From Treponema sp. (lineage in GTDB: Bacteria > Spirochaetota > Spirochaetia > Treponematales > Breznakiellaceae): 64,000 nt of DNA. Shown here in pieces: positions 1 through 64,000 of the stretch; positions within the stretch are counted from its first letter, which is position 1, and every line of letters begins with the position of its first letter. The notes beneath the pieces were generated by a model. It was not told the origin of the DNA, made no database searches, and saw nothing but the letters and a program-made list of their open reading frames with translations. The position numbers were made by a program, and so were the translations under genes. The DNA is taken from positions 1 to 64,000 of the forward strand of contig WRLP01000003.1 of assembly GCA_009777535.1 (NCBI GenBank). The letters run 5' to 3'.

Positions 1-1
1 T

Positions 2-298
2 ACGGCGGTGTTTCTGATTCTTTTAGGTCTTACAGCGGTCGCCATTGTAATTTTGCAGACCTTTGTCGGCATCGTTATGGTCATCGCCATGCTCACCCTA
101 CCGGCCGGCTGTGCCGGAGTTTTTTCCAAAAGCCTCGGCCGCATGATGCTGGCAAGCTGTGTTTTCTGCGCATTTTTTTCAATGGCCGGGCTCGCCGCCG
201 GATGGTTTTTTGACCTGCCCGTGGGCGCCGTAACAGTCATCATCGCCGGCATTGTTTTCCTGGGCTTTTCAATTTTCAAGGCATTACGAAAAAAATAA
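2..298 (+). CDS. ABC-3 family metal permease, C-terminal part
   Basis: The reading frame is open to the left edge of the window, so this is the C-terminal end (about 98 residues) of a membrane protein. It is strongly hydrophobic, with about three transmembrane segments. The segment with 'QTFVGIVMVIAMLTLPAGCA' resembles the last helices of ZnuB/TroC/TroD-type permeases, where 'G..LV.ALL..PAATA' lies in the core of the permease. Such proteins form the channel of zinc, manganese or iron ABC importers. The protein ends in a lysine-rich cytoplasmic tail (KALRKK). The family is inferred from this short stretch alone, and the metal cannot be told. A GTG at position 8 is not taken as the start because the frame continues upstream. 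Confidence 0.6.
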   Translation, partial: TAVFLILLGLTAVAIVILQTFVGIVMVIAMLTLPAGCAGVFSKSLGRMMLASCVFCAFFSMAGLAAGWFFDLPVGAVTVIIAGIVFLGFSIFKALRKK

Positions 299-351
299 AA
301 GCCCCATTAAAGCACCACACATCTGCGCGCCATTAATAGGGCGGAGGATGT

Positions 352-699
352 ATGAAAAAGATTTTTGTTTTTGCGCTGTTTGCGCTTGTCCTGCTGGGCT
401 GCGCTGCCCTTGGTTCCATCAGAGAAAACAGGGCAATTACCGACGGCGTTTATGAAGGAACAGGCAGGGGTTACCGAGGCCTGATTCAGGTGCAGGTTCT
501 TGTAGAGGGAGGCGTCATTGCCGGCATCGAAATTATTTCTTCGGACGAAGACCCGTCTGTCGGCGGCGCGGCCATGGAAGATCTGCTCGATCTTGTCCTG
601 GAATACAATACCGTGAATGTCGATGTTATTTCCGGTGCCACCGAATCGAGCAAGGGCTTTCTCGATGCAGTCGAAAATGCTATATTAAGGAATGAGTGA
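352..699 (+). CDS. FMN-binding domain lipoprotein
   Basis: A 115-residue protein preceded by the Shine-Dalgarno sequence GGAGG. The N-terminus is a lipoprotein signal with a lipobox ending at Cys17 (VLLGC), so the protein should be anchored to a membrane on the periplasmic side. The rest is a single FMN-binding domain of the RnfG/NqrC type: it starts 'DGVYEGTGRGYRG' and ends with SGATESS at residues 94-100, the motif whose threonine carries covalently bound FMN in RnfG and NqrC. A short stand-alone domain of this kind usually acts as a small electron carrier or redox partner. Its stop codon overlaps the start of the HIT gene, so the two are co-translated. The redox partner is not visible here. 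Confidence 0.8.
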   Translation: MKKIFVFALFALVLLGCAALGSIRENRAITDGVYEGTGRGYRGLIQVQVLVEGGVIAGIEIISSDEDPSVGGAAMEDLLDLVLEYNTVNVDVISGATESSKGFLDAVENAILRNE

Positions 700-1036
700 C
701 TGTATTTTTTGCAAAATTATCGCCGGTGAAATTCCTGCCAAAAAGCTCTGCGAAGATGATGAGATGATTGCTTTTCACGATATAAACCCCGTAGCTCCCG
801 TGCATTTTCTTGTCATTCCGAAAAAGCACATCAAAAACCTGCTGGAACTGGAAGCTGATGATACGCCGCTTGTTGGCCGGCTTTTTAATAAGGCCCGGGA
901 ACTATTAAAAGAGCAGGGCTGCGAAGAAAACGGAGGCCGCTTTGTCATCAATGCAAAAAAACACGGCCTGCAAACCGTGGATCATCTGCATATCCATGTA
1001 ATGGGCGGCCGTCCAATGGGCTGGCCCCCGGGCTGA
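692..1036 (+). CDS. hinT: HIT family nucleotide-binding protein
   Basis: A 114-residue member of the histidine triad superfamily. The signature His98-x-His100-x-His102 is followed by MGGRPMGWPPG at the C-terminus, the typical HinT ending. The N-terminus CIFCKIIAGEIPA carries Cys4 and Cys7, which bind zinc in many bacterial HIT proteins. HinT enzymes are dimeric purine nucleoside phosphoramidases that hydrolyse AMP-N and aminoacyl-adenylate bonds in the cytoplasm. Length and motif spacing are complete. The ATG overlaps the end of the FMN-binding lipoprotein gene, and the glycosyltransferase gene follows 4 bases after its stop, so the three probably share a transcript. Confidence 0.93.
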   Translation: MSDCIFCKIIAGEIPAKKLCEDDEMIAFHDINPVAPVHFLVIPKKHIKNLLELEADDTPLVGRLFNKARELLKEQGCEENGGRFVINAKKHGLQTVDHLHIHVMGGRPMGWPPG

Positions 1037-1040
1037 TGTC

Positions 1041-2450
1041 TTGAAAATTGCACTGGTTCACTATCACCTTAGGCGCGGCGGGGTTACTTCGGTAATAATG
1101 AATCAGGCGCGCGCCCTGACCGGGGCGGGTGTGGAACTGCTTATTATTGCCGGCGAGGCTGCCGATACTGTCTTTCCTTTTGCCCTGGTGGAAGGTCTTG
1201 ATTATGACCCGCCGGGCGCCGTTTATTCGCACGCCGAAAGAGAGGAGCGCGCGCGGCAGCTTTCGCAGGGCATTCTACGCGCCATGGACGAACGCTGGGG
1301 AGGGCCGGCAGATGTCGTTCATGTGCACAACCCCCTTATTCAAAAAAATTCCCTGCTGCTTCCGGCGCTTGAAGTTTTGGGCGGCAGCGGCGTAAGGCTT
1401 CTTTTGCAGAACCACGATCTTGCCGAAGATTATAGGCCGGACGTTTACAATGCCGGTATTGAGTATCCCCAAAACTGCCATTACGCGGTGATTAATTCCA
1501 GGGATTACAATTATCTGCTGCGTGCCGGTCTTAAAAGCGACGGATTGCACCTAATACCCAATGAAGTGGCCGCCCAAACTTCAAGCGCCGGACTGGAGCG
1601 AAGCCGTTATCTGTATCCGGTGCGGGCTATTAGGCGCAAGAACATAGGCGAGGCGCTTCTGCTCTCGCTTTTTATTCCCAAGAACTGCACGGTTGCAGTT
1701 ACCCTGCCGGCCTCTGACAGGGACAATAAAAGATATTCCCGCTGGACGGAGTTTGCCCGTTCCCTGAATGCGCCCGTCGAATTCGGCGCCGGAATTAATT
1801 CCAGCCTGGCCGATCTTTTTGGCAGCACGGTATGCGCCATAAGCACGTCGATAAAAGAGGGGTTTGGCTTTTCCTTTCTTGAACCGTGGACAGCCGGCTG
1901 CGCTCTTGCCGGGCGGCGCATTGATTATGTATGCTCGGACTTTGAGCAGGCAGGCGTTCATTTTGACAGATTGTATTCAAGCCTTAATATACCTAAAAAA
2001 TATATTACAGCAGGCGATCCGCGCGAAAAAATGGAAGATGCCATACGGCGGATTTATGAATCGTTCTCACTGGCGGCGCCGGAACATGTTATGCGAACTC
2101 TGAAGGACGATCTGGACGGAAGTGAAAACATCGACTTTGGCCGCCTGGATGAAGAAATGCAGGAATCCGTTATACGGACGTTATGCGAAGATGCACAGGC
2201 AAAACGGCGCATTGCCGAGATGAATCCAATGCTGGAAAAGCTGGGCGAAAAGCAGAATGCCGATCTTGTCGAAGCCAACAGAGGAATAATTCAAAAATAT
2301 TACGGCAGGGAACAGATAACGGAAAAGCTGCTAAAAATGTACACATCTGTTATGGGCAAATCTGTCCGTCATAAAATCTCAAAATTGGCCCTTCTCGATC
2401 TGTACCTTGACCCGCGCCGCCTGTACCTTGTTGGAATAAGCGATGGATAG
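1041..2450 (+). CDS. GT4-like glycosyltransferase
   Basis: A 469-residue protein starting at TTG, 4 bases after the HIT gene stop. The N-terminus (MKIALVHYHLRRGGVTSVI) is the usual beta strand and glycine turn of GT-B glycosyltransferases. The second half has the retaining GT4 pattern: RRKN near residues 198-201 and the E-x7-E motif at Glu273 and Glu281 (KEGFGFSFLEPWTAG), which binds the nucleotide-sugar donor. It is predicted to transfer a sugar in the cytoplasm to a lipid or polysaccharide precursor; donor and acceptor are unknown. About 130 C-terminal residues beyond the GT-B core are not recognised. It overlaps the next gene by 8 bases, a sign of translational coupling. The ribosome-binding site is weak, so the exact start is less certain. 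Confidence 0.8.
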   Translation: MKIALVHYHLRRGGVTSVIMNQARALTGAGVELLIIAGEAADTVFPFALVEGLDYDPPGAVYSHAEREERARQLSQGILRAMDERWGGPADVVHVHNPLIQKNSLLLPALEVLGGSGVRLLLQNHDLAEDYRPDVYNAGIEYPQNCHYAVINSRDYNYLLRAGLKSDGLHLIPNEVAAQTSSAGLERSRYLYPVRAIRRKNIGEALLLSLFIPKNCTVAVTLPASDRDNKRYSRWTEFARSLNAPVEFGAGINSSLADLFGSTVCAISTSIKEGFGFSFLEPWTAGCALAGRRIDYVCSDFEQAGVHFDRLYSSLNIPKKYITAGDPREKMEDAIRRIYESFSLAAPEHVMRTLKDDLDGSENIDFGRLDEEMQESVIRTLCEDAQAKRRIAEMNPMLEKLGEKQNADLVEANRGIIQKYYGREQITEKLLKMYTSVMGKSVRHKISKLALLDLYLDPRRLYLVGISDG

Positions 2451-3333
2451 GGCGGAGCGCGGGCGGCTTGTCGGCCTTATAAAAAATTCTTCGCCTCCGC
2501 TTCTTCCCCAGCCGCCGCGCCTGCCGCCAGAATGGGAAAGGCCGAAGTTTTCACGGCCGCTTACGGGTATTAAGGCCGTGCTTTTCGATGTATACGGAAC
2601 CCTGTTCTGTTCCGCCGCCGGCGACATTGGTTCAACAGTTAAAGCGGCCTGTGAAAACGCCGCGCTGGAAGCCCTTGCACGGGAATACGGTCTTACAGGA
2701 AAAGAGATGACCTTGTATTTTCGTGAGCAGGCCGCCTTAATTCACGGCTCCATGCCTGTACAGTACCCTGAAATCCGCGCCGAGGAAATATGGACTGACT
2801 TTTTGCGGCGGCGGGAGATGGCGGGCGGGGCTCTCTGCGGCGAAAAAGGCAGGGAGCTTGCCCTGCGCTTTGAGCTTGCGGTAAATCCCGTTTATCCCAT
2901 GCCCGGAGCGCTGGAAGCCATTTCCACCCTGCGGGATGCAGGCGTTGTTTTGGGCATCATCTCCAATGCGCAATTTTATACACCTCTGCTCTTTGAGGCG
3001 TTTTTTAATGCGCCGCCGAAAAAACTGGGCTTTTCGGAGAGCCTCATCATCTATTCGTTTGAAATGGGCGAGGCAAAACCGTCGCCGCGGCTTTTCGAGA
3101 CTGCCGCCAGCCGCCTTGAAGAGCTTGACATAAAAGCGGCGGAATGTGCCTTTGCGGGGAATGATATGCTTTCGGACATATACGGCGCCGTGAATGCAGG
3201 ATTTAAGGGCGTCCTTTTCGCCGGAGACAGCCGCTCCCTCAGGCTTAGGGAAGGCGATAAAAGGCTGAAAAATCATCAACCTTCCCTGATAATACAAAAC
3301 CTGATAGATCTGAAATTGAAGCTGGGGCTGTAA
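2443..3333 (+). CDS. HAD superfamily hydrolase
   Basis: A 296-residue haloacid dehalogenase-fold protein. Motif I is VLFDVYGTL with nucleophile Asp49 after an unusual proline-rich 40-residue N-terminal extension. Motif II is the ISNAQF region, motif III the lysine in GEAKPSPRLF, and motif IV AGNDMLSDIYGA. The DxYGT form of motif I is seen in haloacid-dehalogenase-like and phosphatase members, so the substrate is probably a small phosphorylated metabolite. The ATG lies within the end of the glycosyltransferase gene; this coupling suggests a role in the same glycan or sugar pathway, but that is inference. Confidence 0.82.
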   Translation: MDRAERGRLVGLIKNSSPPLLPQPPRLPPEWERPKFSRPLTGIKAVLFDVYGTLFCSAAGDIGSTVKAACENAALEALAREYGLTGKEMTLYFREQAALIHGSMPVQYPEIRAEEIWTDFLRRREMAGGALCGEKGRELALRFELAVNPVYPMPGALEAISTLRDAGVVLGIISNAQFYTPLLFEAFFNAPPKKLGFSESLIIYSFEMGEAKPSPRLFETAASRLEELDIKAAECAFAGNDMLSDIYGAVNAGFKGVLFAGDSRSLRLREGDKRLKNHQPSLIIQNLIDLKLKLGL

Positions 3334-3369
3334 AAAACCGATATTATTGATATGTTTACAGGCGGAATA

Positions 3370-3591
3370 ATGAGTCTGCTGATACAAGTTATCACATCAT
3401 GGCAGGTAATCGCCATTACCGTGGGGTTGATTATGTATATGACCCTTGTTTTCTATGTGGCGCGCATATACCACCGTCCGAGGTCATCTTCGAGAACAAA
3501 AATAAGAAGGAGAAAATCGCCGGCTTCAGTAATTTCTGAAGATGCAGACTCCCTGGAACCCGACGTAGACGATCTGGGACTGGGAGACTAG
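3370..3591 (+). CDS. small membrane protein, function unknown
   Basis: A protein of about 73 residues, taken from ATG 3370, which has AGGCGG 5 bases upstream; an in-frame ATG at 3352 would add six residues. One transmembrane helix lies near residues 7-29, followed by an arginine/lysine-rich stretch (SSSRTKIRRRKS) and an acidic tail (EDADSLEPDVDDLGLGD). The positive charge after the helix places the tail in the cytoplasm. I do not recognise a family. It lies between the HAD hydrolase gene and the flagellar operon on the same strand. It could be a small flagella-linked or envelope protein, but nothing in the sequence settles this. Confidence 0.6.
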   Translation: MSLLIQVITSWQVIAITVGLIMYMTLVFYVARIYHRPRSSSRTKIRRRKSPASVISEDADSLEPDVDDLGLGD

Positions 3592-3612
3592 GGGAAAGGG
3601 AAAAGGTAAAAG
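3592..3612 (+). repeat. purine-tract dispersed repeat, short copy
   Basis: A run of GGGGAAAGGGAAAAGGTAAAAG directly after a stop codon. The same word family (GGGAAAAGG, GGTAAAAG) recurs at 27007-27165 and 55321-55386. No hairpin is visible here. Confidence 0.5.
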
Positions 3613-3620
3613 AAACATAT

Positions 3621-3673
3621 ATACTTAGTATGTATTATATGATAGTATAATAAAGCGATTTGGGAGATTCATC
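3621..3673 (+). promoter_or_regulatory. possible promoter upstream of the flagellar operon
   Basis: A perfect TATAAT at 3645-3650 lies in an AT-rich stretch 24 bases before the flbB start, and a GGGAG ribosome site lies at 3662-3666. No good -35 box is seen at the matching distance, and there is no sigma-28 type element. The flagellar operon could start here or be read through from upstream. Confidence 0.35.
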
Positions 3674-4288
3674 ATGATAGGAAAAGCAATCATTCTCTTT
3701 CTGCTCGTCCTGGTTTTGGTCTTTGGCGGCATTGTATGGTTCGATTTTCTTAATGTTATTGACGCAAAAACAATCCTGGCGCCAATTTACCGGTTTATTC
3801 CATTTATAGGCGGAGAAGGACGCAGTCAGCCCAGAACTGTTTCTCCGGAATTCATCAACCTTGATGCAGAAAGGCTTGCGGTGCGGCTTGAAGCCATGGA
3901 ATTGCGAAGTATGGAAATGGATACATTTCAGCGTGATTTGGATTCCCGTTTCGGCGAAATTGAGCAAATGGCCCAGGAACTTGAAGATCGCCAAAAATCT
4001 CTTGATGAACGGGAAAATTCACTCAGAGCCCAGGCTTTAGATGCCGAAAATAAGGACAGAAATGTCGATCAGAACGCCAGGTATCTGAACGGAATGCCGC
4101 CGGAACGGGCGGTGGGCATTATTGCCGCCATGGATGACCAGGACGCTATCGACGTTATCCGGAAGACCGAGGAAATTGCCAGCGCAGAAGGGAGAACATC
4201 AATTGTCTCCTACTGGTTTTCCCTGATGGATCCGACAAGGGCAGCTGAATTACAGCGAAAAATGGCCGGAAGGCCGCCCGGTTTTTAG
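3674..4288 (+). CDS. flbB: FlbB-like flagellar collar protein
   Basis: A 204-residue protein with one N-terminal transmembrane helix (residues 5-25), a coiled coil rich in Glu, Arg and Gln (about 65-130), and a C-terminal domain (NGMPPERAVGIIAAMDDQDAIDVIRKTEE) like the MgtE N-terminal fold. This architecture and its place directly before fliK, flgD and flgE match spirochaete FlbB. In Borrelia, FlbB helps form the periplasmic collar around the flagellar motor, a spirochaete-specific structure that recruits stators. It is the first gene of the flagellar block here, whereas in Borrelia the same block is preceded by fliF-fliJ genes, which are absent. Assignment rests on architecture and gene order. 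Confidence 0.78.
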   Translation: MIGKAIILFLLVLVLVFGGIVWFDFLNVIDAKTILAPIYRFIPFIGGEGRSQPRTVSPEFINLDAERLAVRLEAMELRSMEMDTFQRDLDSRFGEIEQMAQELEDRQKSLDERENSLRAQALDAENKDRNVDQNARYLNGMPPERAVGIIAAMDDQDAIDVIRKTEEIASAEGRTSIVSYWFSLMDPTRAAELQRKMAGRPPGF

Positions 4289-4342
4289 ATCCAGGGATAA
4301 TTCATCGAAACCTCCGGAGCATCCATTGTTTTAGGAGGTTAG

Positions 4343-5755
4343 GTGGTGTTTACCTTATCCACCTGTACAGATCCGTCGCAGCTTGTCACGCTTCTTCCGG
4401 TATCATCAGCAAACCCAGGACAAATTACCGAAATCTTAAATGATGACGGAACCGGCGGATTTGCGAAACTTCTTGACCAAATGCTGAATGAAGGGCAGCC
4501 GGCAGCAGAGATTGCTGAAGATGTTGTTGAAAATGAAGATGCCGCCGCGGCCGGTAAAAATCCCCTGCCCGTAAAAATCGAAGGAAAAAAATCAGAAAAT
4601 TCCGTAAAAACTGATATTGTTGCAGATAACGGCAGCCGGAAACCTGAAAATAAAGTACCTGCGTACGAGGCTTCGGAGGAAGATTACATTGCTGTTTTAA
4701 GCGCCGAAATGTTTTTGAGCCTTCCGGATGAACAAATTATTCAGAATTCAGACGGCATTGCGGAAGAAGAATTTCTTGATGTAGATGCCGCAGCTTCTGT
4801 TTTTGAAAATGAATACATTGGTGCCGCCAGCTTTGACGCACTGCCTGTTTCGGCGGCGGAATCTTTTGACGAGGCTGCCGGCTTTGAAGAATTTTCCGAA
4901 AAGACCGCCCTTCACGCCGTGACGGAGCAAAAGCCGCTCTGGGAAGAATCCGCAGCTAAAATAAGTTTAGATAAACCTGCGAATGATGCCGCTCTTGCGC
5001 CTGTTTGGCCGGAAACCGCAAACCTTAGAAATGAAGAGCTCGCCGGCGCCGGTAAGAAAATCCCCGAAAAAGAGGGCAAAAGCCGCCTTGATGATGTTCG
5101 CCGCCGAGACCGGCTTTCGGTCGATGTGCGGGATTTCCGTTCCGGCCAAACAGGCGCGGAAAACAAATTCCTGGCCAATTCCAGTGTCCGCCAGGGCGGC
5201 GAAAATATCCGTGAAATAACCCTGGAACTAAGGCTGCCCCATCAGGGGCAAAATACAGCCCAGACAGAAACCCTCTGGGAAGCCAAGGCGAACAGGGCGG
5301 GAGTCGCTTTCGACGATTTGCTTGCCAGGGAGCTTCACCAGAACTTTAACGGCGATATTGTCCGCCATGCTTCGATGGCGCTGCGTGACGGGGGACAGAG
5401 CACAATACGGCTTGCCCTTAAACCGGAAGCCCTGGGAAATGTAAAGATACGCCTGGAAATGACCGAAAACAAGATTACGGGGCATATTGTTGTCGAAACC
5501 GAAGATGCTCTGAATGCTTTCAGGCGGGAAATTCAGTCCCTGGAGCAGGCTTTCAGGGATTCTGGTTTCGATAATGCAGATTTGAACCTGTCTCTTGCCG
5601 CAGACGGCAGGGAAGCGGAGCAGGCCTGGCAGGAGCCGGGAGACTTTGCATCAAGGGCTGCAGCATTAAGCTACGAGGCAGCGTTTGAACAGGTAACCCC
5701 GGCAGAGACCGCCTTTTATGGGCGTGAGTTAAGTTCGATTAACGTACTGGCATAG
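4343..5755 (+). CDS. fliK: flagellar hook-length control protein FliK
   Basis: A 470-residue protein starting at GTG (4343 or 4346) after a strong AGGAGG. The first 300 residues are acidic and of low conservation, as expected for the exported ruler part of FliK. The C-terminal domain at about 340-430 (STIRLALKPEALGNVKIRLE..ITGHIVVET) is the Flg_hook domain, which triggers the substrate switch of the flagellar export gate from hook to filament parts. The LxPexLGxVxV-like pattern is clear. It lies between flbB and flgD (9 bases to flgD), the normal spirochaete order. The fast-evolving N-terminal half would escape ordinary similarity searches. Confidence 0.87.
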   Translation: MVFTLSTCTDPSQLVTLLPVSSANPGQITEILNDDGTGGFAKLLDQMLNEGQPAAEIAEDVVENEDAAAAGKNPLPVKIEGKKSENSVKTDIVADNGSRKPENKVPAYEASEEDYIAVLSAEMFLSLPDEQIIQNSDGIAEEEFLDVDAAASVFENEYIGAASFDALPVSAAESFDEAAGFEEFSEKTALHAVTEQKPLWEESAAKISLDKPANDAALAPVWPETANLRNEELAGAGKKIPEKEGKSRLDDVRRRDRLSVDVRDFRSGQTGAENKFLANSSVRQGGENIREITLELRLPHQGQNTAQTETLWEAKANRAGVAFDDLLARELHQNFNGDIVRHASMALRDGGQSTIRLALKPEALGNVKIRLEMTENKITGHIVVETEDALNAFRREIQSLEQAFRDSGFDNADLNLSLAADGREAEQAWQEPGDFASRAAALSYEAAFEQVTPAETAFYGRELSSINVLA

Positions 5756-5763
5756 GAGAGATT

Positions 5764-6204
5764 ATGGAAGTATTTAGACCAACCATGAGCGCGGAAGAAA
5801 GGGTACAGCTTGACCAGTTCGTTCATGATTTTAACAGGGACTTAAATCCGACGCGCCAACCCTCACAAAACCTTGGGAAAGATGATTTTCTTAAAATCCT
5901 GATCACCCAGTTGTCTTACCAGGATCCAATGGCGCCCATGGAAGACAAGGAATTTATCGCGCAGATGGCGCAGTTTTCCACGCTGGAGCAGATGACCAGC
6001 ATGGCCAAGGACTTTGCCAAACTTACTTCGATGATTACAGGAAGCGAGGCAACCTCGGCGCTTGGAAAAAACGTGGAACTGGCTGAAGGGGAGCGCACGA
6101 TTCAGGGATCGGTTCAGGCAGTATCAAGGGGAGAGGTTCCCCAGGTACTGGTAAACGGCAGCTACTACGACTGGGATCAGGTAGTGAAGGTATTTTCAGA
6201 GTAA
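5764..6204 (+). CDS. flgD: hook-capping protein FlgD, short spirochaete form
   Basis: A 146-residue FlgD. The conserved N-terminal domain is intact: GKDDFLKILITQLSYQDPMA followed by MEDKEFIAQMAQFSTLEQM near residues 40-77. FlgD caps the growing hook and directs addition of FlgE subunits. Enterobacterial FlgD is near 230 residues and carries extra Ig-like and tudor-like domains; these are missing, which is normal for spirochaetes, so this is not a truncation. The start ATG has AGGAGA 6 bases upstream, and fliK ends 9 bases before it. flgE follows after a 45-base gap with its own strong ribosome site. Confidence 0.92.
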   Translation: MEVFRPTMSAEERVQLDQFVHDFNRDLNPTRQPSQNLGKDDFLKILITQLSYQDPMAPMEDKEFIAQMAQFSTLEQMTSMAKDFAKLTSMITGSEATSALGKNVELAEGERTIQGSVQAVSRGEVPQVLVNGSYYDWDQVVKVFSE

Positions 6205-6249
6205 CTATGGCGTTATGCGCTTTACAAGAGATATAAGGAGAGCTTTTTT

Positions 6250-7650
6250 ATGATGCGATCATTGTTTTCGGGTGTTTCCGGACTTCAGAATCATCAGACC
6301 AGAATGGATGTTATCGGCAATAACATTGCCAACATCAACACCACCGGCTTTAAACGCAACCGGGTTAATTTTCAGGATATTCTTTACCAGCAGTTGGCCG
6401 GCGCTGCCCGTCCGACGGAAGACCTGGGCGGCGTAAACCCCAAGGAAGTCGGTCTTGGAATGTCGATTGCCTCGATTGACACGATTCACATTCAGGGCAG
6501 TTTGCAGACCACTGGTGTACAGACCGACCTTGCCATTTCGGGAACTGGCTTTTTCATTCTCGATGACATGGGCAAGCAGCTGTATACAAGGGACGGCGCA
6601 TTCTCACTCGATCAGGAAGGCGTAATGGTTAACCCCGCCAATGGCATGAGGGTGCAGGGCTGGATGGCCCAGGAAATCGAGGGCTTTAACATACTGGATA
6701 TTTCCCGTCCTGTAGAGCAGATGGTTATTCCGGTGGGCGGCAAGGATCCGGCAAAAGCCACCACTGCGGTAAACTTTGCCTGTAACCTGGACAAGAGAAT
6801 CCCCGAATTGCCGGAGAATCCCACGGGTGATCAGATACTCAGATCAACCTGGTCTACTACACTCGATCTGTACGATTCGTTCGGCGACAAGCATATTTTG
6901 CAGGTAGAGTTCACAAGGGTGCCTGGCACCGTGAATAGCTGGAATACCTCTGTAAGCGTAGACCCCCAGAATGAAATTCCCACAAATGCGACAATTGGTT
7001 TCGGCGAGGAAGCGCCGGCTGTCGGCGGCCCCACAACCTTTATCGTGAACTTTTCAAATAACGGAACCCTGCTTTCTGCCGAAGACGGGGCAGGCAATAT
7101 TTCCGGCGCATCCGGCCAGGTTCAGATGTTTGTCGCATACGATGTGCAGACGGCTACCCCGGAGGAAGACGGCACTCTTGTAAGGCAGGAGTTTGTTCTT
7201 AACCTTGGCACGGTCGGCGGTTTTACCAATTCGATAACCCAGTATGCGGAAGCAAGCTCTACCAAAATGGTCGAGCAGGACGGCCGTACCATGGGTTACC
7301 TTGAAAACTTCAAAATTGATTCATCGGGAATTATTACCGGGATATATTCCAACGGCAGCACAAGAACGCTTGCCCAGGTGGCAATGGCCAGTTTCCCAAA
7401 TCAGGGAGGCCTTGAAAAAACCGGCGACAATACTTTCAGAATGTCGAATAACTCAGGCCTGGCCAATATCGGCCCGTCCGGAATCGCCGGAAAGGGCAAG
7501 ATAATCGCCGGAACCCTGGAAATGTCCAATGTGGATATGGCCGATCAGTTTGTTGACATGATTGTTACTCAGCGCGGTTTCCAGGCCAATTCCAGGACCA
7601 TACAAACAGCGGATCAGCTTTTACAGGAATTGCTGACCCTCAAGAGATAA
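6250..7650 (+). CDS. flgE: flagellar hook protein FlgE
   Basis: A 466-residue hook subunit. The N-terminus ([20 protein letters not shown], then [12 protein letters not shown]) and C-terminus ([39 protein letters not shown]) are the paired helices that form the hook core. With the first Met as residue 1, Lys165 and Cys178 followed by Asn179 fall exactly where Treponema denticola FlgE forms the lysinoalanine cross-link between neighbouring subunits; Cys178 is the only cysteine in the protein. The hook should therefore be covalently polymerised, as needed for periplasmic flagella. A 13-bp palindrome GGTGCCTGGCACC lies inside the gene at 6918-6930, the same word that brackets the 15-kb cassette. 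Start chosen after AAGGAGAG; Met1 or Met2 cannot be told apart. Confidence 0.96.
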
Positions 7651-7652
7651 AG

Positions 7653-7704
7653 GAGAATTAGGGAATAGGGATTAGGGTAAGTCTCCAGTCCCCAATCCCT
7701 GCAC
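7653..7704 (+). repeat. AGGGAATAGGG/AGTCCCCAATCCCT repeat inside the flagellar operon
   Basis: The 58-base gap between flgE and flbD holds a G-rich half (GGGAATAGGGATTAGGG) and a C-rich half (TCTCCAGTCCCCAATCCCT) that can pair with each other. The C-rich half matches words inside the linker of the permease-ATPase gene at 27118-27160. It looks like an inserted repeat; the operon otherwise has short spacers. Confidence 0.6.
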
Positions 7705-7708
7705 AGTT

Positions 7709-7906
7709 ATGATAAAAGTTACGCGATTGAACGGGACGCAGTATTTTTTAAATCCTCATCAAATTGAGTATATCGAAATAAACCCCGACACAACCCTTGC
7801 GATGCAATCAGGGAAAAACTATATTGTTCGGGAAAGTGTGGATGATGTGCTGGAAAAAATTAAAGAGTACCGCCGGCGATTAAGCCCGCTAGTAGTCCAG
7901 GAGTGA
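7709..7906 (+). CDS. flbD: flagellar FlbD family protein
   Basis: A 65-residue protein (MIKVTRLNGTQYFLNPHQIEYIEINPDTTLAMQSGKNYIVRES) with the full length and pattern of the FlbD family, found in the flagellar operons of spirochaetes and Gram-positive bacteria, nearly always between flgE and motA as here. Its function is not settled; related swarming-motility proteins are regulatory. The start lacks a strong Shine-Dalgarno sequence because the upstream spacer has been replaced by a repeat; this may lower its translation relative to its neighbours. motA starts 4 bases after its stop. Confidence 0.9.
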   Translation: MIKVTRLNGTQYFLNPHQIEYIEINPDTTLAMQSGKNYIVRESVDDVLEKIKEYRRRLSPLVVQE

Positions 7907-7910
7907 ATAT

Positions 7911-8693
7911 ATGGATATATCAACAATTATTGGCATAGCCGGCACTTTTGGTTTGATAGTTTTTTCCTCCATTATTGGCGGAGGATCTCTTGCATCCCTT
8001 ATTGATCTGCCTTCATTCCTAATGGTAGCCGGCGGCTCTTATTTTGCCCTCTTAACAGCTTTTCCATTGAATGAGGGCCTGAGTACTTTCAGCGTTATTG
8101 GCCGTACATTCAGCGTACCTACATTTAACGAGCAGAGTATAATTCAGAAGATGATGGCATTCTCTGAAAAAGCCCGCCGCGAAGGTCTGCTGGCCCTGGA
8201 AGATGAGCTGGAAGATCTGGAAGATGAATTTATGAAAAAGGGCCTGCGCCTGGTCGTGGACGGTACCGATGCGACGATTATTCGTGATTTAATGGAACTG
8301 GAGTTAAGCCAGATACAGAGCCGTCATGCCAGCAAGATCAGTTTGATCAATATGTGGGCTACACTGGGCCCTGGCCTGGGAATGTTGGGAACCGTTATCG
8401 GTCTTATTGGTATGTTATCGAATCTGGAAGATAAAGCCTCCATCGGCCCCAACATGGCCCTCGCTCTTGTAACAACCCTTTACGGCTCGATGATTGCCAA
8501 CCTGGCGATGATACCCTGGGCCAATAAACTAAAGGGGCACGATGCCGGTGAAACCCTGGTCAAGGAAATGATCATCGAGGGAGTACTCTCGATTCAGGCC
8601 GGTGATAATACCAGAATTCTGGCCCTGAAACTTTTAGCCTATCTTAACCCCGTAACCCGCAGAGTTCTGGAAGCGGAACTGATAAAGGATTAA
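7911..8693 (+). CDS. motA: flagellar motor stator MotA
   Basis: A 260-residue stator protein with four predicted membrane helices: two near the N-terminus (about 5-25 and 33-52) and two near 148-170 and 182-202. The cytoplasmic loop between helices 2 and 3 carries the charged segment EKARREGLLALEDELE expected to contact FliG. The conserved WATLGPGLGMLGTVIGLIGML segment and the following ALVTTLYGSMIANL motif form the ion channel with MotB. MotA with MotB converts ion flow to torque on the periplasmic flagella. The ATG has AGGAG upstream; the stop is 2 bases before motB. Confidence 0.96.
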   Translation: MDISTIIGIAGTFGLIVFSSIIGGGSLASLIDLPSFLMVAGGSYFALLTAFPLNEGLSTFSVIGRTFSVPTFNEQSIIQKMMAFSEKARREGLLALEDELEDLEDEFMKKGLRLVVDGTDATIIRDLMELELSQIQSRHASKISLINMWATLGPGLGMLGTVIGLIGMLSNLEDKASIGPNMALALVTTLYGSMIANLAMIPWANKLKGHDAGETLVKEMIIEGVLSIQAGDNTRILALKLLAYLNPVTRRVLEAELIKD

Positions 8694-8695
8694 CA

Positions 8696-9427
8696 ATGGC
8701 CCGGAGGAAAAAGACAGACTCAGGTGAAGCAGGGGCAGGGTGGCTGACTACCTATGCCGACATGGTTACCCTGATGCTCTGCTTCTTTGCCATCCTTTTT
8801 AACCCCGACGAGACTACCCAGGCCCAGATGGAGCAAATCGCCACTTCCATGAGAACAGGCGGAATCGGCGCACTGGCCGGCGGCCTTACCCTTTCTTCCG
8901 GCCGCAGCGCGGATCTTGGAAATACAATCATGGCCCTGCCTTCGATGGAACGGGGCAGAAACCTTGGAACAGCCCTTCGCAGGGCGGTGAGTGTCTTTTC
9001 GCCTGAAATCCGCTCAAACAAGGTACGTGTAACGCACGACGAGCGCGGCCTTGTTATAACCCTTGCCTCCGACGCTTTTTTTAACCCGGCAAGCGCCAGG
9101 ATCAATATCGAGGCGACCAGGGATATACTCCTGCGTCTGGGAACATATATGGCCTCGGAAGAACTGCGCGGCAGAAGGTTCAGGATAGAAGGCCACACCG
9201 ATGCTGTCGATGTTGATCCGGACGGCCCCTGGGAAGATAACTGGCAGCTTTCTACCGAGCGTTCCAGGTCGGTGCTTCGCTATCTTTCGGAAATCGGCAT
9301 TGATGAGCGGCGTTTCCAAATTGCCGGTTTTGCCGATACAATGCCCATTTCAACTAACGAAACCCCCGAAGGCCGCGCCAACAACCGCCGTGTGGATATA
9401 ATTATTATTGACGACGGGCACCTGTAG
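8696..9427 (+). CDS. motB: flagellar motor stator MotB
   Basis: A 243-residue protein. The single N-terminal membrane helix contains the proton- or sodium-carrying Asp22 in WLTTYADMVTLMLCFFAILF. The C-terminal half is an OmpA/MotB peptidoglycan-binding domain with FRIEGHTDAVDVD and LSTERSRSVLRYL followed by RRVDIIIIDD. It anchors the stator to the cell wall. Its start is 2 bases after motA. In Treponema pallidum and Borrelia the operon continues with fliL, fliM and the export genes; here it stops at motB, and a repeat-rich spacer and a chemoreceptor locus follow. Confidence 0.96.
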   Translation: MARRKKTDSGEAGAGWLTTYADMVTLMLCFFAILFNPDETTQAQMEQIATSMRTGGIGALAGGLTLSSGRSADLGNTIMALPSMERGRNLGTALRRAVSVFSPEIRSNKVRVTHDERGLVITLASDAFFNPASARINIEATRDILLRLGTYMASEELRGRRFRIEGHTDAVDVDPDGPWEDNWQLSTERSRSVLRYLSEIGIDERRFQIAGFADTMPISTNETPEGRANNRRVDIIIIDDGHL

Positions 9428-9721
9428 GGCTCTTCCACGGCTACTGTAATTCCAAAATGCATTTGTAAATATTCTTGGGGGTCCTGTCCGGTGAACTCGC
9501 GTCCCTCGTTCGAGGGCCCGCAGTTCACCGGACACCCCGTGTTATATTTTCTGATGCATTTTGGAATTGCTAAAGCAGTGGAACGCTAACGTAGGGGAAG
9601 TCACGCCGTAAGCGCGTGCCGTGTTACATTTTCTTATTGACGAACGGAGTATACCCTTTATGCATTTTAGCATTGCAATAGCAGTGAAATACTGATGTAA
9701 TAAAAGCAAAAGGAGGAGTAA
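9428..9721. repeat. palindromic spacer after motB, relative of the 14.7-kb element
   Basis: This 294-base gap has no gene. The ends carry TTCCACGGCTA and later GCAGTGGAACGCTAACGTAGGGG, like the ends of the element at 14688-14955. Inside, CCAAAATGCAT at about 9452 pairs with ATGCATTTTGG at about 9553, and a strong hairpin lies at 9490-9535 (GTCCGGTGAACT..AGTTCACCGGAC, with a nested CCCTCG..CGAGGG). A second, weaker copy of the right end (TGCATTTTAGCATTGC) lies at 9660-9675. The hairpin lacks a T-run, so it is not a classic terminator, though it may stop or slow transcription after motB. Confidence 0.6.
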
Positions 9722-10627
9722 ATGAAAATAAAAGACAGGCGCGGCGCCTTGGTAAGGGGTAAAATAATAATACTTATCGTTATGTTTGTGTTAATCTTCC
9801 TGGCTTCCTGCCGGGAAAGAGAAATGGTAACCCTGCCGGTTTTGGCGGACTATGAATCGGCCGCTAATGGAACTGTGAGAAAAAATCTTAAAATAGGCCT
9901 TTCTCCGGGGCCGTACGGAGATATGTACCTGGATCTTATACAACCGCTGCTGGCGCCGCTGGGCTATACCGCCGAATTGATTTATTACAACGATTTTATC
10001 CGTCCCAATCTTGCCCTGGCGGAAGGGGGAGTGGATTTGAATATGTTCCAGCATTACCGCTACTTGAATAATTTTAAAATGGAGCATGATCTTTCTTTGA
10101 CAGCCATAACGGAAATTCCGACAGCTTCAATGGGAATATTTTCCAGGCGGTTCCGTACCATCGGCGCTTTAAGAAACGGCGCTGTCGCAACCATTCCCGA
10201 TGACAGCACAAATCGTTCCCGTGCGCTGCGGGTGCTGGACGCCGCAAAGATTATTACGTTGAATCCGTCCATTGATATGGCCAGAGCAGATATGGGCGAT
10301 ATTATCAGTAATCCTCTTAATATCAGATTTGTCCAATTGGAAGCCCAGCGTCTTGTTGAATCTCTGGGTACTAATGATTTTTCCGTTATAAATGGAAATT
10401 TTGCCATAAGCGGCGGGTTGAATTTTTCTGATGCGCTTTATGTTGAGGCTTTAGCAGAAAGTTATTACAACGTAATAGCTGTTAGAACAGAAGATTTAAC
10501 CGAACAATTTGTAAGAGATATAATTGCAGCCGTGCGCTCGGAAAGATATGTCAGTATGGTTACCGAACCAGGCGGGAAATATGCCGGCTTTCCAAGGCCG
10601 CGTTATTTTCTGGGCATGACAAGGTAA
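9722..10627 (+). CDS. MetQ/NlpA-like substrate-binding lipoprotein
   Basis: A 301-residue lipoprotein with lipobox LASC (Cys30) after a charged N-region and hydrophobic core. The mature part follows the NlpA/MetQ pattern: [12 protein letters not shown], then [20 protein letters not shown], then a turn of the [25 protein letters not shown] type, which is close to the MetQ signature. MetQ proteins bind methionine or a related small ligand and feed the MetNI importer. No metN or metI gene is near. Instead a chemoreceptor gene follows 13 bases downstream, so this protein may present its ligand to the receptor. The start has a strong AAGGAGGAG. Ligand unknown. Confidence 0.85.
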
Positions 10628-10640
10628 GAAGGGGGCAAAA

Positions 10641-12446
10641 ATGAAAGTTTCCGGAAAGTTATTAATCGGTTTTTCAATAGTTATTTCGCTGGCTGTAATC
10701 GTGGGCCTTATCGGTATAACCGGAATGAATATACTCAGAGCCAACGGACTTTCCATGTATGAAAATCAGGTTCTCAGTCTGGAGAATATCGGCAAAGCGG
10801 ACAGCCTTTTCAAAAAAATGCGTCTTGATGCACAGCAGGCGGTTATAAGCTGCTTTTATGACGATCAGAAAGGCGTTGCAGATATTCAGGAACAATTCGT
10901 AAAAGACGCAGCGGAATTTGAACACTGGTTAGGTATAACCAATGAACTTGCACATACCGGTGAGCTTTTGGAATTCTATAGTAAAATTATTGATTTATTC
11001 AAAAACTCGTTTCTGCCCGATGTTATAAATCTTGTTGAAGAAAGCATACGTGATATACCCGATCACAACAATAAGCTGTTTATTAATGTAATGTCAGCAT
11101 ACATCGATGAAATTGCCGACAGAATAGACATGCTGCTTGCCGGCCTGATAGCGTATAACTCGGCGCTGGCTAAACAAACAAGCGGAAGCAATGACCGCCT
11201 TACGCTGTTGTTTATTACCATCCTGGTACTGATGCTTGTTTTTGCGATTATTGCCGCAGTTATTGTGGCGACTATTATTATTAAAAGCGTAACAGCGCCC
11301 ATAAACCAATCGGTAAACGTATTGAAAGAACTTTCCAAGGGAGATTTTACGCGATATGTTCAGGGTAATTACCAGGGAGAATTTGCATTAATTAAAAATT
11401 CGGTAAACGACACGGTAGATAATATAAAGAGTATGATACTCAATATCAGAAAAGAAGCTAATGCCCTTTCTGATATTGGCATCGATCTTTCCGACAAAAT
11501 GAACGGGACAGCGGCGGCAATCAGGGAGATTGTTGCGAATATCCGGAATGTCAGGGCTCAGGTCATCAATCAAAGCGCCAGTGTTACGGAAACCAATGCT
11601 ACCATGGCGGGAATAACCACCAATATCAATAACCTGAACAAGCATGTGGAAGATCAGAGCGCCAGCGTTACGCAGTCGTCTTCTTCTATTGAACAGATGC
11701 TTGCCAATATCAAATCGGTTGCCGATACCCTGAATAAAAACAGCGATAATGTAATCACCTTAAAGGAAGCTTCGGAGATAGGCCGTACCGGACTGTCTGC
11801 GGTAGTTTCCGATATTCAGGAGATATCCCGTGAGTCCGAAGGCCTTATGGAAATAAATTCGGTGATGAACAACATAGCAAGCCAGACCAATTTATTGTCG
11901 ATGAATGCCGCTATCGAAGCGGCTCACGCAGGCGAGGCGGGCAGGGGGTTTGCCGTTGTTGCCGATGAAATTCGAAAACTGGCAGAAAATTCCGGCAAGC
12001 AGTCCAAGACCATCTCCACGGTATTAAAGAAAATGAAAAGCTCAATAGATAAGATTTCCCAGTCTACCGATAATGTTCTGAAAAAATTCGAGGCAATTGA
12101 TTCGAGTGTTCAAACAGTATCACAACAGGAAGAAAATATTACCCGTGCCATGGAAGAACAAAGCCAGGGAAGCAAGCAGGTTCTTCAGGCAATCGGCTAC
12201 CTAAACGATACTACCGGACATGTAAGGAACGGTTCCAATGAAATGCTAGTCGGGGCAAAGGAAGTTATCCGGGAAAGCGAGAATTTGGAAAAAGTGACCC
12301 AGCAGATTACCAATGGAATTAATGAAATGGCCGGCGGTGCAGACGAAATCAATTCGGCGGTGAGCCATATCAACGAGTTAAGCAGCAAAAACAGAAATTC
12401 CATCGATCTTTTAATGCAGGAAGTTTCGCGATTTAAGGTGGAATGA
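10641..12446 (+). CDS. methyl-accepting chemotaxis protein
   Basis: A 601-residue chemoreceptor. Membrane helices lie near residues 8-30 and 187-212, enclosing a helical periplasmic sensor of about 155 residues with few glycines, like a four-helix-bundle sensor. A HAMP domain follows (about 213-265), then the long signalling coiled coil. The hairpin tip at about 411-450 ([20 protein letters not shown] followed by [17 protein letters not shown]) is nearly the universal CheA/CheW contact sequence. There is no C-terminal NWxxF-type CheR tether. It lies 13 bases after the MetQ-like lipoprotein and probably forms an operon with it, suggesting indirect sensing through a binding protein. Confidence 0.95.
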
Positions 12447-12452
12447 CGGTTT

Positions 12453-12836
12453 CTAGGCGGCGATGTTAAAAAGTGCGCCCGAGACCGGAGCAATGGTAAA
12501 GCTGGGTGTTGCGGCAGCGGCTGCCTGAATCTGTCTTTGGTACTGTTCTATCAGAGCATCGGCGCGCCTTTCTTCGCTGGCCGCCTGTTCCCCTTCGTAC
12601 CGGGAGGGCTGCTTTTTCATTCTGACAAGCTGCTCGATAAGGGTGTCGAGAATTTTCAGCTTGGAGATATTGACGCCCTGAATGCCATCGGGAGCGGGGA
12701 CGCCGGAAACATGCTTAAAGTGGGAATAAATATAGTTTGAAGGCGAAACCGGCAGGGACATTCTTCCGCTTGCGGCCGCGCTAATGGCGTATCCAATGCT
12801 GGGAAATGTGTGGTATGGAACGGCTCCGATATTCAC
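12453..12836 (-). CDS. conserved-looking small protein, function unknown
   Basis: A 127-residue protein read from GTG, with AGGAG 6 bases upstream. There is no signal peptide or membrane helix. The middle part (ISKLKILDTLIEQLVRMKKQ..RRADALIEQYQRQIQAAAA) is probably two amphipathic helices, and the C-terminus is alanine-rich and hydrophobic. I do not recognise a family. It converges with the chemoreceptor gene (7 bases between the stops) and is preceded on its own strand by the solute-binding lipoprotein gene, 51 bases away. Secretion or flagellar proteins can have such short helical forms, but that is speculation. Confidence 0.6.
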   Translation of the reverse strand: MNIGAVPYHTFPSIGYAISAAASGRMSLPVSPSNYIYSHFKHVSGVPAPDGIQGVNISKLKILDTLIEQLVRMKKQPSRYEGEQAASEERRADALIEQYQRQIQAAAAATPSFTIAPVSGALFNIAA

Positions 12837-12887
12837 TTTATTCTCCTGCTTTGAGTATCGGAATGGCGGGGCCTATTATTAAGGGTT

Positions 12888-14123
12888 TTAACGCTCTATC
12901 CGCGTCCAGTCGGCGATGCGTCTTTCCAGAGGGTAAACGGCATCCGCACTTTCGCTGCGGGAGCGGTCGTGAAGATAGGGAAGAATCAATCTTTCTTTTA
13001 TAACAGTCCAGTTACCCGGAAGGTTGTCGGCGGGGAATAGAAATTCGGCCGGGGGCATGCGCCCCAAAAGGCCGGTGTAAAAACGCGGGAATATTTGCTC
13101 TGTTACGGGACGCAGGGCAGAGAAACCGCCGCAGATACCAAACACAGTTTCGTCCATGCGGTTTGCCCTTGAGCTTTCCAGAAGCTGCTGCTGGGTTTCT
13201 GTCTGAAAAAACCAGTTAATAAATGCGGCCGCCGCCCTGGGAGATTTGCCTTTCCTGGGTATGCCAAGGTAAACAGTATCGTCGGTCAGCGGAATCCTGT
13301 TCTGTTCCGAAACCCAGCGGTAGTCCAGGCTGCCGCGGCTGTCTTCGCTAAGTGTGAAAAATGAGCTGCTTTCCATATAGCTGAAAAGTATACGGCCCGA
13401 TTGAACAAGCTTGGCGGGAGGATCAAAAAAGTATTTGAAAGTAAAATCTTCTACCGATTGACTGCTGGTATTTATTTCATAATTCCAGTTATATACAAAG
13501 CGCATGGAGCGATCCAGGGCTGCGGTATCCCAGGCTATCGGAGATGCTTCCCTGAATGATGTGTTAAAAAGGACGACGGCAGCATAAAGAAAATCATTAT
13601 TCCAGATAGGGGAAAAACCCATTTGCGTGTAAGCGCCGTTATTTTCAGTATTATAACCCCTGCCCATCATTTTTAATTCTTCGAATCCTATTGTGAAAGG
13701 ATTTGAAATACCTTCAGCCTTTTCCCTGGTAAATATGACAGCCGGGGCATTAAAAGATACCGGCAGCAGGTATTGCCTCCTTCCTATTTTTCCCACGGAC
13801 AAAAGCCGGGGATAAAAAATGCTGTCCGACAGTTTATTGGCTCCGAAATAATTATTCATGGACTTGAAATATGTCCCGGTTTGGGAATTTTTAAGCCAGC
13901 TTCCGACTATGATGTCGGGGCGGATATTTGAGTTTTTTAGTTCTGCGGCGGGAAAATCAAAATATCTTATTTCAACCTTGTATTGCCCCTGGGCTGTATT
14001 AAAATATTCGCCATAAAACGCCAATTCGGGGCGATCTGTCCAGATTAATGCCGTCGTATTTCCATTACAGGAAAGCAATGCCGCCGCAGCGGTTAAAAAT
14101 ACCCAAAAAAACGAAAAGCGCAT
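12888..14123 (-). CDS. extracellular solute-binding lipoprotein, family 1 type
   Basis: A 411-residue lipoprotein with lipobox LLSC at Cys19. The organisation is that of family 1 (sugar/oligosaccharide) binding proteins: 'WTDRPELAFYGEYFN' at the first strand, 'RPDIIVGSW' for the hinge contact, 'LPVSFNAPAVIFTREKAEG' and a later 'DTVYLGIPRKGKSPRAAAAFINWFFQTETQQQLLES', the usual hinge and C-lobe helix of such proteins. They deliver ligand to an ABC permease pair, but no permease gene is near, so it works with a distant transporter or as a sensor. It is transcribed toward the 127-residue gene and divergently from the 14.2-kb gene. Confidence 0.82.
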   Translation of the reverse strand: MRFSFFWVFLTAAAALLSCNGNTTALIWTDRPELAFYGEYFNTAQGQYKVEIRYFDFPAAELKNSNIRPDIIVGSWLKNSQTGTYFKSMNNYFGANKLSDSIFYPRLLSVGKIGRRQYLLPVSFNAPAVIFTREKAEGISNPFTIGFEELKMMGRGYNTENNGAYTQMGFSPIWNNDFLYAAVVLFNTSFREASPIAWDTAALDRSMRFVYNWNYEINTSSQSVEDFTFKYFFDPPAKLVQSGRILFSYMESSSFFTLSEDSRGSLDYRWVSEQNRIPLTDDTVYLGIPRKGKSPRAAAAFINWFFQTETQQQLLESSRANRMDETVFGICGGFSALRPVTEQIFPRFYTGLLGRMPPAEFLFPADNLPGNWTVIKERLILPYLHDRSRSESADAVYPLERRIADWTRIER

Positions 14124-14201
14124 GGAAGAATCCTATTTTGCTCTGTATCAGCTTGTCAAGGCCGCTTATAAAGTTGTATGATTGTAGAACGGAGGATATT
14201 T

Positions 14202-14684
14202 TTGGATCGGGTAAGAGATGCCCAGGTTGTCAGGCTGATCGAGCAGATTGGCGAACATTACCGGGCAAATATTTCAAATCGCTTTCTCAGACCTGCCTTG
14301 CTTCAGCTTCCTCTGGATAAAATGGCCTGGGATCAGATTGAAATTCTAACAGAAAAAATTGAACAATTCCGGTATCAGGGTTTTGATCTTGATGAGCTTT
14401 ACAAGCAGGTAGCCGCCGCTGCCCGCTTTGTCTATATCGCCAGGAATGAGTTGCTTCCAACCCTTAGGGGCCGGCTTGCCACGAGCATGGGAGGGCCGGA
14501 CAAGGTGCTGAGGGATATGGCGGTAAATAATTTTGCTTCCAATTTACAGCTTTTTGCTGATCTCCTTAATGAATTATACGTAAATTTAGTAAATTTAGAT
14601 AAAAATCTTTCTAAAGGACGCAAACCGCTTTATTTGCAAATGCCGGAACTGAATGATATCGGCCGCCAGCTTGTTGGTATGTAG
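14202..14684 (+). CDS. helical protein of unknown function
   Basis: A protein of about 160 residues. The start is taken as TTG 14202 because GGAGG lies 6 bases before it, while an upstream in-frame ATG at 14178 has no ribosome site and would add eight residues. The protein is nearly all alpha-helical, without signal or membrane segment: VRDAQVVRLIEQIGEHYRAN, LPLDKMAWDQIEILTEKIEQ and a C-terminal part ending in LNDIGRQLVGM. I do not recognise the family. It is divergent from the sugar-binding lipoprotein, and a repeat element begins 4 bases after its stop. Confidence 0.7.
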   Translation: MDRVRDAQVVRLIEQIGEHYRANISNRFLRPALLQLPLDKMAWDQIEILTEKIEQFRYQGFDLDELYKQVAAAARFVYIARNELLPTLRGRLATSMGGPDKVLRDMAVNNFASNLQLFADLLNELYVNLVNLDKNLSKGRKPLYLQMPELNDIGRQLVGM

Positions 14685-14687
14685 GGG

Positions 14688-14955
14688 CTTTTCCACGGCT
14701 ATGGCAGCTGCAAAAATATATGCCTAAAACATAATATAAAGCGGTACGCAAAGCCCTTTCTCGGGCTGACGGTCTGATAGACATCTTTTTTTTCTGTAAA
14801 ACTAGATAAACTGTTATCGAGATTCTTTATTGTGTAGTTCACTTTTTTATAACCACGCCGATGCCCTCGGCAGGGCTTTGCGTACCGCTTGCATTGTATT
14901 TTTTGGGCATATATTTTTGAAACAGCTATAGTAGTGAAACACCTGCGTAGGGGGT
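14688..14955. repeat. MITE-like palindromic element, copy A
   Basis: About 268 bases with long imperfect terminal inverted repeats. The left arm at 14688-14758 (GCTTTTCCACGGCTA.., ATATATGCC, AAGCGGTACGCAAAGCCCT) pairs with the right arm at 14871-14943 (AGGGCTTTGCGTACCGCTT, GGGCATATAT, GCTATAGTAGTG). The first ~170 bases are nearly identical (about three differences by eye) to the reverse complement of 16615-16785. The centre contains GGCTGACGGTCTGATAGACA, also kept in copy C. No open frame is supported, so this is probably a non-autonomous mobile element or an RNA-forming repeat. Confidence 0.85.
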
Positions 14956-15018
14956 GATACAAACTACTCCTTAAAAAGGAATTTTTTCACCCCCCACCGG
15001 CGTTTAATTGCAGAAAAT
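14956..15018. other. short spacer before the cassette
   Basis: Noncoding. It holds an inverted pair (GGGGTGA near 14952 and TCACCCCCC near 14987) around TACTCCTTAAAAAGGAATTTT, which could fold into a stem with an inner AAGGAATTT segment. It lies downstream of the minus-strand lipoprotein gene and may act as its terminator. Confidence 0.35.
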
Positions 15019-15032
15019 GGTGCCTGGCACCG
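15019..15032. repeat. GGTGCCTGGCACC palindrome, left of cassette
   Basis: A perfect 13-base palindrome flanked by AAAAT on the left. The same word recurs at 16250-16262, as a one-base variant at 15993-16004, and inside flgE. Confidence 0.8.
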
Positions 15033-15036
15033 CTCC

Positions 15037-15975
15037 CTACTTCGGCGGGTGGATTTCATCCATTTTTTGCTGTGCTCTAGGTGTAGCATATCGGATATCA
15101 GCGTTATTAAAACAAGGAAAAACACGATCCTCACCAATATTGACCAAAACAACACCCTCTTTTTCCGGATCCAACCCTTCCGGGTCATAGTCATGGTATT
15201 TATCTCCTCCACGTTCATACCAGGATTCAGTTAGCCCACCTATAAATGCCCTCCAAACCTGAGTAGCATGACTTCCAATCTGTCCGTTACTACATGCCGC
15301 AGCACTGCAACGTTTACCACTTTCAGCACCCAAGCCGGCGGCGCTGTAATACTTTTTCCTTATATTGCGGCTACAATCCCCGACTAAATCACATTCGGGG
15401 TCGGGGTGGAGAGAGTCAAGGAACCTTGTTGTTACAGTTTCGGCCTTTTGGCGGTCGGCATCGCTTATACAAGGATACACTTCGTTGCCGTCATATGTCG
15501 TAGTATATGCGGGGTCCTGGGCAGTTTCAAGTGTTTCATGGAATGCACTGTTGTTGCGGCCATACCATGAACTCCAAATATTGGCATCATACAATGTTTC
15601 GGCAGTGGCAACATGTGCTGTCGGATGCAGGCATTCCTCGTCTTCACAGATGTACTGGGAGTGCTCAAGCATTTTGACCCTGCTTAGTTTGGTTTTTTCA
15701 ATACAATCCTCGTCCAAGCATGGAACATTCAATGCCGGTTTGATGGGGACTTCCCTGTCAATGTATTCGATTATGGTTTTAGGCTCAGCTTCACATTGGG
15801 TAAAAAGGGCAAAGCATAAAAGAGCGGAAAAGATTAGAGCTAATACAGAACATTTGGGAGGCGAAGCGCCGGTAAAATTTTTCGGGCTTTTCCTGGAACC
15901 CCCTCGCCCGCCCACAGGGCCGACATAGCCGTGAGTGCAATTACCCGAAGTTTTGATATTTCTAATCTTACTCAT
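15037..15975 (-). CDS. Cys-rich lipoprotein-like orphan in a repeat-bounded cassette
   Basis: A 312-residue protein from ATG 15975, which has AGGAG 6 bases upstream. After a basic, glycine-rich 45-residue leader comes a hydrophobic segment ending in a lipobox-like FALFTQC near residue 60, so it may be exported and lipid-modified despite the long N-region. The mature part has at least ten cysteines in spaced pairs (CLDEDC, CEDEEC, CDLVGDC, CSAAAC) and acidic DPE/DPEG motifs, suggesting disulfides or metal binding outside the cytoplasm. I recognise no family. Codon use is unlike the neighbouring genes. It lies between two copies of a 12-13-bp palindrome and, further out, between inverted repeat elements, so it is probably an acquired cassette. 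Confidence 0.6.
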   Translation of the reverse strand: MSKIRNIKTSGNCTHGYVGPVGGRGGSRKSPKNFTGASPPKCSVLALIFSALLCFALFTQCEAEPKTIIEYIDREVPIKPALNVPCLDEDCIEKTKLSRVKMLEHSQYICEDEECLHPTAHVATAETLYDANIWSSWYGRNNSAFHETLETAQDPAYTTTYDGNEVYPCISDADRQKAETVTTRFLDSLHPDPECDLVGDCSRNIRKKYYSAAGLGAESGKRCSAAACSNGQIGSHATQVWRAFIGGLTESWYERGGDKYHDYDPEGLDPEKEGVVLVNIGEDRVFPCFNNADIRYATPRAQQKMDEIHPPK

Positions 15976-15992
15976 TTATTTCTCCTTTTATA

Positions 15993-16004
15993 GTGCCAGG
16001 CACC
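15993..16004. repeat. GTGCCAGGCACC palindrome, right of cassette
   Basis: The 12-base core of the GGTGCC(T/A)GGCACC palindrome with one outer base changed. It lies just upstream of the orphan gene's ribosome site, so it may also be in its promoter or leader. Confidence 0.75.
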
Positions 16005-16338
16005 GTTTTTCCCCGCATATAAAAGCGGAGAATGTTAAGAATGCTGGGTACGCTATGCGTAGCGTGTTATTTGCTAAATACGACCAAACTACGCTAGATA
16101 TGGGGGGGGGGTAGAACTACAATTTCGTATAACACTTTGCCGCCGCTTGCATCAATGCATAAGGCCGGGGAAAACAGGCTGTGGGCGGGTAAATTGCCTA
16201 CCATTGGAAAATAATACCAGCTTTTGAATGAAAGCGCAAGTAAAAAATGGTGCCTGGCACCGAACGGCGGTGAAAAATACACTTGCGCCGGAACACTCCG
16301 CCGAGGCACGACAGTGCCGAGGTTCCCCAGCCGAGGGC
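16005..16338. other. noncoding repeat-rich spacer
   Basis: No gene is supported. It contains a GTACGCTATGCGTAGCGTG palindrome near 16048-16066, a run of ten G at about 16101-16110, one GGTGCCTGGCACC palindrome, and the first copy of a 25-base direct repeat ending TTGCGCCGGAAC. It probably consists of repeat debris between the cassette and element B. Confidence 0.6.
16250..16262. repeat. GGTGCCTGGCACC palindrome, third copy
   Basis: A perfect 13-base palindrome with the same AAAAT left flank as the copy at 15019, so the two copies share about 18 bases. Confidence 0.75.
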
Positions 16339-16483
16339 ATGCCCTATGTCAGCGTTCCACTGCTGCGGCAGTTTCAAAAATATATGCCCAAAAAATACAA
16401 TGTAAGCGGTACGCCGCGGCGCGCACGCAAGCCTAAAGGCTTGCTGCCGTTTTTACTGTGAAAAATTCACTTGCGCCGGAACG
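16271..16483. repeat. 25-base direct repeats overlapping element B
   Basis: GTGAAAAATACACTTGCGCC plus GGAAC starts near 16272 and recurs near 16459 with one change (ACAC to TCAC). The left end of element B lies between the two copies. The second copy lies in the segment that interrupts element B, so the interruption may come from recombination or insertion of a neighbouring repeat. Confidence 0.6.
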
Positions 16484-16786
16484 TTTAGAATTTACTCAGC
16501 CACACTCTGCGAGTGCAATTATTTGTTCCCCTGCCGAGGGTATGCCTCCCTTTGGTCGGCGATCGTAAGGAAATTTATTAAATCGCCGCTAGCGCGGCGT
16601 GCGATTACGGCGTGGTTGTAAAAAAGTGAACTACACAATAAAGAATCTCGATAACAGTTTATCTAGTTTTACAGAAAAAAAAGATGTCTATCAGACCGTC
16701 AGCCCGAGAAAGGGCTTTGCGTACCGCTTTATATTAAGTTTTAGGCATATATTTCTGCAGCTGCCATAGCCGTGGAAAAGCATAAT
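16339..16786. repeat. MITE-like palindromic element, copy B, inverted and interrupted
   Basis: In reverse orientation to copy A. The left end (CCCTATGTCAGCGTTCCACT.., ATATATGCCC, GTAAGCGGTACGC) matches the right arm of copy A, and 16615-16785 matches its left ~170 bases almost perfectly. Between them about 195 bases of unrelated sequence (16417-16612) are inserted, including GCAAGCCTAAAGGCTTGC and CGCCGCTAGCGCGGCG hairpins. With copy A it forms a large inverted repeat around the cassette gene. Confidence 0.8.
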
Positions 16787-16820
16787 TGACACTTGCCGCG
16801 CAGAAGGCTAAAATAATCCT

Positions 16821-17204
16821 GTGGGGAAACGAGTACTAATTGTAACCGATGGGACGCAATCAATTCAGGTTATTGCGCAGTCAATTACCGCTGCTTTAAC
16901 CGGCTGTAAGGTCAAGGTCTGTACAGCGGAAACCTTCGATACTACCGAACTTCTGCCGGTTGATGTGTTCTTCCTGGGCTGCGAAAATCCTAATCCAGCC
17001 TCTTTCAGCTATCTTTCCCAGTTGCTCCAGCACATCAACCTTGCGCTGAAAAGCTGCGGTATCTTTTCCACAAGCGGTAAAGCCCTTAAATACCTTGACA
17101 CGCTTGTAAAAAGCTGCGAAGCGGCGGTGGGGGATGGCCTGCTTGTCGATGGCGCTGTAAAACTAGCTGTATTGAAAAAGTGGCTCAAGGGCGTAATGCA
17201 GTGA
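16821..17204 (+). CDS. flavodoxin-like small protein
   Basis: A 127-residue protein from GTG 16821. The N-terminus KRVLIVTDGTQSIQVIAQSITAAL has the beta strand, T-x-G-T-type loop and helix of a flavodoxin-fold FMN site. The pattern LLPVDVFFLGCENP and a following SFSYLSQLLQHINL are also like short flavodoxins (beta3 and the next helix). Whether FMN is bound is uncertain, since the aromatic residues that stack on the isoalloxazine are not evident. It overlaps apt by 4 bases (GTGA), so the genes are co-translated; a purine-salvage enzyme beside a flavodoxin-like protein suggests no obvious shared role. It begins just after repeat element B. Confidence 0.65.
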   Translation: MGKRVLIVTDGTQSIQVIAQSITAALTGCKVKVCTAETFDTTELLPVDVFFLGCENPNPASFSYLSQLLQHINLALKSCGIFSTSGKALKYLDTLVKSCEAAVGDGLLVDGAVKLAVLKKWLKGVMQ

Positions 17205-17731
17205 GCGGCCTTAATCTTGATGATTACATAAGAAAAGTTCACGACTTCCCCAAAAAGGGGATTCTTTATTATGACATCACCAGTATATTGGCCGCGCCTG
17301 AAGCATTTTTATACTGTATCGATCGAATGGTAGAAATCTACAAAGACAAAAAAATTGATGCTGTCGCGGCCATTGAGGCCAGAGGCTTTTTATTTGCCAC
17401 CCCCTTTGCGCTGCGCATGAAAATCCCGATTATTCCAATCCGCAAGAAGGGCAAACTTCCCGGCATTACACTGTCAAAAAAATACGACCTTGAATATGCC
17501 CAGGCGGAAATTGAAGTTCATCACGCGGATATCCCCAGGGGCAAGCGGGTTCTGCTAACTGATGATCTTATCGCCACTGGCGGCACGCTGAACGCCGCCC
17601 GCTCGCTGCTTGTTACGGGAGGCGCCGAAGTCCCGGAAATTTTCGGTGTGGTGGGGCTTCCGTTTCTCAATTATAAAAAAACACTCGACCCCACACCGGT
17701 AACCACGCTGATAGATTATCATTCAGAATAA
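17201..17731 (+). CDS. apt: adenine phosphoribosyltransferase
   Basis: A type I phosphoribosyltransferase of about 176 residues. The start is taken as GTG 17201, which overlaps the upstream stop; an in-frame GTG at 17180 would add seven residues with no better ribosome site. Family motifs are complete: DFPKKGILYYDITSIL, IEARGFLFATPFAL, and the PRPP-binding loop VLLTDDLIATGGTLNAA. Apt makes AMP from adenine and PRPP, salvaging purines in the cytoplasm. The length is normal. It ends with ITLIDYHSE-like (TTLIDYHSE) and is followed by a spacer with the duplicated tRNA end. Confidence 0.95.
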   Translation: MSGLNLDDYIRKVHDFPKKGILYYDITSILAAPEAFLYCIDRMVEIYKDKKIDAVAAIEARGFLFATPFALRMKIPIIPIRKKGKLPGITLSKKYDLEYAQAEIEVHHADIPRGKRVLLTDDLIATGGTLNAARSLLVTGGAEVPEIFGVVGLPFLNYKKTLDPTPVTTLIDYHSE

Positions 17732-17733
17732 CT

Positions 17734-17954
17734 TATAGCCCCTAGGAGAATCGAAGCTTCCAGTCGGCGGCGTCCTGCCGCCTCCTTTCAGCCCGCCCTC
17801 AAGCCCTTTCGGCGCCATCCATGGCGCCTCTTCCTCCCACCTGGTCGGCGGGCTTTCGGGAGTTCGATTCTCGATTTATTATTATGATAATTTAATTCGC
17901 TTATATTAATAATTTTTGGATATGAATAACTCTATAGCCCCTAGGAGAATCGAA
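17734..17954. repeat. 22-bp direct repeat of the tRNA-Glu 3' end around a ~180-bp structured segment
   Basis: TATAGCCCCTAGGAGAATCG (plus AA) occurs at 17734-17755 and again at 17933-17954, where it is the acceptor/T-arm end of the tRNA gene. The segment between is GC-rich and full of hairpins: GGCGGC..GCCGCC, GGCGCCATCCATGGCGCC and CCCGCC..GGCGGG. It also holds an inverted T-arm-like word (AGTTCGATTCTC) at 17861-17872. There is no integrase. It may be an integration scar or a tRNA-derived repeat. Confidence 0.75.
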
Positions 17955-18006
17955 CTCCTCTTTTAAGATTGAGAATCTCATGTCCTAACCGATAGACGAA
18001 GGGGCC
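17935..18006 (-). tRNA. tRNA-Glu (CTC anticodon)
   Basis: Read on the minus strand the sequence begins GGCCCCTTCGTCTATCGGTT and ends AGGGGCTA. All arms fold: acceptor GGCCCCT with AGGGGCT (first pair G-U), a D arm like other tRNA-Glu genes, anticodon stem TGAGA/TCTTA around the loop TTCTCAA, and T arm GGAG-TTCGATT-CTCC. The anticodon is CTC, so it reads GAG glutamate codons. CCA is not encoded. It lies downstream of the NDK-like gene on the same strand. Confidence 0.93.
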
Positions 18007-18058
18007 AGGGAAAACCCAAGTTTGCTACCAATATATCAATGCCTTTTGTGGGTGTCAA

Positions 18059-19231
18059 TCAGCCTTCCAGGTGTTTTCTTATCATGGAAACAACGGAATT
18101 CTCGCCTGTTTTTACAATGGCGCTTTCACGCTCGTAACTTTCGCGGGAGTCCGATGCATGTGCGGTGTTAATCATGATGCTGCTGCCGAATTCACGGCGC
18201 ACAGTTCCCTCCGGGGCTTTTAGCGGATCGGTGGGGCCAAGCACATCGCGAATTTTTTTAATTGCGTTCTCTCCTTCGTAGACCAGGATCATACATTTAA
18301 CATCGCCGGGTTTTGTCATTTCTTCGGGCGAATAATTTCCGGGTTTTATGCCGGACATAAATTCAACAATGTTATTAAATTGATTTTTTGCACACTCGGT
18401 CCCAAAGCTGGTTATTAGTAAATCGGTTATTTCCGGGCACAGGTTAAAGCCAAATTCCTTCTCCAGAAGGTTCTGCGCCTGTTTGCCGAAACTGATGGAC
18501 AGTTTTTCCTTTAATGCGGCTTCCACCGGGCCGTAAAAATCCAGGGCCTGCGCCAGTGAAAAGCGGTGAACCTTGATACCGATAATGCGCAATCCGGTGC
18601 GTGAAAACATGTCGATAATTGTCCCGGGACGGGAAGAATTGAATGTCCAGTTATCAGGTTTTATAATAACAAGAGTTCTCTCAATTTTCTCCGGTTCGGG
18701 GTATATTACATTATTGACGATATTTTCCCTGCCTTCAAGAAAATCGGCAATCAGGGCAAGGTCTCCGTTTGCCTCCTGCTGCGATCTTGGAGTTAATACC
18801 GCCGGCTCGAAATATTTAACTTCATCCGGGTTTTCATGGGAGAATATCAAGTCCGAATAAGTATCACGAATTGTTTCGCCGGAAATAACATCTACTTCCA
18901 CATGCTGGGTGTAAATGTGCCCGCAGATATTTATCAGTTTTTCGCAGGGGTTTTCGCCTCTGAACAGAAGGAGCAATGAGCGGTGCGCCCTGCCCCCGGA
19001 CGGCCCTACATTGTTCTCCACATAATCTGCAAGCAGTACAAGCTGGTCTTTTGGGGCTCTTTGCCTTAAGCTGCCGGCATATCTTTTTGCGAAATCCCCG
19101 TCCGGCGTTAATATTTGGGCGCCTGCCAACTCCAGGTCTGTCCGCGACAGCAGCCGGGAAAGGACTCCTCCGGTTCTGCTCTTTGCGATTGTATAGGGTG
19201 TTACAAACACATAGGAAAGGTCTTTGTTCAT
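18059..19231 (-). CDS. tandem nucleoside-diphosphate-kinase-like protein
   Basis: A 390-residue protein with two NDK-like halves. The second (about 190-390) starts RTLVIIKPDNW like NDK strand 1 and contains the catalytic-site pattern NTAHASDS (His near residue 358), matching NAVHGSDS of ordinary Ndk. It also carries an extra helical insert of about 60 residues (KLSISFGKQAQNLLEKEFGF..). The first half (YVFVTPYTIAKS.., ISGETIRDTYSDLIFSH) keeps the order of NDK elements but not the active-site motif, so it is probably structural. Ordinary Ndk is about 140-150 residues. Activity as an NTP-balancing kinase is likely but not certain. It is divergent from the EF-G gene. Confidence 0.8.
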   Translation of the reverse strand: MNKDLSYVFVTPYTIAKSRTGGVLSRLLSRTDLELAGAQILTPDGDFAKRYAGSLRQRAPKDQLVLLADYVENNVGPSGGRAHRSLLLLFRGENPCEKLINICGHIYTQHVEVDVISGETIRDTYSDLIFSHENPDEVKYFEPAVLTPRSQQEANGDLALIADFLEGRENIVNNVIYPEPEKIERTLVIIKPDNWTFNSSRPGTIIDMFSRTGLRIIGIKVHRFSLAQALDFYGPVEAALKEKLSISFGKQAQNLLEKEFGFNLCPEITDLLITSFGTECAKNQFNNIVEFMSGIKPGNYSPEEMTKPGDVKCMILVYEGENAIKKIRDVLGPTDPLKAPEGTVRREFGSSIMINTAHASDSRESYERESAIVKTGENSVVSMIRKHLEG

Positions 19232-19323
19232 TATGTAAGTATAACTGCCATTTAATATTTTTCAAGCCGCCGCATTGAATTTTTTTCATATTTAAAATAA
19301 ATTTGATAAGGATGCTGCAGACT

Positions 19324-21348
19324 ATGAGGAATATCGGCATTATGGCCCACATAGATGCCGGAAAGACTACTACTACCGAAAGGATTCTCTTTTATACCGG
19401 AAAAAGCCACCGTATCGGCGAAGTTGATGACGGCGAAGCAATCATGGACTGGATGGAGCAGGAGCAGCAGCGGGGAATTACAATTCAAAGCGCCGCTACT
19501 ACTACTTACTGGAAGGAACATCAGATAAATATTATTGATACGCCCGGACATGTTGATTTCACCGCCGAGGTGGAGCGTTCCCTGCGGGTACTGGACGGGG
19601 CGATTGCCATTTTTGACGCCGTGCATGGAGTGGAGCCGCAGACAGAAACCGTGTGGCGCCAGGCGCGGCGGTATCATGTACCTTGTTTGGGTTATGTGAA
19701 TAAAATGGACCGACTTGGCGCGGATTTTTATTTGGCTCTTGATGATATAAAAAGGAAACTTGGTGTAAATGCTGTGGCCGTACAAATTCCCATTGGAAAA
19801 GAAGGGACGTTTGAAGGCGTAATCGATCTTGTCGAAATGCAGGAGATACGCTGGGATACCCAAAGCGACGGCGAAAAAATGGATACTGCTCCTGTTGCCG
19901 CTGAACGGCAGGAGGAAGCGCGAAAATGGCGGGAAATACTGATAGATTCGCTGTCCAGTGTTTCTGACGCTGTTACAGAAAAATATCTTGCCGGAATGGA
20001 GCTGGATGCGGCTTTAATTCGCAGGGAGCTGCGCAAGGCAGTGCTGAACCGTGCAATTCTTCCGGTGTTTGCCGGCGCTTCACGGCGCAATATCGGCGTT
20101 CAGCCGCTGATTGACGGCATTGTGGATTTTCTTCCTGCACCAAACGATATCGCGCCGGAGGTGGGGCATCATCTTAAAAAAGAAGAAGATATTAAAATAG
20201 CCTGCGATCCTGCAGCCCAGCCGCTGGGGCTTGTGTTCAAGATACAAAACGATCGCGAAGCGGGGAGCCTCTGTTATGTAAGAATGTACTCAGGCTGCAT
20301 TAAACCCGGCAGTGCAATCTTTAATGTGGGAAAGAAAAAACGCGAACGGGTGAACCGTATTTTAAGAATGCATTCCAATAAATCGCAGGCTGTCGACAGC
20401 CTGGCTGCCGGCGACATTGGCGTCGTCATCGGAATGAAGCTGGCCCAGACCGGCGACACTGTCGGCAGTGAAGGGTGGCCGGTGCTGCTTGAAAAAATGC
20501 AGTTTCCGGAGCCTGTAATATCAATTTCCATCGAGCCAAAGACAACTTCCGACATGGATAAATTAAAGGATATAATCGACATACTTTCCAGGGAAGACCC
20601 GACTTTTACCATGAAGGAAAATGATGAAACCGGCCAGATAATTATATCCGGCATGGGCGAGCTGCATCTTGATGTGCTTGTTACGCGCATGTTAAAAGAG
20701 TTTAAACTGGGAGCCAAGGTCGGCAACCCACAGGTAACATACAGGGAATCCATCAGCGCCGCGAATGAATACAGGGGAGTTTTTTCCAGGGTTATTGCCG
20801 GCAAGGAAAATGCCGCCGCCGTTACTTTGCGTGTGGAGCCGGCTGGCCGCGGATCCGGGAACAGTTATATATGCGCCTTTAAGGGCGGCTCCGGCAGGAA
20901 TGAAATACCCGAAGATATTTTCAATGCGGTACAAAGGGGCATAAGCGGGGCGTTTGCGTCCGGCATTGTTATGGGCTATCCATGCATGGACATAAGGGTT
21001 ACGGTTACCGAGCTGCAGTATTCGGAGCTTACCGGAACGGAGTTTGCCTTCGAGGCGTGCGCCAGTATGGCTTTTGATGAAGCATGCCGCGGCGCTTCCC
21101 CGATTTTGCTGGAGCCGATTATGGCGGTGGACCTCACCACACCCGGAGAATTTGTCGGCGAAGTGATGAGCCTTGTTACCCAGCGCGGCGGCAGTGTACT
21201 CAGCATGGCTGTCAAGGGCGATACTAATGAGATAGAGGCGCAGGCGCCGATGGAAAAAATGTTCGGCTTTATGACTTCGCTGCGGAGCGTCAGCCAGGGG
21301 CGCGCCAATTTTTCACTGGAATTTTCACACTTCGAAAAAAAGGCTTAA
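19324..21348 (+). CDS. fusA: elongation factor G paralogue
   Basis: About 674 residues from ATG 19324 ([19 protein letters not shown]); in-frame TTG 19303 and ATG 19312 lie upstream, and AAGGA lies 11 bases before the chosen ATG. GTPase motifs are complete: G1 AHIDAGKT, G2 RGITI, G3 DTPGH, G4 NKMD. EF-G domains II-V follow, ending with the domain V segment [38 protein letters not shown]. Spirochaetes carry several EF-G copies, and in Borrelia one paralogue works in translocation and the other in ribosome recycling. Which role this copy has cannot be read here; the lack of the str operon context (rpsL, rpsG, tuf) argues for a paralogue. Confidence 0.93.
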
Positions 21349-21377
21349 TAGGCCGTAAAAGCTAATTCTTTATATTT

Positions 21378-21516
21378 TACCACGAACCACACTAACCAAC
21401 ACGAACTTGTTGTCAGAAATTTCTAAATCCAAATTCCATGAATTTTAGAAGAATCATAAAGGTTTTTCAACAATATCGAACTAGTGGTTAGTGTTGTTCG
21501 TGAGGTTCGTGGTTAG
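21378..21516. repeat. CCACGAACC terminal-inverted-repeat element, copy 1
   Basis: A ~139-base element in the gap after EF-G. The left end TACCACGAACCACACTAACC pairs with the right end ending GTTCGTGGTTAGA, and the inner AACACGAAC pairs with GTTGTTCGTG. Related copies lie at 40413-40567 and 61419-61485. The AT-rich core differs between copies, so the arms are the conserved part. Confidence 0.8.
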
Positions 21517-21554
21517 ATCCTTATAAAATTATTGTTTTTTGATGTTACAGGCTG

Positions 21555-21947
21555 CTAGTCTGCTATCTTGAACAGCTTTCGCAGGAGGCGCTTTATCGCG
21601 CTCCAGAGGCGGCGGAAAAACCCCGGGTTTTGAAGGCTGTAGATTTTTTTCGAGGCGTCGGCAACTTCCTCCATGCTGAATTCCCTTCGCTGTACATTTT
21701 CTTCGACTTCCAGCTCCAGCCTTTCAAGCTCGGTTGAACTTTCGGAAACTACCGCGTTTATTGTGCGCCAGCCGAGCAGTTTTGCCGCTTCCAGCCTTCT
21801 GCCGCCGGCGATAAGCTGGTTGTTTTTGCTGATAACAATGGGGGTAATCTGCCCAAAACGCTTCAGGCTTTCGGCAAGCGCCTCAATATCGCCCATGTCT
21901 TTGCGGATTCTTTTTTTTACCACAATGTCTTCGATGGGTATTTTCAT
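21555..21947 (-). CDS. ParB-like nuclease/N-domain protein
   Basis: About 130 residues from ATG 21947, which follows the PBP stop by 4 bases on the same strand. It has the ParB/Srx N-terminal domain: MKIPIEDIVVKKRIRKDMGD, ALAESLKRFGQITPIVI, then the box QLIAGGRRLEAAKLLGW and VEENVQRREFS. The last 25 residues are a basic amphipathic helix (FRRLWSAIKRLLRKLFK) instead of the DNA-binding and dimer domains of plasmid or chromosome ParB. It is therefore not the partition protein. ParB-fold domains bind CTP or cleave DNA in other proteins; this one may bind membrane through its tail. Role unknown; it is co-transcribed with a PBP. Confidence 0.82.
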   Translation of the reverse strand: MKIPIEDIVVKKRIRKDMGDIEALAESLKRFGQITPIVISKNNQLIAGGRRLEAAKLLGWRTINAVVSESSTELERLELEVEENVQRREFSMEEVADASKKIYSLQNPGFFRRLWSAIKRLLRKLFKIAD

Positions 21948-21951
21948 TACT

Positions 21952-24783
21952 CTAATCCGCCAACAATGGGTTCCATGAAGGCAGCCCGTCGTTATCAATT
22001 AATTCATTGTCTTCGGTTATGTACTCAACAGGCTCCGGTTCGAAAACAACAACCGTATCCTGCAGCTCCGGCTCTGGTTCCGTATCTGTTTCAATCGTTA
22101 TTTCTGCCGGCTCGGGTATTTGCACTGTATCCGGCGGCTGCGGATCAGGCATTGTTACACTGCCCGGCCCTACATTGTCGTCTAACAGGGGATTGACAAA
22201 GGTTGTGGGGGGGGGATTGTAACGGTTTTGACTTGTACTGTTACGGTTGTTTGTACGATTGGGGGTATTGCGATTGTTCTGAACCGGCGGCGGCTCGTCG
22301 CGTAACTCCGGCAGAATGTCAAAGGGCAGTGCAGGCATGGAAAGGGAATCCAGAAGATCGTCATTGTCAAATGCCCCGAATTGATAACTGCTTACAGGGA
22401 TCCTTGTAGAAAGAGATGCGGAATTTCCGTGAACACTGCAGTATTGCGCCGGCTGGGTTCCTTCCAGGAAGGGAAGGGTTACCTCCCCCTCATTGCAGGC
22501 GCCTGTCCTTAACAGGCCCGATTTTGCGCAGACACTTACTTCGATTATTCCCGCAGCTGGACGGGAAAAGTCCCTGTAGGGAAGGCCCCTGTGTATTTCG
22601 CGAAGGTAGTCCCCCCACACGGGGCCTGCCAAAGTGGCGCCGGTAAGATCAACGCCCAGGGAGTTGCCGGGTTTGTCAAAGCCAAACCATATTGCCACCG
22701 TATAGTAGGGGCTGTAGCCGACTGCCCAGTTATCTGCCCAGTTCTGGGTGGTTCCTGTTTTGCCGGCAACAGGTATTCTGTACGATCTTCCGTTTTCGTC
22801 TCTGAATGTAAATTTAGAGCCCCATCCGGCTCCGCTTGACAGGGTTCCCTCTTCGACGGTTCTTTCGAGTATTTTGGTCATTACATAGGCATTCTGCGGG
22901 CTCACCACCTGAATGTTGTTTCCCATGCGGCGCTGCTGCAGTCTTATATCTCTTTCAACATCCAGCACCACGCGGCCGTTGCGATCTTCTACAGAACGAA
23001 TTGATATTGGCGTAACGGAACGCCCCTGGTTTCCGAAAATCGAAAAAGCCCTGGCCATGCGCAGGGGAGATGTGGAGTTGATGCCCAGTCCAAGCGGATA
23101 CACCCTTGGGAAAATTCGCCGTACCTGGGCCGGATCGGTATAATCCAGCAGCGCCGCGGCACGGTCGATTGCCGCGTCAAAGCCAATGGTTTCCAGCACC
23201 TTAAGGGACGGCACATTCATGGAGTGAGAGAGCGCGTCGTATAACAGTACGGAGCCCTTCCATTCGCCCCTGTAGTTAAGCGGAATGTAGGGAACGCCGT
23301 CTTCGTTGTAAAAAACAATCGGTACATCGTAGATTTGGGACGCGGCTGTTAGTTTGCGGCTGTCAATCGCGGCCGAGTAATACAGGGGCTTGAATGCCGA
23401 GCCCGGTTGAATATTTCCCTGGCTGGCGCGGATCAGCTGATTCGATTCATCGTATTTTGAACCGCCGATTATCGCGGTAATGTAGCCTGTCTCATTCTCT
23501 ATTGAAACAAGGGCGCCTTCAACCACAGTCCGTTCGGTATTAACCCTGAGCTGGGCGAAGCCCATGTTGGTAATATCTTTAATCTCCGGAATGCCGAAAG
23601 CAAGAGCCGCCATATCTACAACCGGGTTTATGGTTCTGGTGTAACGCGATATGGCCTTTTGTTCATTCTGGTCGGCTGCTGTGGCGCTGATATCTGTAAG
23701 ATCGAAAATAAGCGTCAGCATGTCTACAATGGGGATATATGTCCGCTCAGCCTGAATATTGCTTCTTCCCAGAGATCTGGTAAAATCGCGGTTTGCCTTT
23801 TCAAGCCCCTCTTCCATTAATTTCTGCGCTGCTTCCTGATGCCGTAAATCCAGGGTTGTAAGCACGGTATAGCCATCCCGGTAATAATCCATCGCACCGT
23901 ACATAAGCCCTTCCAGTTCCCTGCGCACATATTCGCTGAACCAGGGCGCCCTGTCTTCCCTGTGAAAATATGCCGCAACCGAGGCCCGTGTGTAATCAAA
24001 ACTGTCCCAATATTCCGTAAATGAAATATCAGCTTCCAGAGCGTCTGCATACCCGAATTCGATCATTCTGTCCAGAACAAAACGCTGTCTCCGCATGGCT
24101 TCATTGGGATTATCCAGCGGGTTGAAACGGGTAGGGCTGGAAAGCAGAACCGCAAGGAGCGCAGATTCCGCAAGAGTTGCTTCCCTGGCGCTGCGGTTGA
24201 AAAAATATTTGCTTGCCGCTTCGACTCCATAAGTTCCCGGCCCCATGTACATATAGTTAAGATAGATTTCCAGGATTTCATTCTTGGTGTAGCGCCTTTC
24301 TATCTGGAACGCCCACCATAGTTCTTTAATTTTTCTTTTGTAGGAGCGTTCCCTGCGATCCGTGTACAGAGTACCCGCTACCTGCTGGGTTATTGTAGAG
24401 CCGCCTCCGAGGTTTTTTCCTGTAAGCTGCCCAACAGCGGCGCGTGCAATGCCGCGAATACTGAAGCCCCGGTGATTATAAAAATCAGGATCTTCCCGTG
24501 CCAGTACCGCCTGTATTAAATGGCGCGGCAGCTCCTGTATCGAAACCAGCTCGCGTTTTTCTTCGGCTGAAAATTCAGTGATAAGTTCGCCGTTTATGTC
24601 CAGCACCTTGGTTGGCAGAGCCGGCGCGAATTCTATAAAGTTTTCGTTATTTTTTATATTTGTTGTTTCCGCCAGGGATAAGCCCAGACCAATCCCCACT
24701 ACCACAGCCAGAATGATTGTAAGCGCTGCCAGAAACTTGACTATAATGCCCGGAACAAAGGAATTTCCGTTATTTGCTCCCAT
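21952..24783 (-). CDS. mrcA: class A penicillin-binding protein, PBP1A type
   Basis: A 943-residue bifunctional peptidoglycan synthase. A membrane anchor spans about 12-38. The glycosyltransferase domain has the catalytic EDPDFYNHRG (Glu97) and GGSTITQQ. The transpeptidase has SxxK at Ser462-Lys465 (PGSAFKP), SxN at 521-523 (SMN) and KTG at 675-677 (KTGTT). It polymerises and cross-links lipid II outside the membrane. After residue ~790 comes a long disordered tail rich in Pro, Asn and acidic residues (about 120 residues), longer than usual. A region of about 40 residues near 360-400 breaks the linker between domains. The downstream ParB-like gene is coupled to it. Divergent promoter region shared with the permease gene. 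Confidence 0.95.
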   Translation of the reverse strand: MGANNGNSFVPGIIVKFLAALTIILAVVVGIGLGLSLAETTNIKNNENFIEFAPALPTKVLDINGELITEFSAEEKRELVSIQELPRHLIQAVLAREDPDFYNHRGFSIRGIARAAVGQLTGKNLGGGSTITQQVAGTLYTDRRERSYKRKIKELWWAFQIERRYTKNEILEIYLNYMYMGPGTYGVEAASKYFFNRSAREATLAESALLAVLLSSPTRFNPLDNPNEAMRRQRFVLDRMIEFGYADALEADISFTEYWDSFDYTRASVAAYFHREDRAPWFSEYVRRELEGLMYGAMDYYRDGYTVLTTLDLRHQEAAQKLMEEGLEKANRDFTRSLGRSNIQAERTYIPIVDMLTLIFDLTDISATAADQNEQKAISRYTRTINPVVDMAALAFGIPEIKDITNMGFAQLRVNTERTVVEGALVSIENETGYITAIIGGSKYDESNQLIRASQGNIQPGSAFKPLYYSAAIDSRKLTAASQIYDVPIVFYNEDGVPYIPLNYRGEWKGSVLLYDALSHSMNVPSLKVLETIGFDAAIDRAAALLDYTDPAQVRRIFPRVYPLGLGINSTSPLRMARAFSIFGNQGRSVTPISIRSVEDRNGRVVLDVERDIRLQQRRMGNNIQVVSPQNAYVMTKILERTVEEGTLSSGAGWGSKFTFRDENGRSYRIPVAGKTGTTQNWADNWAVGYSPYYTVAIWFGFDKPGNSLGVDLTGATLAGPVWGDYLREIHRGLPYRDFSRPAAGIIEVSVCAKSGLLRTGACNEGEVTLPFLEGTQPAQYCSVHGNSASLSTRIPVSSYQFGAFDNDDLLDSLSMPALPFDILPELRDEPPPVQNNRNTPNRTNNRNSTSQNRYNPPPTTFVNPLLDDNVGPGSVTMPDPQPPDTVQIPEPAEITIETDTEPEPELQDTVVVFEPEPVEYITEDNELIDNDGLPSWNPLLAD

Positions 24784-24870
24784 ATAATGAGCCTATTGAA
24801 TGACAGCATATACGTCAAGGGCATAATCGGCGTGGTTGCTGCTTACCTGCATTTTTATTAGTATTATTCC

Positions 24871-25965
24871 ATGAAACAAAACCAGCCCGGCCGTTTTCCG
24901 GCGGCGGCAAGGGCTGTATTAAAACCTATATACATATTCAGGCGGCGCTTTCCCCTCCTCTCGTATATTATTAACCGGCTTTTAACAATGACCATAATGC
25001 TCTTTTTGCTGGGTCTGGCGGTGTTTGGTTTGATGGCACTCGCTCCCGGAGACATTGTGGATCAAATTATGATACAGCAGCTTTTCAGCGAGCACGGCAG
25101 GGCATCTCTTAATCTGCAGAGTTTAAGCATGGATCAGCTTGCGGCGCGCCGTGCGGAGCTTGGCCTGGATCAGCCTTTTTATGTTCAATATTTCCGCTGG
25201 CTGAACCGTGTTGTTCTGCATGGCGATTTGGGGGTAAGCCTGATCTCCCGAGCGCCGGTTTCGTTTCTTATTTCATCGCGCATCCTGAATTCCCTGCTGT
25301 TAAATATAATATCTTTAATACTGATAACCGTTTTTTCGTTTGTGCTGGGAGTTTATTTTTCCACAAAGGCTGGAACGCGCGGCGATCTTGCCATTACATT
25401 TTTTGCCCTTCTGCTGCATGCGTTTCCGGGGCTTTTGCTGCTTATACTGCTCCAGCTTCTCGCTTCGGTTACGGGGCTTTTTCCGGTTACCGCCTATCCG
25501 CCCTTTCCCTTTTCCAGTGCACCCGCGAAATTTGTATTTTCCTATGCGCATCACATTTTTCTGCCGCTGTTAGCCGCTTTTCTGGGCGGTGTCGGAGGCA
25601 CCCTGCGCATGATCCGCGCCACCATGCTGGATCAGCTTGGCCAGCCATACATTACCAGCCTTCGCTCCCGCGGCATTGCCGAATGGCGCGTTTATTTTTC
25701 CCATGCATTCCGCAACACCCTTAATCCGTATATCACCGGCAGCGCAAACCTTCTTGCAGGATTGTTTTCCGGCTCGTTGATTCTGGAAATAATTTTCGCC
25801 TATCCGGGGATTGGCAGGCTGATGTACGAAGCGGTAATTCAGCAGGATATTAACCTTGTCCTGGCGAACATGATGTTCATTTCTTTTCTGGTTCTGGTCG
25901 GAATGGCGCTCGCTGATATTACCCTGGCATTTGTCGACCCGAGAATCAGGTACGGGAAGGAATGA
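24871..25965 (+). CDS. Opp/Dpp-type ABC permease (B subunit)
   Basis: A 364-residue DppB/OppB-like permease. After a cytoplasmic N-terminal stretch of about 35 residues there is a first helix, a periplasmic loop with the conserved LGLDQPFYVQYFRWL followed by GDLG.S, and five more helices. The EAA-loop signature is RSRGIAEWRVYFSHAFRNTLNPYI, with the final GSLILEIIFAYPGIGRLMYEA typical of this family. It carries peptides, or other family-5 ligands such as nickel or sugars, across the inner membrane. It overlaps the next gene by 4 bases. Neither a binding protein nor a second ATPase gene is near. Confidence 0.93.
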   Translation: MKQNQPGRFPAAARAVLKPIYIFRRRFPLLSYIINRLLTMTIMLFLLGLAVFGLMALAPGDIVDQIMIQQLFSEHGRASLNLQSLSMDQLAARRAELGLDQPFYVQYFRWLNRVVLHGDLGVSLISRAPVSFLISSRILNSLLLNIISLILITVFSFVLGVYFSTKAGTRGDLAITFFALLLHAFPGLLLLILLQLLASVTGLFPVTAYPPFPFSSAPAKFVFSYAHHIFLPLLAAFLGGVGGTLRMIRATMLDQLGQPYITSLRSRGIAEWRVYFSHAFRNTLNPYITGSANLLAGLFSGSLILEIIFAYPGIGRLMYEAVIQQDINLVLANMMFISFLVLVGMALADITLAFVDPRIRYGKE

Positions 25966-28154
25966 GCGCGAATATGAAAAAGTTTTTTTCGTATCTTAAA
26001 ATACGGCCGGTGGGCATAGCTTCTCTTGTATGCCTCGCTCTGCTTTATCTTGTCATGATATTCGCCGAGTTCTTTGCGCCATATTCGCCCAACACTTCAT
26101 TTGCCGACAAAAGTTATCATCCGCCCAATGTCCGCCTTTACTCCGGCAGGCTCCAGGCTCAGGAATGGCGTGTAACAAATACCGTAACAATGAGATATGC
26201 CCGTGTAAGGGATTACTATGCCCCGCTGAAATTCTTCGGCAAGGGAGAGCCTTATTTATTGTGGGGAATAATTCCCGCCCAGCGGCATTTTTTCAGCCCA
26301 TCGGGCGATTATCCGGTATTCCTGATGGGGGCTGACAACCTTGGCAGGGACCTTTTTTCCCGCATTGTTTTCGGTGCGCGCATTTCACTTACGATTGGCT
26401 TTGTGGCAACCGCAATTTCCCTTGTTCTTGCCGCCCTGGCCGGCGGTCTTTCCGGCTACTTCGGCGGCGCAACCGACTGGTCAATTATGCGGTTTGCCGA
26501 ATTCCTTATGCTGATACCTACCCTGTATCTTATTTTATTCCTGCGCTCTCTTTTGGCGATGAACATGGATCCCGGTAAATCATACATGATGATAACGCTG
26601 ATCCTTTCGCTTGTGGGCTGGCCGGGCTCTGCCCGTACGATACGCGGCCTGGTACACGCCATTAAGCGGGAAGAATTTATCCTGAATGCCAGACTGGAAA
26701 TGATAAAAGCTCCTGTCATAATTTTCCGGCATATTATTCCGCAGATAGCCAGCCTTCTTATAGTGAGCGTAGCCCTGAGCATCCCCGGCTTTATTATGAC
26801 CGAGACGGTTCTTTCATACCTTGGGCTTGGTATCACCGATCCTGCCGTAAGCTGGGGTTCTCTTATTAAGCGCGACCTTTCAACCCTGTCGAATTTAAGG
26901 GCTTTTCCCTGGCTACTAAATCCGGTTTGGTTCCTGTTAGGTGTAACTTTAGCCTTTAATTTTATCGGAGACGCATTACGCGATTATTTTGATCCAAACT
27001 ATAACAAAGGGAAAAGTAAAAGAGAAAAGGGAAAAAGTAATAGGGAAAAAGTAAAAGGGAAAAGAGAAGAGAGTGGAGATAAAATAGAAAAGATAAAAGA
27101 TAAGAGAGAGCTACTTTCCCAGTCCCCAGTCTCCAGTCCCTATTCCCCAACCCCCACACTACTTGTTGTTAGCAGCCTGGCTGTGGATTTTTCTGTTATG
27201 CGCGGAAGGGATATATTCTGTGTGCAGGCTGTGCGGGGATTATCGTTTTCTCTGCAAAAGGGTGAAGCGCTAGGTATCGTGGGCGAAAGCGGTTCGGGAA
27301 AAAGCGTAAGCACCCTGGCGATACCGGGTTTGCTGCCGCAAAACGCGAATGTGCGGGGCTCCATTCAATATGAGGAAACTGAATTAACATGTCTGGGAAC
27401 AGCAGCCCTGCGTGAATACCGCGGTAAAAAAATCGGAATGATCTTTCAGGAGCCCGGCAGATCCTATGATCCGCTGCAAAACATGGAGAGTGTGTTTTTT
27501 GAAACATTCAGAAACAGCGACAACAAGATAAGCAGGGAGGAAGCCAAAAAACGGGCACTGGAGCTGCTTACAGAGACAGGTCTGGACAGGGGCAGTGAGA
27601 GGCTTTCCAATTTTCCGCACCAGTTCTCCGGCGGCCAGCTGCAGCGTATCGGCATTGCACTCGCGCTTGCCCAGGGCTGCGATTTGCTGATAGCCGACGA
27701 GCCGACTACGGCGCTGGATCTTACGATACAGAAGCAGATTATCGATTTATTAAAAACTTTGCGCCGCCGTAGAAATATTTCGATCATTTTTATCAGCCAT
27801 GATATTGATCTGGTAGCTGAAATTTCAGATCGCATAATGGTAATGTACGGCGGCCTTGAAATGGAATCCGGCAGCGCAGCGGATATTACCGGCGATCCCC
27901 GGCACCCATACACACGCGCCCTGCTTGCGGCCTCGCCCCGCTTCGGCAGCCATTATTCGCAGAGCCGGCTGCTGACCATTCCCGGAAAAGTGTCAGATCC
28001 CGCGCGGCCGGAGAGCGGCTGTCCCTTTGCTCCAAGATGCGCCGAAGCAACAACACAGTGTACGCAGGCTGTTCCCCAGCTGGAAACATTTTTGACTCCC
28101 GGCGGGCAGCAACGGGAGATCAGATGCACGGTTAGGGGGACAACGCCTCTTTGA
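25962..28154 (+). CDS. fusion of Opp/Dpp permease (C) and ATPase (D)
   Basis: A 730-residue fusion. Residues 1-345 are a DppC-like permease: family motif MGADNLGRDLFSRIVFGARISL, then EAA loop and ETVLSYLGLGI. Residues 400-730 are a DppD-like ATPase with Walker A at 441-448 (GESGSGKS), Q-loop QEPGRSYDP, signature FSGGQLQRIGIALAL, Walker B LLIADEPTTALD and the C-terminal oligopeptide-transport motif CPFAPRC. The linker at about 349-399 is K/R/E-rich then S/P-rich and is encoded by a genome repeat (27007-27165). A second ATPase (F subunit) and a binding protein are missing locally. The ATPase half could form a homodimer or pair with a remote partner. Confidence 0.93.
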   Translation: MSANMKKFFSYLKIRPVGIASLVCLALLYLVMIFAEFFAPYSPNTSFADKSYHPPNVRLYSGRLQAQEWRVTNTVTMRYARVRDYYAPLKFFGKGEPYLLWGIIPAQRHFFSPSGDYPVFLMGADNLGRDLFSRIVFGARISLTIGFVATAISLVLAALAGGLSGYFGGATDWSIMRFAEFLMLIPTLYLILFLRSLLAMNMDPGKSYMMITLILSLVGWPGSARTIRGLVHAIKREEFILNARLEMIKAPVIIFRHIIPQIASLLIVSVALSIPGFIMTETVLSYLGLGITDPAVSWGSLIKRDLSTLSNLRAFPWLLNPVWFLLGVTLAFNFIGDALRDYFDPNYNKGKSKREKGKSNREKVKGKREESGDKIEKIKDKRELLSQSPVSSPYSPTPTLLVVSSLAVDFSVMRGRDIFCVQAVRGLSFSLQKGEALGIVGESGSGKSVSTLAIPGLLPQNANVRGSIQYEETELTCLGTAALREYRGKKIGMIFQEPGRSYDPLQNMESVFFETFRNSDNKISREEAKKRALELLTETGLDRGSERLSNFPHQFSGGQLQRIGIALALAQGCDLLIADEPTTALDLTIQKQIIDLLKTLRRRRNISIIFISHDIDLVAEISDRIMVMYGGLEMESGSAADITGDPRHPYTRALLAASPRFGSHYSQSRLLTIPGKVSDPARPESGCPFAPRCAEATTQCTQAVPQLETFLTPGGQQREIRCTVRGTTPL
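27007..27165 (+). repeat. purine tract and AGTCCCCAGTCTCC repeat inside a coding frame
   Basis: About 159 bases of GGGAAAAGTAAAAG-like runs followed by CCAGTCCCCAGTCTCCAGTC and CCTATTCCCC. The second part matches the flgE-flbD spacer at 7680-7704, the first the tracts at 3592 and 55327. It keeps the reading frame open and codes the linker of the permease-ATPase fusion. Confidence 0.8.
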
Positions 28155-28282
28155 GCTGTTTTCCAAAGTCCGTTCAGCCGGCCTTGTATATATGCTGCAG
28201 TTAGGTAATATAATAATATGAGTATTTAAAATTATTTTTTGACAAATTTATAAAAATTCTGCATAAGAACACAGGAGAAAAA

Positions 28283-29383
28283 ATGAAAAGAATTATTAAA
28301 ATATTTGGGATAACAATATCGTCTGTTATTGGTGTTTTGCTGATTGGGTTGGTTGTTTTAGCAATAAACAGTCCTGGCAGGTTGAAGCAGCTAAAAGATA
28401 AAGAGGGAAATGTAATTGCCGACTCGCTTGCAGAAAAACAGTTCATTGAAATTAATGGAATACAGCAGGGATTTTTCTTACGCTCTGAAAATCCGGAAAA
28501 CCCTGTTATTCTTTTCCTGCACGGCGGTCCTGGCAGTCCTGAATTAGCTATGTTTTATCAATACGAGACCAATGAACGCCTGGAAAAACACTTTACTGTT
28601 TGTTATTGGGATCAGCGTGGAGCAGGTATGAGTTTCAGCAATTCTATTGAAATAAACACGATGACGCTCGAACAAATGGTGGAAGACACACGCCAAATAA
28701 CCGAATATCTAAAGCATCGTTTTAACAAGGAAAAAATATATCTGATGGGACATTCATGGGGTTCATTTCTGGGTATAAAAACCATTGAAAAATATCCCGG
28801 GAATTATATGGCTTACATTGGTATTGGGCAGGTAACCAATCAATTAGAGTCTGAAAAATTGGCTTATGATTATATGCTGCAACATGCAATGGAGATAGGC
28901 GACAAATCGGCCGTCAGAAATCTGGAAAAGGTTAATAAAAATGCTTTTGATTTTCCAACTTTGGAATATATTGGTAATGTTCGATCACCATTGATGAATA
29001 AATACGGGATCGGAGTCATAAGAGATAATTTTTCTATGGCCGGATTGGTTAAGGATATACTGTTTTTTAAAGGGTATACTTTTTCAGAAAAATTAAAATT
29101 TATTCGGGGAATGTCATTTTCATTAGAACATTTGTGGGATTATATTATAGAAAACAACCTGTTTGAACCATCAATTTTATTTCAAGTACCCGTTTATATT
29201 ATTCACGGGAAATACGATTATCAGGTATCATACGCATTATCTCGTGGGTATTTTGAAATAATAGAAGCACCCGGTAAATCATTTTTTGCATTTGAAGAAT
29301 CAGCACATTCTCCGAATGTTGAAGAACCTGAAAAGTTCGTTCAGGTTGTTTTAAATATTGCTTTACAATTAGAAAACAATTAA
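28283..29383 (+). CDS. alpha/beta hydrolase, proline-iminopeptidase-like, membrane-anchored
   Basis: A 366-residue protein with an N-terminal membrane helix (about 5-28) and an alpha/beta hydrolase domain. The oxyanion motif HGGPGSP, then the nucleophile elbow GHSWGS (Ser near residue 157), Asp in HGKYDYQV and the final His in ESAHSPN complete the triad. HGGPG is typical of proline iminopeptidases and related hydrolases. It may cleave N-terminal proline or small esters outside the membrane or on its face. It is clearly more AT-rich and uses more A/T-ending codons than its neighbours, a sign of recent acquisition. It stands alone between the transporter and a repeat. Confidence 0.9.
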   Translation: MKRIIKIFGITISSVIGVLLIGLVVLAINSPGRLKQLKDKEGNVIADSLAEKQFIEINGIQQGFFLRSENPENPVILFLHGGPGSPELAMFYQYETNERLEKHFTVCYWDQRGAGMSFSNSIEINTMTLEQMVEDTRQITEYLKHRFNKEKIYLMGHSWGSFLGIKTIEKYPGNYMAYIGIGQVTNQLESEKLAYDYMLQHAMEIGDKSAVRNLEKVNKNAFDFPTLEYIGNVRSPLMNKYGIGVIRDNFSMAGLVKDILFFKGYTFSEKLKFIRGMSFSLEHLWDYIIENNLFEPSILFQVPVYIIHGKYDYQVSYALSRGYFEIIEAPGKSFFAFEESAHSPNVEEPEKFVQVVLNIALQLENN

Positions 29384-29527
29384 ACGAATATATAAAAACA
29401 GGTTTTTCTCTTGCCCTTAAAGCTAATTTTTCTTACTTTTGTTTATATAGGCAGAAATAACACGCATAAGCCACAACGACAGAGTAGCGCACGGGCTTTT
29501 CTCATGTTAGTGACGCAAATCATTTTT
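29384..29527. other. AT-rich spacer
   Basis: No gene is seen in the stretch between the hydrolase stop and the next repeat element. The sequence is mixed AT-rich without clear hairpins or T-runs. Confidence 0.4.
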
Positions 29528-29755
29528 GCTTTGTAAATGTGTGCCATGGAAATGTTATGAAAGCGGTGCGCACAAGCCCTGACGATGGCATCGGCGTGGT
29601 TATAAAAAGCGAATTATACAGTGATGGATTTCGGTATATGGTTAATCTGGTTTTATTAAAAAAAAGATGTCTATCAGACCGTCAGCCATCGGAAGGGCTT
29701 TGCGCAGCCGCTTTCAGTTTCAATTTCGGGCATACATTTATGAAATTAAATTGTT
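29528..29755. repeat. MITE-like palindromic element, copy C
   Basis: A diverged relative of copies A and B, in B orientation. Shared parts are AAAGCGGTGCGCA, GGCATCGGCGTGGTTATAAAA and AGATGTCTATCAGACCGTCA plus GCC, then AGGGCTTTGCGCAGCCGCTTT and GGGCATACAT. The T-rich middle has diverged, but the AGATGTCTATCAGACCGTCA core is identical in all three copies. It ends where the ribosome site of the overlapping gene pair begins. Confidence 0.75.
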
Positions 29756-29770
29756 TTGAGGAGTTATCTC

Positions 29771-30154
29771 TTGCATGAAATTAAACCGATTCGCCTGTTT
29801 TGTTATCTCTTTGCTGCTTTTCTCGCCGGCGCTTTACTCACAGGATTTTTCATTTGTCGAAGAGGACCTGGAACAATTGGAGAACTTGATCACCGGTACG
29901 CTTTTGAACATGGAAGAGCAGCAGAAACTATTGGAAGACTTGCACAGGAACTTGAGCGAGAGCGGGAACTTAATCGAAACCTACGAGAACATAATCACAG
30001 AGCAGGAGAAATTACTGCAAGCCTTTCAAGTACGGCTGAACGAAATGTCCGAAACCTACAGGATGCAGTCGGCCTTATCGGCGAAATACGAAAAAACCTC
30101 AAAATTCTGGCGGAATTTTACACTGATAGCGATCCCGGTTACGGCGATTCTTAG
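29771..30154 (+). CDS. spanin-like small membrane protein, frame A of an overlapping pair
   Basis: About 127 residues from TTG 29771, placed 7 bases after GAGGAG (29758-29763). One N-terminal membrane helix (LFCYLFAAFLAGALLTGFFI) is followed by a positively charged turn and a long charged helix (GRAAETIGRLAQELERERELNRNLREHN..), probably a coiled coil in the periplasm. This layout is that of a phage i-spanin (Rz) or a phage-lysis accessory. It overlaps the gene at 29775-30185 over almost its whole length in another frame, and both seem to use one ribosome site. Codon use is biased to CGA/GGA/AGA, perhaps because of the overlap. Function by analogy only; it may not be expressed. Confidence 0.45.
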   Translation: MHEIKPIRLFCYLFAAFLAGALLTGFFICRRGPGTIGELDHRYAFEHGRAAETIGRLAQELERERELNRNLREHNHRAGEITASLSSTAERNVRNLQDAVGLIGEIRKNLKILAEFYTDSDPGYGDS

Positions 30155-30185
30155 CGGCGGCGCAGCCGTTCTTACGATGCGGTAA
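29775..30185 (+). CDS. exported coiled-coil protein with C-terminal membrane helix, frame B
   Basis: A 136-residue protein from ATG 29775, 11 bases after the GAGGAG shared with frame A. It has a signal peptide (MKLNRFACFVISLLLFSPALYSQ), a long acidic coiled coil (EEDLEQLENLITGTLLNMEE, QQKLLEDLHRNLSESGNLI..) and a C-terminal membrane helix (FTLIAIPVTAILSGGAAVLTM). The pattern is typical of small prophage or envelope proteins and looks more natural in codon use than frame A. The two frames together resemble nested spanin genes. No other phage gene is near, so this would be a remnant or an independently kept lysis/envelope pair. I do not recognise a named family. Confidence 0.55.
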   Translation: MKLNRFACFVISLLLFSPALYSQDFSFVEEDLEQLENLITGTLLNMEEQQKLLEDLHRNLSESGNLIETYENIITEQEKLLQAFQVRLNEMSETYRMQSALSAKYEKTSKFWRNFTLIAIPVTAILSGGAAVLTMR

Positions 30186-30200
30186 TTGGGGGGAATCCTC

Positions 30201-30280
30201 TGGACACAAACCCGGCAAATTTGATAAAATGACCAATAATAACCGATCCTCCCCCGTTGGATCGGAAAGTATTAAGGAGG
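30201..30280 (+). promoter_or_regulatory. infC promoter and leader hairpin
   Basis: A good promoter: TGGACA at 30201-30206, 18 bases, then TAAAAT at 30225-30230. The leader holds a 7-bp hairpin (CCGATCC 30243-30249, GGATCGG 30259-30265). Its loop side contains CCTCC (30248-30252), complementary to the GGAGG ribosome site at 30276-30280, so two folds exclude each other and could control initiation of infC. Confidence 0.5.
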
Positions 30281-30284
30281 CCAG

Positions 30285-30803
30285 TTGGCGGATAAGGATT
30301 TAAGGATTAATGAGCAGATTCGGGTACAGGAAGTGCGTCTCATCAGGGATGAGGGAGAGCATCAGGGGATTATGCCGGTCGTGGAAGCGCTTGCGCTTGC
30401 CAGGGAAGCAGGTCTTGACCTTGTAGAGGTAGCGCCCCAGGCAGTGCCTCCGGTGGTAAAGATACTGAACTACGGCAAATTCAAGTTTGAAAATGAAAAA
30501 AAGGTCCGGGATTCCAAGAAAAAACAGAAACTATTAAAATTAAAAGAAATCCGGATGCAGCCGAAGATCGACGATCATGATCTGGATTTTAAGTCCAAAC
30601 ATATCAAAGGATTTTTGGGCGAGGGCAACAAGGTCAAAGTTACAATCCGGTTCAGAGGCCGTGAGCTTGCCCATACAGAACTTGGACTGGATGTGTTAAA
30701 GGATGTTCTTGCGCGAATCGAAGGGGATTATGTTATGGATAAACCGCCTGCAATGGAAGGCCGGTTTATGTCCATGGTTTTAAGTCCTAAATCCAAAAAA
30801 TAG
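30285..30803 (+). CDS. infC: translation initiation factor IF-3
   Basis: A 172-residue IF-3 starting at TTG, 4 bases after AAGGAGG. The N-terminal domain ([23 protein letters not shown], then [33 protein letters not shown]) and the C-terminal domain ([32 protein letters not shown]) are both complete. IF-3 binds the 30S subunit, keeps subunits apart and checks the start codon. The non-AUG start is a hallmark of infC in many bacteria, used for autoregulation by initiation-codon discrimination. It heads the conserved infC-rpmI-rplT operon. Confidence 0.97.
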
Positions 30804-30845
30804 AAGCTTCCAATGTGAGGCTTAGTATATTCAGAGAGGTGGCAA

Positions 30846-31046
30846 ATGCCTAAAATGAAAACCAAAAAGAGCGCGGCAAAACGCTTTTCCTTTACCGGCA
30901 GCGGAAAGGTTAAGTACAAAAAACAGAATCTGCGCCATATTTTAACAAAAAAGTCGACCAAGCGAAAACGGAAATTGCGCAGTGCGGGTATTCTGTCCAG
31001 CGATAATGTTCCGGTTATCAGAAAACAGCTTTTGCCTTACGGCTAA
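30846..31046 (+). CDS. rpmI: ribosomal protein L35
   Basis: A 66-residue highly basic protein: [20 protein letters not shown], with the [11 protein letters not shown] stretch and a C-terminal [10 protein letters not shown]. Length and sequence are typical of bacterial L35, a late component of the 50S subunit. It has the strong ribosome site GAGGTGG, lies 42 bases after infC, and is followed by rplT 18 bases on. Confidence 0.97.
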
Positions 31047-31064
31047 AGGTACAAGGGGATAATT

Positions 31065-31424
31065 ATGCCAAGAGCAATAGACGGTTCCAAAAGAAAGAAC
31101 CATCGTAAAAAGATACTTAAACAAGCCAAGGGCTTTTGGGGCCGCAGGAGTACGAACTACAAAACAGCCAAGGATGCCGTTACCAAGGCCATGTCCTATG
31201 CATACAGGGACAGGCGCGACCGGAAGGGGGAGTTTAGAAAACTGTGGATCATCAGGATAAATGCAGCATGTCGGGAAGAGGGCATTTCCTATTCACGGCT
31301 GATTGCCGGGCTGGGTAAGGCGGAAATTGCCATAGATCGCAAGGCATTGGCGTGGCTTGCCACAGAAGATGCGCCGGCTTTCAGGGCGATAGTCGGAAAA
31401 GCCAAAGCGGCGTTGGGAGCATAA
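31065..31424 (+). CDS. rplT: ribosomal protein L20
   Basis: A 119-residue L20: [39 protein letters not shown], then [33 protein letters not shown]20 binds 23S rRNA early in 50S assembly and, in several bacteria, represses the rpmI-rplT message by binding a leader RNA. The length is normal (usually 114-120). A cluster of cell-division type genes follows after only 3 bases, so expression of ribosomal and division proteins is linked here. Confidence 0.97.
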
Positions 31425-31427
31425 ACC

Positions 31428-31955
31428 ATGGTCAGCCTTGAGCAGGTTAAACTGCTGGAGACAAAAGTTGCCAGGGCTATAGAGCATGTTGATCGTGTAA
31501 ACGCGGAAAATGCCGCCCTGTTAAAAAAAGAATCGGAATGGCGTGTAAAGCTGGATGCCTATCAGAAGCGGGTTGATGAGCTTGAAGTGCTTGTTATGCG
31601 TTTTAAGGAAGATCAGAGCCGTATTGAGGACGGAATACTTTCTGCTTTGGACAGGCTGAGCCAGTTTGAAGATGCCATTGACAAGAGCCTGAAGGAAAAA
31701 CAGACCGCCGCTAAGGGCGCGGCTAAATCACCTGCTGCAAAAACCCCTGCCAGGGAGCAGGAAGCACCGCCGCCGAAAGAAAGCCCTGCGGCAGCTAAAC
31801 CTGTTACAAGCAAGCCTGCGGCGGCCAAACAGCCGGCGCCGGCGGAGATGTTCTTTGAGATTCCTGAGGGAGAAATCGAAAAAGATATTGCCGATCCCCT
31901 GGCCGGCGAGGATGATGATTCACGTTCTGCGGACGGTGAGCTGGATATTTTTTAG
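31428..31955 (+). CDS. ZapB-like coiled-coil protein
   Basis: A 175-residue soluble protein. Residues 1-90 are a coiled coil (LEQVKLLETKVARAIEHVDR, VNAENAALLKKESEWRVKLD..), then comes a low-complexity Ala/Pro/Lys stretch (AAKSPAAKTPAREQEAPPPKE..) and an acidic tail ending DGELDIF. The short conserved C-terminal acid-aromatic motif would suit binding to a partner such as FtsZ. It has no signal. It lies between rplT and zapA, the place where many bacteria keep small division coiled-coil proteins, so a role in Z-ring assembly is a reasonable inference. Not recognised with certainty as a named family. Confidence 0.7.
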   Translation: MVSLEQVKLLETKVARAIEHVDRVNAENAALLKKESEWRVKLDAYQKRVDELEVLVMRFKEDQSRIEDGILSALDRLSQFEDAIDKSLKEKQTAAKGAAKSPAAKTPAREQEAPPPKESPAAAKPVTSKPAAAKQPAPAEMFFEIPEGEIEKDIADPLAGEDDDSRSADGELDIF

Positions 31956-31967
31956 GAGTTTGCTGCG

Positions 31968-32285
31968 GTGAATGAGCTTTTGCTGGATATTCTGGGAACG
32001 AAATTCACCATAACTGTCGCGGAAGACGAAACATATTTACTGGAAGTCCTGGAACAATACAAGGCCGCGGTCGAAAACACTCAAAGTATTTCCGGCATTA
32101 AAGACGCCCTGAATGTGGCTATTCTGACAGGCTTTTTGTTATGCGACGAGATAAACAAAATGCGTCAGCGCGAAGGGGAAGCCGAGGCTAACAGGCAGGG
32201 CGAAGAACTGGAAGCGGAAAAACGGACATGGAACCTAATTGCCAGACTCGATCAGGCTTTGAAAAAGGTTCCCGATAATGAGTGA
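31968..32285 (+). CDS. zapA: cell division protein ZapA
   Basis: A 105-residue protein from GTG 31968. The N-terminal part LLLDILGTKFTITVAEDETYLLEVLEQYKAAVENTQ matches the ZapA fold (LDI-G..Y.I..xxxE...LxxxAxxVD), followed by a long helix for dimer formation ending LIARLDQALKKV. ZapA bundles FtsZ filaments at the division site. It sits after the coiled-coil gene and overlaps manA by 8 bases. In many bacteria zapA is followed by 6S RNA; here it is not, because manA starts inside its end. Confidence 0.82.
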   Translation: MNELLLDILGTKFTITVAEDETYLLEVLEQYKAAVENTQSISGIKDALNVAILTGFLLCDEINKMRQREGEAEANRQGEELEAEKRTWNLIARLDQALKKVPDNE

Positions 32286-33495
32286 ATCCGGGGGCTTTTA
32301 CAAACTCCACAACAAAATAAGGCACTATGATTGGGGGTCTGTTGATGCGATCCCCTCTTTCCTCGGTCTTGAAAACAGGGAAGGCCTTCCCTGGGCCGAA
32401 ATGTGGATGGGAACCCATCCGGGTGCGCCCTCCCTGGCGGAGGCGGCGGGCGGGAAAATAAGCCTTGCAGAACTAATCGCCGGAAACCCTGAATACTTCC
32501 TCGGAGAAAAAACAGCGCGGCAATACGGTGAGCTTCCTTTTCTGTTCAAACTGCTTGCCGCAGGAAAGCCCCTCTCCATCCAGGCCCACCCGAACATCAG
32601 CCAGGCGAGGGCAGGCTTTGAAAGGGAAAACAGTGCCGGCCTTGCCCTGGACGATCCAAAACGTAATTACAGGGATCCAAACCACAAGCCGGAGATCATC
32701 TGCGCCCTTACCCCCTTTACAATGATGTGCGGTTTTCGAGAGCCGGCAGAAATCCACGGCTTTCTTGAAGCGTTTTCTTCATTGCGCGGGATTATTGCGC
32801 CGTTAATTGCCGCCATTGGATCCGGCGAAAAGCCGCTGGAAAAATTTTTCACAGCCCTTTTTAATCTGCCGGGGGCGCAAATTGAGGAAATTGGAAACAG
32901 AATTTGCAGCGGGCTGTTAATGTCCGGCGATAACACAATTTCTACTGAACAGCGGGAACTGATGCTGTGTTTTGCCGAAATGTACCCCCGCGATCCGGCG
33001 ATATTGAGCCCCCTATATCTGAACATTCTTACCCTGCAGCCCGGAGAGGCTGTTTTTACCGGCTCTGGAACAATGCACTCTTACATCAGCGGCTTTGGAG
33101 TGGAGTTGATGTCTAATTCGGACAATGTACTGCGCGGGGGGCTTACAACAAAAAATGTTGATATTCGGGAGCTGGTTAATATTCTCGATTTTGTTCCCTT
33201 TATACCGCAGATTTTCAAGGCGCCCCCCGCCGGCAAGCCCCTTCATTATCCGGCGCCCTGCGCTGAGTTTTACCTTTCGCTCCTGTGCGGAAAGATGCAC
33301 TCTCCGGAGGGGCCGGCTGTCTGTATTGTTAACGGCGGAGAACTTGAAATTTCAGGCGGCGCAACATTCAAAAAGGGCGAATCGTTTTTTATCCCCGCAG
33401 GCGGAAAGGGATTGGATTTTTCCGGAGATTACACGCTCTATGCCGCCGCCGCCGGGGACTGCCTGGAAGGAAGCGGCCTCCAGGGAAGCTTATGA
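32278..33495 (+). CDS. manA: mannose-6-phosphate isomerase, type I
   Basis: A 405-residue cupin isomerase. Zinc-site and active-site motifs are present: YDWGSVDAIPSFLG, EMWMGTHPGAPS, PLSIQAHPNISQA (zinc Gln/His) and the substrate loop GTMHSYISGFGVELMSNSDN followed by VLRGGLT. It interconverts mannose-6-phosphate and fructose-6-phosphate, linking mannose use and GDP-mannose synthesis to glycolysis. The length is normal. It overlaps both zapA (8 bases) and the following yaiI gene (4 bases), so it is part of this transcript. Confidence 0.95.
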   Translation: MSESGGFYKLHNKIRHYDWGSVDAIPSFLGLENREGLPWAEMWMGTHPGAPSLAEAAGGKISLAELIAGNPEYFLGEKTARQYGELPFLFKLLAAGKPLSIQAHPNISQARAGFERENSAGLALDDPKRNYRDPNHKPEIICALTPFTMMCGFREPAEIHGFLEAFSSLRGIIAPLIAAIGSGEKPLEKFFTALFNLPGAQIEEIGNRICSGLLMSGDNTISTEQRELMLCFAEMYPRDPAILSPLYLNILTLQPGEAVFTGSGTMHSYISGFGVELMSNSDNVLRGGLTTKNVDIRELVNILDFVPFIPQIFKAPPAGKPLHYPAPCAEFYLSLLCGKMHSPEGPAVCIVNGGELEISGGATFKKGESFFIPAGGKGLDFSGDYTLYAAAAGDCLEGSGLQGSL

Positions 33496-33959
33496 AAATT
33501 CTTGTGGACGCCGATTCCTGTCCAAAAGAGGCGAGGGAACTTACTCAGCGTAGGGCGGCGGCCCTTGGCATCAGGGCTGTGTTTGCAGCTAACCGCAGGC
33601 TACCGGGCATTGACGATGAGCTGATGGAAGTATGCCCCAACGGTGAAAACTCCGCCGATAACAGAATTGTTGAACTGGCGGAAGCAGGCGATATTGCGAT
33701 AAGCCGTGATGTTCCCCTGGCCAAACGTCTTGTCGAAAGAAATGTTACGGTTATTGACGACCGCGGGCGTGTCTTTACCGGGGAAAATATAAACGAACTG
33801 CTTTCCCTGCGTAACTTTATGGTAGACCTTGCCGAAAGCGGACTGGGGATCGAGCGTAAAAAATCCTACGGGAGAAAAGAACTTAAAACTTATGCCGATA
33901 GCCTGGACAGGGTGTTAAACTCAAGGCGCCATTGCGCTAATAGCCGTACCCCGCGGTAG
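33492..33959 (+). CDS. yaiI: YaiI/YqxD family (UPF0178) protein
   Basis: A 155-residue protein of the DUF188 family. The motifs are complete: ILVDADSCPKEARE, then NSADNRIVELAEAGDIAISRDVPLA and the C-terminal VIDDRGRVFTGENINELLSLRNF. The conserved aspartates suggest a PIN-like nuclease fold, but no activity is known. It overlaps manA by 4 bases. Its last 23 bases overlap the end of the minus-strand lipoprotein gene. Confidence 0.9.
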   Translation: MKILVDADSCPKEARELTQRRAAALGIRAVFAANRRLPGIDDELMEVCPNGENSADNRIVELAEAGDIAISRDVPLAKRLVERNVTVIDDRGRVFTGENINELLSLRNFMVDLAESGLGIERKKSYGRKELKTYADSLDRVLNSRRHCANSRTPR

Positions 33960-35241
33960 ACTGTTTATAATTTCTGATAAGGCGCGCCAGATTGCCTCCG
34001 TCTGTAAGTGGGTTGGTCTGCGTATCTGCTCCCGCGCCGAAAGCAATTAAAACCCCTCCCATGGAAACAATGTCGTTAGTATGTGTCAAAAAATAGTCGG
34101 CACGGTTATCTTTATATCCCTGCTCATGCCCCTGAGTAAAAGGGTAAACTGCATCAATATTGGGAGAGCCTGAGTAGCCTACCGGAAGCTGCCACCAGAC
34201 CAGCGGCTTTCCGATAATGGTTTTGAGTTCCGCCGCCCATTGGAAGTGCTGGGCAAAATTCGGCAAAGTGCTGTTGGTATTCCACCAGCGATTCTCTCCG
34301 CGCCTGAGCTGGTAATAATCAGCGTCTCTGTCCAGGGCTTCAACAGCCAGGAAATCCGCTTCGCCGGCGCCCAGTTCCAGCATAAAGTTCCCGACCAGAG
34401 CGGCATGCGCTTTTATGTTAAGCCCCGGGTTTCGGTTTATATTTATATCGCTGCCTGTTGCCCAGGCGGAGGCGTGCAGCCCGACAAGTGCATTAGGTGC
34501 ATATTTTCTTGCCATGTATATAAGACATTTTGTAAATCCTGCAAATGTATTGTTGAATCCCGCTCCGTCTGCCGGGTTGGCATCGCGAACCCTGGCAGGA
34601 AGTTGTTCAGGAGATAAATCGTTATCGTTTCCTGTATTTTCCTTTATGCGATGTTGTGCATAGCCCCAAAGATCCGGCTCGATATGTATGATAGCCCTGC
34701 AGTTCCCTATCTGCTGAAGCATGAAGCGCCAGTCATTGAAATATCTTGTTAAAAATGAAACATCATTTGCGGGGGACACCTGCGATTCTCTGCCGGAAGT
34801 CTGTGCAAATGTATAATAGGTGATCATTGGTATCTGTCCGGCTTGTTCTGTTTTGTTCAAAAAGTCCCTCAGGTATTGACCCGGCGGCCGGCTGCGATCC
34901 TGCCACCACCCCCACCATCTTTCGTCTGCTGCATTGAATTGTGTTGGAACTGCAGGCCCTGTAAAAATGGCATCTGACAAATATAAATACCTTACATCCA
35001 GTAAATTCGGGTTTTGAGCAAAAAAGGGATCATTTGCCATTGCTCCGATCAGCAGACGGCCTTTGCCGAAGTGTTCCAGGAATTCTTTTTCAGAAGTGAT
35101 TTCGCTTCCGGTGTGGCTGCCATTTTCTGTGTACCCGCCATTTTCGGAAGTTTCGCCGTTTACGGAAGATCCCCCGCATGTTGTGCATATCGCGGCGGCG
35201 GCAAACGTAAATAACATAATTTTAATGCGATATTGTTTCAC
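33937..35241 (-). CDS. putative glycoside-hydrolase-like lipoprotein
   Basis: A 434-residue protein with a signal ending in a lipobox-like AAAICTTC region near residue 22 and a Gly/Ser/Asn-rich linker. The mature part reads like a TIM-barrel glycosidase: MITYYTFAQTSG, AIIHIEPDLWGYAQ, NALVGLHASAWATG, then an acidic ADFLAVEALDRDADYY and KPLVWWQLPVGYSG. The acidic residues at strand ends (Glu in IEPD, Glu/Asp in AVEALDRD) are where catalytic acids would sit. Several Trp residues could stack sugars. Family is not identified, so the substrate is open; a cell-wall or plant polysaccharide is plausible. It converges with yaiI. Confidence 0.55.
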   Translation of the reverse strand: MKQYRIKIMLFTFAAAAICTTCGGSSVNGETSENGGYTENGSHTGSEITSEKEFLEHFGKGRLLIGAMANDPFFAQNPNLLDVRYLYLSDAIFTGPAVPTQFNAADERWWGWWQDRSRPPGQYLRDFLNKTEQAGQIPMITYYTFAQTSGRESQVSPANDVSFLTRYFNDWRFMLQQIGNCRAIIHIEPDLWGYAQHRIKENTGNDNDLSPEQLPARVRDANPADGAGFNNTFAGFTKCLIYMARKYAPNALVGLHASAWATGSDININRNPGLNIKAHAALVGNFMLELGAGEADFLAVEALDRDADYYQLRRGENRWWNTNSTLPNFAQHFQWAAELKTIIGKPLVWWQLPVGYSGSPNIDAVYPFTQGHEQGYKDNRADYFLTHTNDIVSMGGVLIAFGAGADTQTNPLTDGGNLARLIRNYKQSTAGYGY

Positions 35242-35272
35242 TGCCGCCTCCTTTTTAATATTGTCGGCGTTA

Positions 35273-36517
35273 CTATTCTTCCGGGTACAACTGCTGGGTT
35301 TGTTTTATGGCAGGAAGTATCTCGAAGAAAACATCAATCAGCTCAGGATCGAATTTTGAACCGGCGAGTTTACGCATTTCGGATAACACCTGGCTTTCTG
35401 ACCACGGCTCCTTGTAAACCCGCTTTGAACACAGAGCGTCAAATACATCTGCAATGGCGACAATTCTGCCCCCAAGCGGTATTTCCTCTCCCTTCATTCC
35501 CAGAGGTTTTCCCGAACTGTCAAGTTTTAACGGGACTCTTGATACCGGATCGACATAGCCCGGATATCCTGTTCCGTCCCAGTTTTCATGATGTGAAAGG
35601 GCAATCTCCCTGGCAAGATGATCCGCCGGCGACTGGGCGTCATCGAAAAGAACCGCACCGTAAAGAGTATGGTTTTGCATAATGGCGTATTCTTCCGGTG
35701 TTAGGCGGGCCGGTTTTTTAAGAATGACATCGGAGATTGCCACTTTCCCGACATCGTGCAGCATGGAGCCGATTTTCAGAATATCCCTGAATTTATCCCG
35801 TTCTACCTGAGAGACACCGCGATGGTAAGCCCAACGGTCATATATTTCCGCAGAGTAACCGGCAACCCTGTTTACATGGGTTCCCGTTTCCTTGGGGTCC
35901 CTTAGTTCCGACATTTTTATCATCCGTAAAACCATCGCCCTTGTCATATAGGCGCGCTGCAGGGCTATGGTTGCGTTAGCTGCAAAATGGGTAATCAGTA
36001 GTTCATCGTCGGCGGAAAACGGTATTGTATGTCCTTTTTTATCTTTTGCGTTAATAACCTGGATTACGCCCATTAAAATACCGTGGGCTGTAACCAGCGG
36101 AACTGTAAGGGTTGATGTGGTCTTGTACCCGGAAATTTTGTCGAATGTTGAATTAAAGGAAAAAGGTGCGTTGGGCTCTATGTTATACATATCGGGAATG
36201 TTAATGGGCTTTTTGGTCAAGGCGCAGTAGCCGGATATTGACTTCTCGTCTATCGGCACCGAAAAGACAGAATATATCATCTTTTCTCCGGGGGGAAGCT
36301 GTTTTTTAATCGTATCGTTTTGGGAGTATTTTATCGAAAGTTTTTCGGCCTCTTTGGCAAGCTCTGATGTTACGACGTAAATGGAGCCGGCATCGGCGTT
36401 GACAACCTTGCGCGCTTCCAGAAGTATTCTTTCCAAAAGTACATCCAAATCCTGAATCTGATTCAACTCTGAATCCAGGCTCATAATGTACTTAAAATCC
36501 TTGTTTTTCCTTCTCAT
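35273..36517 (-). CDS. GAF and HD-GYP domain phosphodiesterase
   Basis: A 414-residue cytoplasmic protein. A GAF sensor (about 20-180; LLEARKVVNADAGSIYVV and the later GILMGVIQVINAKD) is followed by a HD-GYP domain: HVNRVAGYSAEIYDRWA, the HD motif SMLHDVGKVAISDVI, and HHENWDGTGYPGY followed by IVAIADVFDALCSKRVYKEPW. HD-GYP enzymes hydrolyse cyclic di-GMP, a signal for motility and adhesion. All metal-binding residues of the family seem to be there. The GAF ligand is unknown. It has its own start after the terminator at 36.6 kb and lies upstream of the lipoprotein gene. Confidence 0.93.
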   Translation of the reverse strand: MRRKNKDFKYIMSLDSELNQIQDLDVLLERILLEARKVVNADAGSIYVVTSELAKEAEKLSIKYSQNDTIKKQLPPGEKMIYSVFSVPIDEKSISGYCALTKKPINIPDMYNIEPNAPFSFNSTFDKISGYKTTSTLTVPLVTAHGILMGVIQVINAKDKKGHTIPFSADDELLITHFAANATIALQRAYMTRAMVLRMIKMSELRDPKETGTHVNRVAGYSAEIYDRWAYHRGVSQVERDKFRDILKIGSMLHDVGKVAISDVILKKPARLTPEEYAIMQNHTLYGAVLFDDAQSPADHLAREIALSHHENWDGTGYPGYVDPVSRVPLKLDSSGKPLGMKGEEIPLGGRIVAIADVFDALCSKRVYKEPWSESQVLSEMRKLAGSKFDPELIDVFFEILPAIKQTQQLYPEE

Positions 36518-36627
36518 TTCCCTTTCTCAATCCCGGTGTCCAAACTTCTACAATAATCATTTTACACAAAAACGGACGGTTTAACAAGTTTTACAATATG
36601 AAAATTTCCATAAACCCCGGTAAAAGA

Positions 36628-36662
36628 AAAAACCCCGGAGAAAGGAGTAACTCCGGGGTAAA
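36628..36662 (-). terminator. rho-independent terminator (minus strand)
   Basis: The hairpin ACCCCGGAG..CTCCGGGGT with an 11-base loop, followed on the minus strand by TTTTTTC. It ends the minus-strand transcript that includes argC-argJ-argB and the 87-residue gene, before the HD-GYP gene. Confidence 0.85.
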
Positions 36663-36726
36663 AAGATAGGAGGAACATGAAATGCTCTCTAGCTGCTGTC
36701 TATACAACCAATAAGGCGGGGGAAAG

Positions 36727-36990
36727 TTACAAAATTGTATGGCTTTTGCCCCTTTTCCACTCGGCTATAAAGTGCTCATAGGCCGCTATTGTAGCGGCCA
36801 GGATTATGTCCTGCACGTCGCCCCGGCCCCCCCAGTCGGCGCCGTTGTTTATATACAGGGCCTTAAGAATTCCCTCCAGATCCTCAACTTTACAGAGCGG
36901 ATCGGCGAGCCTGCGGCGGCTTAGCCCCCTAAGCTCCTGTTCAAAGGTTTCCGTGTATTTTATTTTACGCCATTCTTCCAAAACACCCAT
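36727..36990 (-). CDS. small soluble protein, function unknown
   Basis: An 87-residue acidic/basic mixed protein (MGVLEEWRKIKYTETFEQEL..CKVEDLEGILKALYINNGADWGGRGDVQDIILAATIAAYEHFIAEWKRG). It is probably all helical with one conserved-looking GADWGGRGD turn. There is no signal or membrane segment. It starts 12 bases after the DUF4105 gene on the same strand and is the last gene before a strong terminator, so it is probably expressed with it. I do not recognise it. Confidence 0.65.
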   Translation of the reverse strand: MGVLEEWRKIKYTETFEQELRGLSRRRLADPLCKVEDLEGILKALYINNGADWGGRGDVQDIILAATIAAYEHFIAEWKRGKSHTIL

Positions 36991-37002
36991 TTGCCTGTCT
37001 TT

Positions 37003-38253
37003 TTACAGCCTTACCCTTGGCAGCAAGAAAAGTCCGACAGTAAGGGTCAGGGCTATGGGAAGCATCAGCATCTGGTCGGTAAGATTTTGCTGCCAAAACC
37101 AGGGAAGGATTTTTATAAGTATTGATGCAAGGGCACCCAGTGTTGTAACAAACCACAGGATAAGCAGGAGCCGGTATGTAACGGCAAGCTTCCACATATC
37201 ATCGGTTAGCGCATAACGCAGGCCGAGGGGAATTGCCGCGAGCAGAAGCGGGCTTCCAAAGAGCATATTGGCGTTTGCATAGGTGTAGTCATGGTTGGTA
37301 AATAGGGCCAAAAAATAAAGGAGCAGGCCCGCGCCGCCGAATATCAGCCCTGCCAAAGCCTGGCTTATGCCGATCAGTATCTGTCCCGACCGGTATTTTT
37401 TTATGTGTAAAAAAAAGAACAGGACAAGAACGGCGGATACAGCCAGGCTGAATGCAAGTTCCCTCGGCCACTGTCTGCGGGGGGTGTCGAGTACAGCGGG
37501 GCGGTTCACGGCTTTATAGATGGTTTCAATTTTTGAGACCAGTTTTCGGCTATCGCCGTTATTATCGGTATAGTAAAATTCATCGATACGTTTTCCGACC
37601 TCGGAGGGCAGGAACATATCGTCCCAGACTGTTATGGGAACATCAATACCCTGTCCCATCCAGAAATTCAAAATCCAGTCGATAAAGGGATTAAACCAGG
37701 TGTGGCGGCGCACATGCTGGCGCAGTGTAAAGCGGCTTGGAGCCTCGCCGTATTGTTCCTTGAACCGTCCGTCTGTCGCAAGATCGATTATGTCCCGTAT
37801 CCTGGTGGAGCAGTTATCTCTAAAGTGGTGATAAAAATAATCCCTGTTTTCGGGAAGGATATTGTTTTCGGCGAAAATGCGTACTTCCTCTCTCTTTTCC
37901 GGCGGCAAATCAAGAGTATAAAATACTACACTGCGGTTTGTTTCTATGTAGCCTTCGATATTGATAATCGAGGGGGAGGCGCCGCTTGAGTAGAGGAGCC
38001 TGCCCATTGCAAAATTTGTAAAAAAGTTTTCGTTCTCGAAAGAGAAAAGCCCGTAGTCGAAAAAGTTGCTTCTGCCTGTAGCGGAGTCTTCTACTACCAG
38101 AGCGATGTGCCCCCACCAAAAATAAAGTTCATTGCCCGGCCCCGCTACAGCGATCTTGATTGTAAGATTTTCGCCTCTTCTCTGGGCATAAAGGGCAGGC
38201 GCTGTAGCAAGATAAATAACGGCAATAATTAAAAGAATTCTTTTTATGTGCAT
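37003..38253 (-). CDS. DUF4105 (Lnb N-terminal) membrane protein
   Basis: A 416-residue protein with a signal peptide (about 1-23), a periplasmic domain of about 250 residues and five or so C-terminal membrane helices. The periplasmic domain follows the DUF4105/Lnb_N pattern: ELYFWWGHIALVVED, FDYGLFSFE, and HHFRDNCSTRIRDIIDLAT. The His/Cys pair in 'GHIAL' and 'DNCST' recalls a papain-like (NlpC/P60-like) fold, so it may be a thiol hydrolase acting on envelope material. It follows argB by overlapping its end, though no link with arginine synthesis is obvious. Confidence 0.75.
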   Translation of the reverse strand: MHIKRILLIIAVIYLATAPALYAQRRGENLTIKIAVAGPGNELYFWWGHIALVVEDSATGRSNFFDYGLFSFENENFFTNFAMGRLLYSSGASPSIINIEGYIETNRSVVFYTLDLPPEKREEVRIFAENNILPENRDYFYHHFRDNCSTRIRDIIDLATDGRFKEQYGEAPSRFTLRQHVRRHTWFNPFIDWILNFWMGQGIDVPITVWDDMFLPSEVGKRIDEFYYTDNNGDSRKLVSKIETIYKAVNRPAVLDTPRRQWPRELAFSLAVSAVLVLFFFLHIKKYRSGQILIGISQALAGLIFGGAGLLLYFLALFTNHDYTYANANMLFGSPLLLAAIPLGLRYALTDDMWKLAVTYRLLLILWFVTTLGALASILIKILPWFWQQNLTDQMLMLPIALTLTVGLFLLPRVRL

Positions 38254-39134
38254 TATGCGTTATCCGTAATCATTGTGCCAATTCCCTCATCGGTGAAAAG
38301 TTCTATTAAGAGGGCGTGTGGAAGGCGTCCGTCGATTATATGGGCTTTTTTTACGCCGCCGTCCAGCGCCAGAATGCAGCAATCCGCCTTGGGAATCATG
38401 CCCTTGCTAAGGACGCCTTCTTTTTTATACTTTTCCAGTTCTTTGCGGGTTGCGGATTTTATCAGGGAATCCGGCTGTTGAACGTCGCGAAGTATTCCCT
38501 GCACATCCGTCATTAGCACAAGCTTTTCCGCACCGAGGGCTGCGGCTATTTTGGCTGCTGCGGTATCCGCGTTGATGTTCAGGGCCTGTCCCTCTGTTTC
38601 GCCTGTTCCAAGAGCAACAGATGATACTACAGGGATAACTCCTGAATCCAAAACAGTGTTCAATATGGATATGTCTACCTCTGTTATTTCACCTACCAGT
38701 CCAAGCTCTCTGCCGTTTATCAGACGGGCCTTTAGCATGGAGCCGTCGATTCCGCTTAGGCCGACAGCCCTGCCTCCGTTACTTTCAATCAGGCCGGCTA
38801 TCTCCTTGTTTATCCTGCCGCAAAGAACCATCTGGACAATTTCCATTGTTTCTTCGTCTGTATACCGCAGCCCGTCTACAAAGCGGCTTTCTTTGCCGGT
38901 TTTTTTTAGCATTGCGTCTATTTCCGGACCGCCTCCGTGTACCAGCACGGTGCGGATGCCGACACATGACATAAGAATAATATCCTGAATTACGGCCATT
39001 TTAAGCTGTTCGCTGATCATCGCGTTTCCGCCGTATTTAACCACTATTGTTTTGTTATAAAAACGTTTTATGTAGGGCAGGGCATGAATTAATATTTCTG
39101 CCCTGTCGCTGCTGTCGATTATTTTTTGATTCAT
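38253..39134 (-). CDS. argB: acetylglutamate kinase
   Basis: A 293-residue kinase of the amino-acid kinase fold. Family motifs: VVKYGGNAM near the N-terminus, VLVHGGGPEID, then RYTDEETMEIVQMVL, INADTAAAKIAAALGAEKLVLMTDV and GGVKKAHIIDGRLPHALLIELFTDEGIGTMI at the end. It phosphorylates N-acetylglutamate in arginine synthesis. The MD-C-terminal signature 'H..DGR..HALL.E' is typical of ArgB. It is the third gene of argC-argJ-argB, 10 bases after argJ. An N-terminal helix of about 15 residues suggests a hexameric, arginine-sensitive form. Confidence 0.95.
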   Translation of the reverse strand: MNQKIIDSSDRAEILIHALPYIKRFYNKTIVVKYGGNAMISEQLKMAVIQDIILMSCVGIRTVLVHGGGPEIDAMLKKTGKESRFVDGLRYTDEETMEIVQMVLCGRINKEIAGLIESNGGRAVGLSGIDGSMLKARLINGRELGLVGEITEVDISILNTVLDSGVIPVVSSVALGTGETEGQALNINADTAAAKIAAALGAEKLVLMTDVQGILRDVQQPDSLIKSATRKELEKYKKEGVLSKGMIPKADCCILALDGGVKKAHIIDGRLPHALLIELFTDEGIGTMITDNA

Positions 39135-39144
39135 CGGTTTTCCT

Positions 39145-40368
39145 CTATGAGCGGTAATCTCCGTTTATTTTAACATAATCGTAGGTAAGATCGCAGCCCC
39201 AGGCTGTTGACGTTCCCGGGCCGCCGCCAAGATCGGCGACGATTTCGATTTCTTCTTCGCTAAGAATACGTTTTGCGTTTTCTTCGGAGAACAGAACGGG
39301 CATGCCGTTCTTGAACAATTCTATTTCTCCGGCGCGGCTTTTGAAAACAACGCCGGTTTTTTCCAGGTTAAAATCGGGGCCGGCATACCCCAGTGCACAT
39401 AACACACGGCCGTAGTTGGCATCCGCCCCGAAGCATGCGGCTTTGACCAGGCTGGAACCCGCTACCGTGCGCGCCATAACTTCGGCTGTCTTTTCGTCAG
39501 CGGCGCCTTTAACCGTAACGGTAAGGAGTTTTGTGGCGCCTTCGCCGTCGCGCGCCATTTGCCTGGCGAGGGCGATGCAGCATTTTTCCAGGGCGGCGGC
39601 AAATATTTCGCAGGCGGCGCTGCCGGCCGTGATTGGCGGATTCCCTGCCTCGCCGTTTGCCATGATGATTACAGTGTCGTTGGTGGAAGTGTCGCCGTCT
39701 ATGGTGATGCGGTGGAAGGAGCGCTGGACGGCCAGGCGAAGGCTTTTATCCAGGGCGTCCGGCGAAATGGCGGCATCGGTGGTAAGAAAACATAGCATTG
39801 TAGCCATATTGGGGTGCATCATCCCCGAGCCCTTGGTCATGCCGCCAATGGCAATCCGGCTGCCGCCGATTTCGATTTCTACCGCGATTTCCTTTTTGCG
39901 GATATCGGTCGTCATTATCGCTTCCAGAGCGGCGGCATGACCTTCTTCGCCGCTGTGCAGGCTGTTTACAAGGGGCTTAACGCCGCTTTCTATCGCGGCA
40001 ATTGGCAGGGGAACGCCGATGACGCCGGTGGAAGCAACGGCAACTTCTTTTGGGTTTGTTTTCAATTCGGCGGCTGCAAGCTCCGCCATGCGCCTGGCTG
40101 CATCCAGCCCGGCCTGACCTGTGCAGGCATTGGCGTTGCCGGAATTGGCGATAATGGCGCGCAGTTTTCCGCCGGCAAGATGTTCCTGGCTTACCAGCAC
40201 GCTGGCGGCCTTTACCCTGTTAGCTGTAAACATCGCCGCCGCATCAGAGCTTTTTTCCGAATATATAAGGGCTAAATCCCTTTTTTTTGAACCGGCCTTA
40301 ATGCCACACCAGATGCCGCCGGCTTTAAATCCTTTTGGGGCGCAGACGCCTCCTGTAATTTCTTTCAT
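39145..40368 (-). CDS. argJ: bifunctional ornithine acetyltransferase / N-acetylglutamate synthase
   Basis: About 407 residues from ATG 40368, preceded by GAGG 7-8 bases before; an in-frame upstream ATG would add residues without a ribosome site. ArgJ is a self-cleaving N-terminal nucleophile-like enzyme. The cleavage site is SGMMHPNMATMLCFLTTDAA, where the Thr of MATML becomes the nucleophile. It transfers acetyl from N-acetylornithine to glutamate. Further motifs are ANSGNANACTG, GVIGVPLPI and FGADANYGRVL. It lies between argC and argB on the same strand; a repeat element separates it from argC. Confidence 0.95.
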   Translation of the reverse strand: MKEITGGVCAPKGFKAGGIWCGIKAGSKKRDLALIYSEKSSDAAAMFTANRVKAASVLVSQEHLAGGKLRAIIANSGNANACTGQAGLDAARRMAELAAAELKTNPKEVAVASTGVIGVPLPIAAIESGVKPLVNSLHSGEEGHAAALEAIMTTDIRKKEIAVEIEIGGSRIAIGGMTKGSGMMHPNMATMLCFLTTDAAISPDALDKSLRLAVQRSFHRITIDGDTSTNDTVIIMANGEAGNPPITAGSAACEIFAAALEKCCIALARQMARDGEGATKLLTVTVKGAADEKTAEVMARTVAGSSLVKAACFGADANYGRVLCALGYAGPDFNLEKTGVVFKSRAGEIELFKNGMPVLFSEENAKRILSEEEIEIVADLGGGPGTSTAWGCDLTYDYVKINGDYRS

Positions 40369-40412
40369 TTTTATAACCTCTTTACTCATATTACACACTT
40401 TTCTTATTTTTT

Positions 40413-40567
40413 TACCACGAACCTCACAAACTATCACGAACTTGTTGTTTAGAGGACTTCCTTAACTTTCTTAACATATTATTTTTTCTAAATAATATGA
40501 TTTTTTGATGGTAATCTGCAGAATTTAATACTAACGGTTCGTGTTGTTCGCGTGGTTTGTGGTTAGA
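40413..40567. repeat. CCACGAACC terminal-inverted-repeat element, copy 2
   Basis: A ~155-base element in the argC-argJ gap. The left end is TACCACGAACCTCACAAAC and the right end GTTCGTGTTGTTCGCGTGGT then TTGTGGTTAGA. The inner part is AT-rich. It could interrupt or regulate co-transcription of argC and argJ. Confidence 0.8.
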
Positions 40568-40604
40568 ATTCTTCATGTTTTAACTCCTTGCGTAAGGTGA
40601 GCTC

Positions 40605-41714
40605 TTAAAATAAAGCCGGAATTGCTTCCAGTCCGGTCTTTTCGTCAAAGCCAAAAATTATATTCATGTTTTGAACAGCCTGGCCTGCGGCGCCTTTTAC
40701 CATATTGTCGATAGCTGTAACAATGATAAGTGTGCCGCCGCCCTGCTCCATGTGAACGGATATATCGCAGTAATTGGACTGCCGCACCCGGTTGGTCGAG
40801 GCTGTAAGGCCGGCTGGCAGTACTCTTACAAAGGGTTCGTCTTTGTAAAAATCCGCATATAGATCATGTATCTGCACTGTTTTTGCTTCGACTTCCTTCG
40901 ACGGCAGCCTTATCCCGCCGGCTGTGTGCGGCGTTACGCGCCACTCAGGTGCAAGGGGGATGTAAATTGTGCTGAGGATGCCGCGGTTCATCGGCGCAAG
41001 GTGCGGAGTGAAGATCAGGGCTGGCACTGGATTGCCGCCGGCCATTGCCGCAAAGTTACGGGCAATCTCCGGTGTGTGCCTGTGCTGACCAACCTTGTAT
41101 GGAGCGATGGAGTCGGCGCATTCCGGGTAATGGAAGGAGCGTGAGGGCTCCCTGCCGCCGCCTGTAATGCCCGAGGCTGAGTCCACAATGATTGTGCCGG
41201 CGGCAAGGCCCTTTGCCAGAGCAGGAAAAGCGCCCAACGATGCTCCCGTCGGATAACAGCCGGGGTTGCCGATAATTACCGCTGCCGATGCGGCAAGTTC
41301 CCTTATCCGGCGGCGGTTCAGTTCCGGCAGACCGTATACCGAGCGTTTGTGCAGTTCGCTGTGTTTGTAAGGCTTACCGTACCATGCGCTGAATGTCGCT
41401 TCATCATCGTCGAAGCGGAAGTCCGCGGAAAGATCAATATAATGAATTTTACGCTCCATGCAGGCATGGGCAAAAGACTCGCCCGTGCCGTGGGGCAGGG
41501 CGGCGAAGATGAAATCCGAGGCTGCGATCACTTCTTCGGCATTCAGTAATTTACCGGGGATTTTACCCAAAAAGTTGGGGTAAACTTCTTCGATGCTCTG
41601 TCCCTCAAAATTTACCGAACTTAAAAGCATTTTCTCGATTTTTGGATGACCGTAAAGCAGCCTGACCAGCTCCGCCCCTGTATAACCTGTGGCGCCGATT
41701 ATGCCTGCAATCAT
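40605..41714 (-). CDS. argC: N-acetyl-gamma-glutamyl-phosphate reductase
   Basis: A 369-residue reductase. The NADP-binding N-terminus is MIAGIIGATGYTGAELVRLL. The catalytic cysteine lies in GNPGCYPTGASLGAFP, and the family motif GRxPSRSFHYPE follows as 'GREPSRSFHYPE'. It reduces N-acetylglutamyl phosphate to the semialdehyde, the third arginine step. It is the first gene of argC-argJ-argB, with a repeat-bearing gap before argJ. No arginine repressor operator was recognised upstream. Confidence 0.95.
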   Translation of the reverse strand: MIAGIIGATGYTGAELVRLLYGHPKIEKMLLSSVNFEGQSIEEVYPNFLGKIPGKLLNAEEVIAASDFIFAALPHGTGESFAHACMERKIHYIDLSADFRFDDDEATFSAWYGKPYKHSELHKRSVYGLPELNRRRIRELAASAAVIIGNPGCYPTGASLGAFPALAKGLAAGTIIVDSASGITGGGREPSRSFHYPECADSIAPYKVGQHRHTPEIARNFAAMAGGNPVPALIFTPHLAPMNRGILSTIYIPLAPEWRVTPHTAGGIRLPSKEVEAKTVQIHDLYADFYKDEPFVRVLPAGLTASTNRVRQSNYCDISVHMEQGGGTLIIVTAIDNMVKGAAGQAVQNMNIIFGFDEKTGLEAIPALF

Positions 41715-41832
41715 GATGTTCTCCGCTTGTTCATGGTTTATTGTGCCTTCTTTTTACAACTATAGCAATGATAGAAATGTGTACCTAAAACATGCTATTT
41801 ACCAAGGTGAATTTGGGCTGTATAATAAGGGA

Positions 41833-42249
41833 ATGAACAAAAATCCTTTCAATTTACGTATTTTTATTGTTCCGGTGGTTCTTTTGTTTTTCTCCTGCGC
41901 TTCTACGGTAAATATCAGTTATGATCTTTCACCGGCGGAGCTGATCCAGCGCGCTCAGGAAGCATCCGATCGTAACCGCTACAAGACGGCCCTGGATTAT
42001 TACGAGGCCCTGCTCGACAGGAACCGAAGCAGCATCGACCTTGTAATTACCGCCGAGTACGAAATTGCATTTATACATTACAAACAGAAAAAATACCAGC
42101 AGTCCCGTGCCGAGTTGAACAGTCTGCTTGAATACTACAATACACCGGACGAGGAATTGCTTCCGCCGCAATTCAAACGGCTGGCAATTATCGTTCTTGA
42201 TCGCATAACGGAAAAGGAAGCGCCCAGAAAGCTGTTCGGCAGGAAGTGA
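41833..42249 (+). CDS. TPR-type lipoprotein
   Basis: A 138-residue protein starting at ATG 41833 after AAGGG. The signal peptide ends in a lipobox (LLFFSCAS, Cys near residue 19). The rest has two helix pairs of tetratricopeptide type (SPAELIQRAQEASDRNRYKTALDYYEALLDR; ITAEYEIAFIHYKQKKYQQSRAELNSLLEYY). TPR lipoproteins tether partners at the envelope; Treponema has many. No partner is evident; the next gene is a binding protein for amino acids. Confidence 0.75.
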   Translation: MNKNPFNLRIFIVPVVLLFFSCASTVNISYDLSPAELIQRAQEASDRNRYKTALDYYEALLDRNRSSIDLVITAEYEIAFIHYKQKKYQQSRAELNSLLEYYNTPDEELLPPQFKRLAIIVLDRITEKEAPRKLFGRK

Positions 42250-42329
42250 TCTGCCCGATGGCAGTCTCTTGATTAAATGGCCGAATTTGCGGTATTGTAG
42301 GGTAAACTTTATATTATTTGGAGGACAAG

Positions 42330-43142
42330 TTGAAAAGGATTGTTTTTGCATTGGTGTGCCTTCTGGTCATTGCCGGAATGGTTTTTGCCGGAGGCAGAAG
42401 AGACGGCGCAGGTGAAAAACTCATCTGTGGGGTTACTCTCTTTGAGCCCATGAATTACCTGGACAGCAACGGGAATTGGACGGGTTTTGATACGGAATTT
42501 GCCCAGGCTGTGGGCGCCAAGCTGGGGATGCAGGTGGAGTTTCAGCAGATTGAGTGGGGCAGGAAATTTATCGAGCTCCAGGCCGGTACCATCTCCTGTA
42601 TCTGGAACGGAATGACGGCAAATGTTGTCGATTCGGTAACCGGAAGGCAGAGATACGAGGATGTCGATTTTACGTACAGCTATATGCTTAACCAGCAGGC
42701 AGTGGTAATCAGGACATCAAGAGCCGGAGACTTCCGCTCTTTGGCAAACCTGGTTGGTAAAACTGTAGCGGCGGAAGCCGGTTCAGCCGGTGAAAGCATC
42801 GCGAAGGAAGCCATCGGGGAAAGCGGCAGATTTATCGGTTCATCTGCGCAAATAGACACCTTTATCGAGGTTAAGTCCGGGGCTGTCGATTTTGCGATGG
42901 TCGATATTCTTCTCGCCGAGCAACTGGTCGGTGTAGGAGATAATGCCGACTTGATGATTGCACCCATCGAAATGGATGCTGAAGTTTATGCCATTGGTTT
43001 CTCCAAGGGCAGCCCCCTGGTCGCAAGGGTCAATCGGGCTATTCAGGAATTGTTTAACGATGGAACGATGAGCAGGCTGGCTCAAAAATACGGTTTGGAA
43101 AATACCCTTAAGCTGGATACAACCAGAATACAGGACATGTAA
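42330..43142 (+). CDS. amino-acid ABC transporter substrate-binding protein
   Basis: About 270 residues from TTG 42330, 5 bases after GGAGG. A signal peptide (KRIVFALVCLLVIAGMVFAGG) is cleaved or retained near Ala22; there is no lipobox Cys. The mature protein is a family 3 binding protein: ICGVTLFEPMNYLDSNGNWTGFDTEFAQAVGAKLG, then VNRAIQELFNDGTMSRLAQKYG at the end. It binds a polar amino acid in the periplasm and delivers it to the permease encoded 15 bases downstream. Ligand not predicted. First gene of a complete three-gene transporter. Confidence 0.93.
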   Translation: MKRIVFALVCLLVIAGMVFAGGRRDGAGEKLICGVTLFEPMNYLDSNGNWTGFDTEFAQAVGAKLGMQVEFQQIEWGRKFIELQAGTISCIWNGMTANVVDSVTGRQRYEDVDFTYSYMLNQQAVVIRTSRAGDFRSLANLVGKTVAAEAGSAGESIAKEAIGESGRFIGSSAQIDTFIEVKSGAVDFAMVDILLAEQLVGVGDNADLMIAPIEMDAEVYAIGFSKGSPLVARVNRAIQELFNDGTMSRLAQKYGLENTLKLDTTRIQDM

Positions 43143-43157
43143 ATTTAAAACCAATTT

Positions 43158-43802
43158 ATGGGTTTTTTAGAAGTCACATTCAGGCTGTTGCTTGGTTTTC
43201 GTACCACGCTTCAGTTGTTCGCATTAACGCTTTTGTTCGCGCTTCCCCTGGGTCTAGTGATTTCATTTGGCTCCATGTCCAGGTTTTTTCCGCTTCGTTA
43301 TCTTACAAAAATGATTGTCTGGATTATCAGGGGTACGCCTCTGATGCTCCAGGTATTGGTTATCTTTTATGTGCCGGGCATCATTTTTGGTACACCTTTT
43401 GCGACCCGGTTTAATGCGGCGGTTATTGCCTTCGTATTCAATTACGCCTGCTATTTCAGCGAAATTTACCGCGGCGGCATCGAAAGCATCTCCCGCAGTC
43501 AATACGAAGCGGGGCAGGTTCTGGGAATGACAAAATCCCAGATTTTCTTTCGTGTTGTACTTTTACAAGTCGTTAAACGAATTATGGCGCCCATGGCAAA
43601 CGAGGTTATCACCCTGGTCAAAGACACTGCTCTGGCCCGTGTAATCGTAGTAATGGAAATAATAAAGGTTGCAGAAGATATTATGACTACCGGCCTGATT
43701 TGGCCGTTGTTTTATACCGGAGTTTACTACCTGCTGTTTGTGGGAATCCTGACTCTATTGTTTGGACATATAGAAAAAAGACTGGATTATTTTAAGGCTT
43801 AA
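43158..43802 (+). CDS. amino-acid ABC transporter permease
   Basis: A 214-residue His/Glu/Gln/Arg-family permease. Helices begin near residues 15, 55 and 85, and the EAA loop is GGIESISRSQYEAGQVLGMTKSQIFFRVVLLQ. The ending IMTTGLIWPLFYTGVYYLLFVGIL is standard. The genes for binding protein, permease and ATPase occur once each, so the permease is a homodimer in the complex. Start ATG has a weak upstream site; the gap from the binding-protein gene is 15 bases. Confidence 0.93.
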   Translation: MGFLEVTFRLLLGFRTTLQLFALTLLFALPLGLVISFGSMSRFFPLRYLTKMIVWIIRGTPLMLQVLVIFYVPGIIFGTPFATRFNAAVIAFVFNYACYFSEIYRGGIESISRSQYEAGQVLGMTKSQIFFRVVLLQVVKRIMAPMANEVITLVKDTALARVIVVMEIIKVAEDIMTTGLIWPLFYTGVYYLLFVGILTLLFGHIEKRLDYFKA

Positions 43803-43835
43803 GAGCCGGTTCGATAAGCCCGGGTAAGGATAAAC

Positions 43836-44612
43836 ATGGCTATTCTGGAAGTACAGAACATTGTAAAGCGGTTTGGCACTGCCGAGGTACTGAACGATAT
43901 CAGTTTTTCGCTTGATGAAGGCAGGGTGCTTGCCATTATCGGTTCTTCGGGCAGCGGTAAAACAACGCTTTTACGCTGTTTAAATTTTCTGGAACGGCCC
44001 GATAGCGGGCGTATTGTTGTGCGCGGCGAAACCTTATATGATTCTGCGGAAAAGGGCCGGCTTGACGAGCAGAGCATAAGACAGAAACGGCTGCATTTCG
44101 GGCTTGTTTTTCAGGCCTTTAACCTTTTTCCGCAGTACACCGCCTTTGAGAATATTGTGCTGGCCCGCGAGCTGGCCGCAAAAAAGCTGCCCGATTATAA
44201 AAAAAACAAGAAGACTTTTTTGGCTGAAATACACCGCCAGGGCATGCTGCTGATGGAACAAACCGGTCTGTCCAGTAAAAGGGATTTTTATCCGTACCAG
44301 TTATCCGGCGGCCAGCAGCAGCGTGTTGCCATCGCCAGGGCACTGGCGCTAAAGCCCGATATTTTGTGTTTTGATGAACCAACCTCCGCCCTCGATCCCG
44401 AATTAACAGGCGAAGTATTAAAAGTAATCCGCGGCCTGGCGGATAAAAATACGACGATGATTATCGTAACCCACGAGATGCAGTTCGCCCGCCAGGTTGC
44501 CGATATCATTCTTTTTATCGACGAAGGCGTGGTAATCGAATACGGTTCGCCCGAAGTGCTTGATAACCCGTCAAGTGACCGGCTGAAACGTTTCCTGGAA
44601 CGATATTCCTAG
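43836..44612 (+). CDS. amino-acid ABC transporter ATPase
   Basis: A 258-residue ATPase. Walker A is IGSSGSGKTTLLRCLN, the Q-loop FQAFNLFPQYTAFEN, the signature LSGGQQQRVAIARAL, Walker B DILCFDEPTSALDPE and the H-loop TMIIVTHEMQFARQVADIILF. This FDEPTSALDPEL pattern belongs to the polar amino-acid uptake family (GlnQ/HisP). It powers import of an unknown polar amino acid. It starts 33 bases after the permease. The loop between Q-loop and signature (KNKKTFLAEIHRQ) is slightly longer than usual. Confidence 0.95.
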   Translation: MAILEVQNIVKRFGTAEVLNDISFSLDEGRVLAIIGSSGSGKTTLLRCLNFLERPDSGRIVVRGETLYDSAEKGRLDEQSIRQKRLHFGLVFQAFNLFPQYTAFENIVLARELAAKKLPDYKKNKKTFLAEIHRQGMLLMEQTGLSSKRDFYPYQLSGGQQQRVAIARALALKPDILCFDEPTSALDPELTGEVLKVIRGLADKNTTMIIVTHEMQFARQVADIILFIDEGVVIEYGSPEVLDNPSSDRLKRFLERYS

Positions 44613-44846
44613 AGTATTTTTCCGCCTGCCAAGGGCAAATAGCTTCCCTTCAATTAACCTTTTTTTGTTGCCGCCAGACACAGGTTTTATTACATTTACA
44701 TTAGAAAGTATGAATGCTTTTTTACGGCAGGCTTGGCCTTCCGCCTGGTCTGTCAATTAAAAATAACATGCCTCTGAATTTACTTTGCGTCTTTCATTCG
44801 CATCTGTAATAGTCATGTTTAATTTAATAATTTTATGGAGGATTTT
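44613..44846. other. spacer before the FGE lipoprotein gene
   Basis: About 230 noncoding bases. It contains imperfect inverted words (CTGCCAAGG near 44627 and GGCAGGCTTGG near 44726) and a GGAGG ribosome site at 44836-44840. No promoter was recognised with confidence. Confidence 0.4.
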
Positions 44847-47800
44847 ATGAAAAATTTAAAAAGATTACTAATTTTGGGGATTCCCGCTGTTTTGCTATCC
44901 TGTTTTAACCCCATGAACTTCGATCCGGACAGCTTAAGTTTACACATTACAGGAGATATTAACGTCAGCGATGCAGATTCTTCTGTTCTTGTCATTTCAA
45001 ACCGGTCAAAAACCGTGGATGTGAAAGAGGTTTCCATAACCCAGCCGGATTGGGTGGAAGATTCAAAAAACAAACTTCCGCACGAAACATCCTTTAGAAA
45101 CAGGCCAAGAAGCCTGGAAAAAAAGGCTGTATATCTTAATCCAAGTGAGCACAATTATCTGGTAGAAATACAATACGAAGATTTCTTAAATGCCAATAAT
45201 ATTAAATCGGGCAGTAAATCCATTAGTGTTCCACTGCCGCTACCAAAGAATTTGGTAGAGCTTACTCTTTTCCGTAACCTGGACGGAGACATAGATATTG
45301 ATATTGTTGAGATGGAAAACGGCGGAAACGGTTCCGGCGGCAACTACAATATTTCACTTGATGTGTTTGTAAACATTTCTGATTCGAAAGATACAGGCAC
45401 TCCGGCGCCTGACCCGCTGCCTGGAGAAGGCTCAATCCCCGCTGTCATTCTGCCGGAAAACAGGACGAAAATGGCAACCTTTGTTGTTGTAAACAGAACA
45501 AACAGCCAGGTTATCGACAGCGTTCATTTCTCCATGGCCGGCTCTCATTATACAATGGGAAGGGTTAATGTTAATGACAGGCAATCCATCGCCCTGGGAC
45601 AGGGAACCTGGGAAGGGAGTGTAAATTACTGGTCAGATAATAATCTGTTAACCGTCGGTCCCAAAAATTTCATTGTTGTTCCGTCGAATGATCCCCAATC
45701 GGTCAGGGAACATTATTTGTACTTTTATTTGAATAACCGCGGCGAATACACAATAACCCAGGAATGGCCGCCTGTTCCAAACGATGTTGACGAGGAAGAC
45801 CTGTTACCCCCTGACGCCGGAGCAGGCCGGGGCGCCATTAAAATCACCAATAACACCAGGGCGCTTATTTCTTCGGTAGTTATCTTAAATCTCCGCCACG
45901 ATCAATACGAACCTCTTATACTCACATATGAAGATCATTTTGCTCCCCCTGTGCCGATACAGTTTAACAAAACCGGCTATGTGGATGTGGTTGGGCTCCT
46001 CCCCTCGGGCGATTTTTTGGGCTTTCCCATTGACGCCCACGGGGACTACCTTATCCAGGTTCAACTGGATGCCATTGACGGCACAGGCGTTTTTGAGGCC
46101 AAGGCCTATATTAAGGACACGGTCGTGGAAATTGTCATTAACCCGGATGATATAAACATCAGCCGTGTAAAAACGGCTTCTGCGCCGCAAAACTTCACAG
46201 CAAAGCCCGGCAACAGCCAGGTATTGCTAAGCTGGACATCACCTGCGAGCGACGGTGGCAGCCCGATTACTGGGTACGAGGTTTCAAGCGACAACGGTCT
46301 TAGCTGGGTGGATGCGGGGGATAATACCGCTTACACCTTTACCGGCCTCACAAACGGCATTGTCTACACTTTCAAGGTGCAGGCTGTAAATGCCAGCGGC
46401 GCCGGCGAAGCGGCCATTACCAGGGCCATACCTCTGGATATACCGGCTGGGCATCATGCGATAATATTCTGGGGCAACAGAGGTTTACCCGAATATGATA
46501 TTGTTTTTGTTCCGAATAACGAAATAATAGGAAACCCCAGGGTATTATTTACCAGGGCCAATTACGGGATAGAAGGCTGGTACGAGAGTCCGAATGCGGA
46601 AGGTGCGAAGATTGACCTGGCAACAAGGCGGGCAACAGCCTCCATGGACCTTTACGCCAACTGGACGACGGCTAACGGTAATAACTCGTGGCTGGTGACC
46701 TTCCAGGGCAACGGCGGAACATTCCCCAGAAACGGCAATGTCAGCGTTCTTACGGCCCGTGTACTTCACAACAACCAGCAGATGTCCGAGCCTTATGTAA
46801 TAAGAGCAGGGCATATTCTTGCAGGCTGGTATGTCGGCAGCCCGGAAGGCGAGAGATGGGATTTTAGCCGCGAAGTAACCGGCAACATGACGCTTCATGC
46901 CCGCTGGATTGAATTTGCATTACCTGAAGGGCACTATGTTGTGATTTTCCACGGCGAAAAGGACGATCAGTTGCAGTTCCATGTGGTTTCCGTATCAAAG
47001 GACGGAGATCGCAAAATCTCAAGTCCGCCCGATGGCATATTTGACAGGGCCGGCTGGATGATAGACACCTGGCACAAAGGCTCAGTCAATGGTCCTGCAT
47101 GGAACTTTGAATCTGACACTGTAGAAGGGAATATGCATCTATTTGCGGAATGGAAGACAGCCGAAAGGGCTTCTGCACCACTAAATTTCGCGGCAACACC
47201 CGGTGACAGCCAGGTAGAGCTAAGCTGGACAACGCCTGCGAGCGATGGCGATAGCCCGATTACAAGGTATGAGGTTTCCGTCCAGAACGAAGCCTGGATA
47301 AATGTGGGTACGGAAATGACTTACATCTATGAAAACCTGAGTGACGGGAGCAAGCTGCTTAACGGGACATCTTATAACTTCCGTGTACGGGCTGTAACCG
47401 CTGCCGGTAACGGGGAGTGGGCTTCTTTGAATGCAACACCCTTTACAAAGCCCGGTTTGCCGGTAGGCCTTAGGGCGAACCCCGCTCTTGATAAGGTAAT
47501 ACTCAACTGGTCTGCGGCTGCAAGCAACGGCAGTCCGATTACCGAGTATCAGGTTTCCATGAATGGAGGCAGTAACTGGGTAGTAGTATCCGGTAGTACC
47601 TTCACCCATACCTTTGAAGGCCTGAGTAAGAATACACCCTATACCTTCCTGGTTAGGGCGAAGAACGTTGCCGGAACCGGCGAATGGGCAAGCGTAAATG
47701 CCAAAACCTTAGTGACGGATCTTGAGATGGTGGAAGTGCCCGGCGGCAGGTTTCAGATGGGATTGGAACTTGTGAGCGGCGGCGGTGATAATATACCCAA

Positions 47801-48545
47801 TGTGCATTGGGTAAATCTCAGCGGATTTAGAATGAGCAGATACCCGATAACGCAGCAGCAGTATATGGATGTGATGGGGCATAACCCCAGTTATTTTAGC
47901 GGTCTTAGAAATCCTGTAGAGGGAGTGAGCTGGTTTGATGTGATAGTATTCGCAAACAGGTTGAGCATTATGGAGGGTTTAAGCCCTGCGTACAGTATAA
48001 ACAACAGCACAAACCCCGATAACTGGGGGGCAGCGCTTACTTCAGAGACTGATCCAAGACTGGCAGCATGGGATGCTGTGAAAATTGTTGCAGGTTCCAA
48101 TGGATATAGATTGCCGACTGAAGCGCAGTGGGAGTATGCGGCTAAAGGCGGGAACCCGCTAGCCCCCGGATGGCTTGGCTATACGTATCCTGGGAGCAAT
48201 AATGCCGATGAGATTGGATGGCACTTTTATAACTCTTCTGATTCAGGTAGGCCTATTGATCAGAAGACACATCAGGTAGGGCAAAAGAAGGGAAATTTCC
48301 TTGGCTTGTATGATATGGGCGGCAACGTATGGGAATGGACCTGGGATCGGTGGAGTGATTATACCACAGATGAGGAGACCGACCCTATAGGCCCCTCTTC
48401 AGGGGTTTATGACCGTGTGACTCGCGGCGGTGCCTATCTCGCCGCAACTACATGGCTGCGTTCCGTGGCACGGTACCGCAACTACCTGCCGTGGAACCGC
48501 GCCAACGTCGGCTTCCGGCTCGTATTGCCATGGTATAACGAGTAG
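44847..48545 (+). CDS. large FN3/InlB-like/FGE lipoprotein, putative DGR target
   Basis: About 1232 residues from ATG 44847, 7 bases after GGAGG. Lipobox LLSC (Cys19) predicts a surface lipoprotein. Order: a long N-terminal region to about 440, an FN3 domain (442-531), three InlB-like beta repeats each ending in a 'LYANW/LHARW/LFAEW' pattern (535-772), two FN3 domains (774-955), and a C-terminal FGE-sulfatase domain (957-1232) beginning EMVEVPGGRFQMG with GYRLPTEAQWEYAAKGG and GLYDMGGNVWEW. The domain has the C-type-lectin fold used by DGR variable proteins such as TvpA. Its last 40 codons form a variable-region-like segment (separate entry). It lacks sulfatase-type catalytic need, so it is more likely an adhesin or binding protein. 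Confidence 0.85.
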   Translation: MKNLKRLLILGIPAVLLSCFNPMNFDPDSLSLHITGDINVSDADSSVLVISNRSKTVDVKEVSITQPDWVEDSKNKLPHETSFRNRPRSLEKKAVYLNPSEHNYLVEIQYEDFLNANNIKSGSKSISVPLPLPKNLVELTLFRNLDGDIDIDIVEMENGGNGSGGNYNISLDVFVNISDSKDTGTPAPDPLPGEGSIPAVILPENRTKMATFVVVNRTNSQVIDSVHFSMAGSHYTMGRVNVNDRQSIALGQGTWEGSVNYWSDNNLLTVGPKNFIVVPSNDPQSVREHYLYFYLNNRGEYTITQEWPPVPNDVDEEDLLPPDAGAGRGAIKITNNTRALISSVVILNLRHDQYEPLILTYEDHFAPPVPIQFNKTGYVDVVGLLPSGDFLGFPIDAHGDYLIQVQLDAIDGTGVFEAKAYIKDTVVEIVINPDDINISRVKTASAPQNFTAKPGNSQVLLSWTSPASDGGSPITGYEVSSDNGLSWVDAGDNTAYTFTGLTNGIVYTFKVQAVNASGAGEAAITRAIPLDIPAGHHAIIFWGNRGLPEYDIVFVPNNEIIGNPRVLFTRANYGIEGWYESPNAEGAKIDLATRRATASMDLYANWTTANGNNSWLVTFQGNGGTFPRNGNVSVLTARVLHNNQQMSEPYVIRAGHILAGWYVGSPEGERWDFSREVTGNMTLHARWIEFALPEGHYVVIFHGEKDDQLQFHVVSVSKDGDRKISSPPDGIFDRAGWMIDTWHKGSVNGPAWNFESDTVEGNMHLFAEWKTAERASAPLNFAATPGDSQVELSWTTPASDGDSPITRYEVSVQNEAWINVGTEMTYIYENLSDGSKLLNGTSYNFRVRAVTAAGNGEWASLNATPFTKPGLPVGLRANPALDKVILNWSAAASNGSPITEYQVSMNGGSNWVVVSGSTFTHTFEGLSKNTPYTFLVRAKNVAGTGEWASVNAKTLVTDLEMVEVPGGRFQMGLELVSGGGDNIPNVHWVNLSGFRMSRYPITQQQYMDVMGHNPSYFSGLRNPVEGVSWFDVIVFANRLSIMEGLSPAYSINNSTNPDNWGAALTSETDPRLAAWDAVKIVAGSNGYRLPTEAQWEYAAKGGNPLAPGWLGYTYPGSNNADEIGWHFYNSSDSGRPIDQKTHQVGQKKGNFLGLYDMGGNVWEWTWDRWSDYTTDEETDPIGPSSGVYDRVTRGGAYLAATTWLRSVARYRNYLPWNRANVGFRLVLPWYNE
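48423..48545 (+). other. putative DGR variable region (VR1)
   Basis: The last 41 codons of the gene read RGG..LRS..R.....P..R...VGFRLV, the scaffold of FGE-fold variable regions, with diverse residues at the positions that are Asn or other AAY-derived residues in ordinary FGE-type ends. Codons here are strongly C-ended (GCC, CTC, TAC, AAC, GTC) unlike the AT-richer codons just upstream, as expected if this stretch was copied from a template. No template or reverse transcriptase lies in the window. Confidence 0.55.
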
Positions 48546-48554
48546 AGAATAGAG

Positions 48555-48592
48555 AACCTGACTACTTGCTTTGCTAGTAGTTAGGTTTTTTC
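48555..48592 (+). terminator. hairpin with T-run, 10 bases after VR1 gene
   Basis: AACCTGACTACT pairs with AGTAGTTAGGTT (one mismatch) around a 9-base loop and is followed by TTTTT. It is a terminator, and such hairpins also lie just after DGR variable regions, where they assist retrohoming. Confidence 0.75.
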
Positions 48593-48594
48593 AG

Positions 48595-48641
48595 CCCGCC
48601 TGAACACTTGCAAGTGGTCAGGCGGGTTTTTTTAGGTGTGC
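48595..48641. terminator. strong second hairpin, shared by converging genes
   Basis: CCCGCCTGA..TCAGGCGGG with an inner ACTTGCAAGT stem and TTTTTTT. It ends the FGE lipoprotein transcript and lies 14 bases from the hipA stop, so it may serve both strands. Confidence 0.85.
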
Positions 48642-48654
48642 CCGGCATGGGTGA

Positions 48655-49899
48655 TCAAAAAAGTATATTAAAGCGTTTTTTGATAAGTGCAATTATTTCG
48701 TCATGGATTGATGCCGGAGAAAGGCTTTCCCTAAGTTCTTCCGCAGCCGGAACAATGTTTTCGAATATATCTTTTAAGGTCCTCATCATGTTCGTGGCGT
48801 TTTGATTTAAATTTTCAAAAAGGGCTATAAAGTCTTTTGGTTTTAGGGAACTATATTTTCCCTTGCCATTAATCAGCATAGCCATTTCATGATCAACAAT
48901 ATTTTCCGGGTATACCTCTGTTGACAATAAGTCATAAAAAGGGGCAAGCATTATGCCATCATCACTATGAAGTATAGATAAATTTTTTGCATGGGCATCG
49001 GTATTGCCGATTAAATAATTAAAAATAATCCATTCCATAAAACGAATAATATCTGTAAAACGGTTTTCAGAAAATTCGTTAATAACTTCATAACAGTCTT
49101 TTAACTTTGCGCCGCCGCCTGCCTGATATTTCTTACCGGAAACAATTCCAAGGGCCTGGCAAAAATCTTCCTGATGAATGCGCCGGGCGATTCCGTTTTT
49201 CATATATCTGTCATACCTGGTAATCTCAAGATATTGCCGGCCTTCAGTTTCCATTAACGCAACATCAGGAACGTTCGACAGAATAATTTTTGCAAGTTTC
49301 ATGCAAAACAACTCATTTTCCAGCAGGCCGGGGAACCGCCGATTCGCAATTTTAATTATATGAGTTGTAGGATATTTATCGCTGGAACGATAATATTTCC
49401 CGTCGGATTTATATACCGCAAACTTTGACTGGGCTCCTGCCAGTGAAAGACGCGGAGGATTGTCTATACCGGTAAGCAGGGGATCTTGAGGCAGCTTATC
49501 AATGATTTGCGCCATTTGTGAAGAAGATATTTCGCGCAGGTCTTGGTCATCATTGTCCGGCATTGTTTCGTATAAGGCAACTGCGCCGGCACAATCACCG
49601 CCGAACCGGTCAAGAATGGAGAAGACCTTATCTTCGGAAACATGATCTTTCGTGAGTATTTCGAAGGCTTCACCCTCGGGAGTTAAATTTTCAAAGAAGG
49701 GAAAGGCATTAGCATGTGGGTAACTTTCGTCCCTGACCGGTAAACTAACAGATAAAGCTCTTGTCTCATTATCATATTGAAATGAGAGCTGCAATAAATC
49801 ATCTTCGGTTAGTATGCCGATCTTTTCCCCACAACCCGCACCGAGCCTGAAGGGCGAAGGTTCCCCTGTGCAAAGATAAACGTTCAGTTTTCTGCTCAC
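48655..49899 (-). CDS. hipA: HipA-like toxin kinase
   Basis: A 414-residue HipA-family kinase. Motifs: an N-terminal HipA domain (LSFQYDNETRALSVSLPVR and NAFPFFENLTPEGEAFEIL), the ATP-binding LSLAGAQSKFAVYK, and the catalytic region GNTDAHAKNLSILHSDDG followed by LAPFYDLLSTE with the metal-binding DFYD-like motif. In E. coli HipA phosphorylates glutamyl-tRNA synthetase and causes persistence. The gene overlaps hipB by 4 bases; the pair is an autoregulated toxin-antitoxin module. AT-rich composition suggests horizontal gain. Confidence 0.93.
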   Translation of the reverse strand: MSRKLNVYLCTGEPSPFRLGAGCGEKIGILTEDDLLQLSFQYDNETRALSVSLPVRDESYPHANAFPFFENLTPEGEAFEILTKDHVSEDKVFSILDRFGGDCAGAVALYETMPDNDDQDLREISSSQMAQIIDKLPQDPLLTGIDNPPRLSLAGAQSKFAVYKSDGKYYRSSDKYPTTHIIKIANRRFPGLLENELFCMKLAKIILSNVPDVALMETEGRQYLEITRYDRYMKNGIARRIHQEDFCQALGIVSGKKYQAGGGAKLKDCYEVINEFSENRFTDIIRFMEWIIFNYLIGNTDAHAKNLSILHSDDGIMLAPFYDLLSTEVYPENIVDHEMAMLINGKGKYSSLKPKDFIALFENLNQNATNMMRTLKDIFENIVPAAEELRESLSPASIHDEIIALIKKRFNILF

Positions 49900-50120
49900 T
49901 TGGCAGCCCCATCACAATCGGATACTTCAATTTTCATGCCAAGAATATTCGCTACCCGCAGAGCTTTATCAAGATGAACAGTAGGTTTACCGTTTTCCAG
50001 ATCGCCTATAAAACGCGCACCGGTATTGGAAACTGCCGCCAGTTGTATTTGAGTGGCTCCATGGCGTTTGCGGTATGTGCGGATCGCCTTTCCGAAGGAT
50101 TTAGAATCTTTCAAATTCAT
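49896..50120 (-). CDS. hipB: HipB-like antitoxin, HTH
   Basis: A 74-residue Cro/cI-type helix-turn-helix protein (FGKAIRTYRKRHGATQIQLAAVSNTGARFIGDLENGKPTVHLDKALRVANILGMKIEV). The pattern ARFIGDLENGK is typical of HipB. It should bind HipA and repress the operon. Its gene precedes hipA with a 4-base overlap. The 24-bp palindrome and two related sites lie 12-125 bases before its start (see operator entry). Confidence 0.93.
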   Translation of the reverse strand: MNLKDSKSFGKAIRTYRKRHGATQIQLAAVSNTGARFIGDLENGKPTVHLDKALRVANILGMKIEVSDCDGAAK

Positions 50121-50132
50121 GTTTTCTCCATA

Positions 50133-50244
50133 TTACTTATCGGTAAGAATAAGGCACTTTATGTGGAAAGTCAACAAAATATTACCGATCGGTAATATTT
50201 AGGAAGTTTTATGAAAATATTTCGAAAATATTACCGCTCGGGAA
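50133..50244. promoter_or_regulatory. hipB operators: three operator-like sites upstream of hipB
   Basis: TTACTTATCGGTAA at 50133-50146, a perfect 24-base palindrome at 50177-50200 whose half is AAATATTACCGA, and TTACCGCTCGGGAA at 50231-50244. All share TTACCGNTCGGTAA. Site 1 lies 13 bases from the hipB start. The arrangement suits cooperative autorepression of hipBA, and the third site also lies near the stop of the adjacent gene. Confidence 0.75.
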
Positions 50245-50253
50245 GAATAATAA

Positions 50254-51282
50254 TTATTTCGGGCGGTCAAAAAAGCCGATTTTATAGCCCAGTCCTATGC
50301 TGATAACATTACGGGTATAATGTATCCTTTCGGGCGACCAGCCGGAGCGGTTTCTTATTACAACATCCCCAATGGAATATAAATAATTTGCGTCAATAAA
50401 AAATGCACCCGTGCTTCCGCCTTTTGCGCCGAATTGGAAGCCTCCGCCCACAGCCCACTGCGGGAAATCAACATAATTTCCTGCCGTAGGCGCCTGTGTA
50501 TTGCAAACTAAATATGGGGACAGCATAAAATGTTTGGCAGGTTTCAGCGGAAATTTAAGCTGTAATCCGATGCCTGGAATAAACGCGAATTCATCTACGG
50601 GATCGCTGAATCTGATATTGAAAAAGGCTTCGGCGCTCATCCAGTCGAGAAATTGAAGTTCAAGGCCGGCTGTTGCTCCGACAAAAACACCAATTTCGTT
50701 CCCTTGATAAATTGGATCATAACCCGGTCTTTCGCTTTTAACACTTTCTTTTATTATGTAAGCCGAAATAACCGGATAATCAAGGGAAACCCGCAAATAA
50801 AGCCATTTATTCCGCCAATTATCGTCTTCTTCCGCTATTTCCACATCTGCCAATCTGGTAATGGGGACGTTTGCCATGGCTTCGTAAACTAAATACAGGT
50901 TAAAACTATACATTTCCTCCAGTTCGGTGAAGGGAAACGTAAATGCAACAATCTCCGCGCTGTCTTCAGCAGAATAAAGAGCTATGTGAAGAAGATATTG
51001 GTCTTCATCCGGCGGAGCATCTCCAAAAGTCCCGTCATCATATAGTATGACATTTGGTTTTACTTCCAGCTGGATTATATAATCTGCTTCCGTTTCACTG
51101 TCTGTTATTGTATAACCGGCTCCGGCAATTTCCATTTCAAAGTTTTCCCTGAAATATATTGCATGATCAGGTCTCTCTGCTGCGACATCGGGGACGTGAA
51201 TTAGAGTATCTTCCCGAATCTGGGCATAAATGGATGCTGCGGCTGTCAAAAACCATAAAAATAAAATTGTATTTTTTTTCAT
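50254..51282 (-). CDS. outer-membrane beta-barrel-like protein
   Basis: A 342-residue exported protein. A signal peptide (LFLWFLTAAASIYAQ) is followed by a domain with mixed strands (to about 160), then a C-terminal barrel-like region with alternating hydrophobic strands: GVFVGATAGLELQFLDW, SAEAFFNIRF, FAFIPGIGLQLKFPL, WAVGGGFQFGAKG and VISIGLGYKIGFF. The final aromatic FF near the C-terminus suits outer-membrane insertion by BamA. I do not recognise a named family; many treponemes carry such proteins. It follows the hipBA operators on the same strand. Confidence 0.7.
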   Translation of the reverse strand: MKKNTILFLWFLTAAASIYAQIREDTLIHVPDVAAERPDHAIYFRENFEMEIAGAGYTITDSETEADYIIQLEVKPNVILYDDGTFGDAPPDEDQYLLHIALYSAEDSAEIVAFTFPFTELEEMYSFNLYLVYEAMANVPITRLADVEIAEEDDNWRNKWLYLRVSLDYPVISAYIIKESVKSERPGYDPIYQGNEIGVFVGATAGLELQFLDWMSAEAFFNIRFSDPVDEFAFIPGIGLQLKFPLKPAKHFMLSPYLVCNTQAPTAGNYVDFPQWAVGGGFQFGAKGGSTGAFFIDANYLYSIGDVVIRNRSGWSPERIHYTRNVISIGLGYKIGFFDRPK

Positions 51283-51389
51283 TAATTTAAGAATAATTCA
51301 TTTTTTTTATATATCAATGGATACCGGGAAAATATATTTTTTAATGTTTTACGCTTGAAATTCCAATTATCTGAATTACAGTTAGATAT

Positions 51390-52802
51390 ATGAAGCGTTT
51401 ATTGCTTGCTTTATTTTCCGGATTTCTGTTTGTATTTCCGGTTATTTCACAGGTTACAAATTTTTCCCAGCGGGGCAGGGCTGTACAGGAATTAACTGCC
51501 GCAGGGCTTACTGCCTCCCACCCAAGCCTTCCGATAAACTCAAGGGCAACGGTAAGAAATGCCGTAACCGGCGCAGAAACAGAAGTTACCATAACCGGAC
51601 GTATTCCTGCTGCCAGAGATCGTATAATCGATCTTTCTCCCGGCGCCTGGGAAGCGCTGGGATTAACTGCGGAAACAGAGGTGATTATCTCTACCAGCCC
51701 GCCTGCAAGGCCCCGTCCGGCTGTGGCGCAGGAGCCGCCTCCGGTTATTGATGGACCGCTTATTAATGAACCGCAAAGTGAACCAATCGCTGTTGTGCCT
51801 CCGGTGAATGAACCGGTAATTGCAGAGGTGGAACCTGCTAAGGCTGCAGAGCCGGCACAGCCCCTTTCAATTACAATTAATGCCTATATATCCACGGCAG
51901 ATGGAAGTGTTCTGGAAAAAACATCTTCTACGGCAGGCTCAACAGAGACAGCCGCACCTGGTTCCACGTGGACTACTGCCCCTGGTTCCACAGCGGCTGC
52001 TGCCCCTGGTTCCACGGCGGCTGCTGCCGCGCCCTCCAACACTGACTTTCTTGCATGGCTTATGGCAATGGATGCCCGTGAAGGAAGGGAAGCAAGAGAA
52101 GCCAGAGAATACCGTGAAGATAGGGCTATACGCGGCGAAGAAAGAAGAGATAGTGTCCGTATCCAGCAGCCCCAATCACCATCGCAACAGCCGGTACAAT
52201 TTGCACAACCGCCTCAGCCCCAACAGCAACAGCAGCCGCAAATAATTTATATTCAGCCGTCATACGCGGCTGATCCGCCGCCGGCAGCACCCGTGCAGCA
52301 GCCCCAGCAGTATATTCAGGCGACGCCTTTATATTCACATCAGCCGGTGCAAACGATTCAGAGTCCGCCGCCACAGCCTGTGTATCATCAACAGTTTGTT
52401 CAGCCGCCTCAGCCGGTATACGAGCAACAACCGGTGTATACGCCCCGGCAGTCATATACGGATTCTCCTCCGCCTGCTGCTTATACCCCTGCTCCACAGC
52501 AGCCGCAACAGCCGATGCATTTTGTTCAACCGCCTCAGCAGTCTACCGGAATAGAAATAATTCCGGGGTGGCCTAACCCATACGTCAACAGAGTATATCG
52601 TTTGCAGGTTGGTTCTTTTTCTGCGCCGGAAGCCGCCGCAAGAGCCGAGCAATATATTTGGGCTGCGGGCTTCACCGCCGGACGTGAAATGTACGGCTCC
52701 CTGCACCGGGTACTCGTGCTAAATGTTCATGCGGCAGATGTATATAATTCTGTAAACCGCCTCGCAGCCTATGGGTTCAGGCAGTTTTGGGTAAGGGACT
52801 AG
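51390..52802 (+). CDS. SPOR-domain envelope protein with Pro/Gln-rich linker
   Basis: A 470-residue exported protein. A signal peptide (to about residue 21) leads to a double-psi-beta-barrel-like region (ATVRNAVTGAETEVTITGRIPAARDRIIDLSPGAWEALGL), as in RlpA. A long low-complexity linker follows: four 8-residue repeats (PGSTAAAA type), an Arg/Glu helix (EGREAREAREYREDRA), then a Pro/Gln/Val-rich 220 residues. The C-terminal SPOR domain (about 395-470; YRLQVGSFSAPEAAARAEQYI..) binds denuded peptidoglycan at the division site. RlpA-type proteins can be lytic transglycosylases, but the catalytic His/Asp are not clear here. Confidence 0.85.
   Translation: MKRLLLALFSGFLFVFPVISQVTNFSQRGRAVQELTAAGLTASHPSLPINSRATVRNAVTGAETEVTITGRIPAARDRIIDLSPGAWEALGLTAETEVIISTSPPARPRPAVAQEPPPVIDGPLINEPQSEPIAVVPPVNEPVIAEVEPAKAAEPAQPLSITINAYISTADGSVLEKTSSTAGSTETAAPGSTWTTAPGSTAAAAPGSTAAAAAPSNTDFLAWLMAMDAREGREAREAREYREDRAIRGEERRDSVRIQQPQSPSQQPVQFAQPPQPQQQQQPQIIYIQPSYAADPPPAAPVQQPQQYIQATPLYSHQPVQTIQSPPPQPVYHQQFVQPPQPVYEQQPVYTPRQSYTDSPPPAAYTPAPQQPQQPMHFVQPPQQSTGIEIIPGWPNPYVNRVYRLQVGSFSAPEAAARAEQYIWAAGFTAGREMYGSLHRVLVLNVHAADVYNSVNRLAAYGFRQFWVRD
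51933..52028 (+). repeat. four 24-base tandem repeats in the SPOR protein linker
   Basis: Units of 24 bases encode AGSTETAA, PGSTWTTA, PGSTAAAA and PGSTAAAA. The last two units differ at one base, so they arose recently. Copy number may vary between strains. Confidence 0.9.
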
Positions 52803-52828
52803 GAACAACACAAAAAGACGGTGGGGGA

Positions 52829-53461
52829 TTACTTTTTGCGGAACAGTCCCCTTGAAAGCAATGTCATAACTTCGTCCGTGAGTTTATTCAGATCTTTTGT
52901 GGTCAGGCGCTTGTTGTTAAAAATTACCTTTAGGCAGATGAAGTTTGCCACTCCCATCAGAAACCATGCCGCAGTCGAATAATCAATGGTGATAAGCTCC
53001 TTGCTGTATTTACGCAGGGCGGCGATATAGCTTTTTGCAAAACGGATATAATAATCTTCGAAGAGCGCAGGATCAATATGAGATGAGCCCCAGATAATTT
53101 TATAACACTGGGGGTTAGCATGGCCGAAACGTATAAAAGCCTTTAGCCCTTCTTTTTCCATCTCGAAACGGGTTTTGCATTTTGCTATATGCTTGTTAAT
53201 ATAAGTATTAATTATAACATAATAATTCCTGACCAGATAATCATATATCGCCGTCTTGTCCTGGAAATAAATGTAAAATGTACCAACCGCGGTTCTGGCG
53301 TGGCGGCAAATATCCGCTATGGAGGTTTCATAAAAACCTTTCTTGCTGAACAGCGTTTCCGCAGAATCGCATATCCTGCACATCTTTTTGAAACCTACCT
53401 GGGATTTCGGAAGGTTTACCCCCTTTAAGCGGGATGCATCATTAAAAAATATATATTCCAT
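52829..53461 (-). CDS. TetR family regulator
   Basis: A 210-residue regulator. The N-terminal HTH is CRICDSAETLFSKKGFYETSIADICRHARTAVGTFYIYF followed by DKTAIYDYL, the classic TetR signature. The C-terminal two thirds is an all-helical ligand domain rich in aromatic residues. It is divergent from the reductase gene, and paired palindromes TGAATATA(C/G)TTCA lie in the shared promoter. The ATG 53461 has no clear ribosome site; an in-frame ATG at 53383 has one but would cut into the HTH, so the longer form is kept. It probably senses an acyl or ring metabolite and controls the cluster. Confidence 0.93.
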   Translation of the reverse strand: MEYIFFNDASRLKGVNLPKSQVGFKKMCRICDSAETLFSKKGFYETSIADICRHARTAVGTFYIYFQDKTAIYDYLVRNYYVIINTYINKHIAKCKTRFEMEKEGLKAFIRFGHANPQCYKIIWGSSHIDPALFEDYYIRFAKSYIAALRKYSKELITIDYSTAAWFLMGVANFICLKVIFNNKRLTTKDLNKLTDEVMTLLSRGLFRKK

Positions 53462-53466
53462 AAATG

Positions 53467-53532
53467 TGAATATACTTCAAAAAAAAAGGTTTGACAAACC
53501 CCATGATTTTATATTAATATGAATATAGTTCA
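53467..53532. promoter_or_regulatory. promoter with two TetR operator sites
   Basis: TGAATATACTTCA (53467-53479) and TGAATATAGTTCA (53520-53532) are 53 bases apart, five helical turns. TTGACA lies at 53491-53496 and TAATAT at 53515-53520 (18-base spacer), overlapping the second site. A separate palindrome GTACGGCCGTAC lies at about 53550-53561. Repression of both the regulator and the reductase gene is expected. Confidence 0.7.
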
Positions 53533-53583
53533 TAATTTAAATTATACTGTACGGCCGTACGGCTATACTATTTTAAGGAGAGA

Positions 53584-54306
53584 ATGATGAGATTACAGGG
53601 AAAAACAGCGGTTATTACAGGCGGTGCCAGAGGGCTGGGAGAGGCCATGGCAAGACTTTTTGCGGCTGAAGGCGCCAAAATACTGGCCTGCGACATGGGC
53701 GAGCCTCAGTACAAACTGGACAATGTAGAGTTCTACAAGCTCGATGTTACCGACGGCGAAGCCTGCAGGAAATTCACTGAATATGCGGCGGAGAAGTACA
53801 AAAAGATCGATATTCTGGTCAATAATGCGGGCATTACCAAGGACGGTATGACACGAAAGATGACCGATGATATGTGGGATGCAGTTATCGCGGTCAACTT
53901 AAAGGGCGTGTTCAATCTTACGCGTTTCATTGGGCCCCACATGGAAGATACTGGCGGCGGCAGCATTATCAATATATCGAGCGTGGTAGGCGAGTACGGC
54001 AATATCGGCCAGGTCAACTATGCCGCATCCAAGTCCGGTGTTATCGGCATGGCAAAAACATGGGCCAAGGAATTTGCCCGCAAGGGCGTGCCGGTGCGCT
54101 GCAATGCGATCGCTCCCGGTTACATAATGACCGATATCCTTAAAACAGTTCCGCAAGAATTACTGGATAAATTCGCCGCCGCCACAATGCTTGGCCGGCT
54201 TGGTCAGCCGGAAGAAATTGCAAAGGCCGCGCTTTTCCTTGCCAGCGATGATTCCTCATACGTTACCGGTATAGTGCTTTCCGTTAACGGAGGATTGAGG
54301 CTCTGA
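53584..54306 (+). CDS. fabG: short-chain dehydrogenase, FabG-like
   Basis: A 240-residue SDR. The NADP motif is TGGARGLGEAMARLF, the NNAG element is LVNNAGITKDGM, and the catalytic Ser-Tyr-Lys lies in IINISSVVGEYGNIGQVNYAASKSG. The sequence is close to 3-oxoacyl-ACP reductases. Alone, this would be fatty-acid synthesis, but its TetR-controlled place before a KAS III-like gene and a Liv transporter favours a catabolic 3-hydroxyacyl (or ring alcohol) dehydrogenase. The start has AAGGAG and may use ATG 53584 or 53587. The KAS-like gene follows after one base. Confidence 0.9.
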   Translation: MMRLQGKTAVITGGARGLGEAMARLFAAEGAKILACDMGEPQYKLDNVEFYKLDVTDGEACRKFTEYAAEKYKKIDILVNNAGITKDGMTRKMTDDMWDAVIAVNLKGVFNLTRFIGPHMEDTGGGSIINISSVVGEYGNIGQVNYAASKSGVIGMAKTWAKEFARKGVPVRCNAIAPGYIMTDILKTVPQELLDKFAAATMLGRLGQPEEIAKAALFLASDDSSYVTGIVLSVNGGLRL

Positions 54307-54307
54307 T

Positions 54308-55321
54308 TTGGACCATGCGGGAGTAGTCGGAACCGGCATCTATATTCCGAAAACAAGAATGAGCGCCGCAGAAATATCTATAGCCACAGGCGGCGTGTGG
54401 AGCGAACAGGCGGTTATCGAAAAACTGGGTATCATCAGCAAACCCGTGCCGGGTTTTGATGACGGTACCCAGGAAATGGGGGCAAGAGCCGCCCTCGATT
54501 GCCTTAAAAATACCGGAGTATCTCCGCAGGAAATCGATCTTATCCTGTGCATTGGCGAAGAATGGAAAGAATATCCCCTGACCACTTCGGCTCTTTATAT
54601 CCAGGACAGGATCGGTGCGGTAAACGCTTGGGGCATCGATTTACAAAACCGCTGCTGCACCTGCTGTGCGTCAATTAAGATGGCGGCTGACACCCTTGCT
54701 GCGGATCCGGAAATAAAAACCGTCATGATTGTGGGGGGCTACCGCAACGGCGACTTTGTCGATTATACCAACAAAGATATATCCATGATGTACGACCTGG
54801 GGGCGGGGGCCGGCGCGATGATTCTTAAAAAGAACTATGGAAAGAATAGAGTTCTTGGCTCCCACATCATTGCCGACGGTTCCCTGGCAAGAACAGCCGG
54901 TGTGCGGATCGGTGGCATAAACGAACCTTTTAACCCTGATAATATCGAAGCCGGCTATAAATCGCTTGAACTATTTGATGCGAAAAAAATGAAAAGCCGC
55001 CTTAACGAGGCAAGCATGAACAACTGGTATAAATGTATTGATGAGAGTCTGCGTAAAGGCGGTTTAAGCCGCAGTGATATAGGCTACCTTGCCGTTCTCC
55101 ATTTCAAACGCTCGGCCCACCTCGCGCTTCTTTCGGAGCTGGGACTGAGTGAAGACCAATCCATCTATCTTGAAAACTACGGACACCTTGGGCAGGTCGA
55201 TCAGATACTTTCGATACACCTGGCTCTGCAAAACGGAAAAATAAAGCCGGGAACCAATGTAATAACATTGGCCGCCGGCATTGGCTACGTTTGGGCCGCA
55301 AATCTGATTCAGTGGGGATAA
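54308..55321 (+). CDS. KAS III / thiolase-superfamily enzyme
   Basis: A 337-residue enzyme from TTG 54308. The KAS III fold is evident: GVVGTGIYIPKTRMSA, then the cysteine-rich active-site segment RCCTCCASIKMAADTL (canonical AC-A-G), a His in AVLHFKRSAHLALL (position of the KAS III PHQAN His) and ENYGHLGQVD (position of the Asn-Gly motif, with Asn present). The unusual double CC-T-CC around the nucleophile and the changed His-Asn context suggest a non-fatty-acid role, for example a claisen-type cleavage or acyl-transfer step. It is translationally coupled to the SDR gene and ends in the terminator hairpin before the Liv genes. Confidence 0.85.
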   Translation: MDHAGVVGTGIYIPKTRMSAAEISIATGGVWSEQAVIEKLGIISKPVPGFDDGTQEMGARAALDCLKNTGVSPQEIDLILCIGEEWKEYPLTTSALYIQDRIGAVNAWGIDLQNRCCTCCASIKMAADTLAADPEIKTVMIVGGYRNGDFVDYTNKDISMMYDLGAGAGAMILKKNYGKNRVLGSHIIADGSLARTAGVRIGGINEPFNPDNIEAGYKSLELFDAKKMKSRLNEASMNNWYKCIDESLRKGGLSRSDIGYLAVLHFKRSAHLALLSELGLSEDQSIYLENYGHLGQVDQILSIHLALQNGKIKPGTNVITLAAGIGYVWAANLIQWG

Positions 55322-55326
55322 AAAAA

Positions 55327-55386
55327 AGGTAAAAGTGTTAAAGCTATATTCGTAGCCTTCACTTTTACCTTTTACCTTTTCCTTTT
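55327..55386. terminator. bidirectional hairpin built from the purine repeat
   Basis: GGTAAAAGTG (55327-55336) pairs with CACTTTTACC (55359-55368), flanked by A-run and T-run, so it can stop both converging transcripts. The downstream CTTTTACCTTTTACCTTTTCC is the same word family as the tracts at 3592 and 27007. Confidence 0.8.
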
Positions 55387-56689
55387 ATTGTGACAGCCTC
55401 TGAATAAGTTCGTCTATTGATGCCATCGGCTCTATTTCTTCAAAGTAAGCGGGTACATTGCCTGAGGGTCTTCGGTATTTCACAAACGACATGGAATCAA
55501 GGCCAATCCTTTTCCCTCCCGCATAATCCACTCCGCCGGACAGCGCGACAGGGCAGCGTTCCCTCTCCATCACTTCAAGGAAATTTTCGGCTGTAAAAGG
55601 CCTGCCCGCTCTTTGGAGTCTCTCCAGCCCCGTCATGAACATTTTTAACGCGATATATGAGCTGGTCGAATAGGCATTGTAATAATACGCTTCCCTCTGC
55701 GAGGCGGCAAATTTTCCCCTGGAAATCGCCCAGTCAACAACCTTAAAGTATTCTTCGGCGTCTCTCGCCCTGCGTCTTGCTTCGGGGCTGTTGGGATCAG
55801 CCTCGTTAAGAACAACCCATGAGGCGCTGTAAATGTCCGCCGCATTGGCGTTCAGCGCTTCCGGCGGTACTATCGCGGGCATTGCATTGGTATAAGTAGT
55901 AATTATAGGCTTCGGGCGTGAGAATGAATTTGCATAGGCGGCGGAATAAATTGCCTTAAAATAAGTCTGGTTGCCAGCCGCGATAATTACATCGCAGTTT
56001 TGTACCGCCGCAATCTGCGCGGTAATTGCAGCTGCATCGGACGAACTTATCGACTGGTAAATAACCTGCGGCTTGTTTGCGCGTGTATCCCGCGCCGCCT
56101 GTGTTTCAATTCCCTCTTTGAAAGAGATTCCGTCATCTCCGGTTGAATGGACAACGCCGATTGACCTTACATTGCCGAAGGCTGTTGCCGCTCGAAGGTA
56201 CATAAGGCGCCCTTCGGTATTGTAATTGGGCTGCACACCCATCATATAACGCTGTCTGCCTACGGCCGGCTCATAGACCTGCGCGCTTGTACCGGTGCCG
56301 AAATAAACCGCGGGGATCCCTGAGTTTTCCAGCAATTCCTTGGCAGCAATTACATTCCATGTACCAAGAATGCCAACAAAGGCATCAACCCTGTCATCGT
56401 AAATAAGACGCTCCAGCAGGGATTTTCCGGCGGCACCGTCGCCCTTATCGTCATAGACGATATACTTCAGCGTTTTCCCCTGAAGGATCTCTCGATACTC
56501 CGGTGCTTCGTTAATGTAATCGACAAAGACCCTGTAAAAGGCTCCATAGGGCAGACCGACGATTGCATAGGCGCCTTCCGAACAAATTGTCGCGCCTATT
56601 TTGATTACGTCTTTTTCTTCCTGCCCCAGGGCAAAGAGCGATGCTGCCGTTAATAACATTACGACAGCCACAATTAATAATTTTTTCAT
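55385..56689 (-). CDS. branched-chain-type ABC substrate-binding protein (LivJ-like)
   Basis: About 434 residues from ATG 56689, with GGAGG 6 bases before. A signal peptide (KKLLIVAVVMLLTAASLFA) precedes a family 6 (LivJ/AmiC) binding protein: IKIGATICSEGAYAIVGLPYG, RLIYDDRVDAFVGILGTWN and a C-terminal YAGGKRIGLDSMSFVKYR. Such proteins bind branched-chain amino acids but also short fatty acids, amides and aromatic acids. It is the last gene of the operon, whereas in E. coli livJ is separate and upstream. Ligand is presumably the substrate degraded by the neighbouring enzymes (inference). Confidence 0.92.
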   Translation of the reverse strand: MKKLLIVAVVMLLTAASLFALGQEEKDVIKIGATICSEGAYAIVGLPYGAFYRVFVDYINEAPEYREILQGKTLKYIVYDDKGDGAAGKSLLERLIYDDRVDAFVGILGTWNVIAAKELLENSGIPAVYFGTGTSAQVYEPAVGRQRYMMGVQPNYNTEGRLMYLRAATAFGNVRSIGVVHSTGDDGISFKEGIETQAARDTRANKPQVIYQSISSSDAAAITAQIAAVQNCDVIIAAGNQTYFKAIYSAAYANSFSRPKPIITTYTNAMPAIVPPEALNANAADIYSASWVVLNEADPNSPEARRRARDAEEYFKVVDWAISRGKFAASQREAYYYNAYSTSSYIALKMFMTGLERLQRAGRPFTAENFLEVMERERCPVALSGGVDYAGGKRIGLDSMSFVKYRRPSGNVPAYFEEIEPMASIDELIQRLSQ

Positions 56690-56724
56690 TTTATCCTCCA
56701 TAAATTGTTGTCTAAAAATATTGT

Positions 56725-57474
56725 TTAGGTTTTACTGCCTAAATATGCTTCGATTAAACGCTGGTCGTTTATGAGTTCGCTTGCCGGACCCTCCATGCTG
56801 ATTTTACCCAGCTCCAGCACCAGCGCATAATCCGCTATTTTAAGCGTCTGCAGTGCGTTCTGCTCAACTATTAAAATGGTGGTGCCCTGTGCGCTGATTT
56901 CCTTGATATTATTAAAAATTGTTTTAACCAGTATGGGAGCAAGCCCAAGCGAGGGCTCGTCCAGGACAAGGAGTTTGGGGCTGGACATAAGCGCCCGCGC
57001 GATTGCCAGCATCTGCTGTTCTCCGCCGGAAAGCGTGTGTGCCTGCTGCTTCCGCCTCTCTTTAAGAACCGGGAACATATTGTACACATATTCTTCGTTT
57101 TGTTTTTTTGTTTTTGCGCCGGCACCGCGGTTCTTTTTAACCAGACTGTAGGTGCCGACGATCAGATTTTCCTCAACGGTAAGCCCCAAAAGAATGTGCC
57201 TGCCTTCGGGGCAGTGTGAAATACCGGAGCATGCAATGGAATTGATGCTTTTGCCGGCAATACTTTCGCCGTCGAAAAGGATCTCCCCGTCCTTTGGCTT
57301 AACGATGCCGGAAATGGCCCGCAGGGTTGTGCTCTTGCCGGCGCCGTTTGCACCTAATATTGCGACTATCTGGCCCGCGCCGACCTTAAAACTGATGCCT
57401 TTAACGGCTTTTATTGCGCCGTATTCAACGGCAAGGTTGTTTACTTCCAGAATATTTGACGGTACGGCTGACAT
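56725..57474 (-). CDS. livF: branched-chain-type ABC ATPase (LivF)
   Basis: About 249 residues from ATG 57474, overlapping the LivM-G stop (ATGA). Walker A is GANGAGKSTT (41-50), signature TLSGGEQQMLAIARALMSSP, Walker B KLLVLDEPSLGLAPI, H-loop TILIVEQNALQTLKIAD. These are LivF-type. The operon has only one free-standing ATPase besides the LivG half of the fusion, so the heterodimer is complete. A longer upstream frame exists but has no ribosome site. Confidence 0.95.
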   Translation of the reverse strand: MSAVPSNILEVNNLAVEYGAIKAVKGISFKVGAGQIVAILGANGAGKSTTLRAISGIVKPKDGEILFDGESIAGKSINSIACSGISHCPEGRHILLGLTVEENLIVGTYSLVKKNRGAGAKTKKQNEEYVYNMFPVLKERRKQQAHTLSGGEQQMLAIARALMSSPKLLVLDEPSLGLAPILVKTIFNNIKEISAQGTTILIVEQNALQTLKIADYALVLELGKISMEGPASELINDQRLIEAYLGSKT

Positions 57475-59498
57475 CACTCTACCCCCAAATAGGCTTCCTG
57501 CACTTCCCTGCTGGCCTGAATTTCCGCAGGCGTGCCGTAGGCAAGTTTTTTGCCGAATGAAATGGCGCATATATGATCGCATATATTCATGACCAGACCC
57601 ATATCATGTTCAACCAGAAAAACAGTAACATCATGTTCTTTTGCTATCTGTTTGATAAGGACATTTAGCTCCTCGGTTTCTTTGTCGTTTAATCCTGCCG
57701 CAGGCTCATCAAGAATTATCAGGGAGGCGTTTGCCATCAGGGTGCGCGCCAGTTCAATGCGTTTTAATACTCCGTAGGGCATTCCAACGGGATACGCATC
57801 TTTTAGGTGAAGCAGATTCATTCGCTGGAGAATGCCCAGGGCTTTTTGTGTTAATACGGCATTTTCCCTTTTAAGCATGGGTGAAAAAATCATGTGCGAG
57901 AAAAACCCTGTGTGGTACTGTGTGTGGGCGGCAATCAGAAGATTATCCAGCACCGACAGTTCATAAACCAGCTCGATGTTCTGGAAGGTGCGGACAATGC
58001 CTGTTTTAATGACATTATGCACCGCGTATTTGTTTAAGTGCAGGGTTTGCCCGTAACGGTCGTTAAACAGTATTTCCCCGCTGGTGGGTTTGTAAAACTG
58101 GGTGATGCAGTTAAAAACAGTTGTTTTCCCGGCGCCGTTCGGTCCGATAAGCCCGAATATTTCACCCTTCATTACATCAAACGAAAGATTGTCGACGGCT
58201 TTAAGCCCGCCGAAATGCATACACAAATTATCGAGCCTAAGGGCAATCCCCTCGGGCAGCTCCCGTACCTGATTCCTGGCGATCATCGCCTTTGCCTGTG
58301 CGTCCTGCCTGGCGCTCTTTTTCGCGGCAAATGCACGGTATTTTTCTTCCAGCTTCAAGAACTTTTCTTCGGCTGCCTTGATTTTTTTGGGGTCTGCGGC
58401 GGGTTTTTCTGCCGTCGCCGCCGGAGCGGCCGCTGAAGCAGCGGCAAGTTTCATCGCTTTTTTAAATTTTCTTTTTATAATAATGGTATTGGCGAACTGC
58501 GCAATGCCGCCCGGGTAAAACATTACCACGACAATTATCAGTATTCCCGAAATAACGCTCATTATCCATGAATTGTTTCGTAAAAAGCTGATATCCTGAA
58601 AAAACAGCGGCGTAAGGCCAAAAACAATCAAAGACCCAAACATAACGCCCCATATCGATTTTGCGCCGCCTACAAGACAGGCCGCCAGTACGTTAAGCGA
58701 AAACATTATCGACCACTGCACCGGATCGGTGTACTGCCCGTAGATCATGTGCATGGAGCCGGCAATCCCCGCAAAAGCCGTTGCAAGAATAAACGCGAAC
58801 AGCCGGTATTTCAAAAGACTGATACCCATCGCCTGTGCCGCGGAGGTGCTGTTTTTCATGGCAAGCATTGCCCGCCCTGTGGGGCTGGTTATCAGATTAG
58901 ATGTTAACATCATAAGAAGCACCAGCACTGCGGTAACTATGTAAAAAAGCATGGAAATGTTTGTGCGTATATTAAGCAGATTCGGCAGCAGACGGATATA
59001 TCCCGCCCTCATGCCATTGGGCCCGCCTGTCCATTCGGCATTCAGGAACAACTGCCCCAAAACTTCCGAAAGACCCAGCGTTACAATCGCCAGGAAAAGC
59101 CCCTCGATCCTTAAAGATATAAAGCCCACTGCCATTCCAAGAATAATCGAGGCAAGCAGAACAGCGATCAGGACAAGCCAATAGGGAAGCTGGGTGTAGG
59201 AATTTAACAGAAATCCTGTTATATAGGCGCCAAGCCCCGCAAAGCCTGCCGTCCCAAGGCTTGAAAGCCCCGCATAACCCAGCAGAAAACTAAAACCCAT
59301 GGCCGCAATCGCGTAAATTGATGTCTGCCCAAGGGCTTTCGCAAAAGAATAGTTGATCAGCCCCGCTCTCTGCAAAAGCTGGACAATGACCATAATTACC
59401 CCAAAAAGAATAAATCCGAAAAATGGATGGCTGGTAATTCGTTTCAGGGAGGGACGGGAATCCAATAAAATCTGATTCGCGTTTATTGCAGTCTGCAC
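57474..59498 (-). CDS. fusion of LivM permease and LivG ATPase
   Basis: A 674-residue fusion starting at GTG. Residues 1-340 are LivM (LLGYAGLSSLGTAGFAGLGAY, MKNSTSAAQAMGISLLKYRLFAFILATAFAGIAGSMH). A linker at about 345-410 is Ala/Pro-rich and then a charged coiled coil. Residues 415-674 are LivG: Walker A at 452-459 (GPNGAGKT), Walker B SLIILDEPAAGLNDKE, H-loop FLVEHDMGLVMNICDHI. The ABC signature is changed to YGVLKRIELARTL in place of YGQQRRLEIARAL. The fusion links a channel half to an ATPase half directly. livH and livF are single genes. Confidence 0.94.
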   Translation of the reverse strand: MQTAINANQILLDSRPSLKRITSHPFFGFILFGVIMVIVQLLQRAGLINYSFAKALGQTSIYAIAAMGFSFLLGYAGLSSLGTAGFAGLGAYITGFLLNSYTQLPYWLVLIAVLLASIILGMAVGFISLRIEGLFLAIVTLGLSEVLGQLFLNAEWTGGPNGMRAGYIRLLPNLLNIRTNISMLFYIVTAVLVLLMMLTSNLITSPTGRAMLAMKNSTSAAQAMGISLLKYRLFAFILATAFAGIAGSMHMIYGQYTDPVQWSIMFSLNVLAACLVGGAKSIWGVMFGSLIVFGLTPLFFQDISFLRNNSWIMSVISGILIIVVVMFYPGGIAQFANTIIIKRKFKKAMKLAAASAAAPAATAEKPAADPKKIKAAEEKFLKLEEKYRAFAAKKSARQDAQAKAMIARNQVRELPEGIALRLDNLCMHFGGLKAVDNLSFDVMKGEIFGLIGPNGAGKTTVFNCITQFYKPTSGEILFNDRYGQTLHLNKYAVHNVIKTGIVRTFQNIELVYELSVLDNLLIAAHTQYHTGFFSHMIFSPMLKRENAVLTQKALGILQRMNLLHLKDAYPVGMPYGVLKRIELARTLMANASLIILDEPAAGLNDKETEELNVLIKQIAKEHDVTVFLVEHDMGLVMNICDHICAISFGKKLAYGTPAEIQASREVQEAYLGVE

Positions 59499-59501
59499 CG
59501 G

Positions 59502-60392
59502 CTACACCTTCCTAATGAATTTTTTGCCGAATAATCCGTATGGCCGGATTAAAATTATCAGCATGATGATCACAAATGTGATTAATACCGCCCATTTGGG
59601 CGAAATAATTGACGAATAATTAATGAACAGGGGGATAAGCACACAGCCGGCAATGGGCGCCCAAAAACTTGAAAAGCCGCCGAGAACACAGGCCAAAAAT
59701 GCGAATATCTGCACCTGCGCAAGCATGGCAGCGTTAAGGGCCATTGCCGTTGACGAGCCTGCGACGGCGATTAATGCTCCGGCAATGCCCCATGTAACGC
59801 CGGTGATAAAGCGGGTATTTACCCCCATCATCTGCGCTACAACTTCGTTCGATGCTGTCGCCCGCAGGGCAATACCCCATTTGGTAAATTTCAGCATGGA
59901 AAACAGGATCGACAACAGGACTGTTGCAATAATCAGGCAGGTAAGGGCATGCCGGGTGATGTACAGGCTCTGCCCAAGCAGCGTGAATTCGATATTGTCG
60001 TACGAGAATCTGGGTACGCTGGGCGTCCAGTTGGTAATCGACACAAAAATCTGGGGCGTGGTCGCGTAAAAAATCATCAGTATGCCCATGGTAATCATCT
60101 GCTTGCCAAATGGGTTTACCATTCTGCCGCGGCGGATAATGCCTGCGTCGATCAGATAGCCAATGCAAAAAGCTATAAGCGCGCCAAGGGCAATGGCAAG
60201 AGCGAACGGGATGTTAGGGTTAACAAACAAAACAAGGTTTGATGCAAAAAAAGCCGCAAATGTGCCTATTGTGGACTGAGCGAAATTCGCGGTAATAGAA
60301 GTGCGCAGAACGAGCACAAGCCCCATCGCCGCCATTGAATAAATCGCTATGTTTTGAAGGCTGTTTATAAACAGCTGCAAGATTAGCTGCAT
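59502..60392 (-). CDS. livH: branched-chain-type ABC permease (LivH)
   Basis: About 296 residues from ATG 60392 (MQLILQLFINSLQNIAIYSM). The frame continues upstream to 60431, but no ribosome site supports that form. It has about eight helices and the LivH signature AMGLVLVLRTSITANFAQSTIGTFAAF, then WGIALRATASNEVVAQMMGVNTRF. It pairs with the LivM half of the next gene, 3 bases downstream. The hydrolase gene ends 55 bases upstream. Confidence 0.93.
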   Translation of the reverse strand: MQLILQLFINSLQNIAIYSMAAMGLVLVLRTSITANFAQSTIGTFAAFFASNLVLFVNPNIPFALAIALGALIAFCIGYLIDAGIIRRGRMVNPFGKQMITMGILMIFYATTPQIFVSITNWTPSVPRFSYDNIEFTLLGQSLYITRHALTCLIIATVLLSILFSMLKFTKWGIALRATASNEVVAQMMGVNTRFITGVTWGIAGALIAVAGSSTAMALNAAMLAQVQIFAFLACVLGGFSSFWAPIAGCVLIPLFINYSSIISPKWAVLITFVIIMLIILIRPYGLFGKKFIRKV

Positions 60393-60446
60393 AATATATA
60401 ATATTATAATCCGCGCCGCCGGATTTGTCAAGCAAATTCTTGAACA

Positions 60447-61337
60447 TTATTCATGTTTTTTTACATGCTCCAGAATGTCGGCGGCGAGCTGATCCGGGCA
60501 GTCTACCAGGGGCGAATGGCCGCTTTGTTTGTACTCCAGTACACTGGAGCCGCTTATGGCCGCGGCATTGTCCATGACAATGGCGGGCGGGACAATCTTG
60601 TCCAGGGCAGCGCAGGTAAATGTTACAGGGCATTTTATATCTTTTATTGTTCCCGTACCCTGTGCATATCCGTTGTGTCCTTCTGACATATTGAAATGAA
60701 TCAATGCCCAGTTCAAATCAACAAGATTACGCTGCTTCAGCGTTTCGGCAATATACATTTTGTTGTCTTTCATTGGTGGTTTTTTATTGACATAAATCGA
60801 TTTTTTCCAAAAAAGATTGGTTATAAATGCGTTTTTCTTTTCCAGGGTGTGCAGTGCCCTTGCTATAAAAACAGGATCGGAGGCCAGGTCTTCCTTGCTG
60901 GTAAATTTATCAAAAGAGCCGCCGGGCATGGTTTTATAATACGGGATGCCTTTATGGCTTCCGCCCTGAATAATGAAAAGCGAAGTTACAAATTGAGGGT
61001 ATTTTACGGCAAGTTCAAAGCTGATTATCCCGCCGGCTGACAGACCTGCAGCACAGACCCTGGAAATGCCAAGGGCATCGGCAAACAGCTTTATGTCATC
61101 AGCCAGCTCGGAAAGGCTGGAAAAGCGCTCATTGTAGCTTGAATCCCCAAAACCGCGTATATCCGGCGCTACAAGGTGCACGCCGGTAAGACGCCTGAAC
61201 AGGGGCATAAAGTGCACCGAGGAAGCTGAATTGCCATGCAATAACAGGATTGTTTTACCTTCAGCCTTGTATTCCGCCCCCTGTTCAAGATAGGCGTATG
61301 TTTCACCATTGGGCAATGCAATGATCTTTTTTTCCAT
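60447..61337 (-). CDS. alpha/beta hydrolase heading the Liv operon
   Basis: A 296-residue alpha/beta hydrolase. Oxyanion motif LLLHGNSASS, nucleophile elbow AAGLSAGGIISFELA (Ser near residue 97), acid Asp in TCAALDKIVPP and His in YKQSGHSPLVDCP. The pattern fits meta-cleavage-product hydrolases, lactonases or lipases; there is no signal peptide, so it acts in the cytoplasm. It is the first gene before livH-livMG-livF-livJ and may process the imported compound. ATG 61337 follows a weak site (GAGGTTGTC). Confidence 0.88.
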   Translation of the reverse strand: MEKKIIALPNGETYAYLEQGAEYKAEGKTILLLHGNSASSVHFMPLFRRLTGVHLVAPDIRGFGDSSYNERFSSLSELADDIKLFADALGISRVCAAGLSAGGIISFELAVKYPQFVTSLFIIQGGSHKGIPYYKTMPGGSFDKFTSKEDLASDPVFIARALHTLEKKNAFITNLFWKKSIYVNKKPPMKDNKMYIAETLKQRNLVDLNWALIHFNMSEGHNGYAQGTGTIKDIKCPVTFTCAALDKIVPPAIVMDNAAAISGSSVLEYKQSGHSPLVDCPDQLAADILEHVKKHE

Positions 61338-61418
61338 CGTGACAACCTCTGATTAAAATTATAAGTTGCGCGGAAAGCGCTGTAAAGGAAAAGCCCGGTA
61401 TTGCTTTATAACAATTTT

Positions 61419-61485
61419 TAACCACGAACCACACTAACAACACCAACCATAAGTTCGTGTTGGTTCGTGAGGTTAGTGGTTAGAT
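61419..61485. repeat. CCACGAACC terminal-inverted-repeat element, copy 3 (short)
   Basis: A 67-base element: TAACCACGAACCACACTAAC on the left, GTTCGTGTTGGTTCGTGAGG then TTAGTGGTTAGA on the right. It is the same family as at 21378 and 40413, without the AT-rich centre. It lies just after the VR2-bearing FGE gene on the minus strand. Confidence 0.8.
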
Positions 61486-61514
61486 TCTTGTTGAACTTTA
61501 GTTGTTACACCCCA

Positions 61515-61628
61515 CTAGTTACGCACCACGCGGAACCCGACACGGGAACTGAAAAAATGAGGGCCGCTTAGTATTTTCCGGTAGGCGGAACGCAGTTCAA
61601 CAGCCGCAGAGTCGTAGCTGCCGCCGCG
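61515..61628 (-). other. putative DGR variable region (VR2)
   Basis: The end reads RGGS.....ELRSAYR....GP..F.SRVGFRVVRN, the FGE-fold scaffold with diverse residues (Tyr, Asp, Ser, Val, Lys, Ile, Leu, His, Phe) at sites that are Asn in ordinary FGE ends. Most of these codons end in C or T (TAC, GAC, TCT, GTT, CAT, TTT, TTC), as AAY to NNY change would give. The template is not in the window. Confidence 0.5.
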
Positions 61629-62468
61629 GACTATCGACCAGCCCCCCGTGGAGGATGCGCCGGCAAGCCGGGGATTTGTCTTCGCAGCACTTGTATAGGC
61701 GGCGCCTGTATCCCAGCACCATTCCATAACATTGCCATGCATATCATAAAGACCCCTGGAATTGGGTGTCTTTTTTCCTACCTGGCGGGTTTTACCCGTG
61801 CTGTTGGCAGTGTACCAGCCCGTACTATCGGAGATTGAAGCTCCGGTATAGTATGCAGTTGTCGTGCCCCCCCTGCAGGCAAATTCCCATTCCGCCTCGG
61901 TAGGCAGCCGGTAACCGTTTTTGGTCCAATCCACTGCCACTACCGCATAGGTTATGTGGGGATAAGTTTTATAGATTGTCTGCTGCCTTCTTATGTTCGT
62001 CAGCGTGTACACAGACTGCAGACCTTCCCTGGCACTTAATTTATTGCAGAATTCGATGGCATCATACCAGGTTACCGTCTCTACGGGGCGCTTTCCCTGC
62101 ACGTCCCCGGACGCAGGTGAGCCGGTAAACATGCTGGGATTTTTTCCCATCACTGTCGTGAATTCTTCCTGGGTTACCGGGAACTTGCCCATCTTGAATG
62201 CACTAAGTGTTACCGAGTGCGTCGGAGTGGAAAGAAAATGCGGGCCGTTGTCGGCTGTTGTGCCGCCCATTGTAAAGGTTCCGGCACTAATCGACATCAT
62301 TTCCAGGAGTGCCCCGCCCGCCCGGCCGGATATTGCTGTTTCCGGCGCCGGTTTAGCGTCCGGGCTGAACACATTGTCACAGGCGAAAAGAACGAGCAAA
62401 GCCGCCAGAACCGGGAGTAAGGCCACAATCCTGTGTTTATTGTTAATTGTTAATAGTTTTCTGTTCAT
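61515..62468 (-). CDS. FGE-domain lipoprotein, putative DGR target
   Basis: About 317 residues from ATG 62468, 5-6 bases after AAGGGGG. Lipobox LFAC places the lipid-carrying Cys near residue 30. A single FGE-sulfatase domain follows: MMSISAGTFTMGGTTADNG, VTWYDAIEFCNKLSAREGL, NGYRLPTEAEWEFACRGG and GLYDMHGNVMEWCWDTG. The last 38 codons form a variable-region-like end (separate entry). The domain lacks other parts, so it is a compact surface or periplasmic receptor type. It is followed by an esterase gene upstream (62482) on the same strand, 13 bases from the start. Confidence 0.85.
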   Translation of the reverse strand: MNRKLLTINNKHRIVALLPVLAALLVLFACDNVFSPDAKPAPETAISGRAGGALLEMMSISAGTFTMGGTTADNGPHFLSTPTHSVTLSAFKMGKFPVTQEEFTTVMGKNPSMFTGSPASGDVQGKRPVETVTWYDAIEFCNKLSAREGLQSVYTLTNIRRQQTIYKTYPHITYAVVAVDWTKNGYRLPTEAEWEFACRGGTTTAYYTGASISDSTGWYTANSTGKTRQVGKKTPNSRGLYDMHGNVMEWCWDTGAAYTSAAKTNPRLAGASSTGGWSIVRGGSYDSAAVELRSAYRKILSGPHFFSSRVGFRVVRN

Positions 62469-62481
62469 TTTTTCCCCCTTC

Positions 62482-63429
62482 CTACTGCAATGGTTTGTAG
62501 AAGAAATCATAGGCGATCCGGTTGGCGTCTATTGCCCCCCTCGCTACCGAGTGAGAGTAGTCTGATCCCGATCCGCCCATCCAGCCGTGGGTCAGCCCTG
62601 TCACATTGTAGTAAACAACCAGTTCCTCCCCGTTCAATTTGGCGTAGACATACCTTGTGTGCGCGGTACCATTCACCGAGCCGGTTGTCGATGTTACCGT
62701 TGTATCCACATTGGGATCGATGCTCTTGAACACAGTGGCGAACGCAGAAGATACCCTGACGCTAGCGTCCTGCGGCACTGTTAAATCCCAGCTTCCGTGT
62801 GTGACCAGTACCCTAATAAGCCGCTTGTTGGTTCCGGCTGCTTCAAGAATCTTGGCGGCGGATGCGGCTGCGGTAATGCTCGGGGATAATGACTGGCTAT
62901 TCCCGAAAGGAAGCCCTGCCGCAACTACAATACCGGTGAACATATCCGGATATACGGCAGCCATGTTTACAGCCAGCCCTGCGCCGGACGAAAAGCCCCC
63001 CAGCCAGACATTGTTGCTGTCAATCTTATACTCGGTCTTTACCTTGTTGACGATATTGGCAATTCCCTCGCATACCTGGGCGGTCCTGGACTGGGTCTTG
63101 GCGTGCCAGTATTCCCAGCACATTGCTATATTTGTAACCCCGTCAATATACAGGGTCGCAAAGCCCTTTTCCTCCGCCACATCGTTCATCAGCGTGCAGT
63201 TTTTGAAGGTTGTTTTAGTCTGGCTGCAGCCATGGGCCATTACCATCAGAGGGATCGGATTGACACCGTTGTAAGACGACGGAATGTACAGGTCCGAAGT
63301 TACACTATTGGATGTAAAATAATTGACGCGCGCCGTCATCTGTGCCGAAACCGGTACAACCGGAATCGCCAGCGCCAGTACAAGGCAGCAAACGAACCCC
63401 CTGATACTCCTTGTTGAAAATCTGGTCAT
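62482..63429 (-). CDS. secreted PHB-depolymerase-family esterase
   Basis: A 315-residue exported hydrolase with signal peptide (about 1-29, ending SAQ). The domain is the PHB depolymerase/CE1-like esterase fold: PIPLMVMAHGCSQTKTTF (oxyanion), nucleophile GGFSSGAGLAVNMA (Ser near residue 149), acid Asp in HGSWDLTVP and His in GLTHGWMGGSGSDY. Relatives include feruloyl and acetyl-xylan esterases and PHB depolymerases; a gut treponeme may use it on plant cell-wall esters. It is upstream of the FGE lipoprotein on the same strand, so the two are co-expressed. Confidence 0.9.
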   Translation of the reverse strand: MTRFSTRSIRGFVCCLVLALAIPVVPVSAQMTARVNYFTSNSVTSDLYIPSSYNGVNPIPLMVMAHGCSQTKTTFKNCTLMNDVAEEKGFATLYIDGVTNIAMCWEYWHAKTQSRTAQVCEGIANIVNKVKTEYKIDSNNVWLGGFSSGAGLAVNMAAVYPDMFTGIVVAAGLPFGNSQSLSPSITAAASAAKILEAAGTNKRLIRVLVTHGSWDLTVPQDASVRVSSAFATVFKSIDPNVDTTVTSTTGSVNGTAHTRYVYAKLNGEELVVYYNVTGLTHGWMGGSGSDYSHSVARGAIDANRIAYDFFYKPLQ

Positions 63430-63606
63430 AAATACCCCCTATAACAAAATTATTGAACCCATGATTTTGCTGCCCATGCCCGAAAAACATGAACATTATT
63501 CAAGTTCTGTCGAAATTTTACCACACATTCATGGAAACGCAAGCTTTTTTTTCATTTTTTTTGCCCCCAAAATAGGGGCTGGGGCGGTTATGGGGAAGGT
63601 TTTTTC

Positions 63607-63634
63607 TTGACAATAATGGCCGTTGTATCAATAA
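63607..63634 (+). promoter_or_regulatory. promoter before the small exported protein
   Basis: TTGACA at 63607-63612, 17 bases, then AATAAT at 63630-63635. An AAGGAGA ribosome site follows close to the ATG at 63657. Confidence 0.6.
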
Positions 63635-63656
63635 TTGAACAACAAGGAGACTTCAA

Positions 63657-63980
63657 ATGAACAAGAAATTCGTTTACATTGTGATTTTTTTTCTCGCATT
63701 CAGCTCTGTGGTTTTTGCCGGCCGCAATGAGATCAACGAGGCCCTCGACTCGTATGAAGCGATAGTAGTTGAGGTGGAAGAAATGGCTCAAAATGAGTAC
63801 ATCTGCATCGTTTGTGATTTTTCCGCCATTGATGAAAAAATGGCCGTCGCCAACGACAGGATCGGCAAACTTGAAGATGAAAGGGAATGGCTGGTGCAGG
63901 ATGCCAAACGAGCGGCGGAACTCAGGTCCAGGTTTGTCCAGGCAATGGCCGCCGCAATGAAGGTCATCATAAAGTACTAA
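63657..63980 (+). CDS. small exported helical protein
   Basis: A 107-residue protein after AAGGAG. The signal peptide (MNKKFVYIVIFFLAFSSVVFAG) is clear. The mature part is one long helix pair (INEALDSYEAIVVEVEEMAQ, IDEKMAVANDRIGKLEDERE, RFVQAMAAAMKVIIKY) with a central ICIVC turn. Two cysteines spaced C-IV-C could form a disulfide or bind metal. I do not recognise a family; it may be a periplasmic chaperone-like or motor-accessory protein. It is the last gene in the window. Confidence 0.75.
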   Translation: MNKKFVYIVIFFLAFSSVVFAGRNEINEALDSYEAIVVEVEEMAQNEYICIVCDFSAIDEKMAVANDRIGKLEDEREWLVQDAKRAAELRSRFVQAMAAAMKVIIKY

Positions 63981-64000
63981 AAACCGCCCTACTGAGCTAA

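Follow-up and report, generated by a model that had tools for sequence, protein, structure and literature searches.

A probable orphan variable region at the C-terminus of a large TvpA-like lipoprotein in an uncultured Treponema sp.

Introduction

Does the 3' end of a large lipoprotein gene in Treponema sp. retain the imprint of a diversity-generating retroelement (DGR) and, if so, is that DGR still at work? The question is raised by the window analyzed here, the whole stretch of 64,000 nucleotides at the start of contig WRLP01000003.1. A sequence-only reading took the C-terminal 40 residues encoded by the gene for a possible variable region (VR), seemingly templated by an AAC-rich repeat and perhaps belonging to a surface adhesin whose reverse transcriptase (RT) lies elsewhere. 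We examined the codons of this tail, the DGRs of congeneric genomes, and the assembly to which the window belongs.

The lipoprotein gene and its C-terminal domain

The gene occupies positions 44835–48545 of the forward strand and encodes a protein of 1236 aa. The second Met, at 44847 (MKNLKRLLILGIPAVLLSC), leads into a putative lipobox signal peptide with an LLSC lipobox read by eye. The lipidation part of the earlier claim of a surface-lipidated protein agrees with this lipobox, while the exposure on the surface, together with a ligand-binding role of the C-terminal domain, is what we infer. The first fn3 domain was found at 46179–46409 (+) (Pfam PF00041, three stretches, E = 2e-37), with two more stretches at approximately residues 786–954, and a Flg_new (Listeria-Bacteroides repeat) domain at 46695–46901 (+) (PF09479, E = 4e-15). 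The C-terminal part, 47724–48524 (+), was assigned to the FGE-sulfatase/C-type-lectin family (PF03781, E = 4e-44). The top match of this domain among solved structures was TvpA (PDB 2y3c, E = 7e-39), with an alignment running through the tail. The formylglycine-generating enzymes such as SUMF1 (PF03781) share the fold family with this domain but matched it far more weakly (approximately 1e-17). Altogether, the C-terminus can be predicted, from the sequence, to be a TvpA-type C-type-lectin/FGE domain carrying a C-terminal variable stretch (DRVTRGGAYLAATTWLRSVARYRNYLPWNRANVGFRLVLPWYNE).

The tail of 40 codons, 48411–48530 (+), could be aligned with the template repeats (TRs) and VRs of congeneric DGRs (tail profile, E = 6e-17). 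The tail lies at the site given in the sequence-only reading and, as had been read from the letters, retains the scaffold residues RGG, LRS, R, P, and VGFRLV. The stop codon is located at 48543–48545. The tail is followed by the closing codons TGG TAT AAC GAG and the stop codon TAG (48531–48545, +), at the site where most RT-linked VRs bear RP-stop-GTTCTGC. Downstream of the stop codon, the folding of 48525–48640 (−47.8 kcal/mol, z = −5.3) predicted two strong hairpins (48551–48591, +, and 48594–48627, +), each with a U run behind it. We rejected the identity of the hairpin as a DGR homing hairpin and regard both structures as terminators because of the U runs. On the opposite strand, 48655–50121 (−) encodes a HipA-like kinase (PF07804 and PF13657) beside a small helix-turn-helix-like ORF. 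The two probably form a hipBA toxin-antitoxin pair, which converges on the lipoprotein gene.

Codon usage in the tail

The proposed switch to C-rich codons was confirmed, as 19 of the 40 codons in the tail end in C, whereas the proportion is 20% in the preceding stretch of 200 codons (p = 4.5e-4) and 28% in the remainder of the gene. Nevertheless, 19 or more C-ending codons were also counted in 20 of the 1156 other 40-codon segments of this gene, and the bare count is thus weakly to moderately unusual. More specific is the position of these codons. We defined TR-Asn columns as those occupied by AAC or AAT in the TRs of five congeneric DGRs (columns 1, 10, 11, 15, 22, 23, 24, 28, 30, 31, and 32). 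Of the 11 tail codons at these columns, 9 are C-ending and T-ending codons are absent, compared to 10 C-ending codons of 29 at the other columns (Fisher p = 0.009). Given the amino acids of the tail itself and the codon usage of the gene, 2.8 C-ending codons were expected at the TR-Asn columns against the 9 observed (P = 4e-6), and the result was similar when the one-codon register shift after R21 was gapped (P = 2e-5). No excess was detected at the 29 scaffold columns (P = 0.21). As the column test was picked after the tail had been seen and several versions were run, these P values should be taken as strong indications, not as formal error rates. The pattern is that anticipated for a VR, in which AAC/AAT codons of a template give rise to NNC/NNT codons at variable columns, and the claimed signature of an AAC-rich template at the Asn-type positions is borne out in this respect. 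Two variable columns are occupied by TGG, which cannot be derived from AAC.

The same test returned P values between 6e-6 and 0.01 for the RT-linked VRs of four genomes, and no C excess for six other FGE tails in the genome of the window (P = 0.11–0.88). Two true VRs in genes that are C-rich throughout, namely the VR of genome G154 (P = 0.21) and the remote VR of genome G187 (P = 0.09), fell short of significance, indicating that the test can miss real VRs. We additionally compared the third codon positions of the window tail with those of three VR-like tails in the same genome, on contigs C7, C4, and C43 (see below for the details). Only 2–3 of the 11 variable columns differed in contrast to 16–20 of the 29 scaffold columns (p = 0.02–0.04), and no such contrast was significant among the control tails. 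The pattern is the reverse of ordinary drift, which would randomize both classes of columns alike, and can be explained by AAC-rich repeats that served as templates, each with its own scaffold.

DGRs in congeneric genomes

Five congeneric genomes (G187, G176, G188, G164, and G154) possess an RT with the adjoining TR and VR. In each TR/VR pair, 18–22 differences at adenines and 0–3 at other sites were found in 120 bases. The targets share with the window gene the FGE family, the scaffold RGG..RS..R....P..R...GFRLV, and NNC codons at the TR-Asn columns. On the other hand, RT, TR, and VR lie side by side in these genomes and the VRs are mostly flanked, features that are all absent from the window gene. 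Remote tails were compared with the TR in two genomes. The one in G187 terminates a 1162-aa protein and showed 18 differences at adenines and 2 elsewhere, and the one in G188 showed 18 at adenines and 5 elsewhere. Thus, these DGRs work in trans on targets including large proteins. The earlier statement that Treponema DGRs act on the TvpA-type fold is supported by the match to 2y3c and by these genuine DGRs, which hit similar tails, remotely in two cases.

Four of the five RT-linked VRs are followed by a stop codon and GTTCTGC, whereas the paired TRs have GC[CT]CTGC; the fifth (L041, with GTTTGAC) reads TAGTTTGAC versus TAGCCTGAC. The difference between VR and TR flanks fits the distinction between IMH and IMH* known from T. 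denticola (PMC4891356). The window tail lacks this IMH-like 3' homing flank, RP-stop followed by GTTCTGC, and the usual 3' flank is likewise absent from the remote VR in G187 (L143).

In G187 (L036 and L143), the TR and its adjoining VR carry an in-frame stop codon (TAA, TGA) in the middle of the tail; the remote 1162-aa target bears TTA at this codon and its frame is open. Additional types of DGR in the genus (L039, L040, L043, and L044) have different TRs (FWSSSQNN...NNAWNQNF type; one with SANFCNVNNNGNSNNNNASSVGG), suggesting that several DGR lineages in the genus serve different target folds.

Search for an RT and a TR

The assembly comprises 2.77 Mb in 47 contigs and is 92.8% complete. 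No RT was detected in it with Pfam RVT_1 or with a profile built from seven congeneric DGR RTs; RVT_1 matched in 67 of 200 genomes of the family. The RT postulated elsewhere was therefore not recovered from the assembly, and the sequence-only reading had itself named the absence of an RT as a refutation. A DGR locus may still be missing as the assembly is incomplete and fragmented. Another member of the genus, G152, contains 63 matches to the FGE domain, many of the tails ending in GLRLVRP or GLRLARP, and its assembly likewise lacks a match to RVT_1.

The postulated template repeat was not recovered from the assembly either. The tail profile, which included the five TRs, found 12 places in the genome; the five strongest were read and no TR was among them, and the remaining places were FGE tails of the ordinary kind, apart from one match due to chance. 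An adenine-tolerant pattern of the tail, applied to this genome and 200 genomes of the family, retrieved the tail itself and A-rich tracts but no TR. As this fully tolerant pattern yielded poly-A noise, we adopted a stricter one with the scaffold codons fixed and up to three mismatches, which retrieved the tail alone from 394 genomes of the order. Searches with the tail as plain DNA in its own genome and the genus gave the tail itself and chance matches, viral contigs yielded nothing, and GTDB contigs yielded a single remote FGE relative and nothing else. The possibility that two isolated tails in the same genome (C4:25022 and C43:7371) are TRs was dismissed, as their adenine positions are already altered. 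Altogether, no TR pairing with the window tail was found across approximately 395 spirochaete genomes, and adenine-specific mutation of the tail is therefore putative. Neither part of a complete DGR, namely a DGR-type RT and a TR matching the VR except at adenines, was found in the assembly.

Phylogenetic position and the other tails in the genome

In the phylogeny of 94 FGE bodies, from which the tails were left out, the window domain fell into a clade of 25 sequences together with the RT-linked targets of G154, G188, G176, and G164 with supports of 100/99. VR-like tails were not significantly clustered in this tree (27 changes compared to a shuffled mean of 31). This lack of clustering may reflect either frequent gain and loss of such tails or a noisy label of VR-like.

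Four further VR-like tails were identified in the same genome. One of them (L146; G000:C7:23963-24082) belongs to an FGE gene with an open frame of 718 aa and retains an intact VR-type 3' flank (TGAGTTCTGCGG). Because this flank is kept in the VR form, we regard the C7 tail as the best candidate in this genome for recent rewriting by a DGR. Two others, L035 (G000:C4:25022-25141) and L149 (G000:C43:7371-7487), are isolated tails in ORFs of 65 and 71 aa with no FGE body; they have approximately 50 bases of upstream intergenic sequence in common (90%), and the similarity between them is 82% over 140 bases. The scaffold of the window tail (LPWNRANV, one codon out of register) is unlike that of every other VR seen in this study.

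Origin of the tail

The codon pattern described above, combined with the absence of the DGR machinery from the present assembly, leads us to propose an orphan, or fossil, VR as the most likely identity of the tail, the DGR having been lost or left unassembled. A TR rich in AAC codons would have been reverse transcribed with errors at adenines (mutagenic retrohoming), and the cDNA would have replaced the 3' end of the lipoprotein gene. The outcome would be a surface lipoprotein with a TvpA-like lectin domain in which exposed positions of the loops are encoded by NNC. With the DGR gone, the tail would now evolve like an ordinary gene end. Both the past homing event and the loss of the DGR, as opposed to a gap in the assembly, are presumed here. 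Thus, the earlier reading as a variable adhesin is most likely right in regard to the DGR-type origin of the tail, albeit the assembly lends no support to a live DGR.

An orphan state of this kind is already known in T. denticola, of which genomes contain several DGR targets each (PDB 2y3c; PMC4891356). The isolates lacking the RT and TR keep the target genes, which are taken as remnants of lost DGRs (PMC4891356). TvpA and the paralogous targets of T. denticola resemble the window protein in the FGE/C-type-lectin domain, the predicted lipoprotein signal, and the variable C-terminus ending in GFRL, and the presence of several targets in one genome is common to both. Unlike the TvpA system, the window protein is 1236 aa long with fn3 and Flg_new repeats, bears a tail scaffold of its own, and is accompanied by neither TR nor RT in the assembly.

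The tail could still be rewritten in trans if the RT and TR resided in a portion of the genome that the assembly does not cover. DGR repeats can break assemblies, this one is incomplete, the C7 tail retains an intact VR-type flank, and remote targets, including the flankless L143, are rewritten in congeneric genomes. We nevertheless consider ongoing rewriting unlikely, as sensitive profiles found no RT, TR, or remnant of them, and the window tail has no flank. Furthermore, the scaffold of the window tail differs from those of the other tails in the genome, so that a second, different TR would be required. An improbable explanation is that the tail is an ordinary FGE end never templated by a DGR, the C-rich codons being a matter of chance or a local effect of codon usage. 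The equally C-rich segments elsewhere in the gene, the failure to find a TR, and the variation of loops in ordinary FGE paralogs would agree with this explanation, but the confinement of the C excess to the TR-Asn columns, the absence of such excess from six ordinary tails in this genome, and the grouping of the domain with RT-linked targets argue against it.

The FGE domain and an already diversified tail may alternatively have been acquired from a DGR-bearing relative by gene transfer or domain grafting and never rewritten in the present lineage. The relatives of the lipoprotein N-terminus in other genera carry other C-terminal ends (e.g., G194, G185, and G196), suggesting that the C-terminal domain may be exchangeable. 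No donor with the scaffold of the window tail was found in the genus or the 394 genomes of the order, and we regard this acquisition as the most doubtful of the explanations considered here. It is only a highly speculative idea that a DGR in this species, at a locus outside the assembly, acts in trans on two or more tail scaffolds that are unlike each other, flankless targets among them. If this is true, the 1236-aa lipoprotein would be a live variable adhesin of unusual size, and the flank would be dispensable for homing.

Implications

Were the tail live, an uncultured spirochaete would possess a large variable surface lipoprotein. Under the orphan VR that we favor, the present results suggest that former targets of DGRs may be recognizable from codon choice alone, with both RT and TR absent, by an excess of C-ending codons exactly where the templates carry AAC. 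Recognition of this kind would enable us to count orphan targets in fragmentary genomes and to track the loss of DGRs.
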